The notes beneath the pieces are model-generated. The model had not been told where the DNA came from, made no database searches, and saw only the letters and a list, made by a program, of their open reading frames with translations. From an uncultured Myxococcales bacterium (GTDB lineage: Bacteria > Myxococcota_A > UBA9042 > DTJE01), in NCBI GenBank assembly GCA_903936705.1, contig CAIZWN010000068.1, positions 62,001 to 126,000 on the forward strand: a stretch of 64,000 nucleotides of DNA, written 5' to 3'. The translations under genes were made by a program, and so were the position numbers. This document shows, one piece after another, positions 1 to 64,000 of the stretch (positions within the stretch are counted from its first letter, which is position 1; each line of letters starts with the position of its first letter).

Positions 1-279
1 ACATCGACGGGCCAGACCATGGGAGTGTTCCTGTTGCAGGGCACGATTCTCGGGCTGGCCGGATCCGCGTTGGGATGCGGCCTGGGCGCGTTGCTGGCCC
101 TGCTGTTTCGCAGCATGGCGCTGGCGCCGGACGGCTCTCCGGTGTTTCCGGTGGACCTGACATGGACGCGGTTCGTCGCCGCATCGGCAGTGGCTACGGT
201 TGTCGGGGTGGTGGCAGCGGTGGCCCCGGCGCGGCGCGCGGCGCGGTTGGACCCGGCCGAGGTGATCCGATATGGCTGA
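1..279 (+). CDS. FtsX-type ABC transporter permease, C-terminal end (partial)
   Basis: The reading frame is open from the left edge of the window, so the 5' part is missing. The visible 92 residues contain two hydrophobic segments and end in the [17 protein letters not shown] tail typical of the last transmembrane helix and cytoplasmic end of FtsX/MacB/LolC-LolE permeases. The stop overlaps the start of the following LolD-like ATPase by 8 bases, which supports one ABC unit. By family knowledge such units release lipoproteins from the inner membrane or drive tripartite efflux. Which of these applies cannot be decided from the fragment. Confidence 0.8.
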
Positions 280-973
280 AGAAGACGGGGCTATCCTGCG
301 CCTGGAGGGTGTCCGCAAGTCCTACGGCAGCCGCGTTGTCACCGAAGTCCTTCACGGCATCGACATGTCGGTCAATGCCGGCGAATTCGTGGCACTGGTT
401 GGACCGTCGGGTTCGGGGAAAAGCACGCTGTTGAACCTGATGGGCCTGCTGGACCGGCCGTCGGGTGGCAGGATCTTCCTGGATGGCACCGATACCTCGA
501 CGCTGGACGACGCCGGACAGACGCGTTTCAGGGGCCACAAGATCGGGTTCGTCTTCCAGTTCCATCACCTGTTGCCGGCCTTTACCTCGCTGGAAAACGT
601 GATGATGCCGCTGCTGGTGCAGCGCGGGCGGCCCGACGACGAGATGCGTCAGCGAGCGCGCATGCTGCTGGTTCGCGTCGGCCTCGAGGACAAGATATTT
701 GCGCGAGCATCCGACCTGTCGGGGGGTCAGCAGCAGCGCGTTGCCGTGGCACGGGCGCTGGCAATGCAGCCGCCGCTGGTGCTGGCCGACGAGCCGACCG
801 GGAATCTTGATTCCAATTCGGCCGACCAGGTGTTCGACCTGCTGCGCGAGTTCAACCGGGAGTATCGCGGGGCTTTCGTGATCGTCACGCACGACCACCG
901 CATGGCGTCCCGCTGCGACCGGATTGTCGAGATCGTGGACGGCCTGATTCGTAAGGTAGACACTGGTTCGTGA
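272..973 (+). CDS. lolD: LolD-like ABC transporter ATP-binding protein
   Basis: A 233-residue single nucleotide-binding domain. Walker [10 protein letters not shown] lies near residue 45, the signature [15 protein letters not shown] near residue 150, and Walker B with catalytic Glu is [12 protein letters not shown], followed by the H-loop IVTHDH. The DEPTGNLDS block and the short length are typical of the LolD/MacB/FtsE group that pairs with FtsX-type permeases, and such a permease ends immediately upstream. The expected role is energising lipoprotein release (LolCDE). MacB-like efflux cannot be excluded, so the symbol is a best guess. Confidence 0.8.
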
Positions 974-1029
974 AGGCTTGAAGGTCCTGGACGATTCATG
1001 GGCTAGTGCTAGTGAAATATGGGGGGATC

Positions 1030-1653
1030 ATGGTTGATCGACACCTGTTCGCCTGGGAATACTGGGCGCCACGTTACGAGAACATGATCGCCCAGTCGTT
1101 TGTCCTGAAGCCGACGCGCGAGTTGGTCTTGCAACGTCTGCTGCAGGTGTGCCCGGACGCCAGGCGGATCCTGGACGTCGGATGCGGGATCGGACAGCTA
1201 GACCGTACCATCGTCGATTGCCTGCCAAAGGTGGAAGTGGTCGGTGTGGATCCGACGGGACCGATGATCCTGCGGGCAAAGGCCCAGTTCTCGCATCCCC
1301 GTATCACCTACCTGAATGGAACGGTACACGATGTGCCCACGCAGGCGCCCTTCGATGCCGTGGTCACAACACATGCGTTTCCGTACGTGATGGATCCTGA
1401 TGCATTCCTGGCCAGGATTCGCGACCTTTTGCGACCTGGGGGCCGGCTGTTCCTGGCCCAGGCATGCACGGAATCAAGGTGGGATGCGGCGTTCCTGAGT
1501 TTGGTAAAACTGGTAGTCGGCCCGGCCGGGTACTATGCATCCGGTGACATCGCACGCAAAATCCAGCTGGCAGGGCTTCAGTTCGATGGCGTTTGCGCCG
1601 TGCCGACAATTCCCTTGATTCCGTCGGTTCGACTGTTGGAGGCTCTCAGGTGA
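1030..1653 (+). CDS. SAM-dependent methyltransferase
   Basis: The 207-residue product carries a class I methyltransferase fold. Motif I is ILDVGCGIGQL near residue 50, an acidic residue ends the second strand (VVGVDPTG), and a motif IV-like AVVTTHAF is followed by a LRPGGRLFLAQ motif. An upstream in-frame GTG exists, but the ATG at 1030 after a G-rich stretch gives the usual N-terminus. The substrate is unknown; the family includes ubiquinone/menaquinone and small-molecule methylases. It stands alone between the Lol-like unit and holA. Confidence 0.7.
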   Translation: MVDRHLFAWEYWAPRYENMIAQSFVLKPTRELVLQRLLQVCPDARRILDVGCGIGQLDRTIVDCLPKVEVVGVDPTGPMILRAKAQFSHPRITYLNGTVHDVPTQAPFDAVVTTHAFPYVMDPDAFLARIRDLLRPGGRLFLAQACTESRWDAAFLSLVKLVVGPAGYYASGDIARKIQLAGLQFDGVCAVPTIPLIPSVRLLEALR

Positions 1654-1747
1654 CGCGCGCCAGGAATGTCGACACCGCGAAGGAAACCGCGTTGACCAGG
1701 AAGCGCCGACGACCGATGATCCGGGCGTCGGAATCCGTGGGGCACCC

Positions 1748-2776
1748 GTGACGATTGCCGAAGTCGAGGACCTCAAACACCTTCTGGCCCAAGGTGGCAA
1801 GGCCTTTGCGATCCTGGTGGCGGGCGGTGACGAGGCTGTGCGCGACGGCATATTCGATGCCGTAGTGGAGGACTTGAAGCGGACCGCGGCGCCCGTGACG
1901 ACAGCCCGCCTGGATGCCGACGGGGCGAAGACCGACGCCTGGCACAAGCTGGCCGCCATTGCGCAGGAAGCTCCCTTGTTCGGCGAGGGGACGGTGGCGC
2001 TGTTGACCGGTGTGGGCAGCGGCGCCAAGGTTCCTCCCGAGTTGTCCGCAATTCTGCAGTCTCCCCCTTCGCACCTGCGCCTGGTGCTGCTGGCCGAGGG
2101 TCGGTCCGCCAAGAGTCCGCTGGCCACCCTGGTTGCGACGGTCGGGCAGGTGATTGCGCCCGCGATCCTCAAAGACGACCAGGCGCAATCGCTGATTTCG
2201 CGGGCCGCGCGCGAGGCGGGCATAGCGCTGGATTCGAAGGCGCAGGAGGCGTTGCTGGATCTGGTCGGCGCGGATCGAGCGGCGATCGACGCCGCGATCC
2301 ACCTGCTGCGGGAATTCGCTGGCGAAGGTGGCCGTGTGACCGAGGCTGACCTGATGGGCTTGGTGCAGCGGTCGCGCCGCCCCGCTCCATGGGATCTCCA
2401 GGATGCAATCTACGATCGCAATCTGGCCAAGGCGGCCAAGGTGGCTCAGCGCGACCTCGAGGACGCGAAGGATTCGCGTGGCGAGGCCATAATCCTGTTC
2501 CACAAGATCACCCGGCAGGTCAGGACGTTACGCACGGCCCAGGCGCTGGTGGCGCGTGGGGCGGATACCGACGAATGCATGAAGCGCCTGGAGTTGAAGC
2601 GCGACTTCCAGTGGGACAAGACCAAGCGCGGCGCGGCCCGCTATAAGGCGTCTGAACTGGACGCCTACCTGAAGGAGGCCCCGGCGTCCGAGGTGCGCAT
2701 CAAGCGCGGTAACGCAGGTTCCGAACCGCTGGTGCTGGACCTGCTGGCTCGCCTGATCGGTGGCGGGAGGCGCTGA
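1748..2776 (+). CDS. holA: DNA polymerase III, delta subunit
   Basis: The 342-residue product has the length and layout of HolA. An N-terminal degenerate AAA+ domain (residues about 15-140) leads into a lid containing AAREAGIALDSKAQEALLDLVGAD (quoted here as AREAGIALDSKAQEAL), the typical delta-subunit helix pattern. A C-terminal collar domain carries LFHKITRQVRTL and a late KRGAARYKASELDAYL motif. Delta opens the beta sliding clamp within the clamp-loader complex. Translation starts at GTG 1748. There is no close neighbour on the same strand; the next gene converges on it. Confidence 0.88.
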   Translation: MTIAEVEDLKHLLAQGGKAFAILVAGGDEAVRDGIFDAVVEDLKRTAAPVTTARLDADGAKTDAWHKLAAIAQEAPLFGEGTVALLTGVGSGAKVPPELSAILQSPPSHLRLVLLAEGRSAKSPLATLVATVGQVIAPAILKDDQAQSLISRAAREAGIALDSKAQEALLDLVGADRAAIDAAIHLLREFAGEGGRVTEADLMGLVQRSRRPAPWDLQDAIYDRNLAKAAKVAQRDLEDAKDSRGEAIILFHKITRQVRTLRTAQALVARGADTDECMKRLELKRDFQWDKTKRGAARYKASELDAYLKEAPASEVRIKRGNAGSEPLVLDLLARLIGGGRR

Positions 2777-2842
2777 TCCTCGGGATCGGCTGTCGTGTCA
2801 GCCTCGATATGACCTCGTAATGCAGTCGGCATCCGCCCGGGT

Positions 2843-4177
2843 TCAGGTTCGGGCCGCGCTGGCTGATACCTTGGCAGGTGCCACGAATCGGTCGAACAGC
2901 AGCAGGCCTACGATGGTGGCGGCGCCGATCGCGCTGAACAGCAGCCAAAGCGTCTGCGGGTCGTTGCGCTCCTTGACGAAATGTTCGTAGCCATAGCCGC
3001 CGACAAAGCCGCCGATCGAGCTGCCCAGCACGCCGTACAAGAACATGTAGCCCATGTACAACGCCTTTTTGTCGTCGGGCGCGATCAGGCCGATATAGCT
3101 GATGAACTTGGGATGGGTCGTCATCTCGCCCACCGAGAATACGAAGATGCCCAGGATGAAGAACCCGGCGTGGCTGGAAAAGGCCAGTATGCCCATGCCG
3201 CATGTCGCCATGGCAACCCCGACCACCATTGTCGGCAGCGCGCGGGTGTTTGCGACCAGACGGGACACGACCAGTTGCAGCATGATGATAGTGCCGGCGT
3301 TGATCACCGTCACGTGCTCGACATCAAACTTGAAGGCAAGTCCGATGCCCACGGCTGACAAGGCACCGTTAACGACCGATTCCACCGGGGCCATGTCGAC
3401 AAAGTCCTTCAGGTACCAAAGGACCGTGTGGAACATCTGGAAGTACAGAATCCAGAAGCCCGAGTAGATGACGATCATCAGCACGAACCGCCAGTCGCGC
3501 AAAACCATGGCGGCGCCCGCCAGGACCTCACCGATCGACTTGCGGTTTGCCGGGCGCGCCGGTTCACGGAACAGGGCGATTACCGGCAGCAGCATCATGC
3601 CGGTGCCGGCCGACGCCATCAGGAACACGTATGTCCAACTGATGGCCTTCAGCCAGCCCACCAGGAACAACGGCACGATGAAAGCGCCCAGATTGATGGT
3701 CCAGTAGAAGATTCCAAAGGCCTGGGTCGAGTTGGATTCATTCGTGATGCGCGCGATGGTTCCCGACGGGATCGGCTTGAAGGTCCCGGCCCCCAGTGCC
3801 ATCAGCACCAGCGCGGCGAAGACGGCTGTTTCCCCCGTTGCCATCGGTATGCAGGCATAGCCGGCAGACAGCAGGGCGAAGGCGACCATCAGCATGCGTC
3901 GGTAACCGAAGCGTTCGGCCAGGGCGCCGCTGAGGATGGGCAGGAGGTACAGCATTGGTGTGATGATGCCCAGCAGGCTGCCGACCGTGTGTTCCGGCAG
4001 GCCCAGGACACCGCCGCGGGCAGTGTCACCCAGGTAGACGGCCAGCACCGACATGACGCCGTAGTACGAACCGCGCTCGAAGAACTCCATGAGGATCACA
4101 ACCCAGAAATTGCGTGGGAAGCGCCGGAAGAATCCAGGGCCAGGGGGTGTACTTGGGGGTTTAGAAGCAGCGGTCAT
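2843..4177 (-). CDS. POT-family (proton-dependent oligopeptide) MFS transporter
   Basis: A 444-residue polytopic protein with about 12-14 predicted hydrophobic helices. Early in the chain NFWVVILMEFFERGSYYGVM matches the conserved helix 1 ExxER-type motif of POT/PTR transporters. FKPIPSGTIARI and FGIFYWTINLGAF match the helix 4-5 PTR signature. The ATG at 4177 has an ideal GGAGG five bases upstream, so it is preferred over a start 27 bases earlier. The likely role is H+-coupled uptake of di- or tripeptides or related solutes. It converges on holA. Confidence 0.8.
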   Translation of the reverse strand: MTAASKPPSTPPGPGFFRRFPRNFWVVILMEFFERGSYYGVMSVLAVYLGDTARGGVLGLPEHTVGSLLGIITPMLYLLPILSGALAERFGYRRMLMVAFALLSAGYACIPMATGETAVFAALVLMALGAGTFKPIPSGTIARITNESNSTQAFGIFYWTINLGAFIVPLFLVGWLKAISWTYVFLMASAGTGMMLLPVIALFREPARPANRKSIGEVLAGAAMVLRDWRFVLMIVIYSGFWILYFQMFHTVLWYLKDFVDMAPVESVVNGALSAVGIGLAFKFDVEHVTVINAGTIIMLQLVVSRLVANTRALPTMVVGVAMATCGMGILAFSSHAGFFILGIFVFSVGEMTTHPKFISYIGLIAPDDKKALYMGYMFLYGVLGSSIGGFVGGYGYEHFVKERNDPQTLWLLFSAIGAATIVGLLLFDRFVAPAKVSASAART

Positions 4178-4324
4178 TGGGCCTCCTTCGGGATCAACTG
4201 ACACCGGCTATTCAGCCAGGCCAAGCGTGCAACCGAGCCGCTAGACTCGGGCCTTCGGGTCGCAATTGTCAAGGCGGTTTCGCGTGCCTGTCCATGCTAC
4301 CCTTCCCGGGTCAAGGAGGCTCGT

Positions 4325-6280
4325 GTGCCAGCGCGTCCGGTCGTTCCTGTCAGCGACGTGTTCGGACCTGCCGGCCTGATCTCGCGTCACCTGCCAGGCT
4401 GGGAACATCGTCCCGAACAGCAGACGATGTGTGACGCGGTTGCCAGGGCGATTGCGCAGGTTGACGTGTGTCTTGTCGAGGCGGGGACCGGCGTCGGCAA
4501 GACCCTCGCCTATCTGGCACCCGCGATTTTTTCCGGTCGCAAGGTGGTTGTAGCAACCGGCACCAAGGCGTTGATGGAACAGGTCCGCGGCAAGGAGGTC
4601 CCGTTCCTGGCCGAGTCGCTTGGCGTCTCTTTTTCGACGGCGGTCCTGAAGGGCAGGTCGAACTACCTTTGCCGCGCCAGGCTGGAAGAGATTTGGATGT
4701 CGCCCGGCCTGTTTGACGGCGCGGCCGACAACCACCGCATCGTGGCCCGCCTGCGCAAATGGGCGACAACCACCGTCGAGGGCGATTTCGCCGAACTGTC
4801 CGATCTTGCCGAGAACCACCCGCTGGTTCGTCGTCTTGGCTGTCATGCCGACGGTTGTCCTGGTCGCGAGTGCGCCCATTACTCGACATGTTTCCTGTTC
4901 ATGGCGCGCGCCAAGGCAATGCAGGCTGACGTCGTTCTTACAAACCACCACCTGTTTTTTGCGGACCTGGTGCTGGGGAATGCGGAAAGCGGCGCCTTTC
5001 TGCCGCCGGATGCCACGGTGATCCTGGACGAGGCCCACAGTCTGGAGGACGTTGCTACCGAGTATTTCGGGATGTCGCTTGCGAACGGCGAACTTGCGGA
5101 ACTGACCCGGGATGCGCAGGCGCTGGTGGGAGGCGCTGACCCGGTAGTTGGCAGGATGCTGCATGCGTCGGCAGGGCGTTTGTCCGACGGGTTTGGAGCG
5201 GTCCTGCGTGCGCTGCTGGCCCGAGAGGGCAGGGGGCGCGTGGATTCGGCAGCGGTGCCCCCGGAGGCGTTGCGGGCCTGGCACCTGCTTGACATCGATC
5301 TCGAAGGCGTGGCCAACCATGCTCACGAGGTCGTTTCCGGGCTCGACCGTGAATCGGATGTCCCGGCTCGGGCGATCGAGGCGCGTGCGGTTCTGACTGA
5401 GGTACTGGCGGGAGCCGATACGACAGTGGTTCGTCTTGTCGAGCGTCGTGGCGCATCTGCCGGCAGCTTGTCGGTTCTGCCAATCGACGTATCCGCCGCG
5501 TTGCGCCAGCGGGTCTTCCTGACAGGTCGCCCGATAGTCCTGACATCGGCGACATTGACCGTCGATGGTTCGACCGCTTTTCTGAGAAAGCGGCTTGGTA
5601 TCCCTGATGGTGCCGTCGAGCAGGTCCTGGCCTCGCCGTTCGACTTTGCCCGCCAGGCTATCCTTTACGTGCCAAAGGACCTGCCGGACCCGGGTTCGCC
5701 TGAACATCCCGAGGCTTTTGACAACGAGGTCGAACGCCTTCTGAACGCGACGAAGGGCAGGGCTTTCGTTTTGTTCACCAGTCACGCCGCCTTGCAACGA
5801 TCGGCCGAGGCATTGCGCAGCCGGCTGGCGTGGCCGGTCCTGGTTCAGGGCGACGCGCCACGCGATACGCTGGTCCGCAGTTTTCGTACGACTTCGCACG
5901 CCTGCCTCTTCGGCACATCGACTTTCTGGGAGGGGGTTGATGTGCCAGGTGACGCGCTGTCGTGCGTGATAATTGACCGCCTGCCGTTCGATCCTCCGGA
6001 TGACCCGTTGATAGCTGCCCGTGCGGCTGTTATTGCGGCAATGGGCGGCAACGCATTCCGGGAGTATCAGATTCCACTCGCCGTCATCAGGTTGCGCCAG
6101 GGTTTCGGGAGGCTTGTCAGGAGGCGGACTGACCGGGGCGTGGTGGCCGTGCTGGATGGGCGTTTGCGCAAGCGTCCCTATGGCAAGGTCTTCCTGCGAA
6201 GCCTTCCCCCGGCGCCCCTGCTGGACGACATGGCCGCCGTCGAGGCGTGGTGCAAGTCGAACCTTCGCAAGCGCTCGTAG
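4325..6280 (+). CDS. dinG: DinG/XPD-type ATP-dependent DNA helicase
   Basis: The 651-residue protein has Walker A EAGTGVGKT near residue 60 and motif II ILDEAHSLED. Four cysteines (NYLC plus CHADGCPGRECAHYSTC) lie between motifs I and II as in the Fe-S cluster of the XPD/DinG family. The C-terminal helicase domain shows FGTSTFWEGVDVPG, IIDRLPFDPPDDP and QGFGRLVRR. These are SF2 5'-3' helicases that act on R-loops, D-loops and forks. GTG 4325 follows AAGGAGG by 5 bases. No exonuclease domain is present, unlike the DinG of Firmicutes. Confidence 0.88.
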   Translation: MPARPVVPVSDVFGPAGLISRHLPGWEHRPEQQTMCDAVARAIAQVDVCLVEAGTGVGKTLAYLAPAIFSGRKVVVATGTKALMEQVRGKEVPFLAESLGVSFSTAVLKGRSNYLCRARLEEIWMSPGLFDGAADNHRIVARLRKWATTTVEGDFAELSDLAENHPLVRRLGCHADGCPGRECAHYSTCFLFMARAKAMQADVVLTNHHLFFADLVLGNAESGAFLPPDATVILDEAHSLEDVATEYFGMSLANGELAELTRDAQALVGGADPVVGRMLHASAGRLSDGFGAVLRALLAREGRGRVDSAAVPPEALRAWHLLDIDLEGVANHAHEVVSGLDRESDVPARAIEARAVLTEVLAGADTTVVRLVERRGASAGSLSVLPIDVSAALRQRVFLTGRPIVLTSATLTVDGSTAFLRKRLGIPDGAVEQVLASPFDFARQAILYVPKDLPDPGSPEHPEAFDNEVERLLNATKGRAFVLFTSHAALQRSAEALRSRLAWPVLVQGDAPRDTLVRSFRTTSHACLFGTSTFWEGVDVPGDALSCVIIDRLPFDPPDDPLIAARAAVIAAMGGNAFREYQIPLAVIRLRQGFGRLVRRRTDRGVVAVLDGRLRKRPYGKVFLRSLPPAPLLDDMAAVEAWCKSNLRKRS

Positions 6281-6301
6281 CTTTTTTTGGAATCAATCGT
6301 C

Positions 6302-6330
6302 TTGACATTCCCGACTACCGCTGGTAGCCT
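6302..6330 (+). promoter_or_regulatory. predicted sigma70-type promoter of rho
   Basis: TTGACA (6302-6307) and TAGCCT (6325-6330) are separated by 17 bases. They lie about 160 bases upstream of the rho start, leaving a long leader, which is common for autoregulated rho genes. The -10 matches the consensus only partly. Nothing else is recognised in the 207-base gap between dinG and rho. Confidence 0.4.
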
Positions 6331-6487
6331 GTGTGCGTACTTTCTGCGGAACGGCACCGTCCGGCCCGCGATCGTCTGCCAGGTTCCGGCCTCCAAATCG
6401 TCCTTCGGTATTTGCAAAGGACGCGGCTTCGGATGCATGGAACCAAGTCACCTGGGAGTCTCATTCACCTTCGCAAGGGAGGAACGC

Positions 6488-7735
6488 GTGAACCTGAAAG
6501 AACTGAAGGACATGAAGATTTCGGACCTGTTGATCCTCGGCAAGGATTTGAACCTGGACGGAGCTCGCGGCCTGCGCAAGCAGGAGTTGATTTTCGCGAT
6601 CCTCCAGGCGCAGACCGAGCAGAATGGCTCGATCTTTGGCGAAGGTGTCCTGCAGGTGCTGCCCGAGGGCTTCGGCTTCCTGCGCGCCCCGGACACTTCC
6701 TACCTGCCAGGGTCCGATGACATCTACGTGTCCCCATCGCAGATCCGCCGTTTCAACCTGCGGACCGGCGATACCGTTGCAGGCCAGATCCGGCCGCCCA
6801 AGGACGGCGAGCGGTATTTCGCGCTGCTGAAGGTCGAATCGATCAACTACGAGGATCCGGAAGTCGCCAAGACCAAGACCCTCTTCGATAACCTGACTCC
6901 GCTGTACCCGAACGAGCGGTTCAACCTCGAATACGATGCGAAGAACTACTCGACCCGCGTGATCGACCTGCTGTGCCCGCAGGGCAAGGGTCAGCGCACG
7001 CTGGTGGTCGCGGCGCCCCGTACCGGAAAGACGGTCATCCTGCAGGACATGGCCCATGCCATCGCCACGAACCACAAGGAGGTCTACCTCATCGTGCTGC
7101 TGATTGACGAGCGGCCCGAGGAAGTCACCGACATGGAGCGTTCGGTCAAGGGCGAGGTCATCAGTTCCACGTTCGACGAACCGGCCGCCCGCCATGTCCA
7201 GGTCGCGGAAATGGTCATCGAGAAGGCCAAGCGCCTTGTTGAACACAAGCGCGACGTCGTGATCCTTATCGACTCGATCACCCGTCTTGCCAGGGCGTAC
7301 AACACGGTCGTCCCCCCGTCGGGCAAGATCCTGTCGGGCGGCGTCGATTCGAACGCTCTGCACAAGCCCAAGCGCTTCTTTGGTGCGGCGCGCAACATCG
7401 AGGACGGCGGCTCGCTGACCATCATCGGTACTGCCCTGATCGATACGGGCAGCCGCATGGACGAAGTCATCTTCGAGGAGTTCAAGGGCACCGGCAACTG
7501 CGAACTCCACCTGGACCGCAAGTTGATGGAGAAGCGCATCTTCCCGACGCTGGACATCAACAAGTCCGGTACGCGAAAGGAAGAACTGCTGCTGGACCCA
7601 CTGGCGCTGAATCGCGTGTGGATCCTGCGCCAGTTGCTGCACCCGCTGAACGTCCTGGATGCCATGGAGTTCCTGCTGGACAAACTGTCCCGCTATGACA
7701 GCAACAAGAACTTCCTCAACAGCATGAATCAATAG
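6488..7735 (+). CDS. rho: transcription termination factor Rho
   Basis: The 415-residue protein has all Rho landmarks. An N-terminal Rho-N helix bundle ([18 protein letters not shown]) is followed by an RNA-binding cold-shock-like domain containing [20 protein letters not shown]. The ATPase domain has Walker A APRTGKT, the [12 protein letters not shown] block and the Q-/R-loop region with [24 protein letters not shown] 6488 follows GGAGG by 5 bases; the open frame upstream is untranslated leader. The hexamer tracks on untranslated RNA and terminates transcription. The next gene begins only 10 bases after the stop. Confidence 0.95.
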
Positions 7736-7745
7736 CGAGCACAAC

Positions 7746-8924
7746 ATGAACGTTCTCCCCTCGAAGCGCATCGCGTCGCTGCCCGGATATCCGTTCGCCG
7801 AAGTTGACCGCATGGTGGCGTCCCTGAAGGCTGGCGGGCACGACCCCATCGATTTCGGTGTGGGAGACCCGACTGAACCTACGCCCGAACTGGTGCGACG
7901 TGCCATTCAGGGCGCGGTCGATACCAGGTCCAGGGACGGGTATCCGTCGTACGTCGGCGCCCCCGAATTCAGGCAGGCCGTTGCTGCCTGGTATGGCCGC
8001 CGCTTCGGCGTATCGCTGGACCCTGATCGGGAAATATGTTCGACGGTCGGGGCCAAGGAGGCAGTGTTCAATTTTCCGAATTGCCTGATTGATCCGGGCG
8101 ACATCGTCCTGTGCCCGACCCCTGGCTATCCGCCGTACAACCGAGGGACCCTGTTTTCCGGCGGGGTGCCCTACTACTACCCGCTGCGGATGGAGGACGG
8201 CTTTCTGCCGGACCTGGACGCAATCCCGGCGGACGTGCTGGCCCGCGCGCGGCTGATCTGGATCAACTATCCGAACAGCCCCTCGGGCCGCGTGGCGCCC
8301 GATGGATTCTGGCCGGTACTGCTGGCTTGGGCGGCCCGGCATGACATCGTCGTGGCGTCCGACGAGGCGTACACCGAGGTGTGGTTTGACCAGCCTCCGC
8401 GGACGATCCTCGAGTTCGGCCGTGATGGCGTGGTCGTGTTCCAGTCGCTGTCCAAAAGATCCAACATGACCTGCCATCGCGTCGGATGGGTGGCTGGCGA
8501 CGAGCGCATAGTGTCACTGTTCAAGAAGCTGAAGACGAACGTCGATTCAGGGACGGCCACGTACATCCAGGATGGCGCCGTGGCTGCGCTGTCGGACGAG
8601 GCGCACGTTGCCGGGATGCGTGCGTTGTACCGGCAAAAGCGTGATCTGCTGGTGCCAGCCTTGCGGGACGTAGGGTGCGAGGTCTTCGTGCCCGAGGCGA
8701 CCCTGTACGTGTGGCCTCGCGTGCCCGTCGGGATGGATGGGCTGGCGTTTGCGAAACGCCTGCTGGACCCGGCGGTTGCGGTCGTGTGCAGTCCCGGACC
8801 GGCACTGGGCGAGAATCTGCTGGACGGTACTCATCCAGGCATGCGCCACGTCCGGTTTGCCCTGGTTCCTACCGTCGAGAGGGTGGCCGAGGCCGCCGAT
8901 CGGATCCGGAAGACGTTCGCCTGA
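7746..8924 (+). CDS. class I/II PLP-dependent aminotransferase (DapL/DapC-like)
   Basis: A 392-residue fold-type I aminotransferase. The PLP lysine is in SLSKRSNMTCHRVGW, preceded by INYPNSPSG (cofactor-binding Asn) and SDEAYTEVWF (Asp-x-x-Tyr). The overall pattern, with DFGVGDPTEPTP near the start, resembles LL-diaminopimelate or succinyldiaminopimelate aminotransferases of the lysine/peptidoglycan pathway, but substrate assignment from sequence alone is weak. The 3' end of this gene is repeated at 14624-14657 and 20089-20129, marking the edges of the inserted region. Confidence 0.75.
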   Translation: MNVLPSKRIASLPGYPFAEVDRMVASLKAGGHDPIDFGVGDPTEPTPELVRRAIQGAVDTRSRDGYPSYVGAPEFRQAVAAWYGRRFGVSLDPDREICSTVGAKEAVFNFPNCLIDPGDIVLCPTPGYPPYNRGTLFSGGVPYYYPLRMEDGFLPDLDAIPADVLARARLIWINYPNSPSGRVAPDGFWPVLLAWAARHDIVVASDEAYTEVWFDQPPRTILEFGRDGVVVFQSLSKRSNMTCHRVGWVAGDERIVSLFKKLKTNVDSGTATYIQDGAVAALSDEAHVAGMRALYRQKRDLLVPALRDVGCEVFVPEATLYVWPRVPVGMDGLAFAKRLLDPAVAVVCSPGPALGENLLDGTHPGMRHVRFALVPTVERVAEAADRIRKTFA

Positions 8925-8996
8925 AGTCCCTGCGCAAACTGTCGAATTACACCTACGATTCCTCGGCAAACGACTCGTGGATCTCGTTGAAGCGAG
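8884..8996. repeat. direct repeat C1 (left border of the 11-kb insertion)
   Basis: This 113-base segment holds the last 13 codons of the aminotransferase, a short spacer, and (on the minus strand) the last 14 codons of an HD-GYP gene ending FNEIHESFAEES. The same arrangement recurs at 20089-20200. Bases 8951-8996 are identical to 20155-20200 over 46 bp, while the remaining ~67 bases differ at about ten positions. Directly after it the sequence changes to the transposase-remnant region. Confidence 0.85.
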
Positions 8997-9068
8997 TGTC
9001 CCTAGCCAAAACTCCGCCCGCGTTGAAATCTTGGCGTTTTCCAGTCTGACACGATACCGTCCACGACC

Positions 9069-9432
9069 ATGCTAAAGATGCTTCAATCCATGTTCGCCAC
9101 GATGCTTTCGTGCCTCCAGACCCGGGAGGAACTGGCCGTCGAAAACCTGGCCCTGCACCAGCAACTCGCAATCCTGAAGAGAACCGCGCCAAGATCCAGG
9201 TTGTCCAACGCCGAACGCTCGTTCTGGGTCCTCTTGTCGCGATTCTGGCCTGGTTGGAGGGATCTGCTGGTCGTCGTGAAACCCGAGACCGTGGTCCGCT
9301 GGCACCGCGCGGGTTCCAGCTTTTCTGGCGAATGAAGTTCACGCTTACCGCGAAGCGCGGACGTCCCGGAATCGCCAGTGAGACAAGATATCTCATCCGG
9401 AAGATGGCTTTGGAGAATGAAATCTGGGGCGC
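9069..9432 (+). pseudogene. frameshifted, truncated transposase (integrase-core IS relic)
   Basis: The first 88 codons (9069-9335) encode NLALHQQLAILKRTAPRSRL and WPGWRDLLVVVKPETVVRWH, typical of the N-terminal half of transposases with an rve integrase core found in many proteobacterial IS elements. The frame is lost by an apparent one-base deletion near 9314. The sequence continues in another frame as FQLFWRMK, RRGRPGIAS-like residues and MALENEIWGA. It then stops abruptly before the catalytic DDE domain, so it cannot be active. It abuts a TonB-receptor fragment, which suggests insertion into that gene followed by deletion. Confidence 0.75.
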
Positions 9433-9682
9433 GATCGGGCTTTGCCGGGTCGATGCGCAGCAGGAACGCCTGTCACCGCTGGACCTGAAGGACAGCCGTA
9501 TCCCAGCGGGCGGCTCGCCCTCCTGGGCAAAGCTGAACCTGAGAGGCGGTGTCACCGTGGCCCAGCGCGTCCACCTTGGACTGGCGCTGGAGAACCTGAC
9601 CAACGCAACCTACAAGCATCATGGACCCGGCGTGTGGATGCCAGGGTTCAATGCAGCGCTCTCGGTCGGGGTGGACATTTGA
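9433..9682 (+). pseudogene. TonB-dependent receptor, 3' remnant
   Basis: The frame encodes about 83 residues with the terminal beta-strands of a TonB-dependent outer-membrane receptor: RLSPLDLKDSRIPAGG, then LGLALENLTNATYKHHGPG, and a final aromatic-rich strand ending FNAALSVGVDI at the stop. The signal sequence, plug and most of the barrel are missing. It is in frame with the upstream transposase fragment, giving a chimeric open frame that is not a functional gene. Confidence 0.7.
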
Positions 9683-9765
9683 CTTGACAGCCCCCGAACG
9701 TCCCAAATCGGCGCTTGCCGACACAACAGCGCAGAACGATAATATTCTCGCCCTCATAGGCGGTT

Positions 9766-12423
9766 GTGGTGCCAGCATTTGAACGAAGATTGGTGTACTT
9801 CTGCGCTGCAGTAGTTCCTATCGTCCTCCTGTTCCAGGCAGCCCCGTCTGCGCATGAGCGCGTGCTGGCGCAGGGACGGGGGGACCGTTTCCTCGACCTC
9901 CTGGCGCCCGGCGGCCCAAAGCAAGTCGGCGAGTGGCACGTTACCTCCATCCGCCTATCGACCAGCTGCGAGGTGCTATTCCAACTCGTTCGAGACCTGG
10001 ACGGGGCAAGGGAGTTGGTCCGGCTCGCCGAGCAATCCAGCAACGAGTGGCCGGTTCCGGGCTGCCTGGTCGAGGCTATTCCCGGAGGCAAGCACGGGAC
10101 CGAGGCAGCGGCGGCTCTGGCCCAAGCCGTCCGGCCAAATCATCCGGACCTTCTATTCCAGGAGGCCTGTGCCGGCGCATGGCCATGGTCGGCCAGCCTG
10201 CCAGCCGTCATGCGTCACTGGCTTGATACGACGCCGTACTGGTGGCCGCTGCTTATCGGTGGTCTGTTGGCGATCCTGGCCGCAGCGATAGCTATGGCGA
10301 TCGCCTCACTGCTGAGCTTGAACGGTCATGAACATGCCTGCCCCTCGGCCAACCGACCCGTTCATCGGTGGCGCCGGATGACTCTGTTGCCTGTCGTTCT
10401 CGTGGCCACATGCCTGCTGCTGGGCATAGCTTTGACGTCGGTTCCCGATGGAATTGGCAACACCCTGTTGCGCATCGCAGAACAGACATCCGAGGAGTTC
10501 CGGGTCCTCCTGTCCGATCATGTCAACGCGGTTCTGCTGTTCGGTATTGGGCTGCTGCACGTCGCAGGTAGCGAGATGCTGTCAAGGACTTGCCCTGCGC
10601 CAGCCGTCCGAACCGCATTACGTGCATTACACGTAGTAACGTTATCTTTTGCGGCCGCACTGCTGGCAACAACGTTCCTGCAGCATGCTCTCCCCGCTTG
10701 GAGCGAAGGTTTTTGTGTCAATCTTGAGTACGACCAGTACCTGACGATGGGTCACCTGTTGGCCGCGCACGGCGAGATCCCATTGCTCGGTCCGGGGGTC
10801 AACGGCCTGACGCTCAGCGTCGGCCCCCTGTTCCTCTGGCTGCTCGGACTGGCACAATGGTTGTTCGGAAACGATCTGCAGGCCGTTTGGCTAAGCCTAG
10901 TATCGCTGAACATGACATCGATTCTCGCGACAGGTCTCTGGCTGTACCGGAACGGAAACCGGACCGCTGCGGCGATTGTCCCCACGATCCTGGTAGGTTG
11001 TCCCGCAATCTACAATGCGCAGGGACTCCTGTTCTGGCACCATCCGTACATGCTGCCATTCGTGCTGCTGTTCCTCTGTGCATCACTTTCGTTCAACCAA
11101 CGACCGCGTCTCGTCAGCTGGATCATTTTGCTTGCCTCGGCTAGCCTCGCCGTCCAGATGCACGCCTCGGCGGCATTGCTGGTAATCCCGATCGGGTTTC
11201 TGGCCGTCTCGAACCAAGGTTTCTTTTCAGGACGCCGGATCGGAATTACGACTCTTGTGCTTCTGATCCTGCACTTCTATCTCCTGGTCGGAGCGGATGC
11301 CGTCCTGCAATTCCTGGGTGGTGGATGGACATTCCACGGATCATCATCCTCCGTTTCGGTCCCAAACCTGGCTGCCGGCATCGCAGCGGGTTACGTCTCG
11401 CTGGGCATCGTCCTCCTGCCGGCCGGCCTAGCTGTCGCGGCCTGGCGCCTGGGGACCACGAACTCAGATCGGCGAAACACGGCGGCCTGGACATGCGCAG
11501 GACTGGTCGTATCGATGACGTCCGCAGTTGTCCTGCTTGTCCTGGCCACCGGCCAGGCATGGAGCGAACGTTACTCCTACGCGGCAATACCGTTCGCGGC
11601 ACTGGCGGTCTGGCTGTTCCTTGACGCGGTCGCAAACAGCATTTTCCCACGATCGAGGATATCCGGACGCCTCCTAATCGTCGCGGCTCTCCCGTTCCTG
11701 CTGTCCAACAGCGACAACACCGATGACAACCGCGCGAGGGCTCTAAATGCCTCACAAGATCACTCGGTACTGACGGACCTTATGGTCACTCTAGCAGCTC
11801 GTGGTCTGGTGGTCCCGCCGACCGGTTGCTGTGCCGGAATCCACGGGGTCCCGTCGATGACGACGCATTCTCTGCTGGTCAACCACGCGTTTCACAACCT
11901 GAGAGTCGGAATGCAGGCGGCAGGAGCTGCGACAACCTCTTCCGGTAACCCCGCAAACGCACGGTCCGATTCGCGTGCAGCGGTGCTGGTGTCGTTCCGC
12001 CCGGACGGGCATTTCGATTTGGAACAATACGAGGCCTGCTTGGACGACACCCCAATTCAACGGAAACTCCACCTGGGCCCGGCAGTCATCAATATTCCGA
12101 ACCTCTGCAGGGAGGAGGAGACTCTCCCTCGGTTTTTGCTGCTGGTCACGATGCGTGGTGCCGGACCCGGCGCACAAGACGTCCTGGCGCCTAGTCTGGC
12201 CGTTGAGGATCCGCCTTCTGACATTCCGCTGCTGCCGGGGCTGGCGGACTGGAACCATTGCACGTCGAATCGACTCGATCTATGGACCAGCGTATTCCCA
12301 GTGGACATAACTGGCGCCTCGGGCTTCCGTGTGAACCTGCCCCCGAACCTCAAGCTGCTAGATGCCTTCGAGTCCACTCACCCGTACACGGCATACGATT
12401 TCGGCATGGTTGAGTGCTTCTGA
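9766..12423 (+). CDS. large polytopic membrane protein, glycosyltransferase-39/ArnT-like
   Basis: An 885-residue protein from a GTG start with no strong ribosome-binding site. An N-terminal signal/anchor helix precedes an extracytoplasmic segment of about 130 residues. About a dozen hydrophobic helices follow (residues ~165-650), then a soluble C-terminal domain of about 240 residues. Between helices, DQYLTMGHLLAAHGEIPLL followed by LSVGPLFLWLLGLAQWLFG resembles the first periplasmic loop and helix 2 of GT39/GT83 lipid-linked-sugar glycosyltransferases. That is a weak match and the exact role is unknown. It lies inside the inserted region, next to IS relics. Confidence 0.5.
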   Translation: MVPAFERRLVYFCAAVVPIVLLFQAAPSAHERVLAQGRGDRFLDLLAPGGPKQVGEWHVTSIRLSTSCEVLFQLVRDLDGARELVRLAEQSSNEWPVPGCLVEAIPGGKHGTEAAAALAQAVRPNHPDLLFQEACAGAWPWSASLPAVMRHWLDTTPYWWPLLIGGLLAILAAAIAMAIASLLSLNGHEHACPSANRPVHRWRRMTLLPVVLVATCLLLGIALTSVPDGIGNTLLRIAEQTSEEFRVLLSDHVNAVLLFGIGLLHVAGSEMLSRTCPAPAVRTALRALHVVTLSFAAALLATTFLQHALPAWSEGFCVNLEYDQYLTMGHLLAAHGEIPLLGPGVNGLTLSVGPLFLWLLGLAQWLFGNDLQAVWLSLVSLNMTSILATGLWLYRNGNRTAAAIVPTILVGCPAIYNAQGLLFWHHPYMLPFVLLFLCASLSFNQRPRLVSWIILLASASLAVQMHASAALLVIPIGFLAVSNQGFFSGRRIGITTLVLLILHFYLLVGADAVLQFLGGGWTFHGSSSSVSVPNLAAGIAAGYVSLGIVLLPAGLAVAAWRLGTTNSDRRNTAAWTCAGLVVSMTSAVVLLVLATGQAWSERYSYAAIPFAALAVWLFLDAVANSIFPRSRISGRLLIVAALPFLLSNSDNTDDNRARALNASQDHSVLTDLMVTLAARGLVVPPTGCCAGIHGVPSMTTHSLLVNHAFHNLRVGMQAAGAATTSSGNPANARSDSRAAVLVSFRPDGHFDLEQYEACLDDTPIQRKLHLGPAVINIPNLCREEETLPRFLLLVTMRGAGPGAQDVLAPSLAVEDPPSDIPLLPGLADWNHCTSNRLDLWTSVFPVDITGASGFRVNLPPNLKLLDAFESTHPYTAYDFGMVECF

Positions 12424-12480
12424 TCCACGGTTGAAACTCCACTGCCCCTTCATACACCGTCCCTCCCCCCAATCGATTTG

Positions 12481-12566
12481 GAGTGTAAGAAACATCAACC
12501 ACAAAACGTCATCGTAAGCCAGGTATCACAAAGGCTGAACCCGACACCCCGGCCATCGAAATCCTG
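12481..12566. repeat. direct repeat R2a
   Basis: 86 bases matching 19846-19931 without gaps, with 11 mismatches (about 87% identity). This copy lies 57 bases after the stop of the large membrane protein; the other lies upstream of the protease gene. The gap 12424-12848 otherwise holds only the relic frame at 12489-12737. Confidence 0.75.
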
Positions 12567-12737
12567 CTGGTCCTGCCCCCGACAGACTTGCCCTTCCTGA
12601 CACGGGAATTGATTTCTACCGGCATCACCCGCGCCGAAAATGTCGCCCGCGTCATGGCCAACGAGGACGTCCTTGGACAAGCCCTGGCCCGCGGCGTCCA
12701 GCGATTCTCGGGCCTGCGGGCGAAGGTATGGGCCTAG
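12489..12737 (+). pseudogene. unrecognised open frame, probable gene relic
   Basis: An open frame of 82 codons without a credible start codon or ribosome-binding site runs from repeat R2a to a TAG at 12735. Its second half reads like real protein, with helices such as ISTGITRAENVARVMANED and GLRAKVWA at the end. The first part (EPDTPAIEIL) recurs in changed form in repeat R2b. It may be the 3' end of a gene cut by the rearrangement that made R2. The family was not recognised. Confidence 0.3.
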
Positions 12738-12848
12738 CTGCCGCCGCCGCCGACGCCAAGACGATGGGTGGATGAACGTCCGGAAAGGGCGCTGCGAAAC
12801 CTGGAATCATCGCTTGACTTGGATGCTGGACGAGGATTGAGCGCGGGT

Positions 12849-14129
12849 TCAATTCGGCATACCCGTGGGTTCGCGGGCAAAGCGCAGCACGAGCATGGCC
12901 AGGCACCATTCAAGGCTGAAGATGCCTTGTTTGCGATCCAACCACAGCATCAGCCGATGAAGCACCATGAGGGCGAAAACCCCGCAGGCAAAGGCGGGCA
13001 AGGGCGACATCGCTTTCTGAATGAGGAACTCGCCGCTGGCAAGATAGCCAATCCAGAGCGGCCAGGCGAGCAGGACATAGTGCATAAAGTACACGGTGAG
13101 CGAATAACGGCTCAGACGCCGGCAATACCGGATCCAGGCTCCGGGTTCGCGCGCGGGCCGGTCGGACCGATCCATGCCACGGTAGACCAGGGGGAAGAGC
13201 CAGAGCACGAAACCCATTTGCACCAGCGTCATGGTGAAAGAGTCGGGGTAGAACGACAGGGGTGCCAGGTAACCACGAATCGCGGCTGATGCGGGTTCGC
13301 CGCGGGCGGCAAACGCAATGCTGAAACCGGTGACGAAGAGCGCGGCGCCAAGGGCGGTGATTGCAGGGGTATCGGCAATCATGCGACGGGACACGACCCG
13401 TCGGCCAAGGACCAGACCGACCAGCGGAAAGGCAAGCCACGGCATGACCGGGAACTCTCCAACGAACAGGTAGCCCTGGACGATGTCGCGCAGCGTCCAG
13501 AATATCTTCGGGTCCCCGGGTGGGTCGTAGTACAGCCCTGGTACGTAGGCGGAAAATGGTTGCACAGGCGCGAGTTCGGCGCCCCACACACGTGCGAAGT
13601 CCAGGCCAGCGCGCAAGGATGGGGTTGCCGCGATGATGAGCACGATAAGTGCTATGACCCACAGCGAGTTCCACCTGCGTACGGCAAACAGCACCAGTGT
13701 GGCAGTCCCCATGAGGGTGAGGATGTCCCACTGCCATAATTCGCGCGGGCCCCATACGACGGCGATCATGATCAGGCCGACCACGACGATATATCCTGCG
13801 CGGATAAGCGCCTTGCGCGTAAGGTTGGTGCCGCCCGCCGATCGCTCCTGCTCGGCCGACAACACCTGACTGATGCCCATCAAGGCCAAAAATGTCCCTG
13901 CGCCCAGGTCGCCCAGGGTGTGGTTCATCACGAAGTGGATCCATGCGCCCGCGCCCACCGGCGACGAGTAGTAGACCGTGAAATGACACAGGACCATCCC
14001 GGTCAGCGCGATGGCGCGCAACACATCGATCGAATCGATGCGCCTTGGCCGCAGGGGCGTTTGCGCCGCACTCCCGCTTTGCGTGGGTACCGCGCGTTCA
14101 GGGGTGATTGCATGCCGTTTATGTCCCAT
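12849..14129 (-). CDS. DUF1624/DUF418-type membrane protein (acyltransferase-like)
   Basis: A 426-residue polytopic protein with about ten hydrophobic helices. The N-terminal RRIDSIDVLRAIALTGMVLC block, with Asp and Arg at the start of helix 1, is the hallmark of the DUF1624/DUF418/heparan-glucosaminide N-acetyltransferase-like superfamily. These transfer acyl groups across membranes or serve in envelope modification; the substrate here is unknown. It lies in the inserted region between the R2a repeat and an IS91-type relic and has no operon partner. Confidence 0.65.
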   Translation of the reverse strand: MGHKRHAITPERAVPTQSGSAAQTPLRPRRIDSIDVLRAIALTGMVLCHFTVYYSSPVGAGAWIHFVMNHTLGDLGAGTFLALMGISQVLSAEQERSAGGTNLTRKALIRAGYIVVVGLIMIAVVWGPRELWQWDILTLMGTATLVLFAVRRWNSLWVIALIVLIIAATPSLRAGLDFARVWGAELAPVQPFSAYVPGLYYDPPGDPKIFWTLRDIVQGYLFVGEFPVMPWLAFPLVGLVLGRRVVSRRMIADTPAITALGAALFVTGFSIAFAARGEPASAAIRGYLAPLSFYPDSFTMTLVQMGFVLWLFPLVYRGMDRSDRPAREPGAWIRYCRRLSRYSLTVYFMHYVLLAWPLWIGYLASGEFLIQKAMSPLPAFACGVFALMVLHRLMLWLDRKQGIFSLEWCLAMLVLRFAREPTGMPN

Positions 14130-14164
14130 CTTCTTGCCTGGTAAGCACTGGAATCCCTCTCAGG

Positions 14165-14578
14165 CTAAATTTCTTCAATCGCATGCAGCGAAGTATTACA
14201 CCTCTGGAAGCAGACCGTATACGGCAGCGCGTCCACGTCCAGGACGCGCTTCATCAGGGATGCCCATAAGGGGCGATATTTCGAGCGGTTTGCAAACACG
14301 CCGTAATACCTGATGGTGTGGGAGTAAGGCGCTGGCATCAACGCGGCCAGTCGTTTCATGAAGTCGAGTGGCTGGATGATGATCTCGGACCTTCCGGTAG
14401 GCGTCGGCCAGGGACGGTACAGCTTGTGCCGAACCAAACCGTCCGGTGACAGAGACAGTCTGTCCAGGGAATATGGCGCGCGCAGGCAATATCGAGCCAG
14501 GCGCTCCAGACCGGCTCGGTCGTCGGGTTCGACCGTCCTTGCTGCATGCAGTGAGAATCCGTTGATGCGACAGCACAA
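14165..14578 (-). pseudogene. IS91-family (Y2 rolling-circle type) transposase remnant
   Basis: About 137 codons correspond to the C-terminal part of IS91/IS801-type transposases: NGFSLHAARTV, DRAGLERLARYCLRAP, then RLSLSPDGLVRHKLYRPW, IIIQPLDFMKRLAALMPAP and HTIRYYGVFA. The catalytic HUH/Y2 region upstream is missing. The 5' side runs into repeat C2 at 14624, so the element is truncated. Elements of this family can move neighbouring DNA by one-ended transposition, which could explain some of the mosaic here; that is inference. Confidence 0.7.
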
Positions 14579-14623
14579 GGGCTTGTCTGGTGGCGGGAAG
14601 GCCGTCGTCTAGCACTGCTGGCT

Positions 14624-14657
14624 GCCGCCGATCGGATCCGGAAGACGTTCGCCTGAA
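14624..14657. repeat. direct repeat C2 (internal copy of the aminotransferase 3' end)
   Basis: 34 bases identical to 8892-8925, the end of the aminotransferase gene including its stop, and similar to the matching part of C3 at 20089-20129. It sits between the IS91-type relic and the end of the protease gene, dividing the insertion into two halves of about 5.7 and 5.5 kb. The sequence on both sides is unrelated to C1. Confidence 0.8.
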
Positions 14658-14750
14658 CTGCGAGCCAGGATGCCCCGGTACCCAAGCGTGCCTGCCAGCC
14701 CGGGAATTCTATTTGCAGTATGGGTTCCTAGGACTTCTTGATGACCCGGA

Positions 14751-17700
14751 TCACCTGTATCTTCCACGTGCCACGGTGAAAGCAGCCTGGGCCTTGCAAG
14801 CGAGTTGCTGCGACACGATACCAACGATCCCGCGGAATCGCCGGAGCGCACCGACAATCCACAGGAGCGCCAGCATCATTACGGGAACGGCCGGATGGGG
14901 TCGACCCGTGTCGCAGCCTCCCGATCTGTGATGTTCGCCGCCGTTGTCGTCCGGGGCGCCCGTATCCGCAGAGGCGTCGTCCGCGTCCAGCAGTCCGACC
15001 TCGTCTGCCCTTGTCGCAACGTGTCGACAGGTGCCGTCCACGCAGGTGGCCGTGTCGCGGTTGCACTCTTGCGACGTGGCGCATGAGGTCGCGCAGATCG
15101 TGAAGAGCTGGGCCGGCGCCCCGGTACAGGGTTGGGCGGCATAGGGTCCGCAGTCGGGGCCGTCCGAGGCGCCACAGGCCGAGTCGTCATCCTCCCTGAC
15201 CATGAGGCACTGGAAACGGACAGTGCAGGTGGCGCGACCGTGCCATCCCTGGCAGCGCGATGGCTGGTCACACGTCGGGGCGATCTGGTAGCCGGCCGGA
15301 CAGTCGCCAGCGGACTTGCAGCAGTCCCCCGAGGCACAGCAGGTCCCGTTGCGGCAATGGCCGGACCCGCAGTCCCCGTCGCCAGCGCACGTCGCACCGT
15401 CGTTGTCCCGCGGCACGCAGGCCCCCGACTCGCACAGGGCATCGGCATCGCAGTCCGGGTCGCCAGCGCATGTCGTCGGACACGCGAAGATCGCCTGGTC
15501 CGCCGATCCGTCGCACGTGTGGTCCCGGTACCAACCGCAGTCCTGTCTGACTGTGTTCCCGCAACCTGAATCGTCGTCGACGGGATCGCCGGCCTCGCAA
15601 CGCCCGTCCTGCGTGCAGAATGCGGGCCTGAACGTCGATTGGCAGGTGGCCGGGTCGGCACAGGATGGATCACCCGAACCAGTCGCCTGGCAGTCCAGCG
15701 GCGACGCACAGCAGTCCCCGAAAGGACAGCAGAAGCCGTTCTCGCAATGGCCGCCCAGGCAGTCGTCGTCTGCGGTGCAGGACTCGCCGTCCTGGGCCGG
15801 TGCCTGGCACGCACCCTTCGCGAGGACGCACCTGGCGCCGATCGCGCAGTCCTTCGGCCCCGTGCACGCGTCCAGGCAGGCGCCGTCCCGGCAACCGAAT
15901 GGCGCGCATTCCCGCATCGTGCCGGGTACGCACGCGCCTTCCCCGTCGCAGCCGGGCGCGTCCTGGAAGCGATCGCCGTCGCACCAAGCCGCGCCGCAGG
16001 AGGATCCGGCTGGCCGCGGTTCTGTGATGCACCCGCCGCTCCCGTCGCAGATCGACGTTTTCTGGCAGGCCGTCGGGCGGCACTCGTTGGGCGTCCCTCG
16101 GCAGTCCCCGAGGTGGCAACTTTCCCCCTGCGTGCAGGGATCGCCGTCGTCGCAGGCCGCGAGGGACCAGGCCCAGGCGGTCTCGCCCCGGCGGCACACC
16201 CGGCAGGGGTTCGACGGGTCCGCATCGCCGTCCGCGTGGCATGTTCCGTCGACCACGCACGCACCTTCGACCGGGGTGAACCGGCATGTCCAGGCACGCC
16301 CCGGATCGTACCGGTAGCCCTTGCCAGCGCTGGTCCAGGCCCCCGTGCAGGCCAGCCTCGCGCCCCGCGCAAAGCCTCCCGTCCCGGCCTGTATGCCTGC
16401 CGCGGCGCGATCGCCGTTCATCCCCACGGCCTTCAGGTATCGCAGTTCGATCGCGCCTCCCTCGAACAGCGCTACCTGGAACGTGAGGCTGGTGCCAGCC
16501 TCGCCGCCCTGCCGCGCCCGCGTCCATTGGACCACCAGGCGGCGGTCGGGAGCGGTCCCCAGCACCTGCCAGCGGATTTGGCATCCTTCGGCCGGATCGC
16601 AGTACAGATCGGTCCAGTACGCGGCCACCAGGCCGTCCGGTAGCCTCGGATCGGGCGGGCACAGGCCCGACGGCGCGGCGCCGGGATCGTCCGGCGTGTC
16701 AGTCGTTCCAGTCAGGCGCAGCGCGCCCCACGGCGAGGGCCACGCTACGGTGCGGATCGACCCGAGGAACGGGAAATCGAACCGCAGCGGGACGGGTACC
16801 AGCGTTGGCTGCACCGAATCCGTACCCACCAGTGCGCCCGTTGCCGAGATGTCCTCGAAGGGACCGTCCACTGGCACGAATCCCGGGCCGTCGTCGCAGC
16901 CCTTCAAGGTGCAGTCCAGCCCGTCGTCGCACGTCGGTGGCGCCGCACCCACGCAGGCGCCGCTTGTGCAGCGATCGCCCGTCGTGCACGCCCGGCCGTC
17001 TTCGCAGGGGCTGCCTTCGGACAGGGGGGCGCCCGCGCACATCCCGTTCACGCAAACGTCCGACATGGTGCAGGCGTTTCCGTCGTCACACGGCGCGACC
17101 GTAGCGGTCCATCGGCACTGGCCGCCGCCGTCGCAGACGCCCGTCCAGCAGGGATCGTCCGATGCGCAGTCGTGGGCCGCGCCTAGGCAGGATCCGGTCT
17201 GGCAGGTGTCGCCCCAGGTACATGGGTCGCCGTCGTCGCATGCCCCGCCCGGGGCCGGGCTCCACGCCAGCCAGGATGCGCCGTCGTCGCAGGCCAGGCA
17301 TGGGTCGGACGGGTGCTGATCCCCGCCGCTCCGGCAGACGCCCCCGATCACGCATATGCCCTCGTCAGCCAGAATCGTGCATGTGTACGTCGCGGCCGGG
17401 TCGTATCTTAGCGACAGTCCCGGCCCGACCATGGAATGGTCCACGGAGTACGCCACGCCGCGCCCGGACGCGTCCAGGAAACCGATCGCGGCGGTGCGAC
17501 CCGAGGCGGCAACCAGATCGCCGAACCGCAGGTCGATGCCTCCGTCCTCGTGCAGGACCGCCTGCATGGCCAGGGCCGATCCGGGCACGCCGTACAGTCG
17601 GGCCCCCTGCCACTGGATCACCAGTCGCCGGTCGGGCGCCGCGCCAAGCATCAGGTACGTCGCTCGGCACCCTGCGTCCCGGAAGCACTCCAGGTCGTCC

Positions 17701-19766
17701 CAGTACACGGCGACGAGGTCCAACGGCCCCGGGCCGGTAGCCAGATCGCCGTGGACCCCCGAGGAAACCGGCCCGCCGAACGACACCACCCCGTTCGTTG
17801 ATACCCAGAACTGCGTCCGGGAAGCACCTCCGCCCATGGGGAACCCGAAGCCGATGTCGAACGGACCGGCCGCCGCTTCGTCCCCGTCGATGCCCGTGTC
17901 GGTCCCCACCCCGGCGATATCCTCGAACAAGGCGGAGGAACGCCCGAACGACGCGCCGTCCTCGCATCCGTCGCGGGTGCAGACCAGCCCGTCGTCGCAG
18001 GTCACGGGTGCAGTCCCGTCGCACGCCCCCGACACGCACGTGTCGCCCGAGGTGCAGGCCCGCCGGTCGTCGCAAGGCGTCCCGTCGGGGGCGTCGGTCC
18101 AATTGCACACGCCTGTCTGGCACGATGTGACCGTACAGGGATCGTCCGACCCGAGGCCGCAGGACTGGCCATCAGGGAGCGGATCGTGCAGGCACGCCCC
18201 GCCGCGGCAGGCGTCGACCGTACACGACTCGAAGTCGGAGGAGCAGAGGGTCCCTTCGGGGAGCGGATCGTGCACGCAGGCGCCTTCGCGGCAGACGTCG
18301 GTGGTGCACTCGCTGCCGTCGTCGCCGCAGGACGTGCCTGCCGGCAGGGGTTCATGGAAGCAGGCGCCGGCCCGGCATTCGTCCAGCGTACAGTCGTTCC
18401 AGTCCTCGTCGCAGGCCGTGCCGTCGGGTTCGATAGCCTGGCAGGTACCGTTCACGCATGCGTCACGGGTGCAGGAATTGCCGTCCGCAACGCAGGGGGC
18501 CACGTTGAACTCGTGCCGGCAGATCCCGTCAGGGCACACGTCGTCGGTGCAGGGATTGCCGTCGTCACAGGCCGCCGGGCAGGCACTGATCCGCACCGTG
18601 CGCTCGGCCGTTCCTGCCGGCGTCCAGTTGTCGGACGCCCGTATGGTCACGTCCCACGTCCCCACGGTCCCGTCTAAAGGCGTCCATAGCAGCGTCGCGG
18701 TCGTCGCATCGAAGGTCGCGCCCGGCAGCGCCGCCAGGCCCCTCACGTCCCAGGTCAGCGGATCCCCGTCCGGTTCCACCACCGGAATCGGCAGGACCAG
18801 TTCGGCCCCCGGCACCAGCACCACGGACGGCATCCAGTCGATAACAGGCGCCCGGTTTCGGACGATCCGGTAGGCGCACGAACCGAATTCCGAATCGCCG
18901 TACCGGATGCGGAAGAACCCCTTTTCGCCCCAGCCTTCGCCATACGAATTCTTGGCGATGAAGGCCTGTTGCGCGTCGTCGTACCCGATCACCTCGACTG
19001 CGTGGTTCCCCTCGACAAAGCCCCACACGTGCTGGTACACCCCGCCGCCGTAGCCCACGAAATCCTCGTAGACGGTCATGCAGGTGGTCGTCGGCCCGTC
19101 CTGCAGTGCGGCCCTCAGCGCGTCCACGTCGTTCGGAACGGCCTCGATCCCACGGGCCCTGAAGGTCCGGCGATCCCAGTCCCGGCACTTGTCCTCGCAG
19201 GGCAGCGATTTTGCCGCAAACGGGAAGCACGCTTCGTCGACGACCCCGTTCCCGGCGAGGTAGGCCATGGCCTCGTCCACCCACCCGCCCCTGCAGTCAC
19301 CCCCGCGACTGCACGACAGCACGTCCTGCTCTGATCGGTCGAACTCCAGGTTCGGTGTCTGCTGCTGGATCAGGAAGGCCGACTCGAAGGTCGCGGTGGA
19401 TGCGAAGGCCCAGCACCCGGAGCATCCGCTCTGGTTCCGGATGCCGGTGACGTAGGACGCCCCGTTGATATCGCGCCAGTCGATACGCGGCGGCAGCACG
19501 CCTCGGGCAGGCGCCCGGAAGGTGCCGATGGACGGGTTCACGCGGGTCGGCAGGAACGCCCCGATCAGGCCCGAACGCGCCTCGGGAGTCAGGCGCCACA
19601 CCGGGTTGTCGACCGGAAACCATTGTGCGTGGGCATCGCGGATGGCGGCGCGGATCGCGTCGAGGTCAGATCCCTGGGCGACCGCCAGACGCGGGATGCC
19701 CAGCAGGATCAACGGCAGCAGGCACGCGGCGACCCGCCCAATGCTGCCCACGCGCCTCCAACCCAT
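14751..19766 (-). CDS. secreted multidomain papain-type cysteine protease, Cys-rich, MYXO-CTERM-like tail
   Basis: 1671 residues. A signal peptide (ending LAVAQ) precedes a C1A papain domain at about residues 90-310. Catalytic Cys118 is in GCSGCWAFAS, His in GNHAVEVIGYD and Asn in KNSYGEGWGEKG. Next come an Ig/cadherin-like segment (PVVEPDGDPLTWDV), many CDDGxxCT-type disulfide modules, and two copies of a nidogen-like domain (LFEDIAGVGTD, FEDISATGALVGTD). Near the C-terminus GGCDTGRPHP, a hydrophobic helix and RRFRG resemble a MYXO-CTERM sorting tail, but about 26 more residues follow. ATG 19766 has a GGGGG site. Likely surface-anchored or released; the substrate is unknown. Confidence 0.8.
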   Translation of the reverse strand: MGWRRVGSIGRVAACLLPLILLGIPRLAVAQGSDLDAIRAAIRDAHAQWFPVDNPVWRLTPEARSGLIGAFLPTRVNPSIGTFRAPARGVLPPRIDWRDINGASYVTGIRNQSGCSGCWAFASTATFESAFLIQQQTPNLEFDRSEQDVLSCSRGGDCRGGWVDEAMAYLAGNGVVDEACFPFAAKSLPCEDKCRDWDRRTFRARGIEAVPNDVDALRAALQDGPTTTCMTVYEDFVGYGGGVYQHVWGFVEGNHAVEVIGYDDAQQAFIAKNSYGEGWGEKGFFRIRYGDSEFGSCAYRIVRNRAPVIDWMPSVVLVPGAELVLPIPVVEPDGDPLTWDVRGLAALPGATFDATTATLLWTPLDGTVGTWDVTIRASDNWTPAGTAERTVRISACPAACDDGNPCTDDVCPDGICRHEFNVAPCVADGNSCTRDACVNGTCQAIEPDGTACDEDWNDCTLDECRAGACFHEPLPAGTSCGDDGSECTTDVCREGACVHDPLPEGTLCSSDFESCTVDACRGGACLHDPLPDGQSCGLGSDDPCTVTSCQTGVCNWTDAPDGTPCDDRRACTSGDTCVSGACDGTAPVTCDDGLVCTRDGCEDGASFGRSSALFEDIAGVGTDTGIDGDEAAAGPFDIGFGFPMGGGASRTQFWVSTNGVVSFGGPVSSGVHGDLATGPGPLDLVAVYWDDLECFRDAGCRATYLMLGAAPDRRLVIQWQGARLYGVPGSALAMQAVLHEDGGIDLRFGDLVAASGRTAAIGFLDASGRGVAYSVDHSMVGPGLSLRYDPAATYTCTILADEGICVIGGVCRSGGDQHPSDPCLACDDGASWLAWSPAPGGACDDGDPCTWGDTCQTGSCLGAAHDCASDDPCWTGVCDGGGQCRWTATVAPCDDGNACTMSDVCVNGMCAGAPLSEGSPCEDGRACTTGDRCTSGACVGAAPPTCDDGLDCTLKGCDDGPGFVPVDGPFEDISATGALVGTDSVQPTLVPVPLRFDFPFLGSIRTVAWPSPWGALRLTGTTDTPDDPGAAPSGLCPPDPRLPDGLVAAYWTDLYCDPAEGCQIRWQVLGTAPDRRLVVQWTRARQGGEAGTSLTFQVALFEGGAIELRYLKAVGMNGDRAAAGIQAGTGGFARGARLACTGAWTSAGKGYRYDPGRAWTCRFTPVEGACVVDGTCHADGDADPSNPCRVCRRGETAWAWSLAACDDGDPCTQGESCHLGDCRGTPNECRPTACQKTSICDGSGGCITEPRPAGSSCGAAWCDGDRFQDAPGCDGEGACVPGTMRECAPFGCRDGACLDACTGPKDCAIGARCVLAKGACQAPAQDGESCTADDDCLGGHCENGFCCPFGDCCASPLDCQATGSGDPSCADPATCQSTFRPAFCTQDGRCEAGDPVDDDSGCGNTVRQDCGWYRDHTCDGSADQAIFACPTTCAGDPDCDADALCESGACVPRDNDGATCAGDGDCGSGHCRNGTCCASGDCCKSAGDCPAGYQIAPTCDQPSRCQGWHGRATCTVRFQCLMVREDDDSACGASDGPDCGPYAAQPCTGAPAQLFTICATSCATSQECNRDTATCVDGTCRHVATRADEVGLLDADDASADTGAPDDNGGEHHRSGGCDTGRPHPAVPVMMLALLWIVGALRRFRGIVGIVSQQLACKAQAAFTVARGRYR

Positions 19767-19845
19767 GCGAATCCCCCTGGATTTCCCGCCCGACAAGGCA
19801 AGCCTCCGGAACCGTCGGACCCCAGTCAAGGACGGACGGTTGCCG

Positions 19846-19931
19846 GAGTGTAAGACACATTAACCACAAAACGTCATAGTTGGCCAGGTATCAAGGGGGC
19901 TGAACCCGACACCCTGGCCGTCGAAATCCTG
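19846..19931. repeat. direct repeat R2b
   Basis: 86 bases, ~87% identical to 12481-12566. It lies about 80 bases upstream of the protease start on the minus strand, so it may contribute to that gene's leader or promoter. No convincing -35/-10 pair was found in it. The gap 19767-20156 contains only this repeat and repeat C3. Confidence 0.75.
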
Positions 19932-20088
19932 GCTCCCAGAACCTCATTCCGGGAAATTCCGGGAGATCTCGCACCTGACGCCCCCTCGCGAACGCAGTTG
20001 TCCATCAACCGGTGAAAGCCGGGAACGCTGGCCGTGGCCTTTAGGTCATTCGCAGGTCCGCCGCGCTGATTAAGGAAGGTGGCCTTGC

Positions 20089-20200
20089 TGGCCGAGGCCG
20101 CTGATCAAATCCGGAAGACGTTCGCCTGAAGTCTCTGCCAAACCGCCGGATTCTACCTACGATTCCTCGGCAAACGACTCGTGGATCTCGTTGAAGCGAG
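20089..20200. repeat. direct repeat C3 (right border of the 11-kb insertion)
   Basis: Matches C1 (8884-8996). The left part encodes an aminotransferase-like C-terminus, LAEAADQIRKTFA and stop, without the rest of that gene. The right part, bases 20155-20200, is the true 3' end of the HD-GYP gene and is identical to C1 over 46 bp. The two gene tails converge with a 27-base spacer here and 28 bases in C1. Confidence 0.85.
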
Positions 20201-21674
20201 GCGTTACCCGCCTGAACGCATCCAGCAACATCGGGTCAAAGTGGCTGGGGATGATGCGACCATCGCCGCGCAGGATGCATTCGCTGGCGTACCTATGGGC
20301 CATGGCAGCCTTGTAAGGACGGACACTGCGCAGGGCGTCGTAGACGTCTGCCAGTTTGACGATGCGTCCCTCGATGGGGATCTGGTCGCCCTTCAACGCC
20401 CGCGGGTAGCCCGTCCCATCCCAGCGTTCGTGGTGCGTCAGTGCGATCGTCGCGGCCTGTGCCAGGCGGGGATGTTCGCCCAGGATGCGGGCTCCATGCC
20501 ACGTATGAGCCTTCATTACCTCGTATTCGTCGTCGGTCAGGCTGGCCGGCTTCTTCAGGAGGTCCATGGAAATCTGGATCTTTCCGACGTCGTGCAACTG
20601 CGCCTGCACCTGGATGGTCCGCACGAACGTGGGCGGCATGCCAACAATAACAGCAAGTTCGCGGCTGTAGGAGTTGACCCGCTGCAGGTGCGCCGCCACG
20701 TCGGGATCGGTCGCCTCGGCAACACGTGACAACGCCCGGATCGTGTATTCGAACGCCTCCTCGATCTCGCGCGCCGAGACCGAAACGCGACGCACGAACT
20801 CCCAGTGCAGCGCAAACCCGCGGACCACCTCGGCGTCCAGCGAATCCACGCCGCCAGGATAGTTCACCGCGGCAAGGGCGGCGCCAGGCGTGACGCAGTA
20901 GGCGATGTTGCGAACCTCGTCGGTCACCGGTGCCAGGCATTGCAGGAAACAGCGCACCCACATTGGGGGGGAATTTCCATCCGACGTGCTCCAGGTCCCG
21001 ACTACCGGCTGGACGTACGAGACCGGGGATTCGTCCTGGCCTTCGCTTTCCAGCCTGGCCTCGACCTCGCGCAGCGAGGACAGGAACAGGCGTCCTTCGA
21101 ATCCCTTGCCGACCCGATCCAGCGCCACGATGACATCGGGTACCCGCCCGGCACTGCTGGCCGAACGCAACTGTTCCACCAGCGCGGGCAAAGGGTCCGG
21201 GGCCAGGGTACCCATGGCGTTCATTTCGGCCAGGTGAACCTCGGCCGTGCGTCCCAGTGCCGTCAGCTTGCTGAACGACTCGTCCAGACGCTCCTGGAGG
21301 ATCCGGGTGCGGATCAGACTGCGAACGCGGGCCACCAGTTCTGCACGACCAGCCGGCCGCGTCAGGAAGTCGGCCGCGCCCAGTTCCAAGGCGCGGATCC
21401 TGGTTGGTTCCTCGCCCAGGGCGCTCATGCACAGCACCGGAGTGTCGCCAGCCCGCGGGGTCCCCTTGACCGCCTGAAGCACGCCGAACCCGTCCAATCC
21501 GGGCAGCACAAGATCCAGAATCATCAGGTCGAACACCTCGTTCCGGAAGAACTCGACGGCAGCCTCTCCGGTGTCGGCCTCGACGATCTCGTATTTTTCG
21601 GCCTCGAGGATTGCCCGGATCAGGATGCGGTTCTGGAACGAGTCATCGACCAGCAGGATCCGGATCTGACGCAT
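20157..21674 (-). CDS. response regulator with HD-GYP domain (cyclic-di-GMP phosphodiesterase)
   Basis: 505 residues. An N-terminal receiver domain (LLVDDSFQNR, phospho-acceptor in LMILDLVLPGLDG) covers residues 1-125. A middle region of about 180 residues of unknown type follows. The C-terminal HD-GYP domain carries QLHDVGKI, HTWHGARIL and HHERWDGTGYPRAL, all metal and GYP residues present. RpfG-type enzymes cleave c-di-GMP. The start at 21674 gives a canonical receiver N-terminus; an earlier in-frame start would overlap the kinase stop. It follows the kinase gene by 31 bases, suggesting a cognate pair. Confidence 0.85.
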   Translation of the reverse strand: MRQIRILLVDDSFQNRILIRAILEAEKYEIVEADTGEAAVEFFRNEVFDLMILDLVLPGLDGFGVLQAVKGTPRAGDTPVLCMSALGEEPTRIRALELGAADFLTRPAGRAELVARVRSLIRTRILQERLDESFSKLTALGRTAEVHLAEMNAMGTLAPDPLPALVEQLRSASSAGRVPDVIVALDRVGKGFEGRLFLSSLREVEARLESEGQDESPVSYVQPVVGTWSTSDGNSPPMWVRCFLQCLAPVTDEVRNIAYCVTPGAALAAVNYPGGVDSLDAEVVRGFALHWEFVRRVSVSAREIEEAFEYTIRALSRVAEATDPDVAAHLQRVNSYSRELAVIVGMPPTFVRTIQVQAQLHDVGKIQISMDLLKKPASLTDDEYEVMKAHTWHGARILGEHPRLAQAATIALTHHERWDGTGYPRALKGDQIPIEGRIVKLADVYDALRSVRPYKAAMAHRYASECILRGDGRIIPSHFDPMLLDAFRRVTPRFNEIHESFAEES

Positions 21675-21705
21675 CGAAATTCCCCCAAAGTTGCCCAGGG
21701 TTTCA

Positions 21706-23037
21706 TCACGCAGCAGAAGCTGGACCATACGGCAGTTCGACGGTATTTGTTCCTCCGTCCGGCGTGCTCTTGAATTCGATACGACCGCCGTGCAGTTCGA
21801 TCAGGCGATGCGCCAGCGACACTCCGAAGCCAGGGGCACGCCGTGAGGCTGCGTCGCTGGGCAGATGTGTCGAACCCGGACGGCTCCAGCCGATTCTGAT
21901 GACTATGTTTTCATCGCGAACTCCGGCCGACATGAATACCCTACCACCCGCCCCACTGCTGCGAGTGGCCTGGATACCCAGGTTGAACAGTGCCTGCTTC
22001 AGCTTCCTTGCGTCTGCTCGAATGGGACGCTCGGCGTCCGGATGGACCGACCATTCGACCTGGACTCGCGACGTCGTTGCGACCTGGCCCAGCTGGGCTG
22101 CAGCAGCCTCAAGGATCTGTCTTGGAAAACAGTCCTGGACGTCCAGGACCGTCCGACCGGATTCCACGCGGGTCAGTTCGACGACATCATCGATAACGTC
22201 CAGCAATTGGCGGCCCGACTGCCAGATGTGTCCCAGGTGTTCCTTCTGGCGATCGTTCAGAGGCCCATACAACTCGTCCTTCAGGACCTCGGCAAACCCA
22301 AGGATGGCGGTCAGGGGCGAACGCAATTCGTGGGACATGTGGCTAAGGAACTCGCTCTTGAACCTGGATGCCTCGGCAAGCTGGGCGTTTGCGGTCGCGA
22401 ATTCCTCGTTTCTGCGGGCGATTTCGGCAGTTCTGCGCAGGATTGTAGCCTCCAGATCTGCGGCGTGGGCAGCCAGTATGTCGGACTGGAGGCAGTTTTC
22501 CAGCGCCACGGAAGAGACCTCGGCAAAAACGGAGAACATCGTCTGGCGCATGGGCGTGAAGAAGCCATCGCGATCACTGTACAGGGCCAGCGCGCCGACG
22601 AGTGTACCGTCAGGTTTCTTCAAGGGAAGAGCCGCAACCGATCGGTATCCACGAACAAGGGCCTGGTCGCGCCAGGAGGCTAACGTGGGATCATCAATCG
22701 AATTCAGAACGGCAATTCGGCCGGTGCGCAGTGCCGTGCCCACTGGACCTCGGCCAGTCGAGGACTCGTCTGCCGTCACCTGTATGGCCTGAAGATAACC
22801 GTTTTCGGCCCCCCAGGATGCAGCCGGGATGACCTTGAGGCTTGGGGTTTCGATCAGCGCAACCCAGCCCATGACAATACCCGGCAGACCTTCTCCGGCT
22901 GCGCAAAGGACCTTGAAGACGGCATCGGCAGATCGTTCCTGCGAAACCCTAACGGCTGTTTGTGCCAGTGTGACCGCCGACGCGATCAGTTCGTCGCGTT
23001 CGGCGCCGGAGGCTGCAAGTTCTTCTAAATCGTTCAA
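21706..23037 (-). CDS. GAF-domain sensor histidine kinase with degenerate ATP-binding domain
   Basis: 443 residues. A GAF sensor domain (about 20-180) and a short coiled coil lead to HisKA with an intact H-box HMSHELRSPLTAILG near residue 235. The HATPase region is unusual. The N-box position reads ALFNLGIQATR, where NLxxNA is expected, and the G1 DxGxG motif is replaced by IRIGWSRPGS; the G2-like GFGVSLAH and the closing HGGRIEF remain. This suggests loss of or weak kinase activity. It lies just upstream of the HD-GYP regulator on the same strand. Confidence 0.8.
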   Translation of the reverse strand: MNDLEELAASGAERDELIASAVTLAQTAVRVSQERSADAVFKVLCAAGEGLPGIVMGWVALIETPSLKVIPAASWGAENGYLQAIQVTADESSTGRGPVGTALRTGRIAVLNSIDDPTLASWRDQALVRGYRSVAALPLKKPDGTLVGALALYSDRDGFFTPMRQTMFSVFAEVSSVALENCLQSDILAAHAADLEATILRRTAEIARRNEEFATANAQLAEASRFKSEFLSHMSHELRSPLTAILGFAEVLKDELYGPLNDRQKEHLGHIWQSGRQLLDVIDDVVELTRVESGRTVLDVQDCFPRQILEAAAAQLGQVATTSRVQVEWSVHPDAERPIRADARKLKQALFNLGIQATRSSGAGGRVFMSAGVRDENIVIRIGWSRPGSTHLPSDAASRRAPGFGVSLAHRLIELHGGRIEFKSTPDGGTNTVELPYGPASAA

Positions 23038-23148
23038 TACTGGCCTCGCTAATACAGGTAGCTAACCCGCGAATACTAGCACGACATAATAGTAAAGGTT
23101 GAGTTGGTTACCGGTGCGTCGGGGCCCAAGGCAAGGAATCGACAGCCT

Positions 23149-23799
23149 TCAATCTCCGGCAGGGCCGGACCCGGCGGAATCGGCGCCAACCAGTACCGCC
23201 AACAGTCGGTCGGATGCAGCCTGGGCTCGCGTGATGTCCTTGGAGACGCGACGCTGGAATGCATTGAATGCGATGACTGCCGGAATGGCCACGAACAGCC
23301 CGGCGGCAGTGGCGATCAGCGCTTCCGAGATGCCTGCCATCACTACGTTCGCGCCGCCTTTGACATCCAGGGAAAGGTCGTGGAACGAGCGGATGATGCC
23401 AAGTACGGTCCCGAAAAGACCGATGAATGGGGCGTTGTTGCCAAGCGTGCCCATGAATGCCAGCCGTCGATCCAGGCGCTGGGCTTCCACCAGCAGTGCT
23501 GCAGAAACCATTCGTTCGGCGGCATTCCTGCCCTTGCGGGCACCCTGTACGCCAGCCCTAAGAACGTCGGCCTCGGGACCTGGCCACGCCCTCAGAACCT
23601 CGGCCAGTCCGGAGGTGTCGCCTGCGTGCAGCAGTGGATCGACGCGAGCCAGAAGCTTGTCCCAGGCCAGCCGGTTTCCCCTGAAGAACAGGATGCGTTC
23701 GATCATCAGGGCTACCGATGCCACCGACAACCCGATCAGCGTGTAAAGCACCCACTCGGTGCCCAGCAGGGTGACCTGCATCAACCGTTCAACCAGCAT
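23149..23799 (-). CDS. MotA/TolQ/ExbB-family proton channel protein
   Basis: 216 residues with three predicted transmembrane segments. The conserved block GTLGNNAPFIGLFGTVLGII and the later ISEALIATAAGLFVAIPAV carry the Thr/Ala pattern of ExbB/TolQ. These proteins form a pentameric inner-membrane channel that uses proton flow to energise TonB or TolA-like partners. ATG 23799 follows AGGAG, which is why it is preferred over an upstream in-frame start. No ExbD/TolR or TonB gene is next to it in this window, so its partner must be elsewhere. Confidence 0.8.
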   Translation of the reverse strand: MLVERLMQVTLLGTEWVLYTLIGLSVASVALMIERILFFRGNRLAWDKLLARVDPLLHAGDTSGLAEVLRAWPGPEADVLRAGVQGARKGRNAAERMVSAALLVEAQRLDRRLAFMGTLGNNAPFIGLFGTVLGIIRSFHDLSLDVKGGANVVMAGISEALIATAAGLFVAIPAVIAFNAFQRRVSKDITRAQAASDRLLAVLVGADSAGSGPAGD

Positions 23800-23958
23800 C
23801 GGCAACTCCTGCCAGTGTTCCCCGAGGACGCGATTCCCGAAGGGGCGCACGCACAATAGGGATTCGATCGTGTCCGGTCAAGGTTTCCCTGCCAGCCTGG
23901 AAGCAGCACGAAAGAGTTGAGGTTCGTGCGATTTTCGTGCCTTTGGCGTCGGCATCGC

Positions 23959-23964
23959 TATAAT
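23959..23964 (+). promoter_or_regulatory. possible -10 element upstream of the cytochrome operon
   Basis: A perfect TATAAT lies about 110 bases upstream of the 36-haem cytochrome start, in the divergent gap after the ExbB gene. No good -35 element is visible at 16-18 bases, so activator dependence is possible. Confidence 0.3.
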
Positions 23965-24075
23965 CGCCCGGAACCATCCGATTTCGGGTAGTCAGGTGTG
24001 TTTGTTGATCGGCAAAGCGGTGTCTTACGGTTTCGGATGGAATCTGGCGGCATGGCATGTCGCGGGAGGTTGCTG

Positions 24076-27000
24076 ATGGCACGACGGATCGCGCTGGTAC
24101 TCGTCGGGGTTTCACTGCTGATAGGCGGGTGTACTTCGGGACGAGTCGGGGGTGACCTCGGTATATCGCAGGATATTCCGGTTGGCGATGCGGCGTTGCC
24201 CTATTGTGCAGGTTGCCACGGGACCGAATTTCCATGGAACCCGCCTCCCGACAGCCAAGGCAACGTGGACCAGTCCTTCCGGGGCGTGGGTGTCCATTCG
24301 TTGCATCTTGCCGGCGGGTTTGGTGCGAAGGTAACCTGTGACACGTGCCACGTGGTTCCGAATCGCGTCGATGCTGTGGGGCACATCGACAGCACACTTC
24401 CGGCGGAAGTGACGTTCAAGGGGCGGGCGATCCTGGATGAACTTCCTGCGGCGACCACCTCGCCTAATGGCGACTCGAAATCGGTTTTGAAGTGCGAGAA
24501 CGTCTACTGCCACGGCGCCTCCCTGGACGGCGGAACCGCGACCGAGCCCGAGTGGAATGCTGCCGAATCCTCGAAATTCGGGGCTTGCGGCGCCTGCCAT
24601 GGGATCCCGGTGACGAAGTTGCGTTCGGGCGCCGGGCATACGAGTTCCAAGAACTGTTCTGTTTGCCACGACGAGGTTGTGGGGGCAGGGAACGCCATAA
24701 TCGATTCATCGAAGCACGTTGATGGGATCGTCCAGGTCAAGGCCATTGGTACGTGCAATGCATGCCACGGAAATGCCGACAACCCGGCGCCCCCGGTGGA
24801 CACGAATGGCTTGTCCGATACCTCGGAGGTGTCGGTTGGAGCACATCAGGCACACGTCAAGGGTTCATCCGGCAATTTCGCGGTGGTCGCGTGCGACGCG
24901 TGCCATTTGAAGCCGTCGAGCGTCGATGACCCTGGTCATAATGACGGGAAGGCTGACGTCGCTTTCAAGGGAATTTCGATTGCTGACGGCGCCGTACCTG
25001 CATGGGGCCGCGACTCGGCAACCTGTTCCGGTACCTACTGCCACGGCGCGACGTTGCGAGGCGGGACCAACACCACTCCCAAGTGGACCGTGGTGGACGG
25101 GTCCCAGGCCAAGTGCGGGTCCTGCCACGGGGCGCCGCCGCCTTCACCGCATGCCTCACAGCCCAATTGTTCGATGTGCCATTCAGAAACGGCTGGTTGG
25201 GACGGCACCAAGGCCACTATCGCGCACCCAGACAAGCACATGAACGGGACTGTCGAGGTTCAGACGGCGACCGAGTGCAACGCCTGCCATGGCAGTGAGA
25301 CAAGCGCCGCGCCTCCGACCGACCCGCAGGGGCGATCGGATACGACTCTGGTGACTGTCGGTGCGCACCAGTCCCACCTGAATGCGACGCTTGGAAAACC
25401 AGTGGCTTGCAAGGCGTGTCACACGGTTCCGATGGACGTCGGCGACGCGGGCCACAAGAACGGCAAGGGCGACGTGGCGTTCAAGGACCTGTCTGTTTTG
25501 GATGGCGCAGCCCCCTCGTGGGACGAAACCGCCGCGACCTGCGCTGGAACATACTGCCACGGAGCGACCCTGTCCGGCGGCGCAAATACGACACCCAAGT
25601 GGACCGTGGTTGGTGGCGACCAGGCAAAGTGCGGAAACTGCCATGGGCTGCCGCCGTCGTCTCCGCACCCGGCTGACGACCAGTGCGCGCAGTGCCACGG
25701 CGACGTGATAAACGAGGATGGTTCCTTCAAGGACGCTTCGCGGCACATCGACGGCACTGTGGACCTGTCGTCGGGCGTCGCCTGCAACACGTGTCATGGA
25801 AACACGGGCAATGCGGCGCCGCCCGAGGACACGACCGGTTCGTCCGATACGGCGAAGGTGTCTGTTGGTGCCCACCAGTCGCACGTAAAGGGCGCGTCAG
25901 GGGATTTCGCGCTGGTTACTTGCGATGCCTGCCACCCCAAGCCGTCGAAGGTGGGTGACCCGGGTCACATGGATGGCAAGGTCGATGTAGTCTTCAAGGG
26001 AACGTCGGTGGCCGATGGCGTCGTGCCGTCCTGGAATCGCGATACCGCGACATGCGCCACCACCTACTGTCACGGATCGACAATCGGTGGCGGGACCAAC
26101 ACTGCTCCCAAGTGGACCACGCTGGACGGGACCCAGGCGGAATGCGGCGCCTGCCATTCATTGCCGCCGCCCAGCCCGCACCCGATTACCAACCTCGCCT
26201 GCTTTACGTGCCACAACGCGACCATCGGTCCCGATGGTTCAATCCTGCATCCCGAGAACCACGTGAACGGCATCGTTGATGTGGCTGACACGTCGAAGTG
26301 CAATTCCTGCCATGGGAACGCCGACAACAACGCGCCGCCGCAGGACCTGTCCCGTGGTACCGACACGTCGTTCGTGACAGTCGGGGCGCACCAGAAGCAT
26401 CTGAAGGCGACGGACGGACTTTCGACCCCTGTCGCCTGCACGTCCTGCCACAAGGTGCCTCAGACGTTCAACGACGCCGGGCACGTGGACACCCCCAGTC
26501 CGGCCGAGGTCACGTTCAGCGGCCTGGCCACGAACGGCGGTCAGGCGCTGTCATGGAACAGGACGACTGCTGTGTGCACCAACGTCTACTGCCACGGGGC
26601 AACGCGAAAGGGTGGCGATCACAAGAATCCGGTCTGGACCAACCTTGACGGGTCGCAGATCGAATGCGGATCCTGTCACGGGGCGCCGCCGCCTTCGCCG
26701 CACCCGGCGCAAACCAATTGTTCGATGTGCCATCCAGAAACGGCTGGTTGGGACGGCACCAAGTCGACAATCGCGTTCCCTGACAAGCATATCAACGGAA
26801 CTGTCGAGTACCAGTTGTCCACGGCCTGCAACGCCTGCCATGGAAGCTCGACCAGTTTCGCTCCGCCGATGGATACCCATGGGCAGACGGATGTTTCGGT
26901 CGTGACAGTCGGAGCCCACCAGTCGCACCTGAAGGCTACCTTGGGCAAGCCGGTGGCGTGCGCCGAATGCCACGTGGTGCCGGCCAGCGTGGATGATCCG

Positions 27001-27960
27001 GCCCACATGGACAATGAAACGGCGACCGTGACATTTGGCACGCTGGCTACGCCCGCAGGCATGACCCCGACCTGGAACCGGGGCACTGCTGTATGCACGA
27101 ATGCCTACTGCCACGGCAGGACCCTTGCTGGCGGTTCGAACAAGACGCCGACATGGACCAACCTTGGCGGCAGCCAGAAGGCGTGCGGAACCTGCCACGG
27201 CAACCCGCCGCCCGGGCCGGATCATCCTCAATCACCGGCCTGCGGGGCGTGCCATGCGCTGACGGCTGCGATGGACGGTTCGATCAAGGACCCGTCGCAC
27301 CACATCGACGGAACGCTGGACGTTCGCACGACGTTCGCCTGCAATTCGTGCCATGGCAGCGCCGACAACAACGCCCCGCCGGTCGATCTGACGGGAGGAC
27401 AGGCGACGTTGCTGGTGACGGTGGGCGCGCACCAGGCCCACCTGAAGGGCACCTCGAACATCGCAGCGCCATTGACTTGCCCGGACTGTCACAAGGTTCC
27501 CGCCACGCTGGAGGCGGCTGGCCACATCGACACGTTGCAACCGGCCGAGTTGACATTCGGGGCCAAGTCCAGTTTGCGCGGGGCCACGCCCGCGTGGAAT
27601 CGCACCACAGCCAAGTGTTCGGGCACCTACTGTCACGGCGCGACGCTGCCGGCCGGTGGCGCCACCAACACAACCCCGACGTGGACTACAGTCGATAATT
27701 CCCAGGATGCCTGCGGGACCTGTCACGGCATAGGGCCGCGGACGGGGCAGCACCCAGCCATGAATGCGGACCACTCGGGTTTCCGTTGTGCGTACTGCCA
27801 CAAGAACACTGTGACCAACACTGCGACGCCGGCAATCAGCGACAAGACTCTGCATATCAACGGGACTGTGGAAGTTGTTCTATTCAGCGGCGGTTCGTAT
27901 GACGCGACCGCGAAGACCTGCACGCCGTCCGGTTGTCACGGGACCGAGGACTGGTTTTGA
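24076..27960 (+). CDS. 36-haem outer-surface lipoprotein cytochrome c
   Basis: A 1294-residue lipoprotein (lipobox LIGGC near residue 19) with 36 haem-attachment motifs: 28 CxxCH and 8 CX4CH. After a lone first CAGCH, the chain is seven repeats of about 180 residues with five haems each. The second haem of each unit is CX4CH (for example CSGTYCH), the Geobacter GSu_C4xC__C2xCH pattern; in the last unit the fifth haem is also CX4CH. GAHQxH segments between units could supply distal His ligands. ATG 24076 has GGAGG 6 bases upstream. With the following barrel and cytochrome genes it probably passes electrons to extracellular acceptors. Confidence 0.9.
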   Translation: MARRIALVLVGVSLLIGGCTSGRVGGDLGISQDIPVGDAALPYCAGCHGTEFPWNPPPDSQGNVDQSFRGVGVHSLHLAGGFGAKVTCDTCHVVPNRVDAVGHIDSTLPAEVTFKGRAILDELPAATTSPNGDSKSVLKCENVYCHGASLDGGTATEPEWNAAESSKFGACGACHGIPVTKLRSGAGHTSSKNCSVCHDEVVGAGNAIIDSSKHVDGIVQVKAIGTCNACHGNADNPAPPVDTNGLSDTSEVSVGAHQAHVKGSSGNFAVVACDACHLKPSSVDDPGHNDGKADVAFKGISIADGAVPAWGRDSATCSGTYCHGATLRGGTNTTPKWTVVDGSQAKCGSCHGAPPPSPHASQPNCSMCHSETAGWDGTKATIAHPDKHMNGTVEVQTATECNACHGSETSAAPPTDPQGRSDTTLVTVGAHQSHLNATLGKPVACKACHTVPMDVGDAGHKNGKGDVAFKDLSVLDGAAPSWDETAATCAGTYCHGATLSGGANTTPKWTVVGGDQAKCGNCHGLPPSSPHPADDQCAQCHGDVINEDGSFKDASRHIDGTVDLSSGVACNTCHGNTGNAAPPEDTTGSSDTAKVSVGAHQSHVKGASGDFALVTCDACHPKPSKVGDPGHMDGKVDVVFKGTSVADGVVPSWNRDTATCATTYCHGSTIGGGTNTAPKWTTLDGTQAECGACHSLPPPSPHPITNLACFTCHNATIGPDGSILHPENHVNGIVDVADTSKCNSCHGNADNNAPPQDLSRGTDTSFVTVGAHQKHLKATDGLSTPVACTSCHKVPQTFNDAGHVDTPSPAEVTFSGLATNGGQALSWNRTTAVCTNVYCHGATRKGGDHKNPVWTNLDGSQIECGSCHGAPPPSPHPAQTNCSMCHPETAGWDGTKSTIAFPDKHINGTVEYQLSTACNACHGSSTSFAPPMDTHGQTDVSVVTVGAHQSHLKATLGKPVACAECHVVPASVDDPAHMDNETATVTFGTLATPAGMTPTWNRGTAVCTNAYCHGRTLAGGSNKTPTWTNLGGSQKACGTCHGNPPPGPDHPQSPACGACHALTAAMDGSIKDPSHHIDGTLDVRTTFACNSCHGSADNNAPPVDLTGGQATLLVTVGAHQAHLKGTSNIAAPLTCPDCHKVPATLEAAGHIDTLQPAELTFGAKSSLRGATPAWNRTTAKCSGTYCHGATLPAGGATNTTPTWTTVDNSQDACGTCHGIGPRTGQHPAMNADHSGFRCAYCHKNTVTNTATPAISDKTLHINGTVEVVLFSGGSYDATAKTCTPSGCHGTEDWF

Positions 27961-28034
27961 TGCGCCTTCCCGGATTGGGGAGTGCGACTTTGCCGACGTC
28001 AAGTTGGGTTCGGAGTCGGGAGGAGGGGAAAGAC

Positions 28035-29423
28035 ATGGTGAAACGGCGAGCATCAGGGCGATGGTGCCGCGTCACGGACCTCGCGCTGGCGATCCCCGGG
28101 ATTGTCCTCGCGGTGGCCGCGGTGATAGCGCCCGTCCCTGCCTGGGCCGAACCAGCCGCGACGTCGGGGCCGGCTACGCGAGTCTACGGCTCGACGACGA
28201 CCTTCATGACCGTTGGGCAGGTACTCGACCCGAATGATCCGACGTCGCGGGTCTACCAGTTTCCGATTCTCGAGTACCTGACGGTTGGGGCCGACAACGT
28301 GGGCGTCCCCGGGCTGTCGTTGCAGTTCCGGGGATTCGGGATGATCCAGCCGACCAATCAGCTTGGCGAGAACATCTTCACGGGGGATCTGTTGGCCGGG
28401 ACCCTGTCGTACAGGGATCCGAAGCGGCGGGTCGAGGCGCGTCTGGGTCGGCAGTTGGTCACGACGATCGCCTCGGGGCTGGTGCAGATGGATGGCGTCT
28501 GGGTGAAGGTTCGGCCCGGAGCAAACATCGACTTGCAGGCGTATGGCGGCTGGATGCCCGACGCCGAATTCCACCACAGCAGTGACCGCGTTGCCTTCGG
28601 CGCCAGGATCGCCTACGACCCGTGGGACTGGGGGCGAATCGGGCTGGCATACGCGGGCGAACACGACCAGGGAATCCTGTCGCGATCCTCCCTCAGTCTG
28701 GACTATGCCTTGCGCCGCGTGAGGGGGCTGGAGATTGCGGGATGGGTGGCCATGGACGGTCTGGTCGGGGCCTTCCAGGAGACGGGCAATTCGGTTTCGT
28801 ACAAGCCGCACCGCGATTGGCGTGTTTCGGTCGATTATGGATTCTTCAATCCGGCCGCGCGTTTGCCGTTGACGTCCATCTTCAGGGTGTTCACAGACGC
28901 GCGTCACCACAAGGTCGGCGCCGAAGTTGCATGGCGGTCGCCAGGCATGTTGGGCATCGATCTTTCCGGGCGATACTTCAACTACGGTGGCGATGGTCAC
29001 GGCTACCAGCTTGGGTTCAAGCCCACGCTGCGTACGAAAGGCAAGGTGTCCTCGGTCAGCGGCATCGAGGTGGCTCGCCTAAGGAACCCGTCCAACGGCT
29101 ATACCGAAGCCCGGGTTTTCACGTCGATACGTCCTCACAGGATTTTTGAACTTACTCTCGACATCGACAACTTCTTCTACGACGAGGCTGTCAACGGTTG
29201 GGAGGCATGGCGCAGGGCGGATCCGAATGGCGTGACTGCCTACCATTACACGGGGTCAGGTGGGTACAAGCGGTCCCACGTGGTTGGGATGACCGCAGGG
29301 GTGGACGTCTGCCATGGTTGCCGGGTGTCGGGGGAGGTTTCGGCGACGGTGAATCCCGATTTCACCCAGCGCTGGGCCGGCTTGTTGAAGTTCCAGTACG
29401 CCTTTTCAAAGAAAGTGAAGTGA
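28035..29423 (+). CDS. outer-membrane beta-barrel protein of a porin-cytochrome conduit
   Basis: 462 residues with a clear signal peptide cleaved after AWA near residue 38. The rest alternates hydrophobic and polar residues with many aromatic strand ends and ends in a barrel-like strand (LLKFQYAFSKKVK). No named family was recognised. Its position between a surface lipoprotein cytochrome and a periplasmic cytochrome, as in the ombB/omaB/omcB and ext clusters of Geobacter, supports a role as the sheath that lets the two cytochromes meet across the outer membrane. ATG 28035 follows AGGAGGGG. Confidence 0.7.
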   Translation: MVKRRASGRWCRVTDLALAIPGIVLAVAAVIAPVPAWAEPAATSGPATRVYGSTTTFMTVGQVLDPNDPTSRVYQFPILEYLTVGADNVGVPGLSLQFRGFGMIQPTNQLGENIFTGDLLAGTLSYRDPKRRVEARLGRQLVTTIASGLVQMDGVWVKVRPGANIDLQAYGGWMPDAEFHHSSDRVAFGARIAYDPWDWGRIGLAYAGEHDQGILSRSSLSLDYALRRVRGLEIAGWVAMDGLVGAFQETGNSVSYKPHRDWRVSVDYGFFNPAARLPLTSIFRVFTDARHHKVGAEVAWRSPGMLGIDLSGRYFNYGGDGHGYQLGFKPTLRTKGKVSSVSGIEVARLRNPSNGYTEARVFTSIRPHRIFELTLDIDNFFYDEAVNGWEAWRRADPNGVTAYHYTGSGGYKRSHVVGMTAGVDVCHGCRVSGEVSATVNPDFTQRWAGLLKFQYAFSKKVK

Positions 29424-29433
29424 GGTGGGGCCA

Positions 29434-30501
29434 ATGAACAGCCTTCGAATGCGTCGGGGACTGTGGGCCGTCGCGGTGGCCTGCCTTGCCCTCGCGACTG
29501 TCTATGCGTGCGCGTCCCTGGTCAACCGCGTGGACCGGATCAAGTTCAGCCACAAGGAACATATCGCCAACCAGGGGCTTGACTGCAAGGACTGTCACGC
29601 CGAGGTGGTTGCTTCCGAGAAGGTCGGGGCCGGCCCGATGAAGGAAGCGAAGTGCATGGATTGCCACGAGAAGGCCGAAGGCAAGTGCGGCCAGTGCCAT
29701 ACCGATCCCAAGCGTCCGGGCACGTGGGCCGATTCGACCCATCGCCTGGGCGTCACGTTCTCGCACAAGGCGCATCTGGGACGGCCCAATGTGAACTGCG
29801 GGAAGTGCCATGGCGCCACCGCGGATCGCGTGGCGCCGGCGCAGCGGTCCAGCCTGGGGCATGACACGTGCATGTCCTGCCACCGGAAGGACTACCGGAA
29901 GATCGACTGCCGCAAGTGCCATTCCGACCTTGTCGAAAACCCGTCGGCACCGCTGGACCTGTTCTCGCATGACGGCGACTTCCTGAAGCGGCACGGAACG
30001 CTGGCGCGTGGCGACGATGGCGTCTGTTCCCACTGCCACACCCAGACGGATTGCACCGACTGCCACAGCCGCCTGGACCCGATGTCTCCGGCGATGCGTA
30101 ATGCCGAGCGCGTGGACAAGTCGCTGGTGCACCGGGCCGACTTCCTGACGCGGCATCCCATTGATGCAAAGGCTGACCCGACATCGTGCACATCGTGCCA
30201 CACCACCAACCAGTGCACTTCGTGCCACGAAAAGAGCGGGATTTCCCAGTCGTCCGTCGGATGGGATCGGCCGTCGCCGCATCCAGCCGGCTGGGCCATG
30301 GAAAAGTCGTCGTCCAACTTCCACGGCCGTGAAGCCCGCCGCGACATAGTGGCGTGCGCCTCGTGCCATGATCGTGGTGCAGCGTCGAACTGCGTGACCT
30401 GCCACAGGTCGGGCGGTCCTGGTGGCAGCCCCCACCCACGCGGCTGGAGCCCCTCCGGTTCCCGCAGCGGTCCTGCCTGCCGCGCCTGCCACGGCAACTG
30501 A
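29434..30501 (+). CDS. 13-haem periplasmic cytochrome c
   Basis: 355 residues with an N-terminal hydrophobic export segment ending in VYAC, a possible but non-ideal lipobox. Thirteen CxxCH motifs are present, from CKDCH near residue 45 to CRACH four residues before the end. FSHKEH and FSHKAH elements precede haems as in cytochrome c7/c3-like folds and could provide axial His ligands. It starts 10 bases after the barrel gene with GAGG upstream. The expected role is periplasmic delivery of electrons to the conduit. Confidence 0.85.
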   Translation: MNSLRMRRGLWAVAVACLALATVYACASLVNRVDRIKFSHKEHIANQGLDCKDCHAEVVASEKVGAGPMKEAKCMDCHEKAEGKCGQCHTDPKRPGTWADSTHRLGVTFSHKAHLGRPNVNCGKCHGATADRVAPAQRSSLGHDTCMSCHRKDYRKIDCRKCHSDLVENPSAPLDLFSHDGDFLKRHGTLARGDDGVCSHCHTQTDCTDCHSRLDPMSPAMRNAERVDKSLVHRADFLTRHPIDAKADPTSCTSCHTTNQCTSCHEKSGISQSSVGWDRPSPHPAGWAMEKSSSNFHGREARRDIVACASCHDRGAASNCVTCHRSGGPGGSPHPRGWSPSGSRSGPACRACHGN

Positions 30502-30509
30502 CCAGGAAA

Positions 30510-30592
30510 CTACTGGACGTTGACAGGGACCTCGACTGGAATCTGCTTGAAGATCCTGCATTCCTTGTCGTTGCAAACCGAGAAGTCAGCCA
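30510..30592. repeat. direct repeat flanking the VapBC pair, left copy
   Basis: 83 bases matching 31463-31545 with four mismatches. On the minus strand it encodes the last 27 residues of a paralogue of the lipoprotein gene at 31463-31930 (CNDKECRIFKQIPVEVPVNVQ-type end), with Pro where the intact gene has Lys. No upstream part of that paralogue remains. The rest of the 30502-30691 gap holds nothing recognisable. Confidence 0.85.
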
Positions 30593-30691
30593 TGTCGGAC
30601 GTTCAGATGACCTGGGGCTTGAACTTGATCAAAAGTTCGAAGCGTTCCTCAGACACTCTTGAGTCTTGGTGCAGGACGGCATGGGCTAGCC

Positions 30692-31099
30692 CTACTTTGC
30701 CTGGAGTTTCTTCCAGACTCGTTTCATCTCGGCATCTGCAGTGAACAATTCGGCTCGACGTTGCCGCGCCAGCGCCAGAAACAGGCCGTCGTATACGGTG
30801 ACGCCAAACTTTCGGCCCAGGTCAAGCGCGTCAGCAAGCAGGCTGCGGCAAGGCATCACCTCGTAGGGCAGGTCCAGCATCGCGGCCAGGATCTCGTCTG
30901 CTTCGTCGGCCTGCAGCAGGCCCATCGACTGCTTCTTCAATAGAACCTGGGTAGCTTCGGCAAGGGCCAGGTCGGGGATCAGAACGACGGCGTTTCCGCG
31001 GGTAGCCTGGTCCAGCAGATCCTCCAGACCGTCAGGCATGGGTCCGTCCGGGACGAAGACCCGCAGCAACGCCGATGTGTCAACGACCGCCAATCTCAT
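30692..31099 (-). CDS. vapC: VapC-type PIN-domain toxin
   Basis: 135 residues with the PIN layout. A first acidic residue sits in VVDTSALLRVF, a Glu in the LALAEATQVL helix, and the Asp pair in GVTVYDGLFLALA; the last acidic position is in LFTADAEMKRVW. PIN toxins are Mg2+-dependent RNases that cut tRNA or rRNA. The ATG overlaps the stop of the antitoxin gene, giving the usual antitoxin-toxin order. The pair lies between two copies of a gene 3' end, suggesting acquisition. Confidence 0.85.
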   Translation of the reverse strand: MRLAVVDTSALLRVFVPDGPMPDGLEDLLDQATRGNAVVLIPDLALAEATQVLLKKQSMGLLQADEADEILAAMLDLPYEVMPCRSLLADALDLGRKFGVTVYDGLFLALARQRRAELFTADAEMKRVWKKLQAK

Positions 31100-31326
31100 C
31101 GTCGACGCTCCGTTCTGACCTCGGCCACTGTATCGCCAAGCGGACGCCCTGCCAGTCTGCGGCGCAGCGAAGCCGCACGGTCCAAAGCAGGCAAGGAATC
31201 AATCACTCGAGCACGGTCCAGGAATACCAGCACCTGCTGTTGCAGGCTGCGCCGGTTCAGACGGGCCAGTGTCGTCAAGTTGTCGTACAGGTCGTCTGGT
31301 ACACACCTTACCGTGATTGCCTTCAC
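31096..31326 (-). CDS. vapB: ribbon-helix-helix antitoxin (FitA/VapB-like)
   Basis: 76 residues. ITVRCVPDDLYDNLTTLARLNRRSLQQQV is a ribbon-helix-helix DNA-binding fold (quoted in part: VRCVPDDLYDNLTTLA), followed by a flexible Arg-rich tail that would wrap the PIN toxin. Start GTG 31326 has GAGGA at a suitable distance. The gene overlaps vapC by 4 bases. A promoter with a dyad over the -10 lies just upstream, consistent with autoregulation. Confidence 0.8.
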   Translation of the reverse strand: MKAITVRCVPDDLYDNLTTLARLNRRSLQQQVLVFLDRARVIDSLPALDRAASLRRRLAGRPLGDTVAEVRTERRR

Positions 31327-31349
31327 GTGTTATTCCTCACGATTGGACA

Positions 31350-31383
31350 GCAGCAATTTAATGCGCTGCCGAAGTGATTGCAA
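31350..31383 (-). promoter_or_regulatory. vapBC promoter with operator dyad
   Basis: On the minus strand TTGCAA (31378-31383) and TAAATT (31355-31360) are 17 bases apart. An inverted repeat GCAGC (31350-31354) and GCTGC (31365-31369) encloses the -10. It ends 24 bases before the vapB start, which fits repression by the VapBC complex. Confidence 0.5.
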
Positions 31384-31462
31384 GCGACACGCATCAGATG
31401 CGTCATGTGGGCGATTCGGGGCAGCGGCTTCAACCGGGGTGACCGGGGTGACAAGTCGGTGC

Positions 31463-31545
31463 CTACTGGACGTTGACAGGGACCTCGACCTTAATCTGCT
31501 TGAAGATCCTGCATTCCTTGTCGTTGCAAACCGAGAAGTCGGCCA
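31463..31545. repeat. direct repeat flanking the VapBC pair, right copy
   Basis: This copy is the genuine 3' end, including the stop, of the lipoprotein gene read on the minus strand. The left copy is at 30510-30592. The spacing between copies is 953 bases and the VapBC pair fills the interval. Confidence 0.85.
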
Positions 31546-31930
31546 GGCCCTTCAGCGCCGTCGCGCCCGCGGTCTTTGCGGCCACCCTGATTGACAGCGA
31601 CCCGACGCCCGATTCGTCCTTGAAGTCCCCCGCGGACAGCGAGAAGTCGTTCTTGTCAGGGGTCAGGGCCGCCGACTCGGAAACCTTCAGCCTAGCGGGA
31701 AACTCGGGATTCCAGTGATAGCCATCGGCAGGTACAAAGCGCACCTTGGCATCCCCCGACGCACCTGCCGCAAGGGCCAACGCCGGCGTTTCAAGCCGGT
31801 ACAGCGCGGCGGATTCCGACCCACCGCCCTTGCATGCCGTGCCAGTTGCCAGGGTCCCTGCCACCAGCGATACCGCCCACAGAAACTTACGTACCCGAAC
31901 GTTTGACGTTGTCGTCAGGATTCCGCGCAT
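31463..31930 (-). CDS. small lipoprotein, DsbD N-domain-like
   Basis: 155 residues. A hydrophobic export segment ends in GTAC, a probable though atypical lipobox. The mature part is a beta-rich domain (FVPADGYHWNPEFPARLKVS) ending in FSVCNDKECRIFKQ. This CX4C resembles the redox pair near the end of DsbD N-terminal-like domains, so a thiol-redox role in the envelope is possible. The start was chosen for GGAGA upstream of ATG 31930; several earlier Met codons exist. Its 3' end is duplicated beyond vapC. The 31931-32216 gap upstream shows nothing recognisable. Confidence 0.5.
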   Translation of the reverse strand: MRGILTTTSNVRVRKFLWAVSLVAGTLATGTACKGGGSESAALYRLETPALALAAGASGDAKVRFVPADGYHWNPEFPARLKVSESAALTPDKNDFSLSAGDFKDESGVGSLSIRVAAKTAGATALKGLADFSVCNDKECRIFKQIKVEVPVNVQ

Positions 31931-32216
31931 TCGATTCTCCATCCGTCGCATTAGACGCGGCAGCAAGGGTACGCCGTGGTCCAGCCACGCGCAAGCCGAT
32001 CGGCGTGGCCAGGAAAGCTAGAACGACATCCAGCGATTCCTGAAGGCGGTCGTTCTTGCATCATCCCGGCGCCTTGCTTGATCGTGGCGTTCGGTGTCCC
32101 TCCCACTTGGTATTCCTCCGGCGGTTATTGGTGATTCCTGATGGCATCGGTGCATAGAAACCAACCTCTGGGTGCCGATTTTGACGCAATAACTCTGGGC
32201 CGCTCCTGTGGTTCGA

Positions 32217-32251
32217 TTGCGGGTCGGTTCCTCGGCAGGTACAATCCTGCC
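32217..32251 (+). promoter_or_regulatory. hicBA promoter with operator dyad
   Basis: TTGCGG (32217-32222) and TACAAT (32240-32245) are 17 bases apart. The -10 is flanked by a perfect 6-bp inverted repeat, GGCAGG (32234-32239) and CCTGCC (32246-32251), so a repressor bound there would block RNA polymerase. HicB-type antitoxins commonly autoregulate this way. Confidence 0.6.
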
Positions 32252-32266
32252 ATGGAGGTTGTTGCG

Positions 32267-32467
32267 ATGATTGTGGAAATTGACCGCGAGTCCGATGGCC
32301 GATGGATCGCCGAAATTCCCGATCTTCCCGGCGTCATCGTCTATGGCCATACTCGGGATGAGGCGATTGCGAGGGCCCAGGCCTTGGCGCTTCGCGCGAT
32401 GGCCGATCGCCTGGATCACGGCGAGGCCATTCCTGAGCTCAAAGAAGTGTTCGCGATCGCATCATGA
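32267..32467 (+). CDS. hicB: HicB-family antitoxin
   Basis: 66 residues. MIVEIDRESDGRWIAEIPDL and GVIVYGHTRDEAIARAQALA form the partial RNase-H-like fold of HicB, which binds and neutralises HicA. ATG 32267 has GGAGG at 8 bases; an in-frame ATG 15 bases earlier overlaps that site and is less likely. It overlaps hicA by 4 bases. The antitoxin-first order is less common than hicA-hicB but well known. No separate DNA-binding domain is visible in this short form. Confidence 0.85.
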   Translation: MIVEIDRESDGRWIAEIPDLPGVIVYGHTRDEAIARAQALALRAMADRLDHGEAIPELKEVFAIAS

Positions 32468-32679
32468 GTCAGTGGCCTTCCCGCAGAGCACGTGTCGTCC
32501 TTGCCGCCCTTCTACGGATTGGATGGTCGCTGAAGAGGCAGTCTGGGACGTCCCACAAAGTATTGAGTCGTGATGGATGGCCAGACTACGTCTTCGCTTT
32601 CCACGACGGCGATGAAATCGGACCCGCCATGATTGCTCGTATTGCGCGCAGAACGGGGCTTCAGATCCGCGATCTATAG
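32464..32679 (+). CDS. hicA: HicA-family mRNA interferase toxin
   Basis: 71 residues with the double-stranded-RNA-binding-like fold of HicA. LLRIGWSLKRQSGTSHKVLS contains the catalytic-type His in the GTSHK motif, and the C-terminus IARIARRTGL is conserved in this subfamily. HicA degrades mRNA and tmRNA when HicB is lost. The start overlaps the hicB stop (ATGA), implying translational coupling. The 243 bases to the next gene contain that gene's promoter. Confidence 0.85.
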   Translation: MSQWPSRRARVVLAALLRIGWSLKRQSGTSHKVLSRDGWPDYVFAFHDGDEIGPAMIARIARRTGLQIRDL

Positions 32680-32857
32680 GTCAGCCGTCGAACAGCGTCT
32701 TGAACGGACGGTTGGCGCCCGGGCGCAAGCCGTTCGGCGGGCGCGTCGCTCAGGCGATTCTACCTTTCTTGCGAATTGATCGGGGCCGTCTTACGCAACG
32801 GGAACATGTGTCTGCAGCGCGTCGTGCCATCCAGAAGGTCAGTGTCCGGAAGGTCAG

Positions 32858-32886
32858 TTGAACGGGAACCGTCATTGCTCTATGCT
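32858..32886 (+). promoter_or_regulatory. predicted promoter of the DUF4384-caspase/FGE operon
   Basis: TTGAAC (32858-32863) and TATGCT (32881-32886) with a 17-base spacer lie 37 bases upstream of the lipoprotein start. Both boxes match the sigma70 consensus at four or five of six positions. Confidence 0.45.
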
Positions 32887-32922
32887 GCTGCCGACGTGTC
32901 ATCGGGATTTGATGTGCTGGCG

Positions 32923-33900
32923 ATGGGTATGACGGTTGGACAATCGCGGGCTGGTGCCTGGGGGCTGGCCGGGTTGCTTGGTCTTATTGCGTGCCTGGCG
33001 CTGGCGGCGTGCGGTGGGGGGGCAGCGACGGTGGTGGCGCCCCCGGTCGTTGAATCCCGTGCGGCGGCGGTTGTCGTGGATGCCGCGCTGCCGGTTGTGA
33101 CCCGTTTGCCACAGGAAGGCTGGGTCGAGGTGACTGCCGAGGTCGTTGCGTCCGAGGACGAGGCGCCAGCCGATGCCAGTCGCCGGGCGCGGGTCGTGGC
33201 GCATCGGGCGGCGGTGGACGAGGTTGCGGGCACTTCCGTTACTGCCGGTACCTTGCGGTTCCTTCACGAGACCGACAATGCATCGTCCGAACTGGCCCAG
33301 ATGCTGGCCGTCACGAGGTCCGAGGCGTTTGTCGTGGACCAGGTTCCCGGCCCGGACCGGGTTCTGCCATTGTCGTCGGGGCGGGGCTATCGGATGCAGG
33401 TCAGCCTGAAGGCCAGGGTGGTCGATCGCCGTCAGAATGCGGACCCTGGATTCACGGTATCCGTGGATCTGGGCCGCCGGCGTTTTCGCGATGGCGAGGA
33501 CGTCACCATGTCGATCACCAGTACTCGCGCCGCGCGACTGTACGTTGTCGATGTGACCGACGATGGGGCTGTCGTGCTGCTGCCGAACGCGCACCAGCCC
33601 GACACCAGGGTTCCTGCCGGTGGCACGCTTCGGTTTCCCGGCACGGAACTGTCGGCACGCGGCGTCGGGTTGAAGGCACAGGTTCCCAAGGGACAGTCCC
33701 GTTCGGTCGAAACGCTGGTGGTCGTGGCGGTCAAGGGTGACGCGCAACTGCCGTCGCTGCAACCGACCGAGGGCATCTTTCGTGTGGAAGAGGCCCGCGG
33801 CGCCGTTCGACTGCTGGGTGACATCACGGCGCCCCTGTTCAAGCTGCCGGTTTCGGAATGGACGGTCATGCAGGTCCCCTACGAGGTATGGTCCCGATGA
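32923..33900 (+). CDS. lipoprotein with FlgT/LPP20-like and DUF4384-like domains
   Basis: 325 residues. A lipoprotein signal has lipobox LAAC at residue 30. The N-terminal half (EVTAEVVASEDEAPADASR, AHRAAVDEVAG) resembles the FlgT-N/LPP20 envelope domain. The C-terminal half (TVSVDLGRRRFRDGEDVTMS, ARLYVVDVTDDGAVVLLPN, PAGGTLRFPG) is DUF4384-like, a domain often found next to or fused with caspase-like proteases. The stop overlaps the next start (ATGA), so it is probably co-translated with the diversified caspase/FGE protein and may present or control it in the envelope. The start choice among several Met codons is uncertain. Confidence 0.7.
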   Translation: MGMTVGQSRAGAWGLAGLLGLIACLALAACGGGAATVVAPPVVESRAAAVVVDAALPVVTRLPQEGWVEVTAEVVASEDEAPADASRRARVVAHRAAVDEVAGTSVTAGTLRFLHETDNASSELAQMLAVTRSEAFVVDQVPGPDRVLPLSSGRGYRMQVSLKARVVDRRQNADPGFTVSVDLGRRRFRDGEDVTMSITSTRAARLYVVDVTDDGAVVLLPNAHQPDTRVPAGGTLRFPGTELSARGVGLKAQVPKGQSRSVETLVVVAVKGDAQLPSLQPTEGIFRVEEARGAVRLLGDITAPLFKLPVSEWTVMQVPYEVWSR

Positions 33901-35969
33901 TGCGTCAGGCAATCCAGGTCACGGTCCTGTCGCTGTCGTTGTTGATGCCGTTTGCCGCGATAGCCCAGACGGCGTCCTGGCCCGAGGTAGGGTCGGCGCC
34001 GATCGTTGGCGGCGGCGAGGGCGATGCCGCTGTGGTCGTGGGCATCGAGAACTATGCCTTCGTGCCGCGCGTTGCAGGTGCCAGGTCGAATGCCGAAGCA
34101 TGGCACGACTGGCTGACACGGGCGCGCAAGGTGCCTGTTTCCCGAGTTGCGCTGCTGCGCGATTCGGACGCTTCGGTTGAAAACATCCGGGACGCGGTCG
34201 TCCGTGCGGCTGGCGAGGCCTCGCCGCAGGGGACGTTGTGGTTCGTGTTCGTCGGTCACGGCGCCCCTCGCGAGGACGGGAAGGACGGGCTGCTGCTGGC
34301 GGTTGACGTGCAGCAGACGGCGCGCAGTCTGGCTTCGCGGGGGCTGGCGCGCGCGGACCTGTTGAAGCTGCTGTCCGGGACCCGCGCCGGCAGCATTCGG
34401 GTGGTGTTGGACGCCTGTTTTTCCGGCAAGTCAGGAAGCGGCGAGGCGATTGTCGCGGGTCTGCAGCCCCTGGTGGTTACGGCGGAAGCGTCGGCCGACC
34501 AGCGCTTTGCGATCCTGACGGCCGCCAGGTCGAACCAGTACGCTGGGGCGTTGCCTGGGACCTCGCGGCCGGCCTTCAGTTATCTGGTGCTGGGTGGCCT
34601 GCGCGGCTGGGCAGACGATGACGGCGATGGCAACCTGACGGCCGGGGAACTTCAGCGCTATGCCGAATCGGTCATGCGTGCGGTGGTGCGCGATCGCGAC
34701 CAGACGCCGACACTGCTGGGTGACATCTCGGCCCAGGTGGCCCGTTCCGGTCGCGAACGCGGCCCTGACCTTGCCGCTCTTGCGCGCCGTCCTGGGGACT
34801 TCGAAATTTCGGTGCTGCCTGCTCTTCCGACGGTATCGCGCGTGGCTGAATTCGATGCACGGGCGGGCAGCCTGGACCTGGGTACCGTGGACGTCGATGC
34901 GATGGAACAGTATGACCGCACCTTGAACCTGGACCGGTCCAACGCGACCGCTGCTGACAAGATTGCCTCGTGGCGCGAACTGGCCCGCAAGTCGGCACAG
35001 TTTCGCGATCTGGCGAACCGACGCGCAGGCGAATGGGAACGACATGTTGCCGAACAGAAGGCGGCTGACGAGGTTCAGCGTGTCCGCCGGCTGGAGCGCG
35101 ACAAGGACTGGAACCGCCTTTCCAGGCTTCTGCCTCTGGGTGTCGTAAAGGTCGAGGACAAGCGCCGCTGGGCTGCCGCGTTCGTTGCGGCCTACGGGAA
35201 CAAGATGTCCGACAATCCATACACTCCCACGCTGGCCGCCTGGCTGCCTCCTGGCGCAGTGGAGGAACTGGTTCAATGGGTCCGGATCCAGGGGGGTACG
35301 TTCCAGATGGGGTCGAATGATGGCTCAGGCGATGAAAAGCCTGTGCACCAGGTCACGGTGCCGACGTTCGAGATATCCAGGAACGAAATCACGGTCAAGC
35401 AGTATGCGATGTGCGTCGATGCGAAAGCATGCACTGTTCCAAACACGGGTGGCACTTGCAACTGGGGCGCGTCGGGTCGCGAGGACCATCCGGTGAATTG
35501 CGTTGACTGGGACCAGGCGCGGACATACTCGAAATGGGTCGGTGGCCGTCTTCCGACCGAGTCCGAATGGGAATACGCGGCTCGCAGCGGAGGTCGGAAC
35601 CAGAAGTATCCCTGGGGCGACAAGGACGCGACCTGCAATCTGGCGGTAATGAGTGACGGTGGCCCGGGCTGCGGTCGGAATGGCACTTGGCCGGTCTGTT
35701 CGAAGGTGTCTGGCAACACGTCGCAGGGACTGTGCGATATGGCCGGAAACGTTTGGGAGTGGGTCCAGGACTGGTACCACGATTCGTACAGCGGGGCTCC
35801 GACAGATGGTAGTGCTTGGGAGTCGCCTACGGGCTCGCTTCGGGTGATTCGCGGCGGGTCGTGGAACAGCGACGCCGGCCTCCTCCGTTCCGCCCTTCGG
35901 CGCGGGGGTTCCCCCGGCTTCCGCGCCGGCCACCTCGGCTTCCGGGTCCTGAGGCTCGTCACGCGCTGA
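33897..35969 (+). CDS. DGR target: exported caspase-like protease fused to an FGE-sulfatase/C-type-lectin domain
   Basis: 690 residues. A signal peptide ends near AIAQ. A caspase (peptidase C14) domain at ~40-280 has the His121/Cys174 dyad in VFVGHGAP and VVLDACFSG. A helical linker (~290-455) precedes an FGE/SUMF1 domain (QGGTFQMGSNDG, GGRLPTESEWEYAARSG, LCDMAGNVWEWVQDW). Its C-terminus, residues ~645-686, is the variable repeat. The catalytic Cys pair of true FGE, expected after GGSW, is absent, so this is a lectin-like binding scaffold. Start ATG 33897 overlaps the upstream stop. Likely role: the hypervariable ligand-binding end controls or targets the protease in the envelope. Confidence 0.88.
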   Translation: MMRQAIQVTVLSLSLLMPFAAIAQTASWPEVGSAPIVGGGEGDAAVVVGIENYAFVPRVAGARSNAEAWHDWLTRARKVPVSRVALLRDSDASVENIRDAVVRAAGEASPQGTLWFVFVGHGAPREDGKDGLLLAVDVQQTARSLASRGLARADLLKLLSGTRAGSIRVVLDACFSGKSGSGEAIVAGLQPLVVTAEASADQRFAILTAARSNQYAGALPGTSRPAFSYLVLGGLRGWADDDGDGNLTAGELQRYAESVMRAVVRDRDQTPTLLGDISAQVARSGRERGPDLAALARRPGDFEISVLPALPTVSRVAEFDARAGSLDLGTVDVDAMEQYDRTLNLDRSNATAADKIASWRELARKSAQFRDLANRRAGEWERHVAEQKAADEVQRVRRLERDKDWNRLSRLLPLGVVKVEDKRRWAAAFVAAYGNKMSDNPYTPTLAAWLPPGAVEELVQWVRIQGGTFQMGSNDGSGDEKPVHQVTVPTFEISRNEITVKQYAMCVDAKACTVPNTGGTCNWGASGREDHPVNCVDWDQARTYSKWVGGRLPTESEWEYAARSGGRNQKYPWGDKDATCNLAVMSDGGPGCGRNGTWPVCSKVSGNTSQGLCDMAGNVWEWVQDWYHDSYSGAPTDGSAWESPTGSLRVIRGGSWNSDAGLLRSALRRGGSPGFRAGHLGFRVLRLVTR
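35828..35953 (+). repeat. DGR variable repeat (VR)
   Basis: 126 bases aligned without gaps to TR at an offset of +2390. Twenty positions differ; 19 are adenines in TR and none of the other 98 aligned non-adenine positions differs. The exception is C35949 versus T38339, inside the final 22-base block (35932-35953) that otherwise matches and acts as the expected initiation-of-homology (IMH) region. Twelve residues change, including Asn to Leu, Ile, Ser, Arg, Gly, Phe, Ala and His. Confidence 0.95.
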
Positions 35970-36013
35970 AACCCTTGGTGCTTAACACTCAACCCTTAGC
36001 ACTTTTGGGGCTT

Positions 36014-36092
36014 GCGCGGCCGACCTTGCAGACGGGTCCCCCGCTCGCGCAGCGGAGCGGGGAACAGGACCGGGCTGCACGGTCGGCCGCGC
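36014..36092. other. large hairpin/cruciform downstream of VR
   Basis: GCGCGGCCGACC (36014-36025) pairs perfectly with GGTCGGCCGCGC (36081-36092). The stem extends six more pairs with one mismatch (36026-36031 with 36075-36080). An inner 7-bp stem (CCCCGCT 36039-36045, AGCGGGG 36056-36062) sits in the loop. No T-run follows, so it is not a standard terminator. DGRs often carry a hairpin 3' of VR that promotes cDNA integration; this one starts 60 bases after the IMH. Confidence 0.6.
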
Positions 36093-36112
36093 TTCCTTGG
36101 GGCTGGAGATAT

Positions 36113-36141
36113 TTGTTCAGGAGACCATTCTGCCATAAAAA
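36113..36141 (+). promoter_or_regulatory. possible promoter for HRDC-avd-RT-TR
   Basis: TTGTTC (36113-36118) and TAAAAA (36136-36141) are 17 bases apart, just after the hairpin and about 95 bases before the HRDC start. The region is clearly AT-richer than its surroundings. A weak match overall. Confidence 0.35.
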
Positions 36142-36236
36142 TCCGGTTTGACTGGCGGTTTGAAGCCCATTCCCCTGTCTGCCATGTCGCACCCTGCGTG
36201 TAGGTTGCGTCCAACACCTTGGAACGCGGAGGTTGC

Positions 36237-36869
36237 GTGAAACTGAAGGTTTTGACGCTGAAGCTGAACGTCGATAACGGTACCTTCGATACCGATCAAC
36301 TGGACCAGTTTCAGTCGGACGGCCGGGAGGTAATCGAAGTATCGGAACACTACTTCCAGCACGATCACATCCCAAGCTTGGCTTTGGTGGTTCGCTACCG
36401 GGATATCAACCCGGTTACGCCAGGGGACCAGAATGCACTGCCACGCAAGGAATGGCGCAACGACCTTGATGCCAAAGCCAGGCAGCTCTACGACATGCTG
36501 CGTGACTGGCGCAGCCGCAGGTCGCACAAGGAGGGCATGCCGTCATTCTTGATTCTGAACAATCGCCAGCTTGCCGCCATTTCGGCGGCCCAGCCTGCCT
36601 CGCTGACCGCACTTCGAGGCGTTGAAGGCATTGGGGAATCTCGATCTATTCGCTGGGGCCAGGAAATTCTGGGTGTTGTTGCGGCAGCGTTGGGACGTTC
36701 GGTTGAACAGGCAACACCGTCGCCAGCTACCGACACGGGTGCAACCGCCTCATCCAAATCAGTCCACGAGTCGGAGATGCCTGAAGTTTCAGAGCCTGTT
36801 TATGTGGCGCAGTCTGTCCCGGCAGTGCAGCCGACGCTTTTTTCCGCCGAGGGTGAGAATGTCAGCTGA
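36237..36869 (+). CDS. DGR accessory protein with HRDC domain
   Basis: 210 residues. The N-terminal part (VKLKVLTLKLNVDNGTFDTD, then EHYFQHDHIPSLALVVRYR) matches the small conserved N-terminal domain found in DGR-associated proteins. Residues ~100-150 (PSFLILNNRQLAAISAAQP, LRGVEGIGESRSIRWGQEIL) form an HRDC domain, a nucleic-acid-binding helical module of RecQ and RNase D. The tail is low-complexity. GTG 36237 follows GGAGG by 4 bases and gives the usual N-terminus; a TTG 18 bases upstream is less likely. It overlaps avd by 11 bases. A role in handling TR RNA or cDNA is inferred. Confidence 0.8.
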   Translation: MKLKVLTLKLNVDNGTFDTDQLDQFQSDGREVIEVSEHYFQHDHIPSLALVVRYRDINPVTPGDQNALPRKEWRNDLDAKARQLYDMLRDWRSRRSHKEGMPSFLILNNRQLAAISAAQPASLTALRGVEGIGESRSIRWGQEILGVVAAALGRSVEQATPSPATDTGATASSKSVHESEMPEVSEPVYVAQSVPAVQPTLFSAEGENVS

Positions 36870-37203
36870 CGAACTGCCCCTGTTCACGTTATGGGAGGCT
36901 ACACTTGGCGACCTGTTGGACCGTACGGCCCGCTTTCCGAAGGCCGTCAGATTTACGTTCGCGCAGCGCATCGACACACTGGCGCTCGACGTACTGGAGC
37001 GGATAGTCGAGGCCAGATACTCACGTCAGAAGGTCGTTCCGTTGAAGGCCGCAGGCCTGTCAGTCGAGAAGGTGAGGATCCTCTGTCGAATAGCCCATAA
37101 TCGCGGGTTTCTGGATCACAAGTCGTTCGAGCATCTGGCCCGCAGGCTGGACGAGGCCGGGCGTATGGTAGGCGGTTGGCTGCGGTCCAGGGAGGAATCG
37201 TGA
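36859..37203 (+). CDS. avd: DGR accessory variability determinant (Avd)
   Basis: 114 residues, predicted mostly helical (LFTLWEATLGDLLDRTARFP, VRFTFAQRIDTLALDVLERI, LRIL-type helix KVRILCRIAHN, then FEHLARRLDEAGRMVGGWL). This is the four-helix-bundle pattern of Avd and 23S rRNA-intervening-sequence proteins, which assemble as pentamers with a basic surface that binds the RT and TR RNA. It starts inside the HRDC gene and its TGA overlaps the RT start (GTGA), so the three proteins are probably made together. Confidence 0.88.
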   Translation: MSADELPLFTLWEATLGDLLDRTARFPKAVRFTFAQRIDTLALDVLERIVEARYSRQKVVPLKAAGLSVEKVRILCRIAHNRGFLDHKSFEHLARRLDEAGRMVGGWLRSREES

Positions 37204-38237
37204 AGCGCGCCGGCAATCTGTTTGATTCCGTGGCCAATTTCCCGGCTCTGATGGCTGCGGGACGCAAGGCGCTGCGCGGCAAGAGGCCCACGCCTGAATC
37301 TATGGCGTTTCAATACTCTATGGAGACTGAATGCCTGGCGCTGGAACGTGAGTTGCGTGATGCGACCTATGTTCCCCGGCCCTACCGGACCTTCACCGTG
37401 ATGGAACCGAAGCCCAGGACCATTTCCGCCGCCGCGATGCGGGATCGCGTCGTCCACCATGCGCTGTGCGCTGCTTTAGAGCCGCAGTTCGAACGGTGCG
37501 CCGTGTACCACTCGTATGCATGCAGGCCAGGCAAGGGCTCCCATGCTGCAGTGCGGCAGGTTCAATTTCTTGCCAGGCGCAGCGCGTATTTTCTCAAGTT
37601 GGACGTCAGCAAGTTTTTCGAGACCATCGATCACGATGTTCTGAAAACGGCAATACGGCGCCTGGTGAAAGACCCGCTGGCGCTGTGGCTGGTGGACCTG
37701 TTCATCGACCATGGTGCCCCGGGTTCACCGCAGGGCAAGGGTCTGCCGATAGGAAACCTGACCAGCCAATACTTTGCGAATCATTATCTATCCAGGTTGG
37801 ACCATCTGATCATCGAGGACGTTGGAACTGCCGGATACGTGCGATACATGGATGACATGATATTGCTGGATCCATCCAAGGCACATCTGCGCAAGGCCGA
37901 TGCCGTGGTTTCGGCATTCGCCTCTGATGTGCTGTGCGTCCGGATCAAGTCCGAGGCAACGGTCCTTGCGCCGGTCAGCGAGGGAATCCCGTTCCTGGGC
38001 TTGCGCATATTTCCTTCCGTGGTGCGCTTCGGCGGGCCGGCAAAGCGAAGGTTCATTCGTGGGGTTCGCAATCTGGATCGCTGGATGGCCGAGGGTACAT
38101 GCGACGGCGAGACGTACACAAGATCAATGGCCAGTCGAATGGGGATGGCGATGCACCTGGACACTGCCGGCTTGCGTCGCTCGTTGTTCGGCTGGCCCAA
38201 GGGAGGTGCGGGGATGATACGGGCTCGAATCGGGTGA
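37200..38237 (+). CDS. DGR reverse transcriptase
   Basis: 345 residues, the usual DGR RT length, with no extra domain. Catalytic YMDD is at residues 216-219 in VRYMDDMILL; the first Asp is in FLKLDVSKFFETIDH. The DGR-hallmark motif 4 QGKGLPIGNLTSQYFAN contains IGNLTSQ in place of the GxxxSP of other retroelement RTs, a change linked to low fidelity at adenines. GTG 37200 has GGAGG 4 bases upstream and overlaps the avd stop. The last seven codons lie within TR. Confidence 0.95.
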   Translation: MKRAGNLFDSVANFPALMAAGRKALRGKRPTPESMAFQYSMETECLALERELRDATYVPRPYRTFTVMEPKPRTISAAAMRDRVVHHALCAALEPQFERCAVYHSYACRPGKGSHAAVRQVQFLARRSAYFLKLDVSKFFETIDHDVLKTAIRRLVKDPLALWLVDLFIDHGAPGSPQGKGLPIGNLTSQYFANHYLSRLDHLIIEDVGTAGYVRYMDDMILLDPSKAHLRKADAVVSAFASDVLCVRIKSEATVLAPVSEGIPFLGLRIFPSVVRFGGPAKRRFIRGVRNLDRWMAEGTCDGETYTRSMASRMGMAMHLDTAGLRRSLFGWPKGGAGMIRARIG

Positions 38238-38343
38238 ATCGCGGCGGGTCGTGGAACAACGACGCCGGCAACCTCCGTTCCGCCAATCGGAACAGGAATT
38301 CCCCCGGCAACCGCAACGACAACCTCGGCTTCCGGGTCTTGAG
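38218..38343 (+). ncRNA. DGR template repeat (TR)
   Basis: 126 bases, the invariant template for VR, with 27 adenines of which 19 are changed in VR. Read in the VR frame it encodes mainly Asn (AAC/AAT) at the variable positions (RGGSWNNDAGNLRSANRNR), the codon choice that gives most diversity without stop codons. The first 20 bases overlap the end of the RT gene including its TGA. TR RNA is presumably the 3' part of the RT transcript or a processed piece of it. Confidence 0.93.
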
Positions 38344-38424
38344 CTCATCCAATCGGCCCGAGTTCGGCGCCCAAGGACGCCGGGCCAGTGCCCGAGGTGA
38401 CGACCAATCGTCCCCGCCCCTGCG

Positions 38425-38443
38425 CCGCCCGCAAGACGGGCGG
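38425..38443 (+). terminator. short hairpin after TR
   Basis: CCGCCCG and CGGGCGG form a perfect 7-bp stem with a 5-base loop, about 80 bases past TR. No T-run follows, so termination would need Rho, or the hairpin may cap the TR transcript. The remaining 38344-38632 gap shows nothing else. Confidence 0.3.
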
Positions 38444-38632
38444 ACGAAGATCCTTGCGCAGCGTGCCGGCTGGTAGGTGCGCGACCGGAACCCCACTGCG
38501 GGACCAGTCGGCCGCGCCCCGAACGTCGGCGCGCCGCGCCAATTCATCCTGGCATTCGCGTCGTTGTTCTTTGCGTCCGGGAAGCTGGCGACACTGACGC
38601 GTGCCGCTTGAAGAATCGTCAGAAAACCGGCG

Positions 38633-39892
38633 TCAAAGGCCCAATCCCAGCCGTGCGTAGTAGATGGCTACTACCGCGAGGGTCAGGGCGAAGAAGACTT
38701 CTACCCGTTCCATCCAGGCGCCGCTGCGGGGGCGGCGTGATACCAGGGCAGTGGATACTCCCAGGGCAAAGAACAGGACTCCCATTCCCAGGCCGAAGGC
38801 CAGCATCAACAGCAGGCCCAGGGCTATGTCGCCTGTCCCGCTGACCAGGGCCAGGATGCCGACGACGACGGGACCGGCGCACGGCGCTGCCAGCAGGCCG
38901 GTCGTGCCGCCTACAAGGGCGATGCCCAGCAGGCCCCCGCGACGCCGGCCCATGCGGCTTTTTAGGCTTTCGGGCAGATCCAGACGGAAGAAGCCCAGAT
39001 ATGAGGCCGCCATCGAGGCAAACAGGGCGGCCATGCCAAGGGTTACCACTGGAAGCTGAAGCCACGAGCCGAAGCCCTTGCCCAGCAGTGCCGACGCGAC
39101 CCCCAGGACCGCGTACGTCGTCACCATGCCTGCGACGAAAACCCCTGCCCTGGCCACCCTGACCCCAAAGGACAGGGCTGGCTGTCCGGCATGCGTGCCA
39201 GCGCCAAGGACGCCCAGGGTGATCGGTATCATCGGGTAGACGCATGGAGTCAAACTGACGCCGACACCGGCGGCGAAAACCAGCAGCAAGGCAAGGAACA
39301 AGCCCTTTTCGCGAATCCATGTCTCGACCGGGCTGGCGGATTTTTCGGAATATGTTCGTGCATTTTCGATGCGGCGGACGAAGGCGGAAGGCTTTTCGAA
39401 ATCGGTCAGGACGACGCCGGGATTCTGCCGTCCATCCGGCAGGAAAAAGCCGACCCAGGGCAGCGCCGACAGTTCGATTCCCAGATTGGCCAATCGCCGC
39501 TGAGCCGGGTCGAAATCGGTCATGTCGATGCGGATCAGGACCCAGTCCTTCAACGAGTTCATGACCCTGGGATCCGCGAACGTCTCGTGTTCCAGTTCCT
39601 TGCAGGCAGCGCACCACTCGGCGCCGCAATCCAGCAGGGCCATCCGCCCCTGGGCCTTGGCATCGGCAAGGGCCGATTCGACGTCACTGCGCCACGCCAG
39701 CGGGGACGTGTCCGTGTCCAGGGACGGCAGATCCACCAGTCCGATCAGCAGGGCCAGACCCATCGCGACCATCAGGACGCGCACGGCCTTCCACAACCTG
39801 AGGGGGGTGTTCAGCGATGACAGGTCTGCCTTGAACGCCCCGAGGAGCGCTCCGGCAAGGACCAGGATTGTGCCTGTCGCGAGGTCCAGCAT
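38633..39892 (-). CDS. DsbD-like thiol-disulfide transporter with permuted domain order
   Basis: 419 residues. One hydrophobic helix or pair at the N-terminus is followed by a thioredoxin-like domain (ALLDCGAEWCAACKELEHET, CxxC at about residue 90). The core DsbD membrane domain comes last, with LTPCVYPMIPITLG and LLAAPCAGPVVVGIL, the paired-Cys helices. In classical DsbD the thioredoxin-like gamma domain is C-terminal, so the order is reversed here. The expected role is moving reducing power from cytoplasmic thioredoxin to envelope proteins such as cytochrome maturation factors. The start is uncertain: a TTG at 39931 overlapping the comF stop is possible. Confidence 0.75.
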   Translation of the reverse strand: MLDLATGTILVLAGALLGAFKADLSSLNTPLRLWKAVRVLMVAMGLALLIGLVDLPSLDTDTSPLAWRSDVESALADAKAQGRMALLDCGAEWCAACKELEHETFADPRVMNSLKDWVLIRIDMTDFDPAQRRLANLGIELSALPWVGFFLPDGRQNPGVVLTDFEKPSAFVRRIENARTYSEKSASPVETWIREKGLFLALLLVFAAGVGVSLTPCVYPMIPITLGVLGAGTHAGQPALSFGVRVARAGVFVAGMVTTYAVLGVASALLGKGFGSWLQLPVVTLGMAALFASMAASYLGFFRLDLPESLKSRMGRRRGGLLGIALVGGTTGLLAAPCAGPVVVGILALVSGTGDIALGLLLMLAFGLGMGVLFFALGVSTALVSRRPRSGAWMERVEVFFALTLAVVAIYYARLGLGL

Positions 39893-39927
39893 GGCGGCGG
39901 GAAGCCTATACGCTGCGGTGCGGCTAG

Positions 39928-40659
39928 TCAAACTTCGTCGGGCAGCGAGATGGCCGCGGCGACGACGACGACGCGGGTTGCCCCTGCCGCCAACAGCACG
40001 GAGGCAACCTCGGACGCGGTGGCCCCGGTTGTCACGACGTCGTCGACCAGCAGGATCGCATGTCCTGAAACCTTGTCGGGCCTGCGCACGGCAAATGCCC
40101 CACGGACCTGTTCGTATCGCTGGCGCGGACTTGTGTGCGCCGCACTTGATGGTGGTCGAACCCTAGCCAGAACTTTTGCGTCGCAAGGAAGGCCGGTCAT
40201 GCGAGCCACCTCCAAGGCAAGACGCGCCGGCGGCGAGTATCGTCTTGCCACGGCCCGTGCGGGCCACGCCGGAACGGGGACGACCAGGTCGATGCCCTCC
40301 AGAAGCCCGTCGCGAGCCGCAACCGCAGCCATCATGGCACCAAAGGGGCGGGCAAGTGAGAATGCCTTCCCGTGCTTGAAACGCAGGACCAGGTCCCGCG
40401 CGGTTCCACCATAGACGACCACAGCCTTCAGTCGTTCGAAGGTCGGTGGTCTGGAAATGCACCTGGGACAGCGCCGGGGAGGGCTGTCGGCAGTCGAAGG
40501 AACTTGCCCGCCGCACCCTGGGCATGCATCAGGAGGCACAAGTGTCACCCCGATGCAGCACGGATCGCACAGTCCCAGCAGATCAGTTTGTCTGGATGAA
40601 ATCGGGGTTTTGCAGGAAGAACAAGCCCTGGGCAGCAGCGCGTCGGCAAGTCGTGACAA
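39928..40659 (-). CDS. comF: ComF-family phosphoribosyltransferase-like protein
   Basis: About 244 residues. Four CxxC pairs in the N-terminal part (CSSC, CDPC, CPGC, CPRC) form a zinc-ribbon-like domain. A PRTase domain follows with the PRPP-binding motif ILLVDDVVTTGATA near the end. ComF proteins act in DNA uptake and processing in competent bacteria, though in many species the role is unproven. No ATG lies near the expected N-terminus; TTG 40659 after AGCAGG is the best start. The long open frame upstream overlaps rsfS and is not counted. Confidence 0.8.
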   Translation of the reverse strand: MSRLADALLPRACSSCKTPISSRQTDLLGLCDPCCIGVTLVPPDACPGCGGQVPSTADSPPRRCPRCISRPPTFERLKAVVVYGGTARDLVLRFKHGKAFSLARPFGAMMAAVAARDGLLEGIDLVVPVPAWPARAVARRYSPPARLALEVARMTGLPCDAKVLARVRPPSSAAHTSPRQRYEQVRGAFAVRRPDKVSGHAILLVDDVVTTGATASEVASVLLAAGATRVVVVAAAISLPDEV

Positions 40660-40700
40660 AAAACCTGCTGCGACGACCAGCAGCAGCCGGGTGGTTCGAG

Positions 40701-41165
40701 CTACCAGTCCTCGCCGTTCTCGACCCTGGCGAACTCCTGGACCCACGTCGGTTCGATTGCCTCGACGACCTCGGCATCGACCCACAGTTTGTCCAGGTCG
40801 TAGTAGTCGCGAGCGTTCTTTTCCAGCACGTGGACCACCACGTTGCCATAGTCCAGCAGGATCCAGGTCGAGGCCTTCTTTCCTTCGACGCCGGATGGCA
40901 GGGCCCCCTGGGCCTTCAGGTCCGTCTGGATTGCTTCGGCGATGGCGGATACCTGCCGGTCCGATCGGCCCGTCAGGATCACGAACATGTCGGTATAGTC
41001 CACCAGTTTGCGGACGTCGTAGATACGCGTCTGGAAGCCATTCTTGGACCAGGCTGCATTGACTATTGCCATGGCCAACGCCTTCGGGTCGCTGAGCGAT
41101 TCCGGCAAAACGGCGGTCTTCCTGGTCCTTAGGGGAGGGAAGGTGACAGGCTTTGTGGCGTCCAT
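40701..41165 (-). CDS. rsfS: ribosomal silencing factor RsfS (Iojap/DUF143)
   Basis: 154 residues. An extra ~30-residue N-terminal extension precedes the RsfS core with YTDMFVILTGRSDRQVSAIA and STWILLDYGNVVVHVL, ending in an acidic, tryptophan-rich tail (LDKLWVDAEVVEA). RsfS binds uL14 on the large ribosomal subunit and blocks subunit joining during starvation. It lies just upstream of comF on the same strand. The gap 41166-41332 shows nothing clear. Confidence 0.9.
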   Translation of the reverse strand: MDATKPVTFPPLRTRKTAVLPESLSDPKALAMAIVNAAWSKNGFQTRIYDVRKLVDYTDMFVILTGRSDRQVSAIAEAIQTDLKAQGALPSGVEGKKASTWILLDYGNVVVHVLEKNARDYYDLDKLWVDAEVVEAIEPTWVQEFARVENGEDW

Positions 41166-41332
41166 GGACCTCCGGTGCGGAAACGGTCGCGGGCGTGAAG
41201 CCGGGAACCTTCCCCGGACCGCCCTGGCGGCATTCTAGAGCCTTGGTGTCCACCCGTCAATTCCTGGCAGGGACACGTGTATATCGAGTCAACCGCTAAA
41301 ATGTTTCGTGGCACAAGGATCCGCGGTGATGA

Positions 41333-41791
41333 TCAGCCACCCGGAAGCGTATCGCCGTTGTCGATCGTGACGTCGGTCGCGACGTCGGCCGCTACGTCGG
41401 CCGCGACGTCGGCCGCGACGTCGGTGGTGACGTCGGTCGGTGCGATTGCATCCGGTGGTACCGAAACCTGGTTGCAGTGGCCGGGGTATATGCCGGTGCC
41501 CTCGAATTCAGGCATGTCGTCGATGCAGACATACCCTGAACGGCAGAAATCGAACGGGCCGCACCGCTGCATGCAGTAGGATATCTGGTTGCGGTACTGG
41601 ATGCAGACGGCATCGCCCGGACAGCCAATCCGCGCGCAGTTGCCCCGCGTGCAATAGCCGTTCGGTTGCGACAGGTCGCAGGTCCGGTCCGATCCGCAGT
41701 CGGAATTGGTGCCGCACGAGTCGCCGATTCCCGGCGAGCATGCGAGCGCAGAAGCGGCAAGGAACAAGGGCATCAGGTAGTTCGCGGTCAC
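41333..41791 (-). CDS. Cys-rich lipoprotein with a repeated Asp-Val-Ala tail
   Basis: 152 residues. A lipoprotein signal (SALAC) is followed by about 12 cysteines spaced in EGF-like fashion (CGTNSDCGSDRTCDL, CTRGNCARIGC, CMQRCGPFDFC). The C-terminal ~35 residues are a low-complexity tail (DVAADVAADVAADVATDV) encoded by 12-bp tandem repeats. Such proteins are common as surface lipoproteins in Myxococcota; the function is unknown. Its start overlaps the stop of the FrzS-like gene by 4 bases. Confidence 0.65.
   Translation of the reverse strand: MTANYLMPLFLAASALACSPGIGDSCGTNSDCGSDRTCDLSQPNGYCTRGNCARIGCPGDAVCIQYRNQISYCMQRCGPFDFCRSGYVCIDDMPEFEGTGIYPGHCNQVSVPPDAIAPTDVTTDVAADVAADVAADVATDVTIDNGDTLPGG
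41369..41440. repeat. 12-bp tandem repeat, six units, within the lipoprotein gene
   Basis: Six near-identical 12-base units (GACGTCGGCCGC and variants) encode Asp-Val-Ala-Ala-type tetrapeptides in frame. Unit gain or loss would change the tail length without breaking the frame. Confidence 0.85.
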
Positions 41792-43224
41792 AAGGTCTCC
41801 TCGGAAAGGTCCAATGCGTCCCGGATAAGCTGAAGTCGCGCATTCAAACGGTCGTTCTCGGTCCTTAAGGCAGCCTCGGCCTGGCGCAGCGGTTCCAGGT
41901 CGGCCAGAGCCTCGCGAGCTGTCTCGAGGAAGCTGTTGGCATCGGCCGTATCCCTCTTCAGATCGGCGATCTCAGCTTCCAGTTCGCCAACCCTCGCCCC
42001 CGCAGCGACGGCGGCTTCAATCCTCTTGCGGTAGTCCCCGATGCTTGCCTCAAGTGCGGCGATATGGGAGTCACGTTCCGCGAGGCTCTCGTCATGACCC
42101 AGCGAGGAGTTCTTGACCTCCTTCAACAGCGCGGCCAGGTTGTCACGTTCGGCCTCGGCACGAGCAAGCGCCCGTTCCGAATCGCTACGCTCGGTCTCGG
42201 CTTTCGCCAGCGCGTCCTTGTAACCGCCTTCCAGTCGCTCGAACAATTCGGCCGTCTGGTCAAGCTCGGACCTGAGGGTCGAGTCGGCGTTAGAAACTTC
42301 GGCAAGCTGCCGTTCCGCCTCTTTCACCCGTAGTTCAAGTCGGCCAATCGTTGATTCAAGTTCCTCGCGCTCGGCCTGGAACTGTTCCGTAGCCTCGGAT
42401 CGCCCTTCGCGACGTCCCTGTTCGAGTCCGCGGCTGCGCTTTTCCGATCGTCCCTGTTCAAGGCCGGCCTCGTACCCGGCCTTGCGGGCTGCCTCGAATC
42501 GCTCTTCGTCTTCATCCGGTTCTTGACGGGCGCTTTCAACGACGACGGCCGGCCCTGATGGTTCGTCGTTCCTGGGCACCATGCGCTCAAGACCCGAGTC
42601 CAGGATCTGCCTTTGGGACCTGAGCTGGGATTCCAGATCAACGACCTTGCCACCCAGCGATGACTTTTCCGTCATCAAAAGTTCCACGGCATTCTTCAGC
42701 GATCGGACCTCTTCCTCGACGTAAGTCACGACGGCGCTTTCCAGGGTGCCGTTCGATACCAGCGTGTTGTCCGGAATATCAACGACGTTGATTTCGGCAT
42801 CACGCCCGCCATCGGGACTGGTCTCGGGCAGCAACTCGTCCAAAAGCTTCAGAAAAGCCAATGCATCAAGGGGCTTCGTAAGATAGGCGTCGGCCCGCGT
42901 GGGCAACAGCCGGTGCTTCCTGATTACATCGGGGCTTGCCTTGGCCGTCACCAGGATCAGCGGCACGCGCCTCAGCGTCAGGTCCTTTTTGAACTTCAGA
43001 CACAAGTTGAAGCCGTTCTTGACGTCCGCCGAAAGCACGATCAGACTGGGTGGCGACCCTACCCACTGGGCTGGTTCGGCATCCGTACGGTCGTGGACCC
43101 GGGCCGCAAAACCGCGGGCCAGCAGCAGGCTTTCAAGCATTGCGCGATCGGCAGCAACGTCCTCGATTACCAGTGCGTCGCCCCTGGAGCCTGTGCCCGG
43201 GCGGCGTTCGTGAGAAGCGCTCAC
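41788..43224 (-). CDS. FrzS-like protein: pseudo-receiver plus coiled coil
   Basis: 478 residues. The N-terminal ~125 residues fold as a receiver (ALVIEDVAADRAML, then PLILVTAKAS and AYLTKPL). The phospho-acceptor position reads LIVLSADVKNGF, with no Asp where receivers have one, as in Myxococcus FrzS. A short acidic linker follows, then more than 250 residues of heptad-rich coiled coil (QGRSEKRSRGLEQGRREGRS, AERQLAEVSNADSTLRSELD). FrzS is a polarity protein for type IV pilus-driven motility. The stop and start overlap with both neighbours (pssA upstream, lipoprotein downstream) suggest one operon. Confidence 0.75.
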   Translation of the reverse strand: MSASHERRPGTGSRGDALVIEDVAADRAMLESLLLARGFAARVHDRTDAEPAQWVGSPPSLIVLSADVKNGFNLCLKFKKDLTLRRVPLILVTAKASPDVIRKHRLLPTRADAYLTKPLDALAFLKLLDELLPETSPDGGRDAEINVVDIPDNTLVSNGTLESAVVTYVEEEVRSLKNAVELLMTEKSSLGGKVVDLESQLRSQRQILDSGLERMVPRNDEPSGPAVVVESARQEPDEDEERFEAARKAGYEAGLEQGRSEKRSRGLEQGRREGRSEATEQFQAEREELESTIGRLELRVKEAERQLAEVSNADSTLRSELDQTAELFERLEGGYKDALAKAETERSDSERALARAEAERDNLAALLKEVKNSSLGHDESLAERDSHIAALEASIGDYRKRIEAAVAAGARVGELEAEIADLKRDTADANSFLETAREALADLEPLRQAEAALRTENDRLNARLQLIRDALDLSEETL

Positions 43225-43976
43225 AAGTCACCTCCGGGTTGGGACGATACCTCGGCCACCGACTGCTGTCCATTGACGGCGCGTGCCCGGATCGAACCGC
43301 CAATAACGTAGACGCATCCCAGGCAGAAAAGGACTTCAGGCAGCACCTGAAGCACGGCGATCATCGTCATCCCCAGCAGCGTAGACACCAGCATAACGTT
43401 CCGCAAGCGGCTGGGCTGCCCCTTCAGCTTGGGAATGCGCAGTCTGCAGACCATCAGCGCCGATGCTACAACGGCCGCCGAAGGCAGCAGCCACGCCGGA
43501 TCGATGGACACCTGCAAATCCACCAGGCTGAGGTAGAACGTAGCGATCAGGCCGGCCATCATCGTCGTTGGCACGCCAGAAAAGAAGGACGGGTCCTCGT
43601 GACCGCAGGCGTTGAAGCGCGCCAGGCGGACGGCAGCCGAAACAGGCAGAAGGGCAGCGCAAAAGGCGATCCAGATCCACATCGGGGCGGCGGGGATGCC
43701 GTGAGCGGTGCACAAAAACCAGCAAAGGGCAGCCGGGGCAAGTCCGAACGACGTGTAGTCGGCGAACGAGTCCATTTCCATTCCGAATTGACTTTGCACG
43801 CCCAATTTTCGCGCCAGCGTCCCGTCGACCTTGTCCAGAATTCCGCAGTAGACGATGGCCCACGCTGCGCCCTGGAAGTGGCCCATCGCCGACATGGCAA
43901 TAGACACCAGGCCGACGACGAGGTTACCCGTCGTGACCAGATTGGGGGCTGCAGCGGTGAGTCCGGACCGTTTCAT
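43221..43976 (-). CDS. pssA: CDP-diacylglycerol-serine O-phosphatidyltransferase (PssA)
   Basis: 251 residues with about seven hydrophobic segments. The CDP-alcohol phosphotransferase signature DKVDGTLARKLGVQSQFGME, continuing to MDSFAD, fits the D-x2-DG-x2-AR-x8-G-x3-D-x3-D rule. LAPAALCWF and RLARFN are typical of the type II serine transferase branch. It would make phosphatidylserine, the precursor of phosphatidylethanolamine. ATG 43976 was chosen from family length; the upstream frame is probably untranslated. Confidence 0.85.
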   Translation of the reverse strand: MKRSGLTAAAPNLVTTGNLVVGLVSIAMSAMGHFQGAAWAIVYCGILDKVDGTLARKLGVQSQFGMEMDSFADYTSFGLAPAALCWFLCTAHGIPAAPMWIWIAFCAALLPVSAAVRLARFNACGHEDPSFFSGVPTTMMAGLIATFYLSLVDLQVSIDPAWLLPSAAVVASALMVCRLRIPKLKGQPSRLRNVMLVSTLLGMTMIAVLQVLPEVLFCLGCVYVIGGSIRARAVNGQQSVAEVSSQPGGDL

Positions 43977-44053
43977 CCGGCCGATCGTAGGCGTCCATTG
44001 ACTGGACGTCAACTTGCGTTGCTGCCTCGCTGGAAATGGTGCCGAACGGCGCC

Positions 44054-44491
44054 TCACCCAGGCGGCACGGGCTTATCACGGAACGTCATGCGCAGTATGT
44101 TCCGGTCGTCCTCGCGACGGTAGGTGACGCTGTCCGACAGGGTGCGAACCAGATGTATCCCAAGGCCGCCAATCCCCCGGTCCAGCAGGTCCAGCGAGGT
44201 GTCCGGCGGAGTTCTGGTCAGCGGATCGAAGGGGCGACCGCCGTCCGAAACTTCCAGCACGAAGGCGTCGTCGTCAACCGAGCAACCGACAGAGACTTCC
44301 CCCTCGCCGTCCAGGTAGGCGTAATGGCAGACGTTGACGAAGACCTCTTCGACAACCAGTCGCAGCACGGTCAGCCTGTGGGGCACGATAGCTGTGGCGA
44401 CGGCGCACTCCTCGACGAAATCGGCCACCTGGTCCAACCGATCGACCCGGGAAGCCACGGCAAGGGACCTGTAATGCGAGGAGTCCTTCAT
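44054..44491 (-). CDS. RsbW-like anti-sigma/serine kinase (HATPase_c_2)
   Basis: 145 residues with a GHKL ATPase fold. The N-box is LRLVVEEVFVNVCHYAY, G1 is VLEVSDGGRPFDP and the G2-type loop is GIGGLGIHLVRTL. In partner-switching systems such proteins bind a sigma factor or other target and phosphorylate an STAS antagonist. It overlaps the upstream STAS gene by 4 bases. No sigma factor gene is adjacent, so the target is unknown. Confidence 0.85.
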   Translation of the reverse strand: MKDSSHYRSLAVASRVDRLDQVADFVEECAVATAIVPHRLTVLRLVVEEVFVNVCHYAYLDGEGEVSVGCSVDDDAFVLEVSDGGRPFDPLTRTPPDTSLDLLDRGIGGLGIHLVRTLSDSVTYRREDDRNILRMTFRDKPVPPG

Positions 44492-44823
44492 GCCAGTCCG
44501 TCCAGGGCTGCAGCCACTGACTCGTCGATCGTCAGGATCGAGCCGAACCCCGAGATGTCGAATACCTCGCGCACCGTACCTCGCACGTTGGCGAACCGCA
44601 GCTGTCCGCCCTTGCTTCTCAGCAGTTTCGCGATCACCAGGATGCCTCGCAATCCCGCGCTGCTGACGTACTCCAGGCCGTCCAGGTTGATGACATGGCG
44701 CAAATTGCCCTGCTGGATCGAGGCGTTCAGCGTTGTTTCGAATTCGGGCGCCGTCACGGCGTCAAGGCGGCCCGAGACTTCCACCACTACAGCACCCCGA
44801 TCGTTCCTGGTCCGAATGGCCAT
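44488..44823 (-). CDS. STAS-domain anti-sigma factor antagonist (RsbV-like)
   Basis: 111 residues forming one STAS domain. The phospho-acceptor Ser is in GLEYVSSAGLRGIL, the standard site phosphorylated by RsbW-type kinases. ATG 44823 follows a GGGGGAAG site. It is flanked by an RsbU-like phosphatase upstream and the RsbW-like kinase downstream, a complete partner-switching set. Confidence 0.88.
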   Translation of the reverse strand: MAIRTRNDRGAVVVEVSGRLDAVTAPEFETTLNASIQQGNLRHVINLDGLEYVSSAGLRGILVIAKLLRSKGGQLRFANVRGTVREVFDISGFGSILTIDESVAAALDGLA

Positions 44824-44841
44824 CACTTCCCCCCAATGCAA

Positions 44842-46734
44842 TCAGGCATCAATCTTGTCAGCAGCCTTCCGTTTCCCCCGGGCTGGCAGCCCGGTCAGCG
44901 TGATCGCCATCATGGCTACGTCATCCGAGACCGGCGCGCCCTGCGTGAACCCGTCGATCGCCTGTCGCATGCCCTTGATCACCGCCCGAACCGGCTGTCC
45001 CATCAAGCCGTTCAGCGTCTGCGTCGCCAGGTCCTCGCCAAAGGCCTCCAGCCGGATGTTCATCGCCTCGGTCACCCCGTCCGTGTACAGGAACAGCAGG
45101 TCGCCGGGGCGCATGACCGTCCTTGAGGACCGGTACTCGTGGCCAGCCATGCCTCCCATGACCAGGCCGGGCTGGACAGCCAGCCGGCCGAATCCGGCCC
45201 CGCCGACCGATATGAATGGCGGATTATGGCCCGCGCTGACGTACTCCAGGTCCCCGGTGTCCAGATCCAGGATGCCCATGAACACGGTCACGAACATGCT
45301 TTCGTCGTTGTCGGCGCACAGCATCGCGTTAGCTTGGTTGAACACCGTTTCAAGCGACTTGTGGTGCATGGCCTGGTTACGCAGGATCGTCATCGTGATG
45401 ACCATGAACAGCGCAGCAGGGACTCCCTTGCCGGACACGTCGCCGATGCAGAAGCACAGGCGGTGGTCGTCCAGCAGGAAGAAGTCGAAGAAGTCGCCGC
45501 CGACCTCCTTGGCCGGCTCCATCGTCGCATACAGATCCACGTGCTCGATGTCGAAGAACGGAGGGAAGACCCGTGGCAGCATACCGGCCTGGATCTTGTT
45601 GGCCACGCGCAGGTCGCTTTCGACACGCTCCTTCTCGGCAGTCACCTTCTGCAGGTTGCGTATGTGATCCTTCAGATCGGCGGTCATCCGGTTGAACGCC
45701 TCGGCCAGCGCCTGGATTTCGTCCCCGGTTCGCACGTCGATCACGCTGTCGAGGTTCCCGGCCCGGACGCTTGCCACCCCCTCCTGGAGGGCACGCACCG
45801 GTTCGGTGATTCGCCGGGACAGCACGGTCACCACCAACAGCATTGTCCCCAGCATGGCGGCCATCAGCAGGAGTATCTGGCGCATCAGCACTTCCGGGCG
45901 CTTCATTAGTTCGGACTGCTGCACGCTGATGCCGAAGGTCCATCCCGGAGTGTACGGAATGGGGTTGAAGATCGCCGACTGGGTTGTGCCATCGGGTCGC
46001 TTGAAGATTCCCTGTCCCGGTTGCCCTGCGACGATCCTGCGGCCGATCTCGTCCAGCCCCTCGTATCCGGACGCAGCCGAACGCAGCAGGTTCAATTTCA
46101 GAGGCAGGTTCTGGTCGCGATGTGCCACTATCGTGCCGTTGCCATCGGCCACCCAACCAGTGCCTCCCTGGCCGATGGATATCGATTCGGTTATCTGGGA
46201 CAGCCGTTTCAGTAGTACGGTGGCAGCCGCAATTCCGACGCGTTCCCCCTTGTCGTTGCGGACGACGCTGGCCACTACGAATACGCGCTCGCCCGTTGAC
46301 TTGGACAGCAGTGGGGGGCTGATTACATCGTCCTGCCCCTGTTCCATTATGGCCTTGAAGTAGTCCCTGTCGGACACGTCACCCTCAGCCCCCATGGTTG
46401 TGGTGAAGTGGCCACGGTTGTTGGTGTAGAAAAGGATTTCAAAGTCAGGGTTGATTGCGTGCGCCCGTTCGATCAGATTCTTGCCGATGACGTCGAAGTC
46501 GCCCGACCGCATCACGTCCCTGTCGGCGATCGTCTTGACCTCGCTGCTATAGCCATGGATCAGGCGCCCGATCTCGGCGGATCGTGCCTTCAGGATTTCG
46601 TGCGCGAGGTCCTTGGTCAGGCCGACCACTGTTTCCTGGACGCTGGAATACGTCACCAGGGCAAAGACGACCAGCATCGCGCCGAGTATCCCGCCGAACC
46701 ACACCAGCATCTTTGCGCGAAGGCTCAACTGCAT
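44842..46734 (-). CDS. Cache-HAMP-SpoIIE (PP2C) phosphatase, RsbU-like
   Basis: 630 residues. An N-terminal transmembrane helix, a periplasmic double-Cache sensor (about 40-280, with DRDYFKAIM), a second helix, HAMP (SRRITEPVRALQEGV) and a short coiled coil precede the PP2C/SpoIIE phosphatase. The phosphatase has metal-binding Asp residues in EVGGDFFDF, IGDVSGKGVPAALFM, LYTDGVTEA and SDDVAMM. It would dephosphorylate the RsbV-like protein in response to an external small molecule. It lies 18 bases upstream of that gene. Confidence 0.9.
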   Translation of the reverse strand: MQLSLRAKMLVWFGGILGAMLVVFALVTYSSVQETVVGLTKDLAHEILKARSAEIGRLIHGYSSEVKTIADRDVMRSGDFDVIGKNLIERAHAINPDFEILFYTNNRGHFTTTMGAEGDVSDRDYFKAIMEQGQDDVISPPLLSKSTGERVFVVASVVRNDKGERVGIAAATVLLKRLSQITESISIGQGGTGWVADGNGTIVAHRDQNLPLKLNLLRSAASGYEGLDEIGRRIVAGQPGQGIFKRPDGTTQSAIFNPIPYTPGWTFGISVQQSELMKRPEVLMRQILLLMAAMLGTMLLVVTVLSRRITEPVRALQEGVASVRAGNLDSVIDVRTGDEIQALAEAFNRMTADLKDHIRNLQKVTAEKERVESDLRVANKIQAGMLPRVFPPFFDIEHVDLYATMEPAKEVGGDFFDFFLLDDHRLCFCIGDVSGKGVPAALFMVITMTILRNQAMHHKSLETVFNQANAMLCADNDESMFVTVFMGILDLDTGDLEYVSAGHNPPFISVGGAGFGRLAVQPGLVMGGMAGHEYRSSRTVMRPGDLLFLYTDGVTEAMNIRLEAFGEDLATQTLNGLMGQPVRAVIKGMRQAIDGFTQGAPVSDDVAMMAITLTGLPARGKRKAADKIDA

Positions 46735-46868
46735 TCTCGCGTTGCAGACATGTCAAACGACCCGCAACAGTCGGGTCCAGGTCCTTGGCAGTATCAGGCG
46801 ATGGCAAAATGGGGTCAAGCCACGGATGTAGGTGATTTCGATTGTTCTCCCGGACCCGGATGACATGT

Positions 46869-47630
46869 TCAGGTTGCGGGTGGACTGGCGAAGATACGGT
46901 ACACGTTACGCCCGTCGCTTTTCGCCTGGTACAGCGCCTTGTCGGCGCACGCGATCAACAGATCCGAGGATTCGCCGTGTTCGGGGAAGAAGGCAATGCC
47001 GATGCTGACGCCGATGGATATTTCGCCGGCGCGTAACCGGAAGGGCTGTCCGATGGCCTCCAGTATGCGCCTGGCAAGCTCCTTTGCCGCCACTGGTTTC
47101 TCGATGTCGGGCACGACGCACAGGAATTCGTCACCACCAAGGCGGGCCACAGTGTCGTCCAGGCGCACACAGTCGCGCATGCGCTGGGCCACCTGGCACA
47201 GAAGATCGTCACCCGCAGCGTGCCCCAGGTTGTCGTTGACCCACTTGAACCTGTCCAGATCCAGATAGAATACCGCAGCCTGTTTCGACGACTTGCGGGC
47301 CAGCGCCAAGGCCTGGTGCAGTCGATCCCGCGCTATGATCCGGTTGGGAAGCCTGGTCAGCGGGTCGTAGTTCGCCAGCTCCAGTTCGCGCTTCACGTTT
47401 TCCATGTCGGCAATCACGCATTCCAGCAGGAATTCCCGGGCCTCCAGTTTCACGACCATCCGTGCGAAGGCTTCGGCCAGCGAGGTGAACAGTGGCGGGT
47501 ACTCGCGCCCATTGGTCATTTCCAGCAGTGACGGCACGGACTTGATATCCCCGGTGGTGGCGATGCGCTCGACCACCAGCAGGAAGCGGCGCAGGAATTC
47601 CTGATCCTGGGTCGTTGATGGATCGGGCAT
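46869..47630 (-). CDS. GGDEF diguanylate cyclase
   Basis: 253 residues. A helical N-terminal region of about 90 residues, lacking a recognised sensor, leads into a GGDEF domain (NYDPLTRLPNRI, FKWVNDNLGH, active site RLGGDEF). An inhibitory RxxD I-site (RLDD) lies five residues before GGDEF, so product inhibition is expected. It makes cyclic-di-GMP, the substrate of the HD-GYP protein encoded elsewhere in the window. ATG 47630 follows GGGAG by 5 bases. Confidence 0.9.
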   Translation of the reverse strand: MPDPSTTQDQEFLRRFLLVVERIATTGDIKSVPSLLEMTNGREYPPLFTSLAEAFARMVVKLEAREFLLECVIADMENVKRELELANYDPLTRLPNRIIARDRLHQALALARKSSKQAAVFYLDLDRFKWVNDNLGHAAGDDLLCQVAQRMRDCVRLDDTVARLGGDEFLCVVPDIEKPVAAKELARRILEAIGQPFRLRAGEISIGVSIGIAFFPEHGESSDLLIACADKALYQAKSDGRNVYRIFASPPAT

Positions 47631-47650
47631 CAAGACTCCCGTGAGGATGG

Positions 47651-48745
47651 CTAGGCCAGGTTGGCCATCAGCTTTTCGATGTCGAAGTATTCCCGGTACA
47701 GCGACTGGATGGCTTCTATCTTGTCTAGGTCAGTGGACTGCGTCTTGACTGTCATGGACACGACTTTCGAGGCCACGGTGTAGGTGTCATCCTGCGATAT
47801 CATCGTCGGGATGCTGGCCTTCTTGATGATTTCGAGGATGGCCGGATCGGGGCGAATGCCGCTGGTCAACAGGATGCCCGCGATCTTCGCGTGCTGGTCC
47901 CTTCCCAGCAGGTGGTAGTTGACGGCCACCAGGAGATTATCCGCCCGGTCGCCAGGCACGATGACCAGCGTGCCACGTGAGATGGCGCCGATCAGGTTCT
48001 GGGGCGCCATGGCCGCGATGGCGACGTTCTCGACGTACTCGGTCATCTCGTCTTCGCCGCTGAGGATTTCGGCGCCGACCTTGCGGCATACCTGGTAGAC
48101 GTGGGGCTTGGAAAGTACCGGACGAAATGGCACAAAGCCCAGGGATTCGAAGCCCTTGCGGGCAAGTTCCTGGGACAACAGTTCCTTGATCTTGTCGTAC
48201 TTGTCCGGCAGTACCTTGTTCAGCACGACGCCCACGATTCGTGCGCCCTCTTGCCGGAAAAGGGCGGCATTCATGACCAGTTCGTCGATGGAACTGCCGA
48301 TCCCGCCCTTGGCCACCAGTACGACTGGGACATCCAGCGTCCGGGCCACCATCGCGTTGGAAAGCCCCAGGATCGATCCGACCCCCGCGTGCCCCGTACC
48401 TTCGACTACGACAACGTCCTTGTCCTTGGAGACCTCCTCGAACCCATTGACGATGTCGTCCTTCAGGTGGGCGTACTTTGCCGGGTCCTGCAGAAACTTG
48501 GTGGTGAAACCAGCGGGCGAGCATACCGGGCTCATGGGCGGCAGCTCGCCTGGCAGGTCGTAGATCAGCTTCATCAGCAGAGCGTCTTTGTCGACCTTGA
48601 TCCCGTCGATGTCGATCGTCGTCTGTCCCACGGGCTTCATGAATCCGACGCGCAGCCCGGCAGCCTGGAACAGGTGAACCAGTCCGATCGATGTGGTGGT
48701 CTTGCCTACGTCCTGTCCCGTCGCCGCTACGAAAACCGCCTTCAT
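47651..48745 (-). CDS. BioD/CobQ-like AAA protein with DRTGG domain
   Basis: 364 residues. The N-terminal dethiobiotin-synthetase-like P-loop domain has FVAATGQDVGKTTTSIGL and the VVVEGTGHAG block. The C-terminal DRTGG domain (about 220-330: ISRGTLVIVPGDRADNLLVA) is shared with the N-terminal part of phosphotransacetylases and CBS-type regulators. The role is probably regulatory nucleotide or acyl-phosphate sensing, but is not established. The ATG overlaps the STAS gene upstream by 4 bases. Confidence 0.75.
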   Translation of the reverse strand: MKAVFVAATGQDVGKTTTSIGLVHLFQAAGLRVGFMKPVGQTTIDIDGIKVDKDALLMKLIYDLPGELPPMSPVCSPAGFTTKFLQDPAKYAHLKDDIVNGFEEVSKDKDVVVVEGTGHAGVGSILGLSNAMVARTLDVPVVLVAKGGIGSSIDELVMNAALFRQEGARIVGVVLNKVLPDKYDKIKELLSQELARKGFESLGFVPFRPVLSKPHVYQVCRKVGAEILSGEDEMTEYVENVAIAAMAPQNLIGAISRGTLVIVPGDRADNLLVAVNYHLLGRDQHAKIAGILLTSGIRPDPAILEIIKKASIPTMISQDDTYTVASKVVSMTVKTQSTDLDKIEAIQSLYREYFDIEKLMANLA

Positions 48746-49077
48746 GCCAGTTCCTCCAGCGCGCTTTGCCCGGACTTGAAGATCCGGAAGAGGTTCATGA
48801 ACCCGGTCGAAGCCAGCACGTCCTTGACCCCGATCTGCAGGGATGCCAGACAGATGGAACCCTCGCTGACCCTCATCTGCTTGGCCCCGATCAGAAGGAC
48901 CCGCAGCCCGGCGCTGCTGATGTAATCGACTTCGGCGAGGTCTATGACGATGCTGCGTTCACCACGTTGGATGATCCCCAGCAGGGTGGCCTCCAGCTGG
49001 GGAGAAGTCAGGGCGTCGATCCTTCCTTCGACGCGCAGGACAGCCACCTTGCCGCTTTTCTCTTCGGTCAGATTCAT
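48742..49077 (-). CDS. second STAS-domain protein (anti-sigma antagonist-like)
   Basis: 111 residues. A single STAS domain with the Ser acceptor in EVDYISSAGLRVLL. It is about 4 kb from the RsbV-like gene and is coupled to the DRTGG gene, not to a kinase. The two STAS proteins could compete for the same RsbW-like kinase. The gap 49078-49412 contains AT-rich sequence with no convincing promoter pair. Confidence 0.85.
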   Translation of the reverse strand: MNLTEEKSGKVAVLRVEGRIDALTSPQLEATLLGIIQRGERSIVIDLAEVDYISSAGLRVLLIGAKQMRVSEGSICLASLQIGVKDVLASTGFMNLFRIFKSGQSALEELA

Positions 49078-49412
49078 GACGCACCTCCCGCCGGTACTCT
49101 AGCATTTTCGCGGGGGGGAACGATAAAAAGGCGTGGTTGTGTTGGCTTGGCATTGCGGTAGCTTCACGTCGACGCGTATTTTGATGCTGCAGAAGCGATG
49201 TTCGTTCCGGTCTGCAGTTGTCGCAATCGCATCGGCTTTCAGTCAGTGAGAACATTCTATGTTGCCGAACTATCTATCATATTTCCGGAACGTGGATAAG
49301 CGCTATCCGGATTAAGGTCATAATCTAAGTCGATTCTTCTTCTCGGACTTGGTGCCAGGAAGGGGATCGGGGGATCACTTGACCGTGGGCACGTCGCATT
49401 TGGAGGTGGAAG

Positions 49413-50219
49413 ATGGTGAATCGATCAATGTACTGGATGGGTGCGGCCGCGGTGATGTTGAGCCTTGTGGCGTGTGATACGGCCGGAATTGTCGAAGGCG
49501 GAACGGCTGCGTCGGCGCTGAAATCGGGCGGATCCGGGGAATTCAAGTTCCGGGGGCCGGCGGGGTTGCGAAAGCACGACGGCAAGGCCTTCCACGACGA
49601 CGGATTCTCGAAAGACAAGCCCGATGATTCTCACCCTGGGGACGACGACCCATGCAAGGTTGTCGCAACCAAGAAGACCGGCGACCGCGGGAGCCACGGA
49701 CATTCCGGGGACGAGGTTCGGGGCAGGGCCGATCACCCGGACGTCAAGTCAAAGGACAATGTCGGCAAGGACGTTGACAGCGACGGGGATGACGACGGGG
49801 ATGACGACGGGGATGACGACGGGGATGACGACGGGGATGACGAGGGTTGCGGTAGCGACGGCGGGCACAAGGTCGATGTCTGCCACCGGCGCCCCGGCTG
49901 CGAGAAGGGTCCCATCATCCTCTCGGTTGACGAGCACGCGGTGCCGGCCCACCTGGCCCACGGCGATTCCCTGGTGGAACCCGAGGTTTGCGATGGGAGG
50001 GACAACGATTGCGACGGGATGGTGGACGAGGACAACGTCTGCGAGCCGGTGCCGGGCGAGGACGTCACGCAGCCGCCTCCTGGCGTAGACGTGGTCGAAC
50101 CGCCGCCGCCTCCCCCGGAGGACGTGATCCAGCCGCCGCCCCAGGACGTCACGCAGCCGCCGTTGCAGGACGTGCCGCTGACGTGCCCGCCCGATCAGCA
50201 GTGCCAGGTCCAGGTTTGA
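49413..50219 (+). CDS. Asp/Gly-rich lipoprotein with a MopE-like metal-binding motif
   Basis: 268 residues. A lipoprotein signal ends SLVAC. The mature chain is low-complexity and acidic, including a (DGDD)n run at ~125-147. Next come a small Cys-containing domain (VCHRRPGCEKGP with HxVPAHLAHGD) and one CDGRDNDCDGMVDEDNVC motif. Pro/Val-rich repeats (EDVTQPPP) fill the C-terminus. The CDGxDNDCDG motif is the putative metal-binding motif of MopE-like proteins. GGAGG-type site precedes ATG 49413. Function unknown; a surface Ca2+- or Cu-binding role is possible. Confidence 0.65.
   Translation: MVNRSMYWMGAAAVMLSLVACDTAGIVEGGTAASALKSGGSGEFKFRGPAGLRKHDGKAFHDDGFSKDKPDDSHPGDDDPCKVVATKKTGDRGSHGHSGDEVRGRADHPDVKSKDNVGKDVDSDGDDDGDDDGDDDGDDDGDDEGCGSDGGHKVDVCHRRPGCEKGPIILSVDEHAVPAHLAHGDSLVEPEVCDGRDNDCDGMVDEDNVCEPVPGEDVTQPPPGVDVVEPPPPPPEDVIQPPPQDVTQPPLQDVPLTCPPDQQCQVQV
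49782..49846. repeat. 12-bp tandem repeat in the lipoprotein gene
   Basis: About five units of GGGGATGACGAC encode Asp-Gly-Asp-Asp in frame. The DNA units are nearly perfect copies, suggesting recent expansion. Confidence 0.85.
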
Positions 50220-50287
50220 GGTCAACAGGTCGTCGGACCCAACGTACCGTGAAATCCGTTAGAATCGGCAATGCAGACGGAGCGGAC

Positions 50288-50872
50288 ATGCGCACCAGAC
50301 TGTTCGTTTTGGTACTTTCGTTCGCGTTGGCCTTTCCCGCCGTGGGACAAGAAATTCGTCGCGCGGGTAAAATGCCGGTCGTGGCTGGGGTGAGGGCTCC
50401 GGCGTTCGGGCCGCTGCCGATCCTTAACCGAGACGGGTCCGGGAGGACGCACCTGACGTTCGACGGCCCAGCGGCCGATGACGGACGCGTGGTCCTGATT
50501 TCCTTCTTCGCGTTGTGGTGTGCCGGCTGCGTGAACGAGATGCCGATGCTGGCCGAATTGCAGCGCTCGTATGGGGAACGTGGGTTGCAGGTGATAACCG
50601 TTGACATCGATCCGGCAGGCGCGGATCTGTCGCGGCTGCGGTCCCTGCTGTCTGCCAGCCGGGTGACATACCCTGTCGTGGCCGATCCGGAACAGGGCGT
50701 TCTGCGCCAATACCAGGGGCAGATGACCTCGCTGCCTGCGGTGTACCTGGTCGGTCCCGACGGCCGGGTGGAACTGGTTCACGAGGGGTTCGACTCCGAG
50801 GTCGGCCCCAGGCTGAAGGCTCTGCTGGACCGCCTGTTGCCGCCACAGCACGCCGAACGCAATCTGGATTGA
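50288..50872 (+). CDS. TlpA/ResA-like periplasmic thioredoxin
   Basis: 194 residues. A signal peptide ends near AVGQE, followed by an AhpC/TSA-type thioredoxin fold with the active site FFALWCAGCVNEMP and cis-Pro in SLPAVYLVGPDG. Such proteins reduce envelope disulfides, often for cytochrome c maturation, which would suit the 49 haem sites encoded in this window. ATG 50288 has GGAG upstream; the open frame before it overlaps the lipoprotein gene. Confidence 0.85.
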   Translation: MRTRLFVLVLSFALAFPAVGQEIRRAGKMPVVAGVRAPAFGPLPILNRDGSGRTHLTFDGPAADDGRVVLISFFALWCAGCVNEMPMLAELQRSYGERGLQVITVDIDPAGADLSRLRSLLSASRVTYPVVADPEQGVLRQYQGQMTSLPAVYLVGPDGRVELVHEGFDSEVGPRLKALLDRLLPPQHAERNLD

Positions 50873-50894
50873 CCCCAGCCCGCCCGGTGCCTGG

Positions 50895-52472
50895 TCAGGG
50901 GACTTTGCCGCGCGGGACGTACTGAAGATCTACATGGACAACAGGGGTGCCGGAGGTGAGTTCAGGCGCAGCCTGCCAGCCGATCTTGACGTCGCATGCT
51001 TCCACCAATCGGGTAAGGGCCTGCAATGCGGCCACGGGGTCGTCAAGGCCAGGGAGTTGCAATCCGTCGATCACAACGTCATCAGTACCGATACGCTCAA
51101 AATACAGGCGGTAGCCATCGGCCGAAATCGATGGGTCGGTGATCTTCAGGACCAGTTTCTCGATTACCTCGTCATGATCCTTCCCCTTTGACGACTTGGT
51201 TTCCTGGAAGGACTTTTGAATGAAGGCCAAGCCGGTTGCGGTTTCGGTTCCAGGGCACAAGGGACCTTTGAATGTGCCGGATGACGTCGTAGATTCGGAA
51301 TTTTCCTCAGCATCCGAGTTGCCAGTAGTGCCAGCCTCACCCATCTTGAAATAGCGCGTGGTCGTGCTGAACAATTTTGTCCCCCTGGTTGCCGCCGACA
51401 ATTGCGCCATTCCCAGCATCAAGGCCATCATGCGGGCAGAGGCTTCCAGCGCCTTGGGGCGGTGTGCAAAGCGTTCCAGAATACCAGTTCCCAAGGCTGA
51501 AACCTTCACCGGTTTTGCTGCCATGATGATTCCGGCCATGGCAAACGTTAATTGCCCCAGCCGTTTGAAATCATTGGCCTTGAAACGCAGGTTCAGATCC
51601 GTGAATTGCCGCTCACTATTCGGCGGCTGCTGTTCGGAAAACTCCTTGGTCGAGGGTGACGGATTTGTGGCCGTCCAGGAAATCTTGAGTTCCACCATCT
51701 TCGCTATCTCGACCGCTGCGTGTCCCAGTGCAATTGTCGCTGCGATAGCCGGATTGTAGGACTCGCCGATACCAATACCGCATGAGGCGGCAGGATCCTT
51801 TGATTTCGGGCAGCCATTATTGAACCATTCGGGTGCCTCCATTGAGCTGTCTGCCTTCATCTCTTTGGTCACATTGGGCATCATGGGTTTTGGCCTTGCA
51901 ACGGCCCCCTTGGCGATCGTCACCGGTGCGCTCCAAACCGCGTCGCCTTTTACTACCGTGACCTCGTATCGGCCCACAGGCAGCACCCAGCCGTCGGCAG
52001 GCATGTCGGAAAGCGGTTGGAGGCCCAGGTAGACCGAACCACCTGATTTTTCCACGATCATTCGACCGGTCACCGACGTCTTGAACTCCAGTCGCTGGGA
52101 GATTGGCCGCTGTGAATCCACCTCAACCGTCCGTGTCACCGGTTCGAAACGTCCGTCGATGTCGACCACCTCCAGCACCCGCTTGCCCGCGTCCAGTTTG
52201 CCCGACCAAGGTGTCCGACCCACGACGCTGCCATCCACTTTCAAATCGGCAGCTATGTCATCCCCGTCCGGCCCGACGGCTTCCACTTTCGACGTATCCT
52301 GGTCCTGATCAGAAGGAAGTTCGGCCACGCCTGAAACGGCACGCGGCCGGCTGTTCCGGTTCGACTGGCTGGATGTTTCCGTCGCAGTTGCAGGCTGCTT
52401 TCCTGCAGCAACAACCTGCGAGGGCAGCAGGACGGCCAAAAAAATCAGCGATATCAGCAGACGTGCTCCCAT
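50895..52472 (-). CDS. secreted protein with PEGA-like and LPP20-like segments
   Basis: 525 residues. A signal peptide ends VVAAG. After a Ser/Thr/Gln-rich spacer, residues ~70-200 look like PEGA beta-repeats (VDGSVVGRTPWSGKLDAGKR, GGSVYLGLQPLSDMPADGWV). The middle (CGIGIGESYNPAIAATIALG) resembles the helical LPP20/FlgT domain. The rest was not recognised. Expected to be periplasmic or outer-membrane associated; function unknown. It converges on the TlpA-like gene. The 231-base gap to cheR holds nothing clear. Confidence 0.55.
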   Translation of the reverse strand: MGARLLISLIFLAVLLPSQVVAAGKQPATATETSSQSNRNSRPRAVSGVAELPSDQDQDTSKVEAVGPDGDDIAADLKVDGSVVGRTPWSGKLDAGKRVLEVVDIDGRFEPVTRTVEVDSQRPISQRLEFKTSVTGRMIVEKSGGSVYLGLQPLSDMPADGWVLPVGRYEVTVVKGDAVWSAPVTIAKGAVARPKPMMPNVTKEMKADSSMEAPEWFNNGCPKSKDPAASCGIGIGESYNPAIAATIALGHAAVEIAKMVELKISWTATNPSPSTKEFSEQQPPNSERQFTDLNLRFKANDFKRLGQLTFAMAGIIMAAKPVKVSALGTGILERFAHRPKALEASARMMALMLGMAQLSAATRGTKLFSTTTRYFKMGEAGTTGNSDAEENSESTTSSGTFKGPLCPGTETATGLAFIQKSFQETKSSKGKDHDEVIEKLVLKITDPSISADGYRLYFERIGTDDVVIDGLQLPGLDDPVAALQALTRLVEACDVKIGWQAAPELTSGTPVVHVDLQYVPRGKVP

Positions 52473-52703
52473 CTGAACCCCGGCGTTCGAGGAGCCGGGA
52501 GGATAGCACTTCCTGTGCCCGGTTGTGTTCGTGCCTATAACCTCTGGGTGGCCTGCCCGGGTGGCGAGGGCGGGAAAGACTGGAAATTCAATCAGTACGG
52601 ACTATTCAGAAGTGGTGTCGCGTTGCCGTGGCGGGAAATCCGGCCAATAATTGGACGGAGTTGATCCTGATTGTCGACGGCCGTTCGTGGTGGAGTACGG
52701 CGA

Positions 52704-53609
52704 ATGTCCCGCGGACGGCGTAACTCATCGTTGGGCCAGTTATCGGCGCCGGGGCAAGGGCCGGATCGTGGGCCGGACCCGCCGAATGACCAGCCGGAAA
52801 GGATTCTTCGGACCTTGTCGGAGGGAAACGGACTGGATAATTTCATGTACGACGAGGCGTTCCTGGGGCGGGCTATCCTGCGGCGGCGGCAGGCGATCAA
52901 GCTCCCGGACGCGCTTTCCTACAACGAGTTCCTGTTGGCAAGCCCATCGGAAGCCTTGGCGCTGCGTGAATCACTGCGGATCCATCACAGTGAGTTTTTC
53001 CGCAACCCTTTGACTTTCGACCTGCTGGAACACCGAATCCTGAATGGCCTGGTCGAAAGGAAGGAATCCTCCGGAGCACCCGAAATCCGGGTCTGGTCCG
53101 CGGGATGCGCAGCCGGCCAGGAGCCGTATTCCGTAAGCATTTTATTGCAGGAACTGTCGGAGGCGCGGCAACGGCCGGTCCCGTTCCGCATCTTTGCGAC
53201 CGACAGGGCCGAAGACCAACTTGTCCTGGCGCGTCGTGGCGAATACGACGCGGCGGCGGTGGGCAACGTCAGGTGGCGCCAGGTGAATCGCTGGTTTACG
53301 GGCAGGGGCAGTGCCTTTGTCATCGCGGAAGGGATCCGCGATCAAGTGGACTTTTCCGTCTACGACCTACTGGACGAACGCGGCTGCTGTCCGCCGGCCA
53401 GCATCTTCGGCGAGTTCGACCTGATTCTGTGCTGCAACCTGCTGTTCTACTATCGATCGGAAGGCCGGAGGATCATCCTGAACAAGCTGCGCAGCTGCCT
53501 TGCCCCTGGCGGGTATGTCGTGACCGGCGAGGCTGAGCGCGAAATCCTGCTGGATGCCGGTTTCCTTCCCGCCGACGCGACCGCGCCAATCTTCCAGGGA
53601 CGGGGGTGA
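52704..53609 (+). CDS. CheR-type protein-glutamate methyltransferase
   Basis: 301 residues. A non-conserved N-terminal ~45 residues precede the CheR N helix bundle (SLRIHHSEFFRNP) and the SAM-binding domain with VWSAGCAAGQEPYSVSILL, IFATDRAEDQLVLARRG and DLILCCNLLFYY. CheR methylates chemoreceptors, but no receptor, CheA or CheB is adjacent; it instead precedes two hybrid kinases, so it may serve an alternative signalling module. ATG 52704 has GGAG at 8 bases. Confidence 0.88.
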   Translation: MSRGRRNSSLGQLSAPGQGPDRGPDPPNDQPERILRTLSEGNGLDNFMYDEAFLGRAILRRRQAIKLPDALSYNEFLLASPSEALALRESLRIHHSEFFRNPLTFDLLEHRILNGLVERKESSGAPEIRVWSAGCAAGQEPYSVSILLQELSEARQRPVPFRIFATDRAEDQLVLARRGEYDAAAVGNVRWRQVNRWFTGRGSAFVIAEGIRDQVDFSVYDLLDERGCCPPASIFGEFDLILCCNLLFYYRSEGRRIILNKLRSCLAPGGYVVTGEAEREILLDAGFLPADATAPIFQGRG

Positions 53610-53612
53610 TTG

Positions 53613-56561
53613 GTGAAGCGGCGGGACATTTCAATCGGTACGCAGACGGGGGTCGGCCTGTTCCTGATCCTGTCCATGGTTGCTGGCCTCGCCATCCTGT
53701 CTGCCATGCAGGGCTACTTGTTGTGGGGGCAGACCAGGGATCTGTACGAGCATCCATTGAAGGTTCGAAGCGCGCTGGGCGATTTGAGGACGGGCATCCT
53801 GGTCGCGGACCGTGGCGTACAGGGCTTGTTCGTGGTCGACACTGACGAAGTGCTGGCCACCGACTTGCAGGACGTCGACGTTCACATTGCCGATGCTTCA
53901 AGGCAGTTCCAATTGATCCGAAGCGGTTACCTGGGGCCGTCCGTGGATGTCGATGATGCCAGCGATGCCTTTGCTCGGTGGATTGCCTCGCGCCATGAGA
54001 CCATCCGGCTGCTGCGCACCGCAGAACGGGACGATGCCGCGGCGCGCAGTCGTAGTGGGGGTGCTGATGGCGTGCTGATGGACGAACTGATGGCTCGCCT
54101 GGCAAAGATCGGCGACTTTGCCCTGCAGAAAGGGGATCAGTTCTATGTGGAAGCATTGGAGCGTCACGAATCGCTGAACCGGCAATTGATCGGAATGATC
54201 GTCGCCATTCTGCTGCTGTCCATGCTGGTTGGCTGGGTCCTGATGAAGGCGATCAAGGAGCCAATCGCCGAGTTGACGGCTGCCGCCTTGGGGTTCAGGC
54301 ATGGCCAGAGGGACGTCCGAGTCCGCTTTGCCTCGGCGAACGAACTGGGCGTACTCGCTGCGGCGTTCAACGACATGGCCGACCAGATCCAGGGCGAGGC
54401 GCTACGAAAGCAGAACGCGGCCGAGCTTGCGGACGTTCTGCTGCGCCAGATGGATCCGCGCGACTTCTGTCGCGAACTGCTTGCTGCGATCATGGTTCGG
54501 ACCGGGTCGCAACTAGGTGCAGTGTACCTGCTGAACCAGGCCGGGACAGACTTCGAGTTGTTCGAGTCGGTCGGCATGACCGTTGGCGGGCGGGCGTCCT
54601 TTTCGGCCTCGGGGATGGAAGGCGAGATTGGAGCGGCACTGGCGACGCGCCAGATCCAGCGTCTAAGCAGCATTCCTCCCGATACGCGCTTTGTTTATGC
54701 CGCGGCCAGCGGGCAGTTTCTTCCACGGGAAATTCTGACCATACCAATCGTGTCGGGCGACCTCGTAACCGCGGTCATCTCACTTGCCAGCCTGCGCGAC
54801 TATCCGGAATCTGCGGTCTGCCTGGTCAATGATGTCTGGCTGGCAATGGCAGGTCGGCTGAACGCGATGCTGGACGAACGGCGGATCCGTGCATTTGCGG
54901 TACGACTGGAGGAACAGAATCGCGAACTGGATCAGCAGACCACCGAACTGACCGGACAGAACACCGAACTTGAATTCCAGAAGCGACAACTGGACGAAGC
55001 CAATCGTTTGAAGAGCACCTTCCTGGCGAACATGAGCCACGAATTGCGCACGCCTCTGAACTCGGTGATCGCTCTGGCCGGGGTACTTGGTCGAAGGATG
55101 GTCGGGAAGTTGCCCGATGAGGAATTGGGATTCCTGGAAATCATCGGGCGCAACGGCAAGCACCTGCTGGCCTTGATCAACGACATTCTGGATTTGTCTC
55201 GGATCGAGGCCGGCAAGGAGGAATTGAGGTTCGTCAGGTTCGACACAAGCGCCTTGGCTGCCGAGATCGTCGACATGGTTGGCCCCCAGGCGGCCGAGAA
55301 GGGGCTGGTCCTGCACAACCGGGTGGCCGCCGATCTGCCGCTGCTGGCAAGCGACCTGGACAAGTGCCGTCACATCCTGCAGAACCTGGTCGGCAACGCC
55401 GTGAAGTTCACTGAACAGGGAGAGATCGTCATCACGGCGACGGTCACTGGCGACAGGATGGCAATTGCAGTTGCCGATACGGGTATTGGCATCCCGGAGG
55501 ACCGGCTGGCGATCATCTTCGACGAGTTCCGTCAGGGCGACGACAGTACCTCGCGTCGCTATGGCGGCTCGGGGCTGGGCCTTGCAATAGCCCGCAGGTA
55601 CGCCCGGCTGCTGGGAGGCGACGTATTGGTTTCCAGTGTTCCTGGAAGCGGCTCGCTGTTCACCTTGGACCTGCCGTTTACGGATCGAGTATCCGACTTC
55701 GCCGATGCGCCAGCAACGACGGTCCCGCCGAGTCTTGGCCAGTTGCCGGCGGTTGCCGGCCAGGGGCAGGTCATTCTTCTGGTCGAGGACAGCGAACCGG
55801 CCATTGTTCAGATGACCGAAATTCTCCAGTCACAGGGGTATCGCGTCGATGTGGCCAGAAATGGCCGGGAAGGCATCGAGAGGCTTGCTGGAACCCTGCC
55901 GGACGCCATGATCCTCGATCTGATGATGCCTGATGTGGACGGATTCCAGGTGCTGCAGGAGATGCGCGCAGCTCCTAGGACTCGTGAGGTGCCAGTGCTG
56001 ATCCTGACAGCCAGGCACGTGTCCCGCGAGGAATTGAGCATTCTAAAGGGCAACCATATTCACCAGTTGATCCAGAAGGGGGACATTGACCGTTCGGGTC
56101 TGATGGCGGCCGTAGCAAGGATGGTTGCCCCCCTTGCAGCGGGAGCGCGGCAGGATCCGGCAACTCCGTTTTGCAAGCGTCGGCCGACCCGCCAGGGCAA
56201 GCCGCTGATTCTGGTGGTCGAGGACAATTTGGACAACATGCGAACCGCCAGGGCGCTGCTGGAAGACACCTACGAGATAATCGAGGCAAGGGATGGCCAG
56301 TCCGCTGTCGACGAGGCCCGTCGGCGACTGCCGGACGTGATTCTGATGGACATCGCGTTGCCGGTTCTGGATGGCATCCAGGCGCTTGCCGTGCTGCGCC
56401 GCGACGAGATCCTGCGCGGCATCCCGGTGTTCGCAGTCACGGCCAGCGCGATGACTGGTGACCGCGAAAAAATCATGGCCCACGGCTTTGACGCCTACAT
56501 ATCCAAACCCATTGACCACGACCAGTTGATGAAGGCACTGTGCGAGGCGCTGGGAGGCTAG
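53613..56561 (+). CDS. hybrid sensor histidine kinase (4HB-HAMP-GAF-HK-REC-REC)
   Basis: 982 residues. An N-terminal helix, a four-helix-bundle periplasmic sensor (~45-190), a second helix and HAMP lead to a GAF domain (~280-430), coiled coil and HisKA (NMSHELRTPLNSVIA). HATPase follows with NLVGNAVKF, VADTGIGIPED and GGSGLGLAIARR. Two receiver domains end the chain, with phospho-acceptors in ILDLMMPDVDG and ILMDIALPVLDG. All kinase motifs are intact. GTG 53613 follows the cheR stop by 3 bases, so the two are probably co-translated. Confidence 0.9.
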   Translation: MKRRDISIGTQTGVGLFLILSMVAGLAILSAMQGYLLWGQTRDLYEHPLKVRSALGDLRTGILVADRGVQGLFVVDTDEVLATDLQDVDVHIADASRQFQLIRSGYLGPSVDVDDASDAFARWIASRHETIRLLRTAERDDAAARSRSGGADGVLMDELMARLAKIGDFALQKGDQFYVEALERHESLNRQLIGMIVAILLLSMLVGWVLMKAIKEPIAELTAAALGFRHGQRDVRVRFASANELGVLAAAFNDMADQIQGEALRKQNAAELADVLLRQMDPRDFCRELLAAIMVRTGSQLGAVYLLNQAGTDFELFESVGMTVGGRASFSASGMEGEIGAALATRQIQRLSSIPPDTRFVYAAASGQFLPREILTIPIVSGDLVTAVISLASLRDYPESAVCLVNDVWLAMAGRLNAMLDERRIRAFAVRLEEQNRELDQQTTELTGQNTELEFQKRQLDEANRLKSTFLANMSHELRTPLNSVIALAGVLGRRMVGKLPDEELGFLEIIGRNGKHLLALINDILDLSRIEAGKEELRFVRFDTSALAAEIVDMVGPQAAEKGLVLHNRVAADLPLLASDLDKCRHILQNLVGNAVKFTEQGEIVITATVTGDRMAIAVADTGIGIPEDRLAIIFDEFRQGDDSTSRRYGGSGLGLAIARRYARLLGGDVLVSSVPGSGSLFTLDLPFTDRVSDFADAPATTVPPSLGQLPAVAGQGQVILLVEDSEPAIVQMTEILQSQGYRVDVARNGREGIERLAGTLPDAMILDLMMPDVDGFQVLQEMRAAPRTREVPVLILTARHVSREELSILKGNHIHQLIQKGDIDRSGLMAAVARMVAPLAAGARQDPATPFCKRRPTRQGKPLILVVEDNLDNMRTARALLEDTYEIIEARDGQSAVDEARRRLPDVILMDIALPVLDGIQALAVLRRDEILRGIPVFAVTASAMTGDREKIMAHGFDAYISKPIDHDQLMKALCEALGG

Positions 56562-56572
56562 AGAGGGGGACC

Positions 56573-57811
56573 GTGCACGCCGACAGACTGACGATTCTGG
56601 CCATAGATGACACCCCGGACAATCTCACGGTCCTTGGCGCCGTGCTGTCCGACGTCCTGCCAGGGTGCGTCCTTGTTACCGCGCATGACGGCATCAAGGG
56701 GATCGAACTGGCGCTGGCCGAAGACCCGGACGTGATCCTCCTCGACATTGTCATGCCTGGAATGGACGGCTTCGAGACCTGCGCAAGGATCAAGAGCGAC
56801 GACCGTCTGCGGGACATCCCCGTCGTTTTTCTGACCTCGCTGCGGACCGACCGGTTCAGTCGCATCAAGGCCGTCGATGTCGGCGCCGAGTCCTTTCTGG
56901 GCAAGCCCCTGGACGAGGTCGAACTGGTGGCCCAGATCCGTGTCATGGCAAAACTGAAGTCGGCTTCGCGCGCCCGGCGGCTGGAGCGTGACGAACTGGC
57001 CAGGCTCGTAGCCGATCGCACGCGGGCACTGGAACAGGAACTCGAGGGGCGAAAGCGGGTCGAAGCCGAGCTGCGGGAGCGGACGAAGGAGGTGCTGGAA
57101 CAGAACGCCGAGCTGGAGAGGTTCACGTACACGGTATCGCACGACCTCAAGAGCCCGTTGGTGACAGTCAGGACCTTCCTGGGCTATCTCGAACAGGACC
57201 TGGAATCGCAGAATTCGGACCGTGTGGCGGCAGACATCAAGTTTGTCCTTGCCGCCACGAAGAAGATGAACTGCCTCCTTGACGATCTGTTGCGTCTGTC
57301 GCGTATCGGGGCAATGGTGGTTTCACCCGAGCATGTCCCACTGAAGGTGGTAGTCGCCGAAGTGCTGGAACTTCTGGCAGGACCTATCGCTCGGAGAGGC
57401 GTTTCCATCGAAGTTACCGACGAGCCGCTCATTCTTTCCGGCGATCGGCCTCGACTGGTGCAGCTGTTTCAGAATCTCCTGGAAAACGCGGTCAAGTACA
57501 TGGGAACGCAGCCGATGCCATGCGTACATGTCGGCGTAAAGAAGATCTGGGGTCAGGACGCGTTCTTCGTGCGCGATAACGGAATCGGTATCGATTCTCG
57601 ACACGCTGGCAGGATTTTCGTACTCTTCGAGAAACTTGACCCCGATTCCGCTGGCACTGGGGTGGGACTGGCGCTGGTGCGGCGGATCGTGGAGGTCCAC
57701 GGCGGTTCCATCTGGATGGAATCGGCCGGTGTCGGCCTGGGGACTACCTTCCTCTTCACCCTGGCGGGGACTTGCACGGCCGAAGCTCACCTAGGGGACA
57801 ATTGTTCCTAG
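56573..57811 (+). CDS. response regulator-histidine kinase fusion
   Basis: 412 residues. An N-terminal receiver (ILAIDDTPDNLTVL, acceptor in ILLDIVMPGMDG) and a coiled coil lead to a bacteriophytochrome-type HisKA (TYTVSHDLKSPLVTV) and HATPase (NLLENAVKYMG, DNGIGIDSR, GTGVGLALVRRIVEVHGG). GTG 56573 follows GAGAGGGGGA, 11 bases after the hybrid kinase stop. It could receive phosphate from that kinase and relay further. Its stop codon overlaps the stop of the convergent ABC permease gene by three bases. Confidence 0.88.
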   Translation: MHADRLTILAIDDTPDNLTVLGAVLSDVLPGCVLVTAHDGIKGIELALAEDPDVILLDIVMPGMDGFETCARIKSDDRLRDIPVVFLTSLRTDRFSRIKAVDVGAESFLGKPLDEVELVAQIRVMAKLKSASRARRLERDELARLVADRTRALEQELEGRKRVEAELRERTKEVLEQNAELERFTYTVSHDLKSPLVTVRTFLGYLEQDLESQNSDRVAADIKFVLAATKKMNCLLDDLLRLSRIGAMVVSPEHVPLKVVVAEVLELLAGPIARRGVSIEVTDEPLILSGDRPRLVQLFQNLLENAVKYMGTQPMPCVHVGVKKIWGQDAFFVRDNGIGIDSRHAGRIFVLFEKLDPDSAGTGVGLALVRRIVEVHGGSIWMESAGVGLGTTFLFTLAGTCTAEAHLGDNCS

Positions 57812-58947
57812 TCCACTCGTTTGCTGAACCGCAGCCCGGCAGCGATCAGGATGACCACCCCGAACACCGCCAGCGCCGCGAAGTCAAAGGACAAATCGGA
57901 CAGGGATGCGCCCTTCAGCAGGATGCCCCTGAGTATTTCGACGTAGTAGCGAATGGGGTTCAGGTAGGTCAGGGGCTGCAGCCAACGGGGCATGTTCTCG
58001 ATGGGCGTCATTACGCCCGACAGCAGAATCCCGGGCATCATCACCGAGAAGGCAGCCAGGAAGGCCTGCTGCTGGGTCTTTGCAGCGACCGACAGGAACA
58101 GTCCCAGGCCGACAGTCGACAGGATGTACAGCAGCGTGCCAAGGGCCAGCAGCAGCAGTGACCCGCGCACCGGCACGTCGAAGACCCATGCGCCGACCGT
58201 CAGCACCAGCAGCACGTCAAAGCAGCCGATAATCACGAAGGGCAGGACCTTGCCGAGGATCAGTTCCCAGGCACGCAGGGGTGTCACGATCACCTGCTCC
58301 AGGGTTCCCAGTTCGCGCTCGCGAGCAAGGTTCATTGCCATGACGATTGTGGTCACGATCAGCAGGATCATAGCGGCAACGCCAGGCACCATGAACAGGG
58401 CGCTTTTCATCCGCGGGTTGTAGAAGACTCGGACCTGTGGCAACGGTCGAGCGATGGTTCGTTCCACCTGCGTCAGGCCACGAGCTAGCTCAAGGCGCTC
58501 GCGCATCACTCCGGCGGAAATCGCCTCGATGGCTGCAGTGGCGGATTCCCGGGCAAAGCGGCCATACAAGGGATTCGAGCCGTCAGCCAGGATCTGGATC
58601 GCGACATGATGACCCGACAAAAGGTCCGTTGCGTATCCTCTCGGGACCACCACGGCCACCTCGGCACGGTTCGACCGGATGTCCTCGTGGGGGCGCAAGC
58701 AGTCGGTGGCAGGCCCGATGTCCAGAAACGACTGGTCGGCCGTCATCCGGCGCAGAAGTTCTCGTGACTCGGTGGTGCCGTCGAGATCGCATGTCACGGT
58801 CTTCAGGTGTTCGACCTCGAAATCGACGGCGAACCCGAAAATGATCAGTTGCATCACGGGTGCGATGATCAGCATCGGCATCATCCGGCGGTCGCGGGAG
58901 ACCTGCCGGATCTCCTTGCGCATCACGGCCATCAGCCCAGGTGTCAT
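57808..58947 (-). CDS. ABC-2 type exporter permease (YbhR-like)
   Basis: 379 residues. A first helix (MLIIAPVMQLIIFGFAVDF) precedes a large extracytoplasmic domain (~45-175), then five C-terminal helices with ARERELGTLEQVIVTPLRAW and LNPIRYYVEILRGILLKG, both ABC2 membrane-family signatures. ATG 58947 follows GGAGG and overlaps the partner permease stop (ATGA). The much longer open frame upstream is the other permease read out of frame. Part of a four-subunit exporter with the next genes. Confidence 0.85.
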   Translation of the reverse strand: MTPGLMAVMRKEIRQVSRDRRMMPMLIIAPVMQLIIFGFAVDFEVEHLKTVTCDLDGTTESRELLRRMTADQSFLDIGPATDCLRPHEDIRSNRAEVAVVVPRGYATDLLSGHHVAIQILADGSNPLYGRFARESATAAIEAISAGVMRERLELARGLTQVERTIARPLPQVRVFYNPRMKSALFMVPGVAAMILLIVTTIVMAMNLARERELGTLEQVIVTPLRAWELILGKVLPFVIIGCFDVLLVLTVGAWVFDVPVRGSLLLLALGTLLYILSTVGLGLFLSVAAKTQQQAFLAAFSVMMPGILLSGVMTPIENMPRWLQPLTYLNPIRYYVEILRGILLKGASLSDLSFDFAALAVFGVVILIAAGLRFSKRVD

Positions 58948-60101
58948 GCCACCCTCCGCCGGAAGCGTTTGGTCGCGATTGCCAGGACCAATACCGAAAA
59001 TACGGCCATCGCCAGCAGGTTGGGCCACAGCACGGAAAATCCGCTTCCCTTCAGCAGCACGCCACGCAGGAACGTCACGAAATATCGTGACGGGAATATC
59101 GACGCAATCACCTGCAAGGGCATGGGCATGCGTTCGACCGGAAACAGGAAGCCCGACAGCAGCAGCGAAGGCAGCAGCGAGGACAGCGCGCCAATCTGGG
59201 TGGCCACCTGCTGGCTGTGAGCAATCACCGAAATGAACAGGCCCTGTGAAAGAACAGCGACCAGGAACAGCAGCGTGCCTGCCGCCAGCAGAAAGGGGCT
59301 GCCGGCCAGCGGAAGGTCGAAGGCGACGGCGCCGACGGCCAGGACCAGCAATGCCTGCACGATGCCCATTGCCAGGTAGGGCAGCAGCTTGCCTAGTACC
59401 ACGTCCAGACGGCCGACAGGTGTCGCGAACAACTGTTCCAGATTGCCTTGCTCCTCCTCGCGGGCCACCGTCAGCGCGGTAAGCAGGACTCCTGCGATTG
59501 CCAGGATGAACGCCATCAGACCGGGGACAAAGAAGATTGAGGACTTGAGTCCCGGGTTGTACAGCAGGGTCACACGGGCCTCGATGGGCGATGCAGCGGC
59601 GGGGCCTGCGATGCCGGCGGCCCAGTTCCTGAGCAGCGCGGACATCGTGCCCATCACGCCACCAGCCTTCGAACCGTCGCTGCCGTCCAGCAGGATCTGA
59701 AGGGGGGCCGAGCGCGCTGCCGCCAGATTGGCAGCAAACCCTGGCGGGATCACCAGGGCAGAGGACACCTCGTTTTTCCGGAACCAAGAGTCCACGTCGT
59801 CAGCACTATCGGGGGTAGCCGCCAGAAGAAATTCGCCGGAAGACGTCAGGGATTCCCGTAAATTCCGCGACACGGGCGTCCGGTCGTAGTCAACAACCGC
59901 CAATGGCGAGCGGTCCAGGTCGAAAGAGATTCCGTATCCGAAGATCAGCAGCAGGACCACCGGAAGTCCCAGCGCCACATACAGGGTCATGGGGTCGCGC
60001 GACACATGGGCAACCTCCTTGCGCGACACGGCCAGGGTGCGGCGCAGAAAGCGGCGTACGCGATGGGAAACCTGCGTCCGAGGCGTGGGGGTCTTGTTCA
60101 T
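58944..60101 (-). CDS. ABC-2 type exporter permease (YbhS-like)
   Basis: 385 residues with the same architecture as its partner: helix 1 (LYVALGLPVVLLLIFGYGIS), an extracytoplasmic domain, then five helices with AREEEQGNLEQLFATPVGRL and FPSRYFVTFLRGVLLKGSG. It overlaps both neighbours by 4 bases (ATGA). The two permeases would form a heterodimer served by the two ATPases upstream. Confidence 0.85.
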   Translation of the reverse strand: MNKTPTPRTQVSHRVRRFLRRTLAVSRKEVAHVSRDPMTLYVALGLPVVLLLIFGYGISFDLDRSPLAVVDYDRTPVSRNLRESLTSSGEFLLAATPDSADDVDSWFRKNEVSSALVIPPGFAANLAAARSAPLQILLDGSDGSKAGGVMGTMSALLRNWAAGIAGPAAASPIEARVTLLYNPGLKSSIFFVPGLMAFILAIAGVLLTALTVAREEEQGNLEQLFATPVGRLDVVLGKLLPYLAMGIVQALLVLAVGAVAFDLPLAGSPFLLAAGTLLFLVAVLSQGLFISVIAHSQQVATQIGALSSLLPSLLLSGFLFPVERMPMPLQVIASIFPSRYFVTFLRGVLLKGSGFSVLWPNLLAMAVFSVLVLAIATKRFRRRVA

Positions 60102-61018
60102 CCAAGGCCTCCCTGCACTACGGCAAGAAAGACGTCATCCAGCGTCGGTTCGGCCACCTCGACCTGCAAGGATGGCGCGACATTGCGTGCTGCTGACAGG
60201 ACCGCGGGCAGGTGCGTCGCATCGACCCGGACACGAATGCCGCCCCCAAGAGACTGGACTGCGTGGACACCCGGAAGCGGCCTGACTGCCGCGCCAAGGA
60301 GGGCGGAATTGCCGTGCAGGATTCGGATCTCGCCGGGGGCGTGGGCTGCCTTCAGTTCGGCAGGCGTGCCAAGCACGGCCAGGTGGCCGGCCACCATCAG
60401 ACCGACCCGACGGCAGTACTCGGCTTCGTCCAGGTAGTGCGTGGTCAGGAACACAGTGACCCCGGTTGCGACGCGGCGGCGCACCAGCGACAGGAATTCG
60501 CGGCGTGCTGCGGGATCGACCCCAGCGGTGGGTTCGTCAAGAAACAGGATCCGGGGGTCGTGCAGCAGTGCGTTGGCCAAAGCGACGCGCTGTTGGCGCC
60601 CTCCCGGCAGCGAGGATGTCATGGCTCGTCGATGATCTTGCAGGCCGACCTCTTCGATGACCTTGTCGATGCTGTCCCGCAGGCGACGGCCCGATAGTCC
60701 GTAGGCGCCACCAAAGAAGTCGAGGTTCTCGGCGACGGTAAGATCCGTGTACAGCGAGAATTTCTGGGACATGTAGCCGATGTGGCGCTTTACGGCTTCG
60801 GGATCCTTTGCGACGTCGAAGCCTGCCACCAGAGCCGTGCCGGTGGTCGGGGCCAGCAGCCCGCAAAGGATCCGAATTGTCGTGGATTTGCCGGCGCCGT
60901 TTGCTCCCAGGTAGCCGAAAATCTCGCCCTGGGGAACTTCGAATGAAACGTCCCGAACCGCGTGGAAATCCCCGAACGAGCGGCCAAGGTTCCTGCATTG
61001 GATGATGGCGTCGCTCAC
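60098..61018 (-). CDS. ABC exporter ATP-binding protein (YbhF C-terminal-half-like)
   Basis: 306 residues. Walker A GANGAGKST, Q-loop YMSQKFSLYTDLT and Walker B ILFLDEPTAGVDP are normal. The ABC signature reads LPGGRQQRVALANALL, with Pro in place of the usual Ser of LSGG, an uncommon but known variation. The C-terminal ~80 residues are a regulatory extension. It overlaps the neighbouring ATPase gene by 4 bases. In E. coli YbhF the two nucleotide-binding domains are fused; here they are separate. Confidence 0.85.
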   Translation of the reverse strand: MSDAIIQCRNLGRSFGDFHAVRDVSFEVPQGEIFGYLGANGAGKSTTIRILCGLLAPTTGTALVAGFDVAKDPEAVKRHIGYMSQKFSLYTDLTVAENLDFFGGAYGLSGRRLRDSIDKVIEEVGLQDHRRAMTSSLPGGRQQRVALANALLHDPRILFLDEPTAGVDPAARREFLSLVRRRVATGVTVFLTTHYLDEAEYCRRVGLMVAGHLAVLGTPAELKAAHAPGEIRILHGNSALLGAAVRPLPGVHAVQSLGGGIRVRVDATHLPAVLSAARNVAPSLQVEVAEPTLDDVFLAVVQGGLG

Positions 61019-61956
61019 GTCGCCTCCCCGCCAGGTTCCCGGGCTGCGCGGGAAAGGAACAGGTCCTCGAAACCAGGCGTCAAGCGACGGACGTTTGCCC
61101 CGGCCGCCTCGAGGTCGGCGGCTACGCGATCTGCCTCGCCGCCTTGCACCACGATCCGCAATCCCGAACCCAGTGGCGTCACGGCCTCTACGACGTCGCC
61201 CGCCTGTACCAGCGCGGACTCCAGCGCCTCCATCCCTTCGGGCGAGGCAGGTTCGACGCGCAATACAACGTCGGAGAACCCTGCTACCAGGTCCGCCGGC
61301 CGGCCCTCCAGTACCAGTCGGCCACGGAAAGCCAGGCCGACCATCGAACAGCGCGCCGCCTCGTCCATGTACGATGTGGTCACCAGGATCGCCATTCCTT
61401 GCGACATGAAGTCGGCCAGAAGGTCCCAGAGCTCGCCGCGCGAAACAGGGTCCACTCCGTTGGTTGGTTCGTCCAGCAGCAGCAGGCTTGGCTGATGCAG
61501 CAGCGCGCAGGCCAGGGCCAGCTTCTTGTACATGCCGCCAGACAGCGCGTCGGCGCGCCGATCTCCGAAGGCAGCCAGGCGCGTGATGCCCAGAAGACGT
61601 TCGCGTCGCTGGTTGAAAGTCTTGCGATCAAGACAGAACAGGTCGCCGAAAAATTGCAGGTTCTCGTCTACCGACAAATCACGGTACAGGCCGTATCGTT
61701 GCGGCATGTAGCCCAGTCGCTCGCGCACGCCCGACCCCGGTTCCAGCGGGTCCAGGCCGTCGATTCGTACGGTGCCCTCGTTGGCCTCAAGAAGTCCTGC
61801 CAGGGCGCGTACGGTGGTGGTCTTTCCGGCGCCGTCGGGACCAACCAGCCCGTACAACTGGCCAGGGCCGACCTCGAAGGACATGCCGTTCAGCGCGAGT
61901 GTCGCTCCGAAGTGGTGTTTCAGGCCTGACACGACGGCGATAGGTGTCGATTCCAT
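61015..61956 (-). CDS. ABC exporter ATP-binding protein (YbhF N-terminal-half-like)
   Basis: 313 residues. Walker A GPDGAGKTT, Q-loop YMPQRYGLYRDLS, signature LSGGMYKKLALACALL and Walker B LLLLDEPTNGVDP are all intact. ATG 61956 shares a base with the stop of the membrane fusion protein gene (TGATG), so the longer open frame upstream is not used. It pairs with the following ATPase. Confidence 0.85.
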   Translation of the reverse strand: MESTPIAVVSGLKHHFGATLALNGMSFEVGPGQLYGLVGPDGAGKTTTVRALAGLLEANEGTVRIDGLDPLEPGSGVRERLGYMPQRYGLYRDLSVDENLQFFGDLFCLDRKTFNQRRERLLGITRLAAFGDRRADALSGGMYKKLALACALLHQPSLLLLDEPTNGVDPVSRGELWDLLADFMSQGMAILVTTSYMDEAARCSMVGLAFRGRLVLEGRPADLVAGFSDVVLRVEPASPEGMEALESALVQAGDVVEAVTPLGSGLRIVVQGGEADRVAADLEAAGANVRRLTPGFEDLFLSRAAREPGGEAT

Positions 61957-63017
61957 CAGGATCCTGTCCCGCCCGCGTTTGTCGGCACCAGGCGGACCTC
62001 CACCGGCATTCCCACACGCAAGGCCCCGTCCGGGTTGTCCAAAGCCGCCTCGACAGCATAGACCAGTCGATCGCGATCGCTGCGTGTCTGGATGGTTCTG
62101 GGTGTGAATTCGGCCTCGGGTGAAACACGGCGGACGTGCCCCGTGAAGACCCGGTCCGGCCATGCATCGGCAACCACCTTGACCGCTTGCCCTGGGGCAA
62201 CCTGCCCCAGGTCGGCGTTCGCCACGTAGAACGTGACTTTCGCGTCCCTGGCGTCGGTGATCTCGTAGAGCGTTGCGCCGGGCATTACCACCTCGCCGGG
62301 CTCCCTGGCCCGTACGGTCACCGTCCCGCTAACGGGTGCGACGATCCGGCATTCGGCCTGGAGCACCTTGGTTCGAGCCAGGGTTGCTTCGGCTGCGGCA
62401 ACCTGGCCTTCGGCCACGCGCACCTGTTCGCCGGCCGCGGTGGCTTGCAAACTGGCGGCCTTGGCCTGTTCGCCAGCGGCGTCGGCCATTTCGACGGCGG
62501 CGGCCTTTCGTCGCGACAAATCCTCGGTAGCGGTGTCCAGGTTCTCGCGCTGGGCCGCTGCCATGACGCCGTCTGGCTCAAGGCGTGCCGCCCTGGCTGA
62601 TTGCCGCCGGGCGTTCGTCGCCTGGGCTTCCACGGAACCTACGCTTGTCTTCTGGCTGCGGGCCTGCCGTTGTGCCGCCCTGCCCGAGAACGCCACTGCC
62701 TCGGCCTGGGTCCTTGCGACCAAGGTCTGGGCTCGCGCGGCATCCAGGCGCGCCTGGGTTTCGGCCACCAGAGAGTCCGGTTCGGAACAATCCAGGGTTG
62801 CCAGCAGTTGACCGCTAGTGACCATATCGCCTTCGCGGACCAGCATCGTTGAGATCCTGGCACCCAGGCGGGCCGACGCCTGGACGCGAGTTCCTTCGAC
62901 TATCCCGGACGAGCCGGGAGGTCCCTTCTGCCGTTCGCCCTGACGCGTGACCTTCACGGCCAGCAGTGTCGCCAGGGCCACGGTCAGCACGACCAGGACG
63001 ATGATGAAGCGTTTCAT
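61956..63017 (-). CDS. HlyD-family membrane fusion protein (YbhG-like)
   Basis: 353 residues. One N-terminal transmembrane anchor, then a lipoyl-like half (ASARLGARISTMLVREGDMV), a long Ala/Gln-rich helical hairpin (~95-205), a second lipoyl half (CRIVAPVSGTVTVRAREPG) and a beta-barrel. It bridges the inner-membrane exporter and an outer-membrane channel; no TolC-like gene is in the window. It is coupled to the TetR gene upstream and the ATPase downstream by TGATG overlaps. Confidence 0.88.
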   Translation of the reverse strand: MKRFIIVLVVLTVALATLLAVKVTRQGERQKGPPGSSGIVEGTRVQASARLGARISTMLVREGDMVTSGQLLATLDCSEPDSLVAETQARLDAARAQTLVARTQAEAVAFSGRAAQRQARSQKTSVGSVEAQATNARRQSARAARLEPDGVMAAAQRENLDTATEDLSRRKAAAVEMADAAGEQAKAASLQATAAGEQVRVAEGQVAAAEATLARTKVLQAECRIVAPVSGTVTVRAREPGEVVMPGATLYEITDARDAKVTFYVANADLGQVAPGQAVKVVADAWPDRVFTGHVRRVSPEAEFTPRTIQTRSDRDRLVYAVEAALDNPDGALRVGMPVEVRLVPTNAGGTGS

Positions 63018-63682
63018 CAGGCAGTCTCCTCTTCCGGCGACTGGGCCGGTGTTGATGGCCCTTTCAGGATGCCGTGCAGGAAGATATCTGCCGCCGTAGC
63101 GGCAATGAGATTGATGACCTCGGGCGACCTAGGGCCGACGATCTGGGAGGCCACCGGGTAGGCCAGTTGGTAGAACATCAGCGGACCCATCATGACGACA
63201 AGCGATGCTCGGAGGTCAACGTCCCGCAGCATCCCACGGTCCTTGGCGTGCTGCAGAACAGCAAGAGCAGCCGACTGGTTCAGGCGCACAGGCTCCAGCA
63301 GATCGGCCACGACGGGGCTGTCCTCTCGCAGCAGTTCGGCGAAAATCAGCCGGAAGAAATGGCTGTTGGAATCAAGTTGATGGGCCATTTTCATGATGAA
63401 TTCACGCAGGCGTTGGGGTGACGGAGCCCCACCGGAATCCATGGAAATAATCAGTTCACGGATGGCTTCGATGTGCGGCCGGACAACCTCGCGCAGCAGG
63501 CCTTCCTTCGAACCGAAGTAGTACTTGATCAGTGAAAGGTTGCATCCCGCCTTGGCTGCTATGGCGCGGGTACTGGTTCCGCGGAAGCCGTGGGCGGTGA
63601 ATAGATCTCGGCTGGCGTCCAACAGACGCGACCGGGTGTCATCGTCCCTGCGTGGTGTCGTTTTTGGGCTTCTAGATGTCAT
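63017..63682 (-). CDS. TetR-family regulator (CecR/YbiH-like)
   Basis: 221 residues. The N-terminal helix-turn-helix (STRAIAAKAGCNLSLIKYYF) is the TetR signature, and the C-terminal ligand domain is of the CecR type seen upstream of ybhFSRG-like exporters. It is first in the operon and probably represses it, binding the dyad at 63713-63730. ATG 63682 was chosen; a TTG 36 bases upstream would overlap the operator. The ligand is unknown; E. coli CecR relates to cephalosporin and chloramphenicol sensitivity. Confidence 0.85.
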   Translation of the reverse strand: MTSRSPKTTPRRDDDTRSRLLDASRDLFTAHGFRGTSTRAIAAKAGCNLSLIKYYFGSKEGLLREVVRPHIEAIRELIISMDSGGAPSPQRLREFIMKMAHQLDSNSHFFRLIFAELLREDSPVVADLLEPVRLNQSAALAVLQHAKDRGMLRDVDLRASLVVMMGPLMFYQLAYPVASQIVGPRSPEVINLIAATAADIFLHGILKGPSTPAQSPEEETA

Positions 63683-63712
63683 CGCCGGATGATTCCACTT
63701 TCTGTCGGTGGT

Positions 63713-63730
63713 TGTCAATCAAACGATTGA
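63713..63730 (-). promoter_or_regulatory. TetR operator overlapping the -35 of the exporter operon
   Basis: A perfect inverted repeat TCAATC (63715-63720), four bases, GATTGA (63725-63730). On the minus strand TTGACA (63713-63718) overlaps it and an AATCAT -10 lies 18 bases further on. A bound repressor would block RNA polymerase. Confidence 0.55.
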
Positions 63731-63841
63731 TTACTTGCGGCGGATGGTGCTGTCTGGAACAAATCCCAGTCTTGCCCTGTCCTGCGGTCTCCGTACAATC
63801 GGGCGCACGGTCGGCAACTTCGGCCGAAGGAGGCAGGCAAC

Positions 63842-64000
63842 ATGTCGGAAGCGACCTCGGTGCTGGGAACGTTGGTGCAGGCAATGCTGGAGGGTATCCG
63901 GGACGGGCGTGTGGCCCGGGTCGTTCAGGGGAAGCTGATGCCAGACCTGCAGGCGGCCCTGGAAGAGGGGTTTGTAGACAGGTTCCTCGAGCGTCTGGGC
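63842..64000 (+). CDS. unknown protein, N-terminal part (truncated by window end)
   Basis: The first 53 codons only. ATG 63842 follows AAGGAGGCAGGCAAC with a good GGAGG. The visible part is probably helical (LGTLVQAMLEGIRDGRVARV, MPDLQAALEEGFVDRFLERL) with no signal peptide. The family was not recognised. It is divergent from the TetR gene. Confidence 0.6.
   Translation, partial: MSEATSVLGTLVQAMLEGIRDGRVARVVQGKLMPDLQAALEEGFVDRFLERLG

Follow-up and report, generated by a model that had tools for sequence, protein, structure and literature searches.

The question raised by this locus is whether the 64-kb window, by which we mean the whole stretch of DNA that was analyzed, carries a complete diversity-generating retroelement (DGR), and, if so, how such an element reaches its targets and what it diversifies. 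The initial annotation had reported a gapless alignment of TR and VR with 19 of 20 differences at adenines and 12 altered residues, and realignment reproduced every one of these figures. Over 126 bp, 19 of the 27 TR adenines are replaced in VR (seven by G, six by C and six by T), as against one of the 99 other positions (Fisher p=2.6e-15), and this sole non-adenine difference, T38339 to C35949, is synonymous. The 3′ end of VR (about 35933-35953) is free of adenines and forms an IMH-like segment. No sequence in the window other than TR and VR matches the TR core.

Adenine-specific divergence of this kind cannot be the result of chance or of ordinary paralogy. Under the latter explanation, TR and VR would resemble each other only as two copies of a conserved FGE C-terminus, and the host genome does encode about 30 FGE-like domains with a common RGGSW...GFR frame. 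This explanation is refuted, however, by the low identity of the other FGE genes of the genome at the non-adenine positions of TR, which is at most 69%, compared with 99% and 96% for the two VRs of this TR (the second is described below). Moreover, TR lies outside any FGE ORF, and the concentration of changes at adenines noted above also argues against paralogy, the probability of which we consider practically nil.

The genes surrounding TR and VR (Table 1) agree with what the adenine pattern indicates. As had been proposed from the sequence at the outset, the RT carries intact IGNLTSQ (amino acid 184) and YMDD (amino acid 216) motifs, and Pfam confirms intact Avd and HRDC genes alongside; the NCBIfam name for the former is "diversity-generating retroelement protein Avd". 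The RT is 55-61% identical to the RTs of other DGR loci, and its nearest relatives are RTs that reside beside TR/VR pairs. Among NCBIfam models, identity as a group II intron, retron or Drt enzyme is unsupported, since the best score (TIGR04416, 116.8) compares with a cut-off of 300, and retron and Drt models are far below. Thus the window contains the features by which DGRs are recognized, namely the RT motifs, the TR/VR adenine pattern, Avd and a C-terminal VR in a gene of CLec fold. The arrangement of target, HRDC, Avd, RT and TR on one strand is common to the other three DGRs of the genome and to close relatives. The target ORF opens at 33858, and the DUF4384 gene adjoins a caspase-FGE homologue also in a genome of the same family (G004, L197:3594-4286).

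Table 1. Features of the DGR locus, in positions of the window.
Feature	Position	Strand	Evidence
DUF4384 putative lipoprotein, possible operon partner of the target	32923..33900	+	Pfam DUF4384 9.3e-10
DGR target, signal peptide + caspase-like + FGE-type CLec domain with VR, 690 aa	33897..35969	+	Pfam FGE-sulfatase 3.8e-58
VR	35828..35953	+	Alignment with TR
GC-rich hairpin/cruciform, apical GCGCAGC at 36047-36053	36014..36092	+	DNA fold, compensatory changes
HRDC-domain accessory, GTG start	36237..36869	+	Pfam HRDC 1.2e-12
Avd accessory	36859..37203	+	Pfam bAvd 3.5e-16; NCBIfam DivGenRetAVD 2.3e-23, above cut-off
DGR RT, GTG start, overlaps avd	37200..38237	+	RVT_1 1.9e-18
TR, overlaps last 20 nt of RT ORF including stop codon	38218..38343	+	Alignment with VR
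Structured RNA, Sp-like spacer of the template RNA	38344..38494	+	Covariance model R1

The prediction that a genome-wide search with TR would uncover further VRs was borne out by a second VR on contig C22, which differs from TR by 17 adenine and three non-adenine changes. It belongs to a gene for a 705-aa caspase-FGE paralogue with no cassette beside it. The genome of the host, a Myxococcota-like bacterium, is a MAG-like draft of 4.85 Mb in 84 contigs, so the presence of C22 in the same organism rests on binning, and the 87% identity of the caspase regions argues for it. The two VRs are 95% identical to each other at positions where TR lacks adenine but only 33% identical where TR has adenine, whereas the remaining target DNA is 68-91% identical and the FGE part next to VR only 68-82%. 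This contrast between VRs and flanks is as predicted if both genes are rewritten from one template, and at the level of sequence it demonstrates that the two VRs have been homogenized in this way, although part of their likeness may be due to selection for the conserved FGE frame. The initial annotation had also called this an intact DGR that had acted many times on its target. The element is indeed intact, but the pattern in a single VR could have been produced by one heavily mutagenic homing event. What the two VRs together establish, as far as their sequences can, is at least one event at each, with two independent products of one TR.

Four DGR RTs are encoded in the genome, on contigs C68 (the window), C5, C12 and C2, and each is accompanied by its own HRDC, Avd and TR, making all four elements complete. 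Adenine-specific partners of the C5 and C2 TRs likewise lie away from their own contigs, on C58, on C79 and at a second site on C68. On C28, an open frame of 1,972 aa contains domains similar to the VRs of the C5 and C2 TRs; it was considered as a target served by both, but was rejected, since its non-adenine identity is only 75-90%, and it is more likely decayed or old. Among genomes of the same genus, G002 has no orthologous cassette and G001 has only a partial RT; hence there are no VR alleles to compare. As a separate observation, the C12-type DGR subclade of the genome also exhibits G to T changes where G precedes A. Drift of TR (A to G in TR) was discarded as their cause, because it predicts G to A differences, and none occur at those sites.

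Structure is conserved in the 150 nt that follow TR on its 3′ side. An alignment of nine DGRs that had not been fitted to a model shows double changes in 17 of 27 predicted pairs. A covariance model built from these nine (R1) matches the window at 38323-38494 with 124.5 bits, and it also matches the C12 and C2 loci of the genome, relatives and phage DGRs, none of which were used in building it. At loci where TR can be placed, 17 matches begin 17-20 nt upstream of the 3′ end of TR and one (L114) begins 31 nt upstream of it; for C12 the offset was read from TR coordinates. Across 29 matches, 87.4% of cells pair, versus 64.0% (SD 1.2) after shuffling, and double changes appear in 24 of the 27 pairs in this alignment, which is fitted to the model. 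A search of the window against Rfam gave no match to any family. A structured spacer RNA thus follows TR at this locus. In phage DGRs the RNA element sits between TR and RT, and the spacer of BPP-1 is likewise positioned between these two (PMC12875486).

A second structure occurs at the receiving end. Sixty nt downstream of VR (+61), beyond the stop codon of the target, is a 79-bp hairpin whose DNA fold has z=-4.7, with none of 200 shuffles as stable. A paralogous hairpin follows the C22 VR, and a search of the host genome found it only after these two VRs. The two copies differ in seven of 30 pairs, five of which are double compensatory changes, one one-sided and one a gap. For both the hairpin and the 3′ RNA, this pattern of substitution demonstrates compensatory evolution of the predicted pairs.

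Among 98 VRs of cellular relatives, 44 have the apical motif of this hairpin, GCGNAGC in general form, in the 150 nt that follow, whereas 200 dinucleotide shuffles give an expectation of 10.0 and a maximum of 18. The motif was first noticed by eye in the output of a stem finder and then counted, which means that the first set cannot serve as independent evidence; the checks made after this first count used other gene ends, shuffles, a second genome set and phage loci. Of 71 VRs (a set overlapping the 98), 35 have the motif, compared with 11 of the 219 other gene ends at these loci, and it is present in nine of 18 VRs of the second genome set, which consists mostly of kin of the host. Some Bacteroidota VR ends carry GGGACNA instead of or beside it. 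Owing to the internal loops of the cellular hairpins, a simple finder of perfect stems, run over 130 nt beyond each VR, failed to tell VR ends apart from controls.

Alternatively, the hairpin after VR could be an ordinary transcription terminator or a structural repeat that plays no part in homing. Its location just past a stop codon is what one would expect of a terminator, and several Bacteroidota examples (L079, L089, L115) are terminator-like. The window hairpin nevertheless lacks a T-run and is not flagged as a terminator, and the excess of GCGNAGC at VR ends over other gene ends is difficult to reconcile with that function. Nor is the hairpin repeated elsewhere in the genome as a structural repeat would be, and phage DGRs have a proven GRNA hairpin at the equivalent place (PMC3240598). 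We consider a terminator or repeat unlikely, and favor a homing role, in which the target site is probably recognized through the A-free IMH segment together with the GCGNAGC-tipped hairpin.

In the published target site of phage DGRs, VR is followed at a distance of 4-34 bp by a hairpin of 7-10 bp that ends in a GRNA tetraloop (PMC3240598); Guo et al. also refer to hairpins, then unpublished, at DGRs on chromosomes. The window site, with GCGCAGC at its apex instead, does not fit this phage type. When the same pipeline was applied to both groups, a GRNA hairpin (stem of at least 6 bp) was found in 33 of 69 phage VRs versus none of 100 cellular VRs, and GCGNAGC in five of the 69 phage VRs, which is near background. 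Of the cellular loci, 70 of 75 have an ORF for HRDC, as against one of 68 phage loci, and the lone HRDC-bearing viral locus (L244, by tree position and motif) lies in a cellular RT clade with GCGNAGC. The two hairpin types need only four changes on an RT tree (FastTree). These distributions suggest two DGR types divided by RT lineage, a phage type with a GRNA-tetraloop hairpin near VR and no HRDC, and a cellular type, which would include the window element, with HRDC and a larger hairpin bearing a GCGNAGC mini-hairpin, in which the HRDC protein might read the hairpin and let one cassette address distant paralogues such as the C22 gene. We advance this proposal tentatively, with rather more doubt than confidence. 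Hairpin type and HRDC may be linked by descent only, since the comparison amounts essentially to one phylogenetic contrast.

The protein diversified by this element begins with an apparent signal peptide (MMRQAIQVTVLSLSLLMPFAAIAQTA, identified by eye), behind which a caspase-like domain makes up the N-terminal half. Pfam alone detects no caspase domain in the window protein, and homologues and a profile were needed to identify it: the His-Cys dyad of the caspase fold (GHG and DACFSG) is conserved, 14 of 21 homologues match Peptidase_C14, and a family profile matches metacaspases and MALT1. An AlphaFold model of the target retrieves MALT1 (2.8e-10) and metacaspases in Foldseek. The first model, of all 690 aa, was good in the caspase part and poor in the VR region, which a second, made with FGE paralogues, repaired. 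The modeled FGE/CLec domain (pLDDT 86.5) matches formylglycine-generating enzymes as well as 2y3c, the DGR protein of Treponema denticola, which it also matches in sequence.

These features lead us to infer that the target is an exported binder combining a variable face with a caspase-like domain. It could instead be a cytoplasmic antigen sensor for caspase-based suicide defense, as has been proposed for multicellular bacteria. CLec/FGE proteins that are diversified by DGRs and bear caspase-like or CHAT domains occur in putative conflict systems, according to one report that cites earlier work (PMC10907252), and also in cyanobacteria (PMC7517822), and the PADLOC caspase model matches the target (1.1e-14). 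Against a cytoplasmic sensor are the signal peptide, which is likewise present on the lipoprotein-like targets of C2, C5 and C28, and the absence of STAND/NACHT, EAD, MoxR or VMAP partners among the locus proteins scanned, which represent part of the window's genes. A sensor of this kind is somewhat unlikely in our estimation, and a defense role for the target is possible but not favored because of the signal peptide.

Taken together, it is very likely that the window carries a complete cellular DGR that varies an exported caspase-FGE protein and serves the C22 paralogue in trans. TR and its structured 3′ spacer would be transcribed together, and RT with Avd would copy the TR RNA by RNA-primed, error-prone cDNA synthesis, misreading adenines; the adenine pattern is evident in the products, and the enzymology is presumed from BPP-1. 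The mutated cDNA would then replace VR at the C-terminus of the target, with integration aided by the hairpin, as BPP-1, conservation and compensatory change suggest. The HRDC protein possibly helps by reading the cellular hairpin, a role hypothesized from co-occurrence. By its sequence, the C22 caspase-FGE gene appears to be served in trans from the same TR. The variable CLec face might act outside the cytoplasm, where it would bind changing ligands and gate or aim the caspase-like domain.

A DGR that was formerly active could also have fallen silent, intact in sequence but no longer expressed or homing. No sigma-70-like promoter was found at 35900-38700, although myxobacterial promoters may differ from the consensus, and the same-genus genomes lack the cassette. 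However, all ORFs are open with RT motifs intact, the RNA spacer retains its high score, and VR matches TR at 98 of 99 non-adenine positions, implying little drift since the last homing event. We consider a silent element unlikely.

As an element, this DGR belongs to a known kind, since the literature already contains DGRs with HRDC accessories, with FGE/C-type-lectin targets, with caspase-fused variable proteins and with remote targets (PMC4891356, PMC10053308, PMC7517822, PMC10907252). The part that is possibly new is the split of target hairpins into two types and its link to HRDC, and among open-access papers we met no description of the GCGNAGC type. With this element, one more cellular DGR is well documented, and it has a target in trans. 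The comparative data provide testable handles on the role of the HRDC accessory and on how a cellular DGR distinguishes its target from its own template, both of which end in the same IMH-like sequence. Moreover, the RNA model places TR 3′ ends with no need of a VR, and could find TRs with remote targets, which contig-based surveys miss (PMC8144416).

Among known systems, the DGRs of Thiohalocapsa PB-PSB1 and cyanobacteria resemble those of this genome in occurring several per genome, in joining caspase-like or CHAT domains to a C-terminal CLec domain, and in having remote variable proteins (PMC10907252, PMC7517822). The caspase-FGE proteins here differ in carrying signal peptides, and the proteins scanned beside them included neither a STAND nor a MoxR module. 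With Bordetella phage BPP-1 (avd-TR-brt, mtd target) the window shares RT, Avd, TR/VR, adenine-specific mutagenesis, the A-free 3′ VR end, a hairpin after VR and a structured RNA 3′ of TR. The order is TR-spacer-RT in BPP-1 but RT-TR-spacer in the window, which adds the HRDC accessory and the caspase-FGE target, and whose long hairpin at +61 with a GCGNAGC apex contrasts with the 7-10 bp GRNA-loop hairpin at 4-34 bp in the phage (PMC3240598). The Treponema denticola DGR (TvpA) has its accessory gene between TR and RT, unlike the window, and the Treponema loci in the RT tree sample have neither hairpin motif. Nevertheless, this DGR has in common with the window an HRDC accessory, an FGE-type CLec protein and remote targets, of which T. 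denticola has several (PMC4891356), and the TvpA structure 2y3c matches the CLec domain of the window target, which, as a difference, joins a caspase domain to its variable domain.

In the C12-type DGRs, here the one on host contig C12 (L046) together with loci L230 and L232, G>T changes are seen in addition to A>N. Altogether, 16 of 37 G residues preceding an A have been altered, each time to T and never to A or C, and the remaining non-A sites carry about 2-3 changes in about 250. G>T is also the most frequent non-A change among cellular DGRs overall (including L230 and L232), and 17 of these 21 changes precede A. This signature looks like relaxed template specificity in the C12-type RT subclade, wherein the enzyme would insert dATP opposite a template G adjoining A. 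Alternatively, the G>T changes may be due to selection favoring codons such as TAC/TTC.

The further remote VRs found in the host genome belong to the TRs of the DGRs on contigs C2, C5 and C12. The genes harboring them differ in their N-termini; one is similar to a protein adjoining the C2 cassette, and Cys-rich repeats also occur. The C21 VR is the weakest of these matches (85% non-A identity), and the GC-rich hairpin found 3′ of the window VR is absent at the C58 and C79 VRs. Moreover, a large ORF on C28 has four FGE domains: two resemble VRs belonging to the C5 TR, and the other two VRs belonging to the C2 TR, with non-A identities of 75-90% to these TRs. These domains would be either old targets or parts of a protein formerly served by two DGRs.

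Features of the host genome
Feature	Location	Remark
Remote VR	L048:6872-6997	contig C68 near 254.9 kb
Remote VR	L052:16964-17088	contig C79
Remote VR	L060:4705-4829	contig C58
Remote VR	L050:643-743	contig C21
C12 DGR	L046, TR 394-520 (- strand)	VR from 2608 (- strand)
Lipoprotein-like ORF, about 1,940 aa	L055:2283-8090	contig C28; four FGE domains
Distant RT-like ORF, fifth in genome	G000:C46:13854-14441	29% identity

Between the window target (compared over 33897-35827) and its caspase-FGE paralogue, the L044 target, identity is 90-91% in the caspase region but only 68-71% in the middle part, a mosaic suggesting that gene conversion or exchange has shaped the pair. Two genomes of the host's family, G009 (L196) and G004 (L197), encode caspase-FGE homologues at 47-52% identity, the latter adjoined by a DUF4384 gene. 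No RT, HRDC or Avd lies within the stretch read around either homologue, and thus the protein family may exist separately from the DGR.

A second motif, GGGACNA (GAGGGACGA), is enriched downstream of VRs, occurring at 29 of 98 cellular VR ends where about 1 would be expected; examples come from Bacteroidota DGRs such as L079, L089 and L142.
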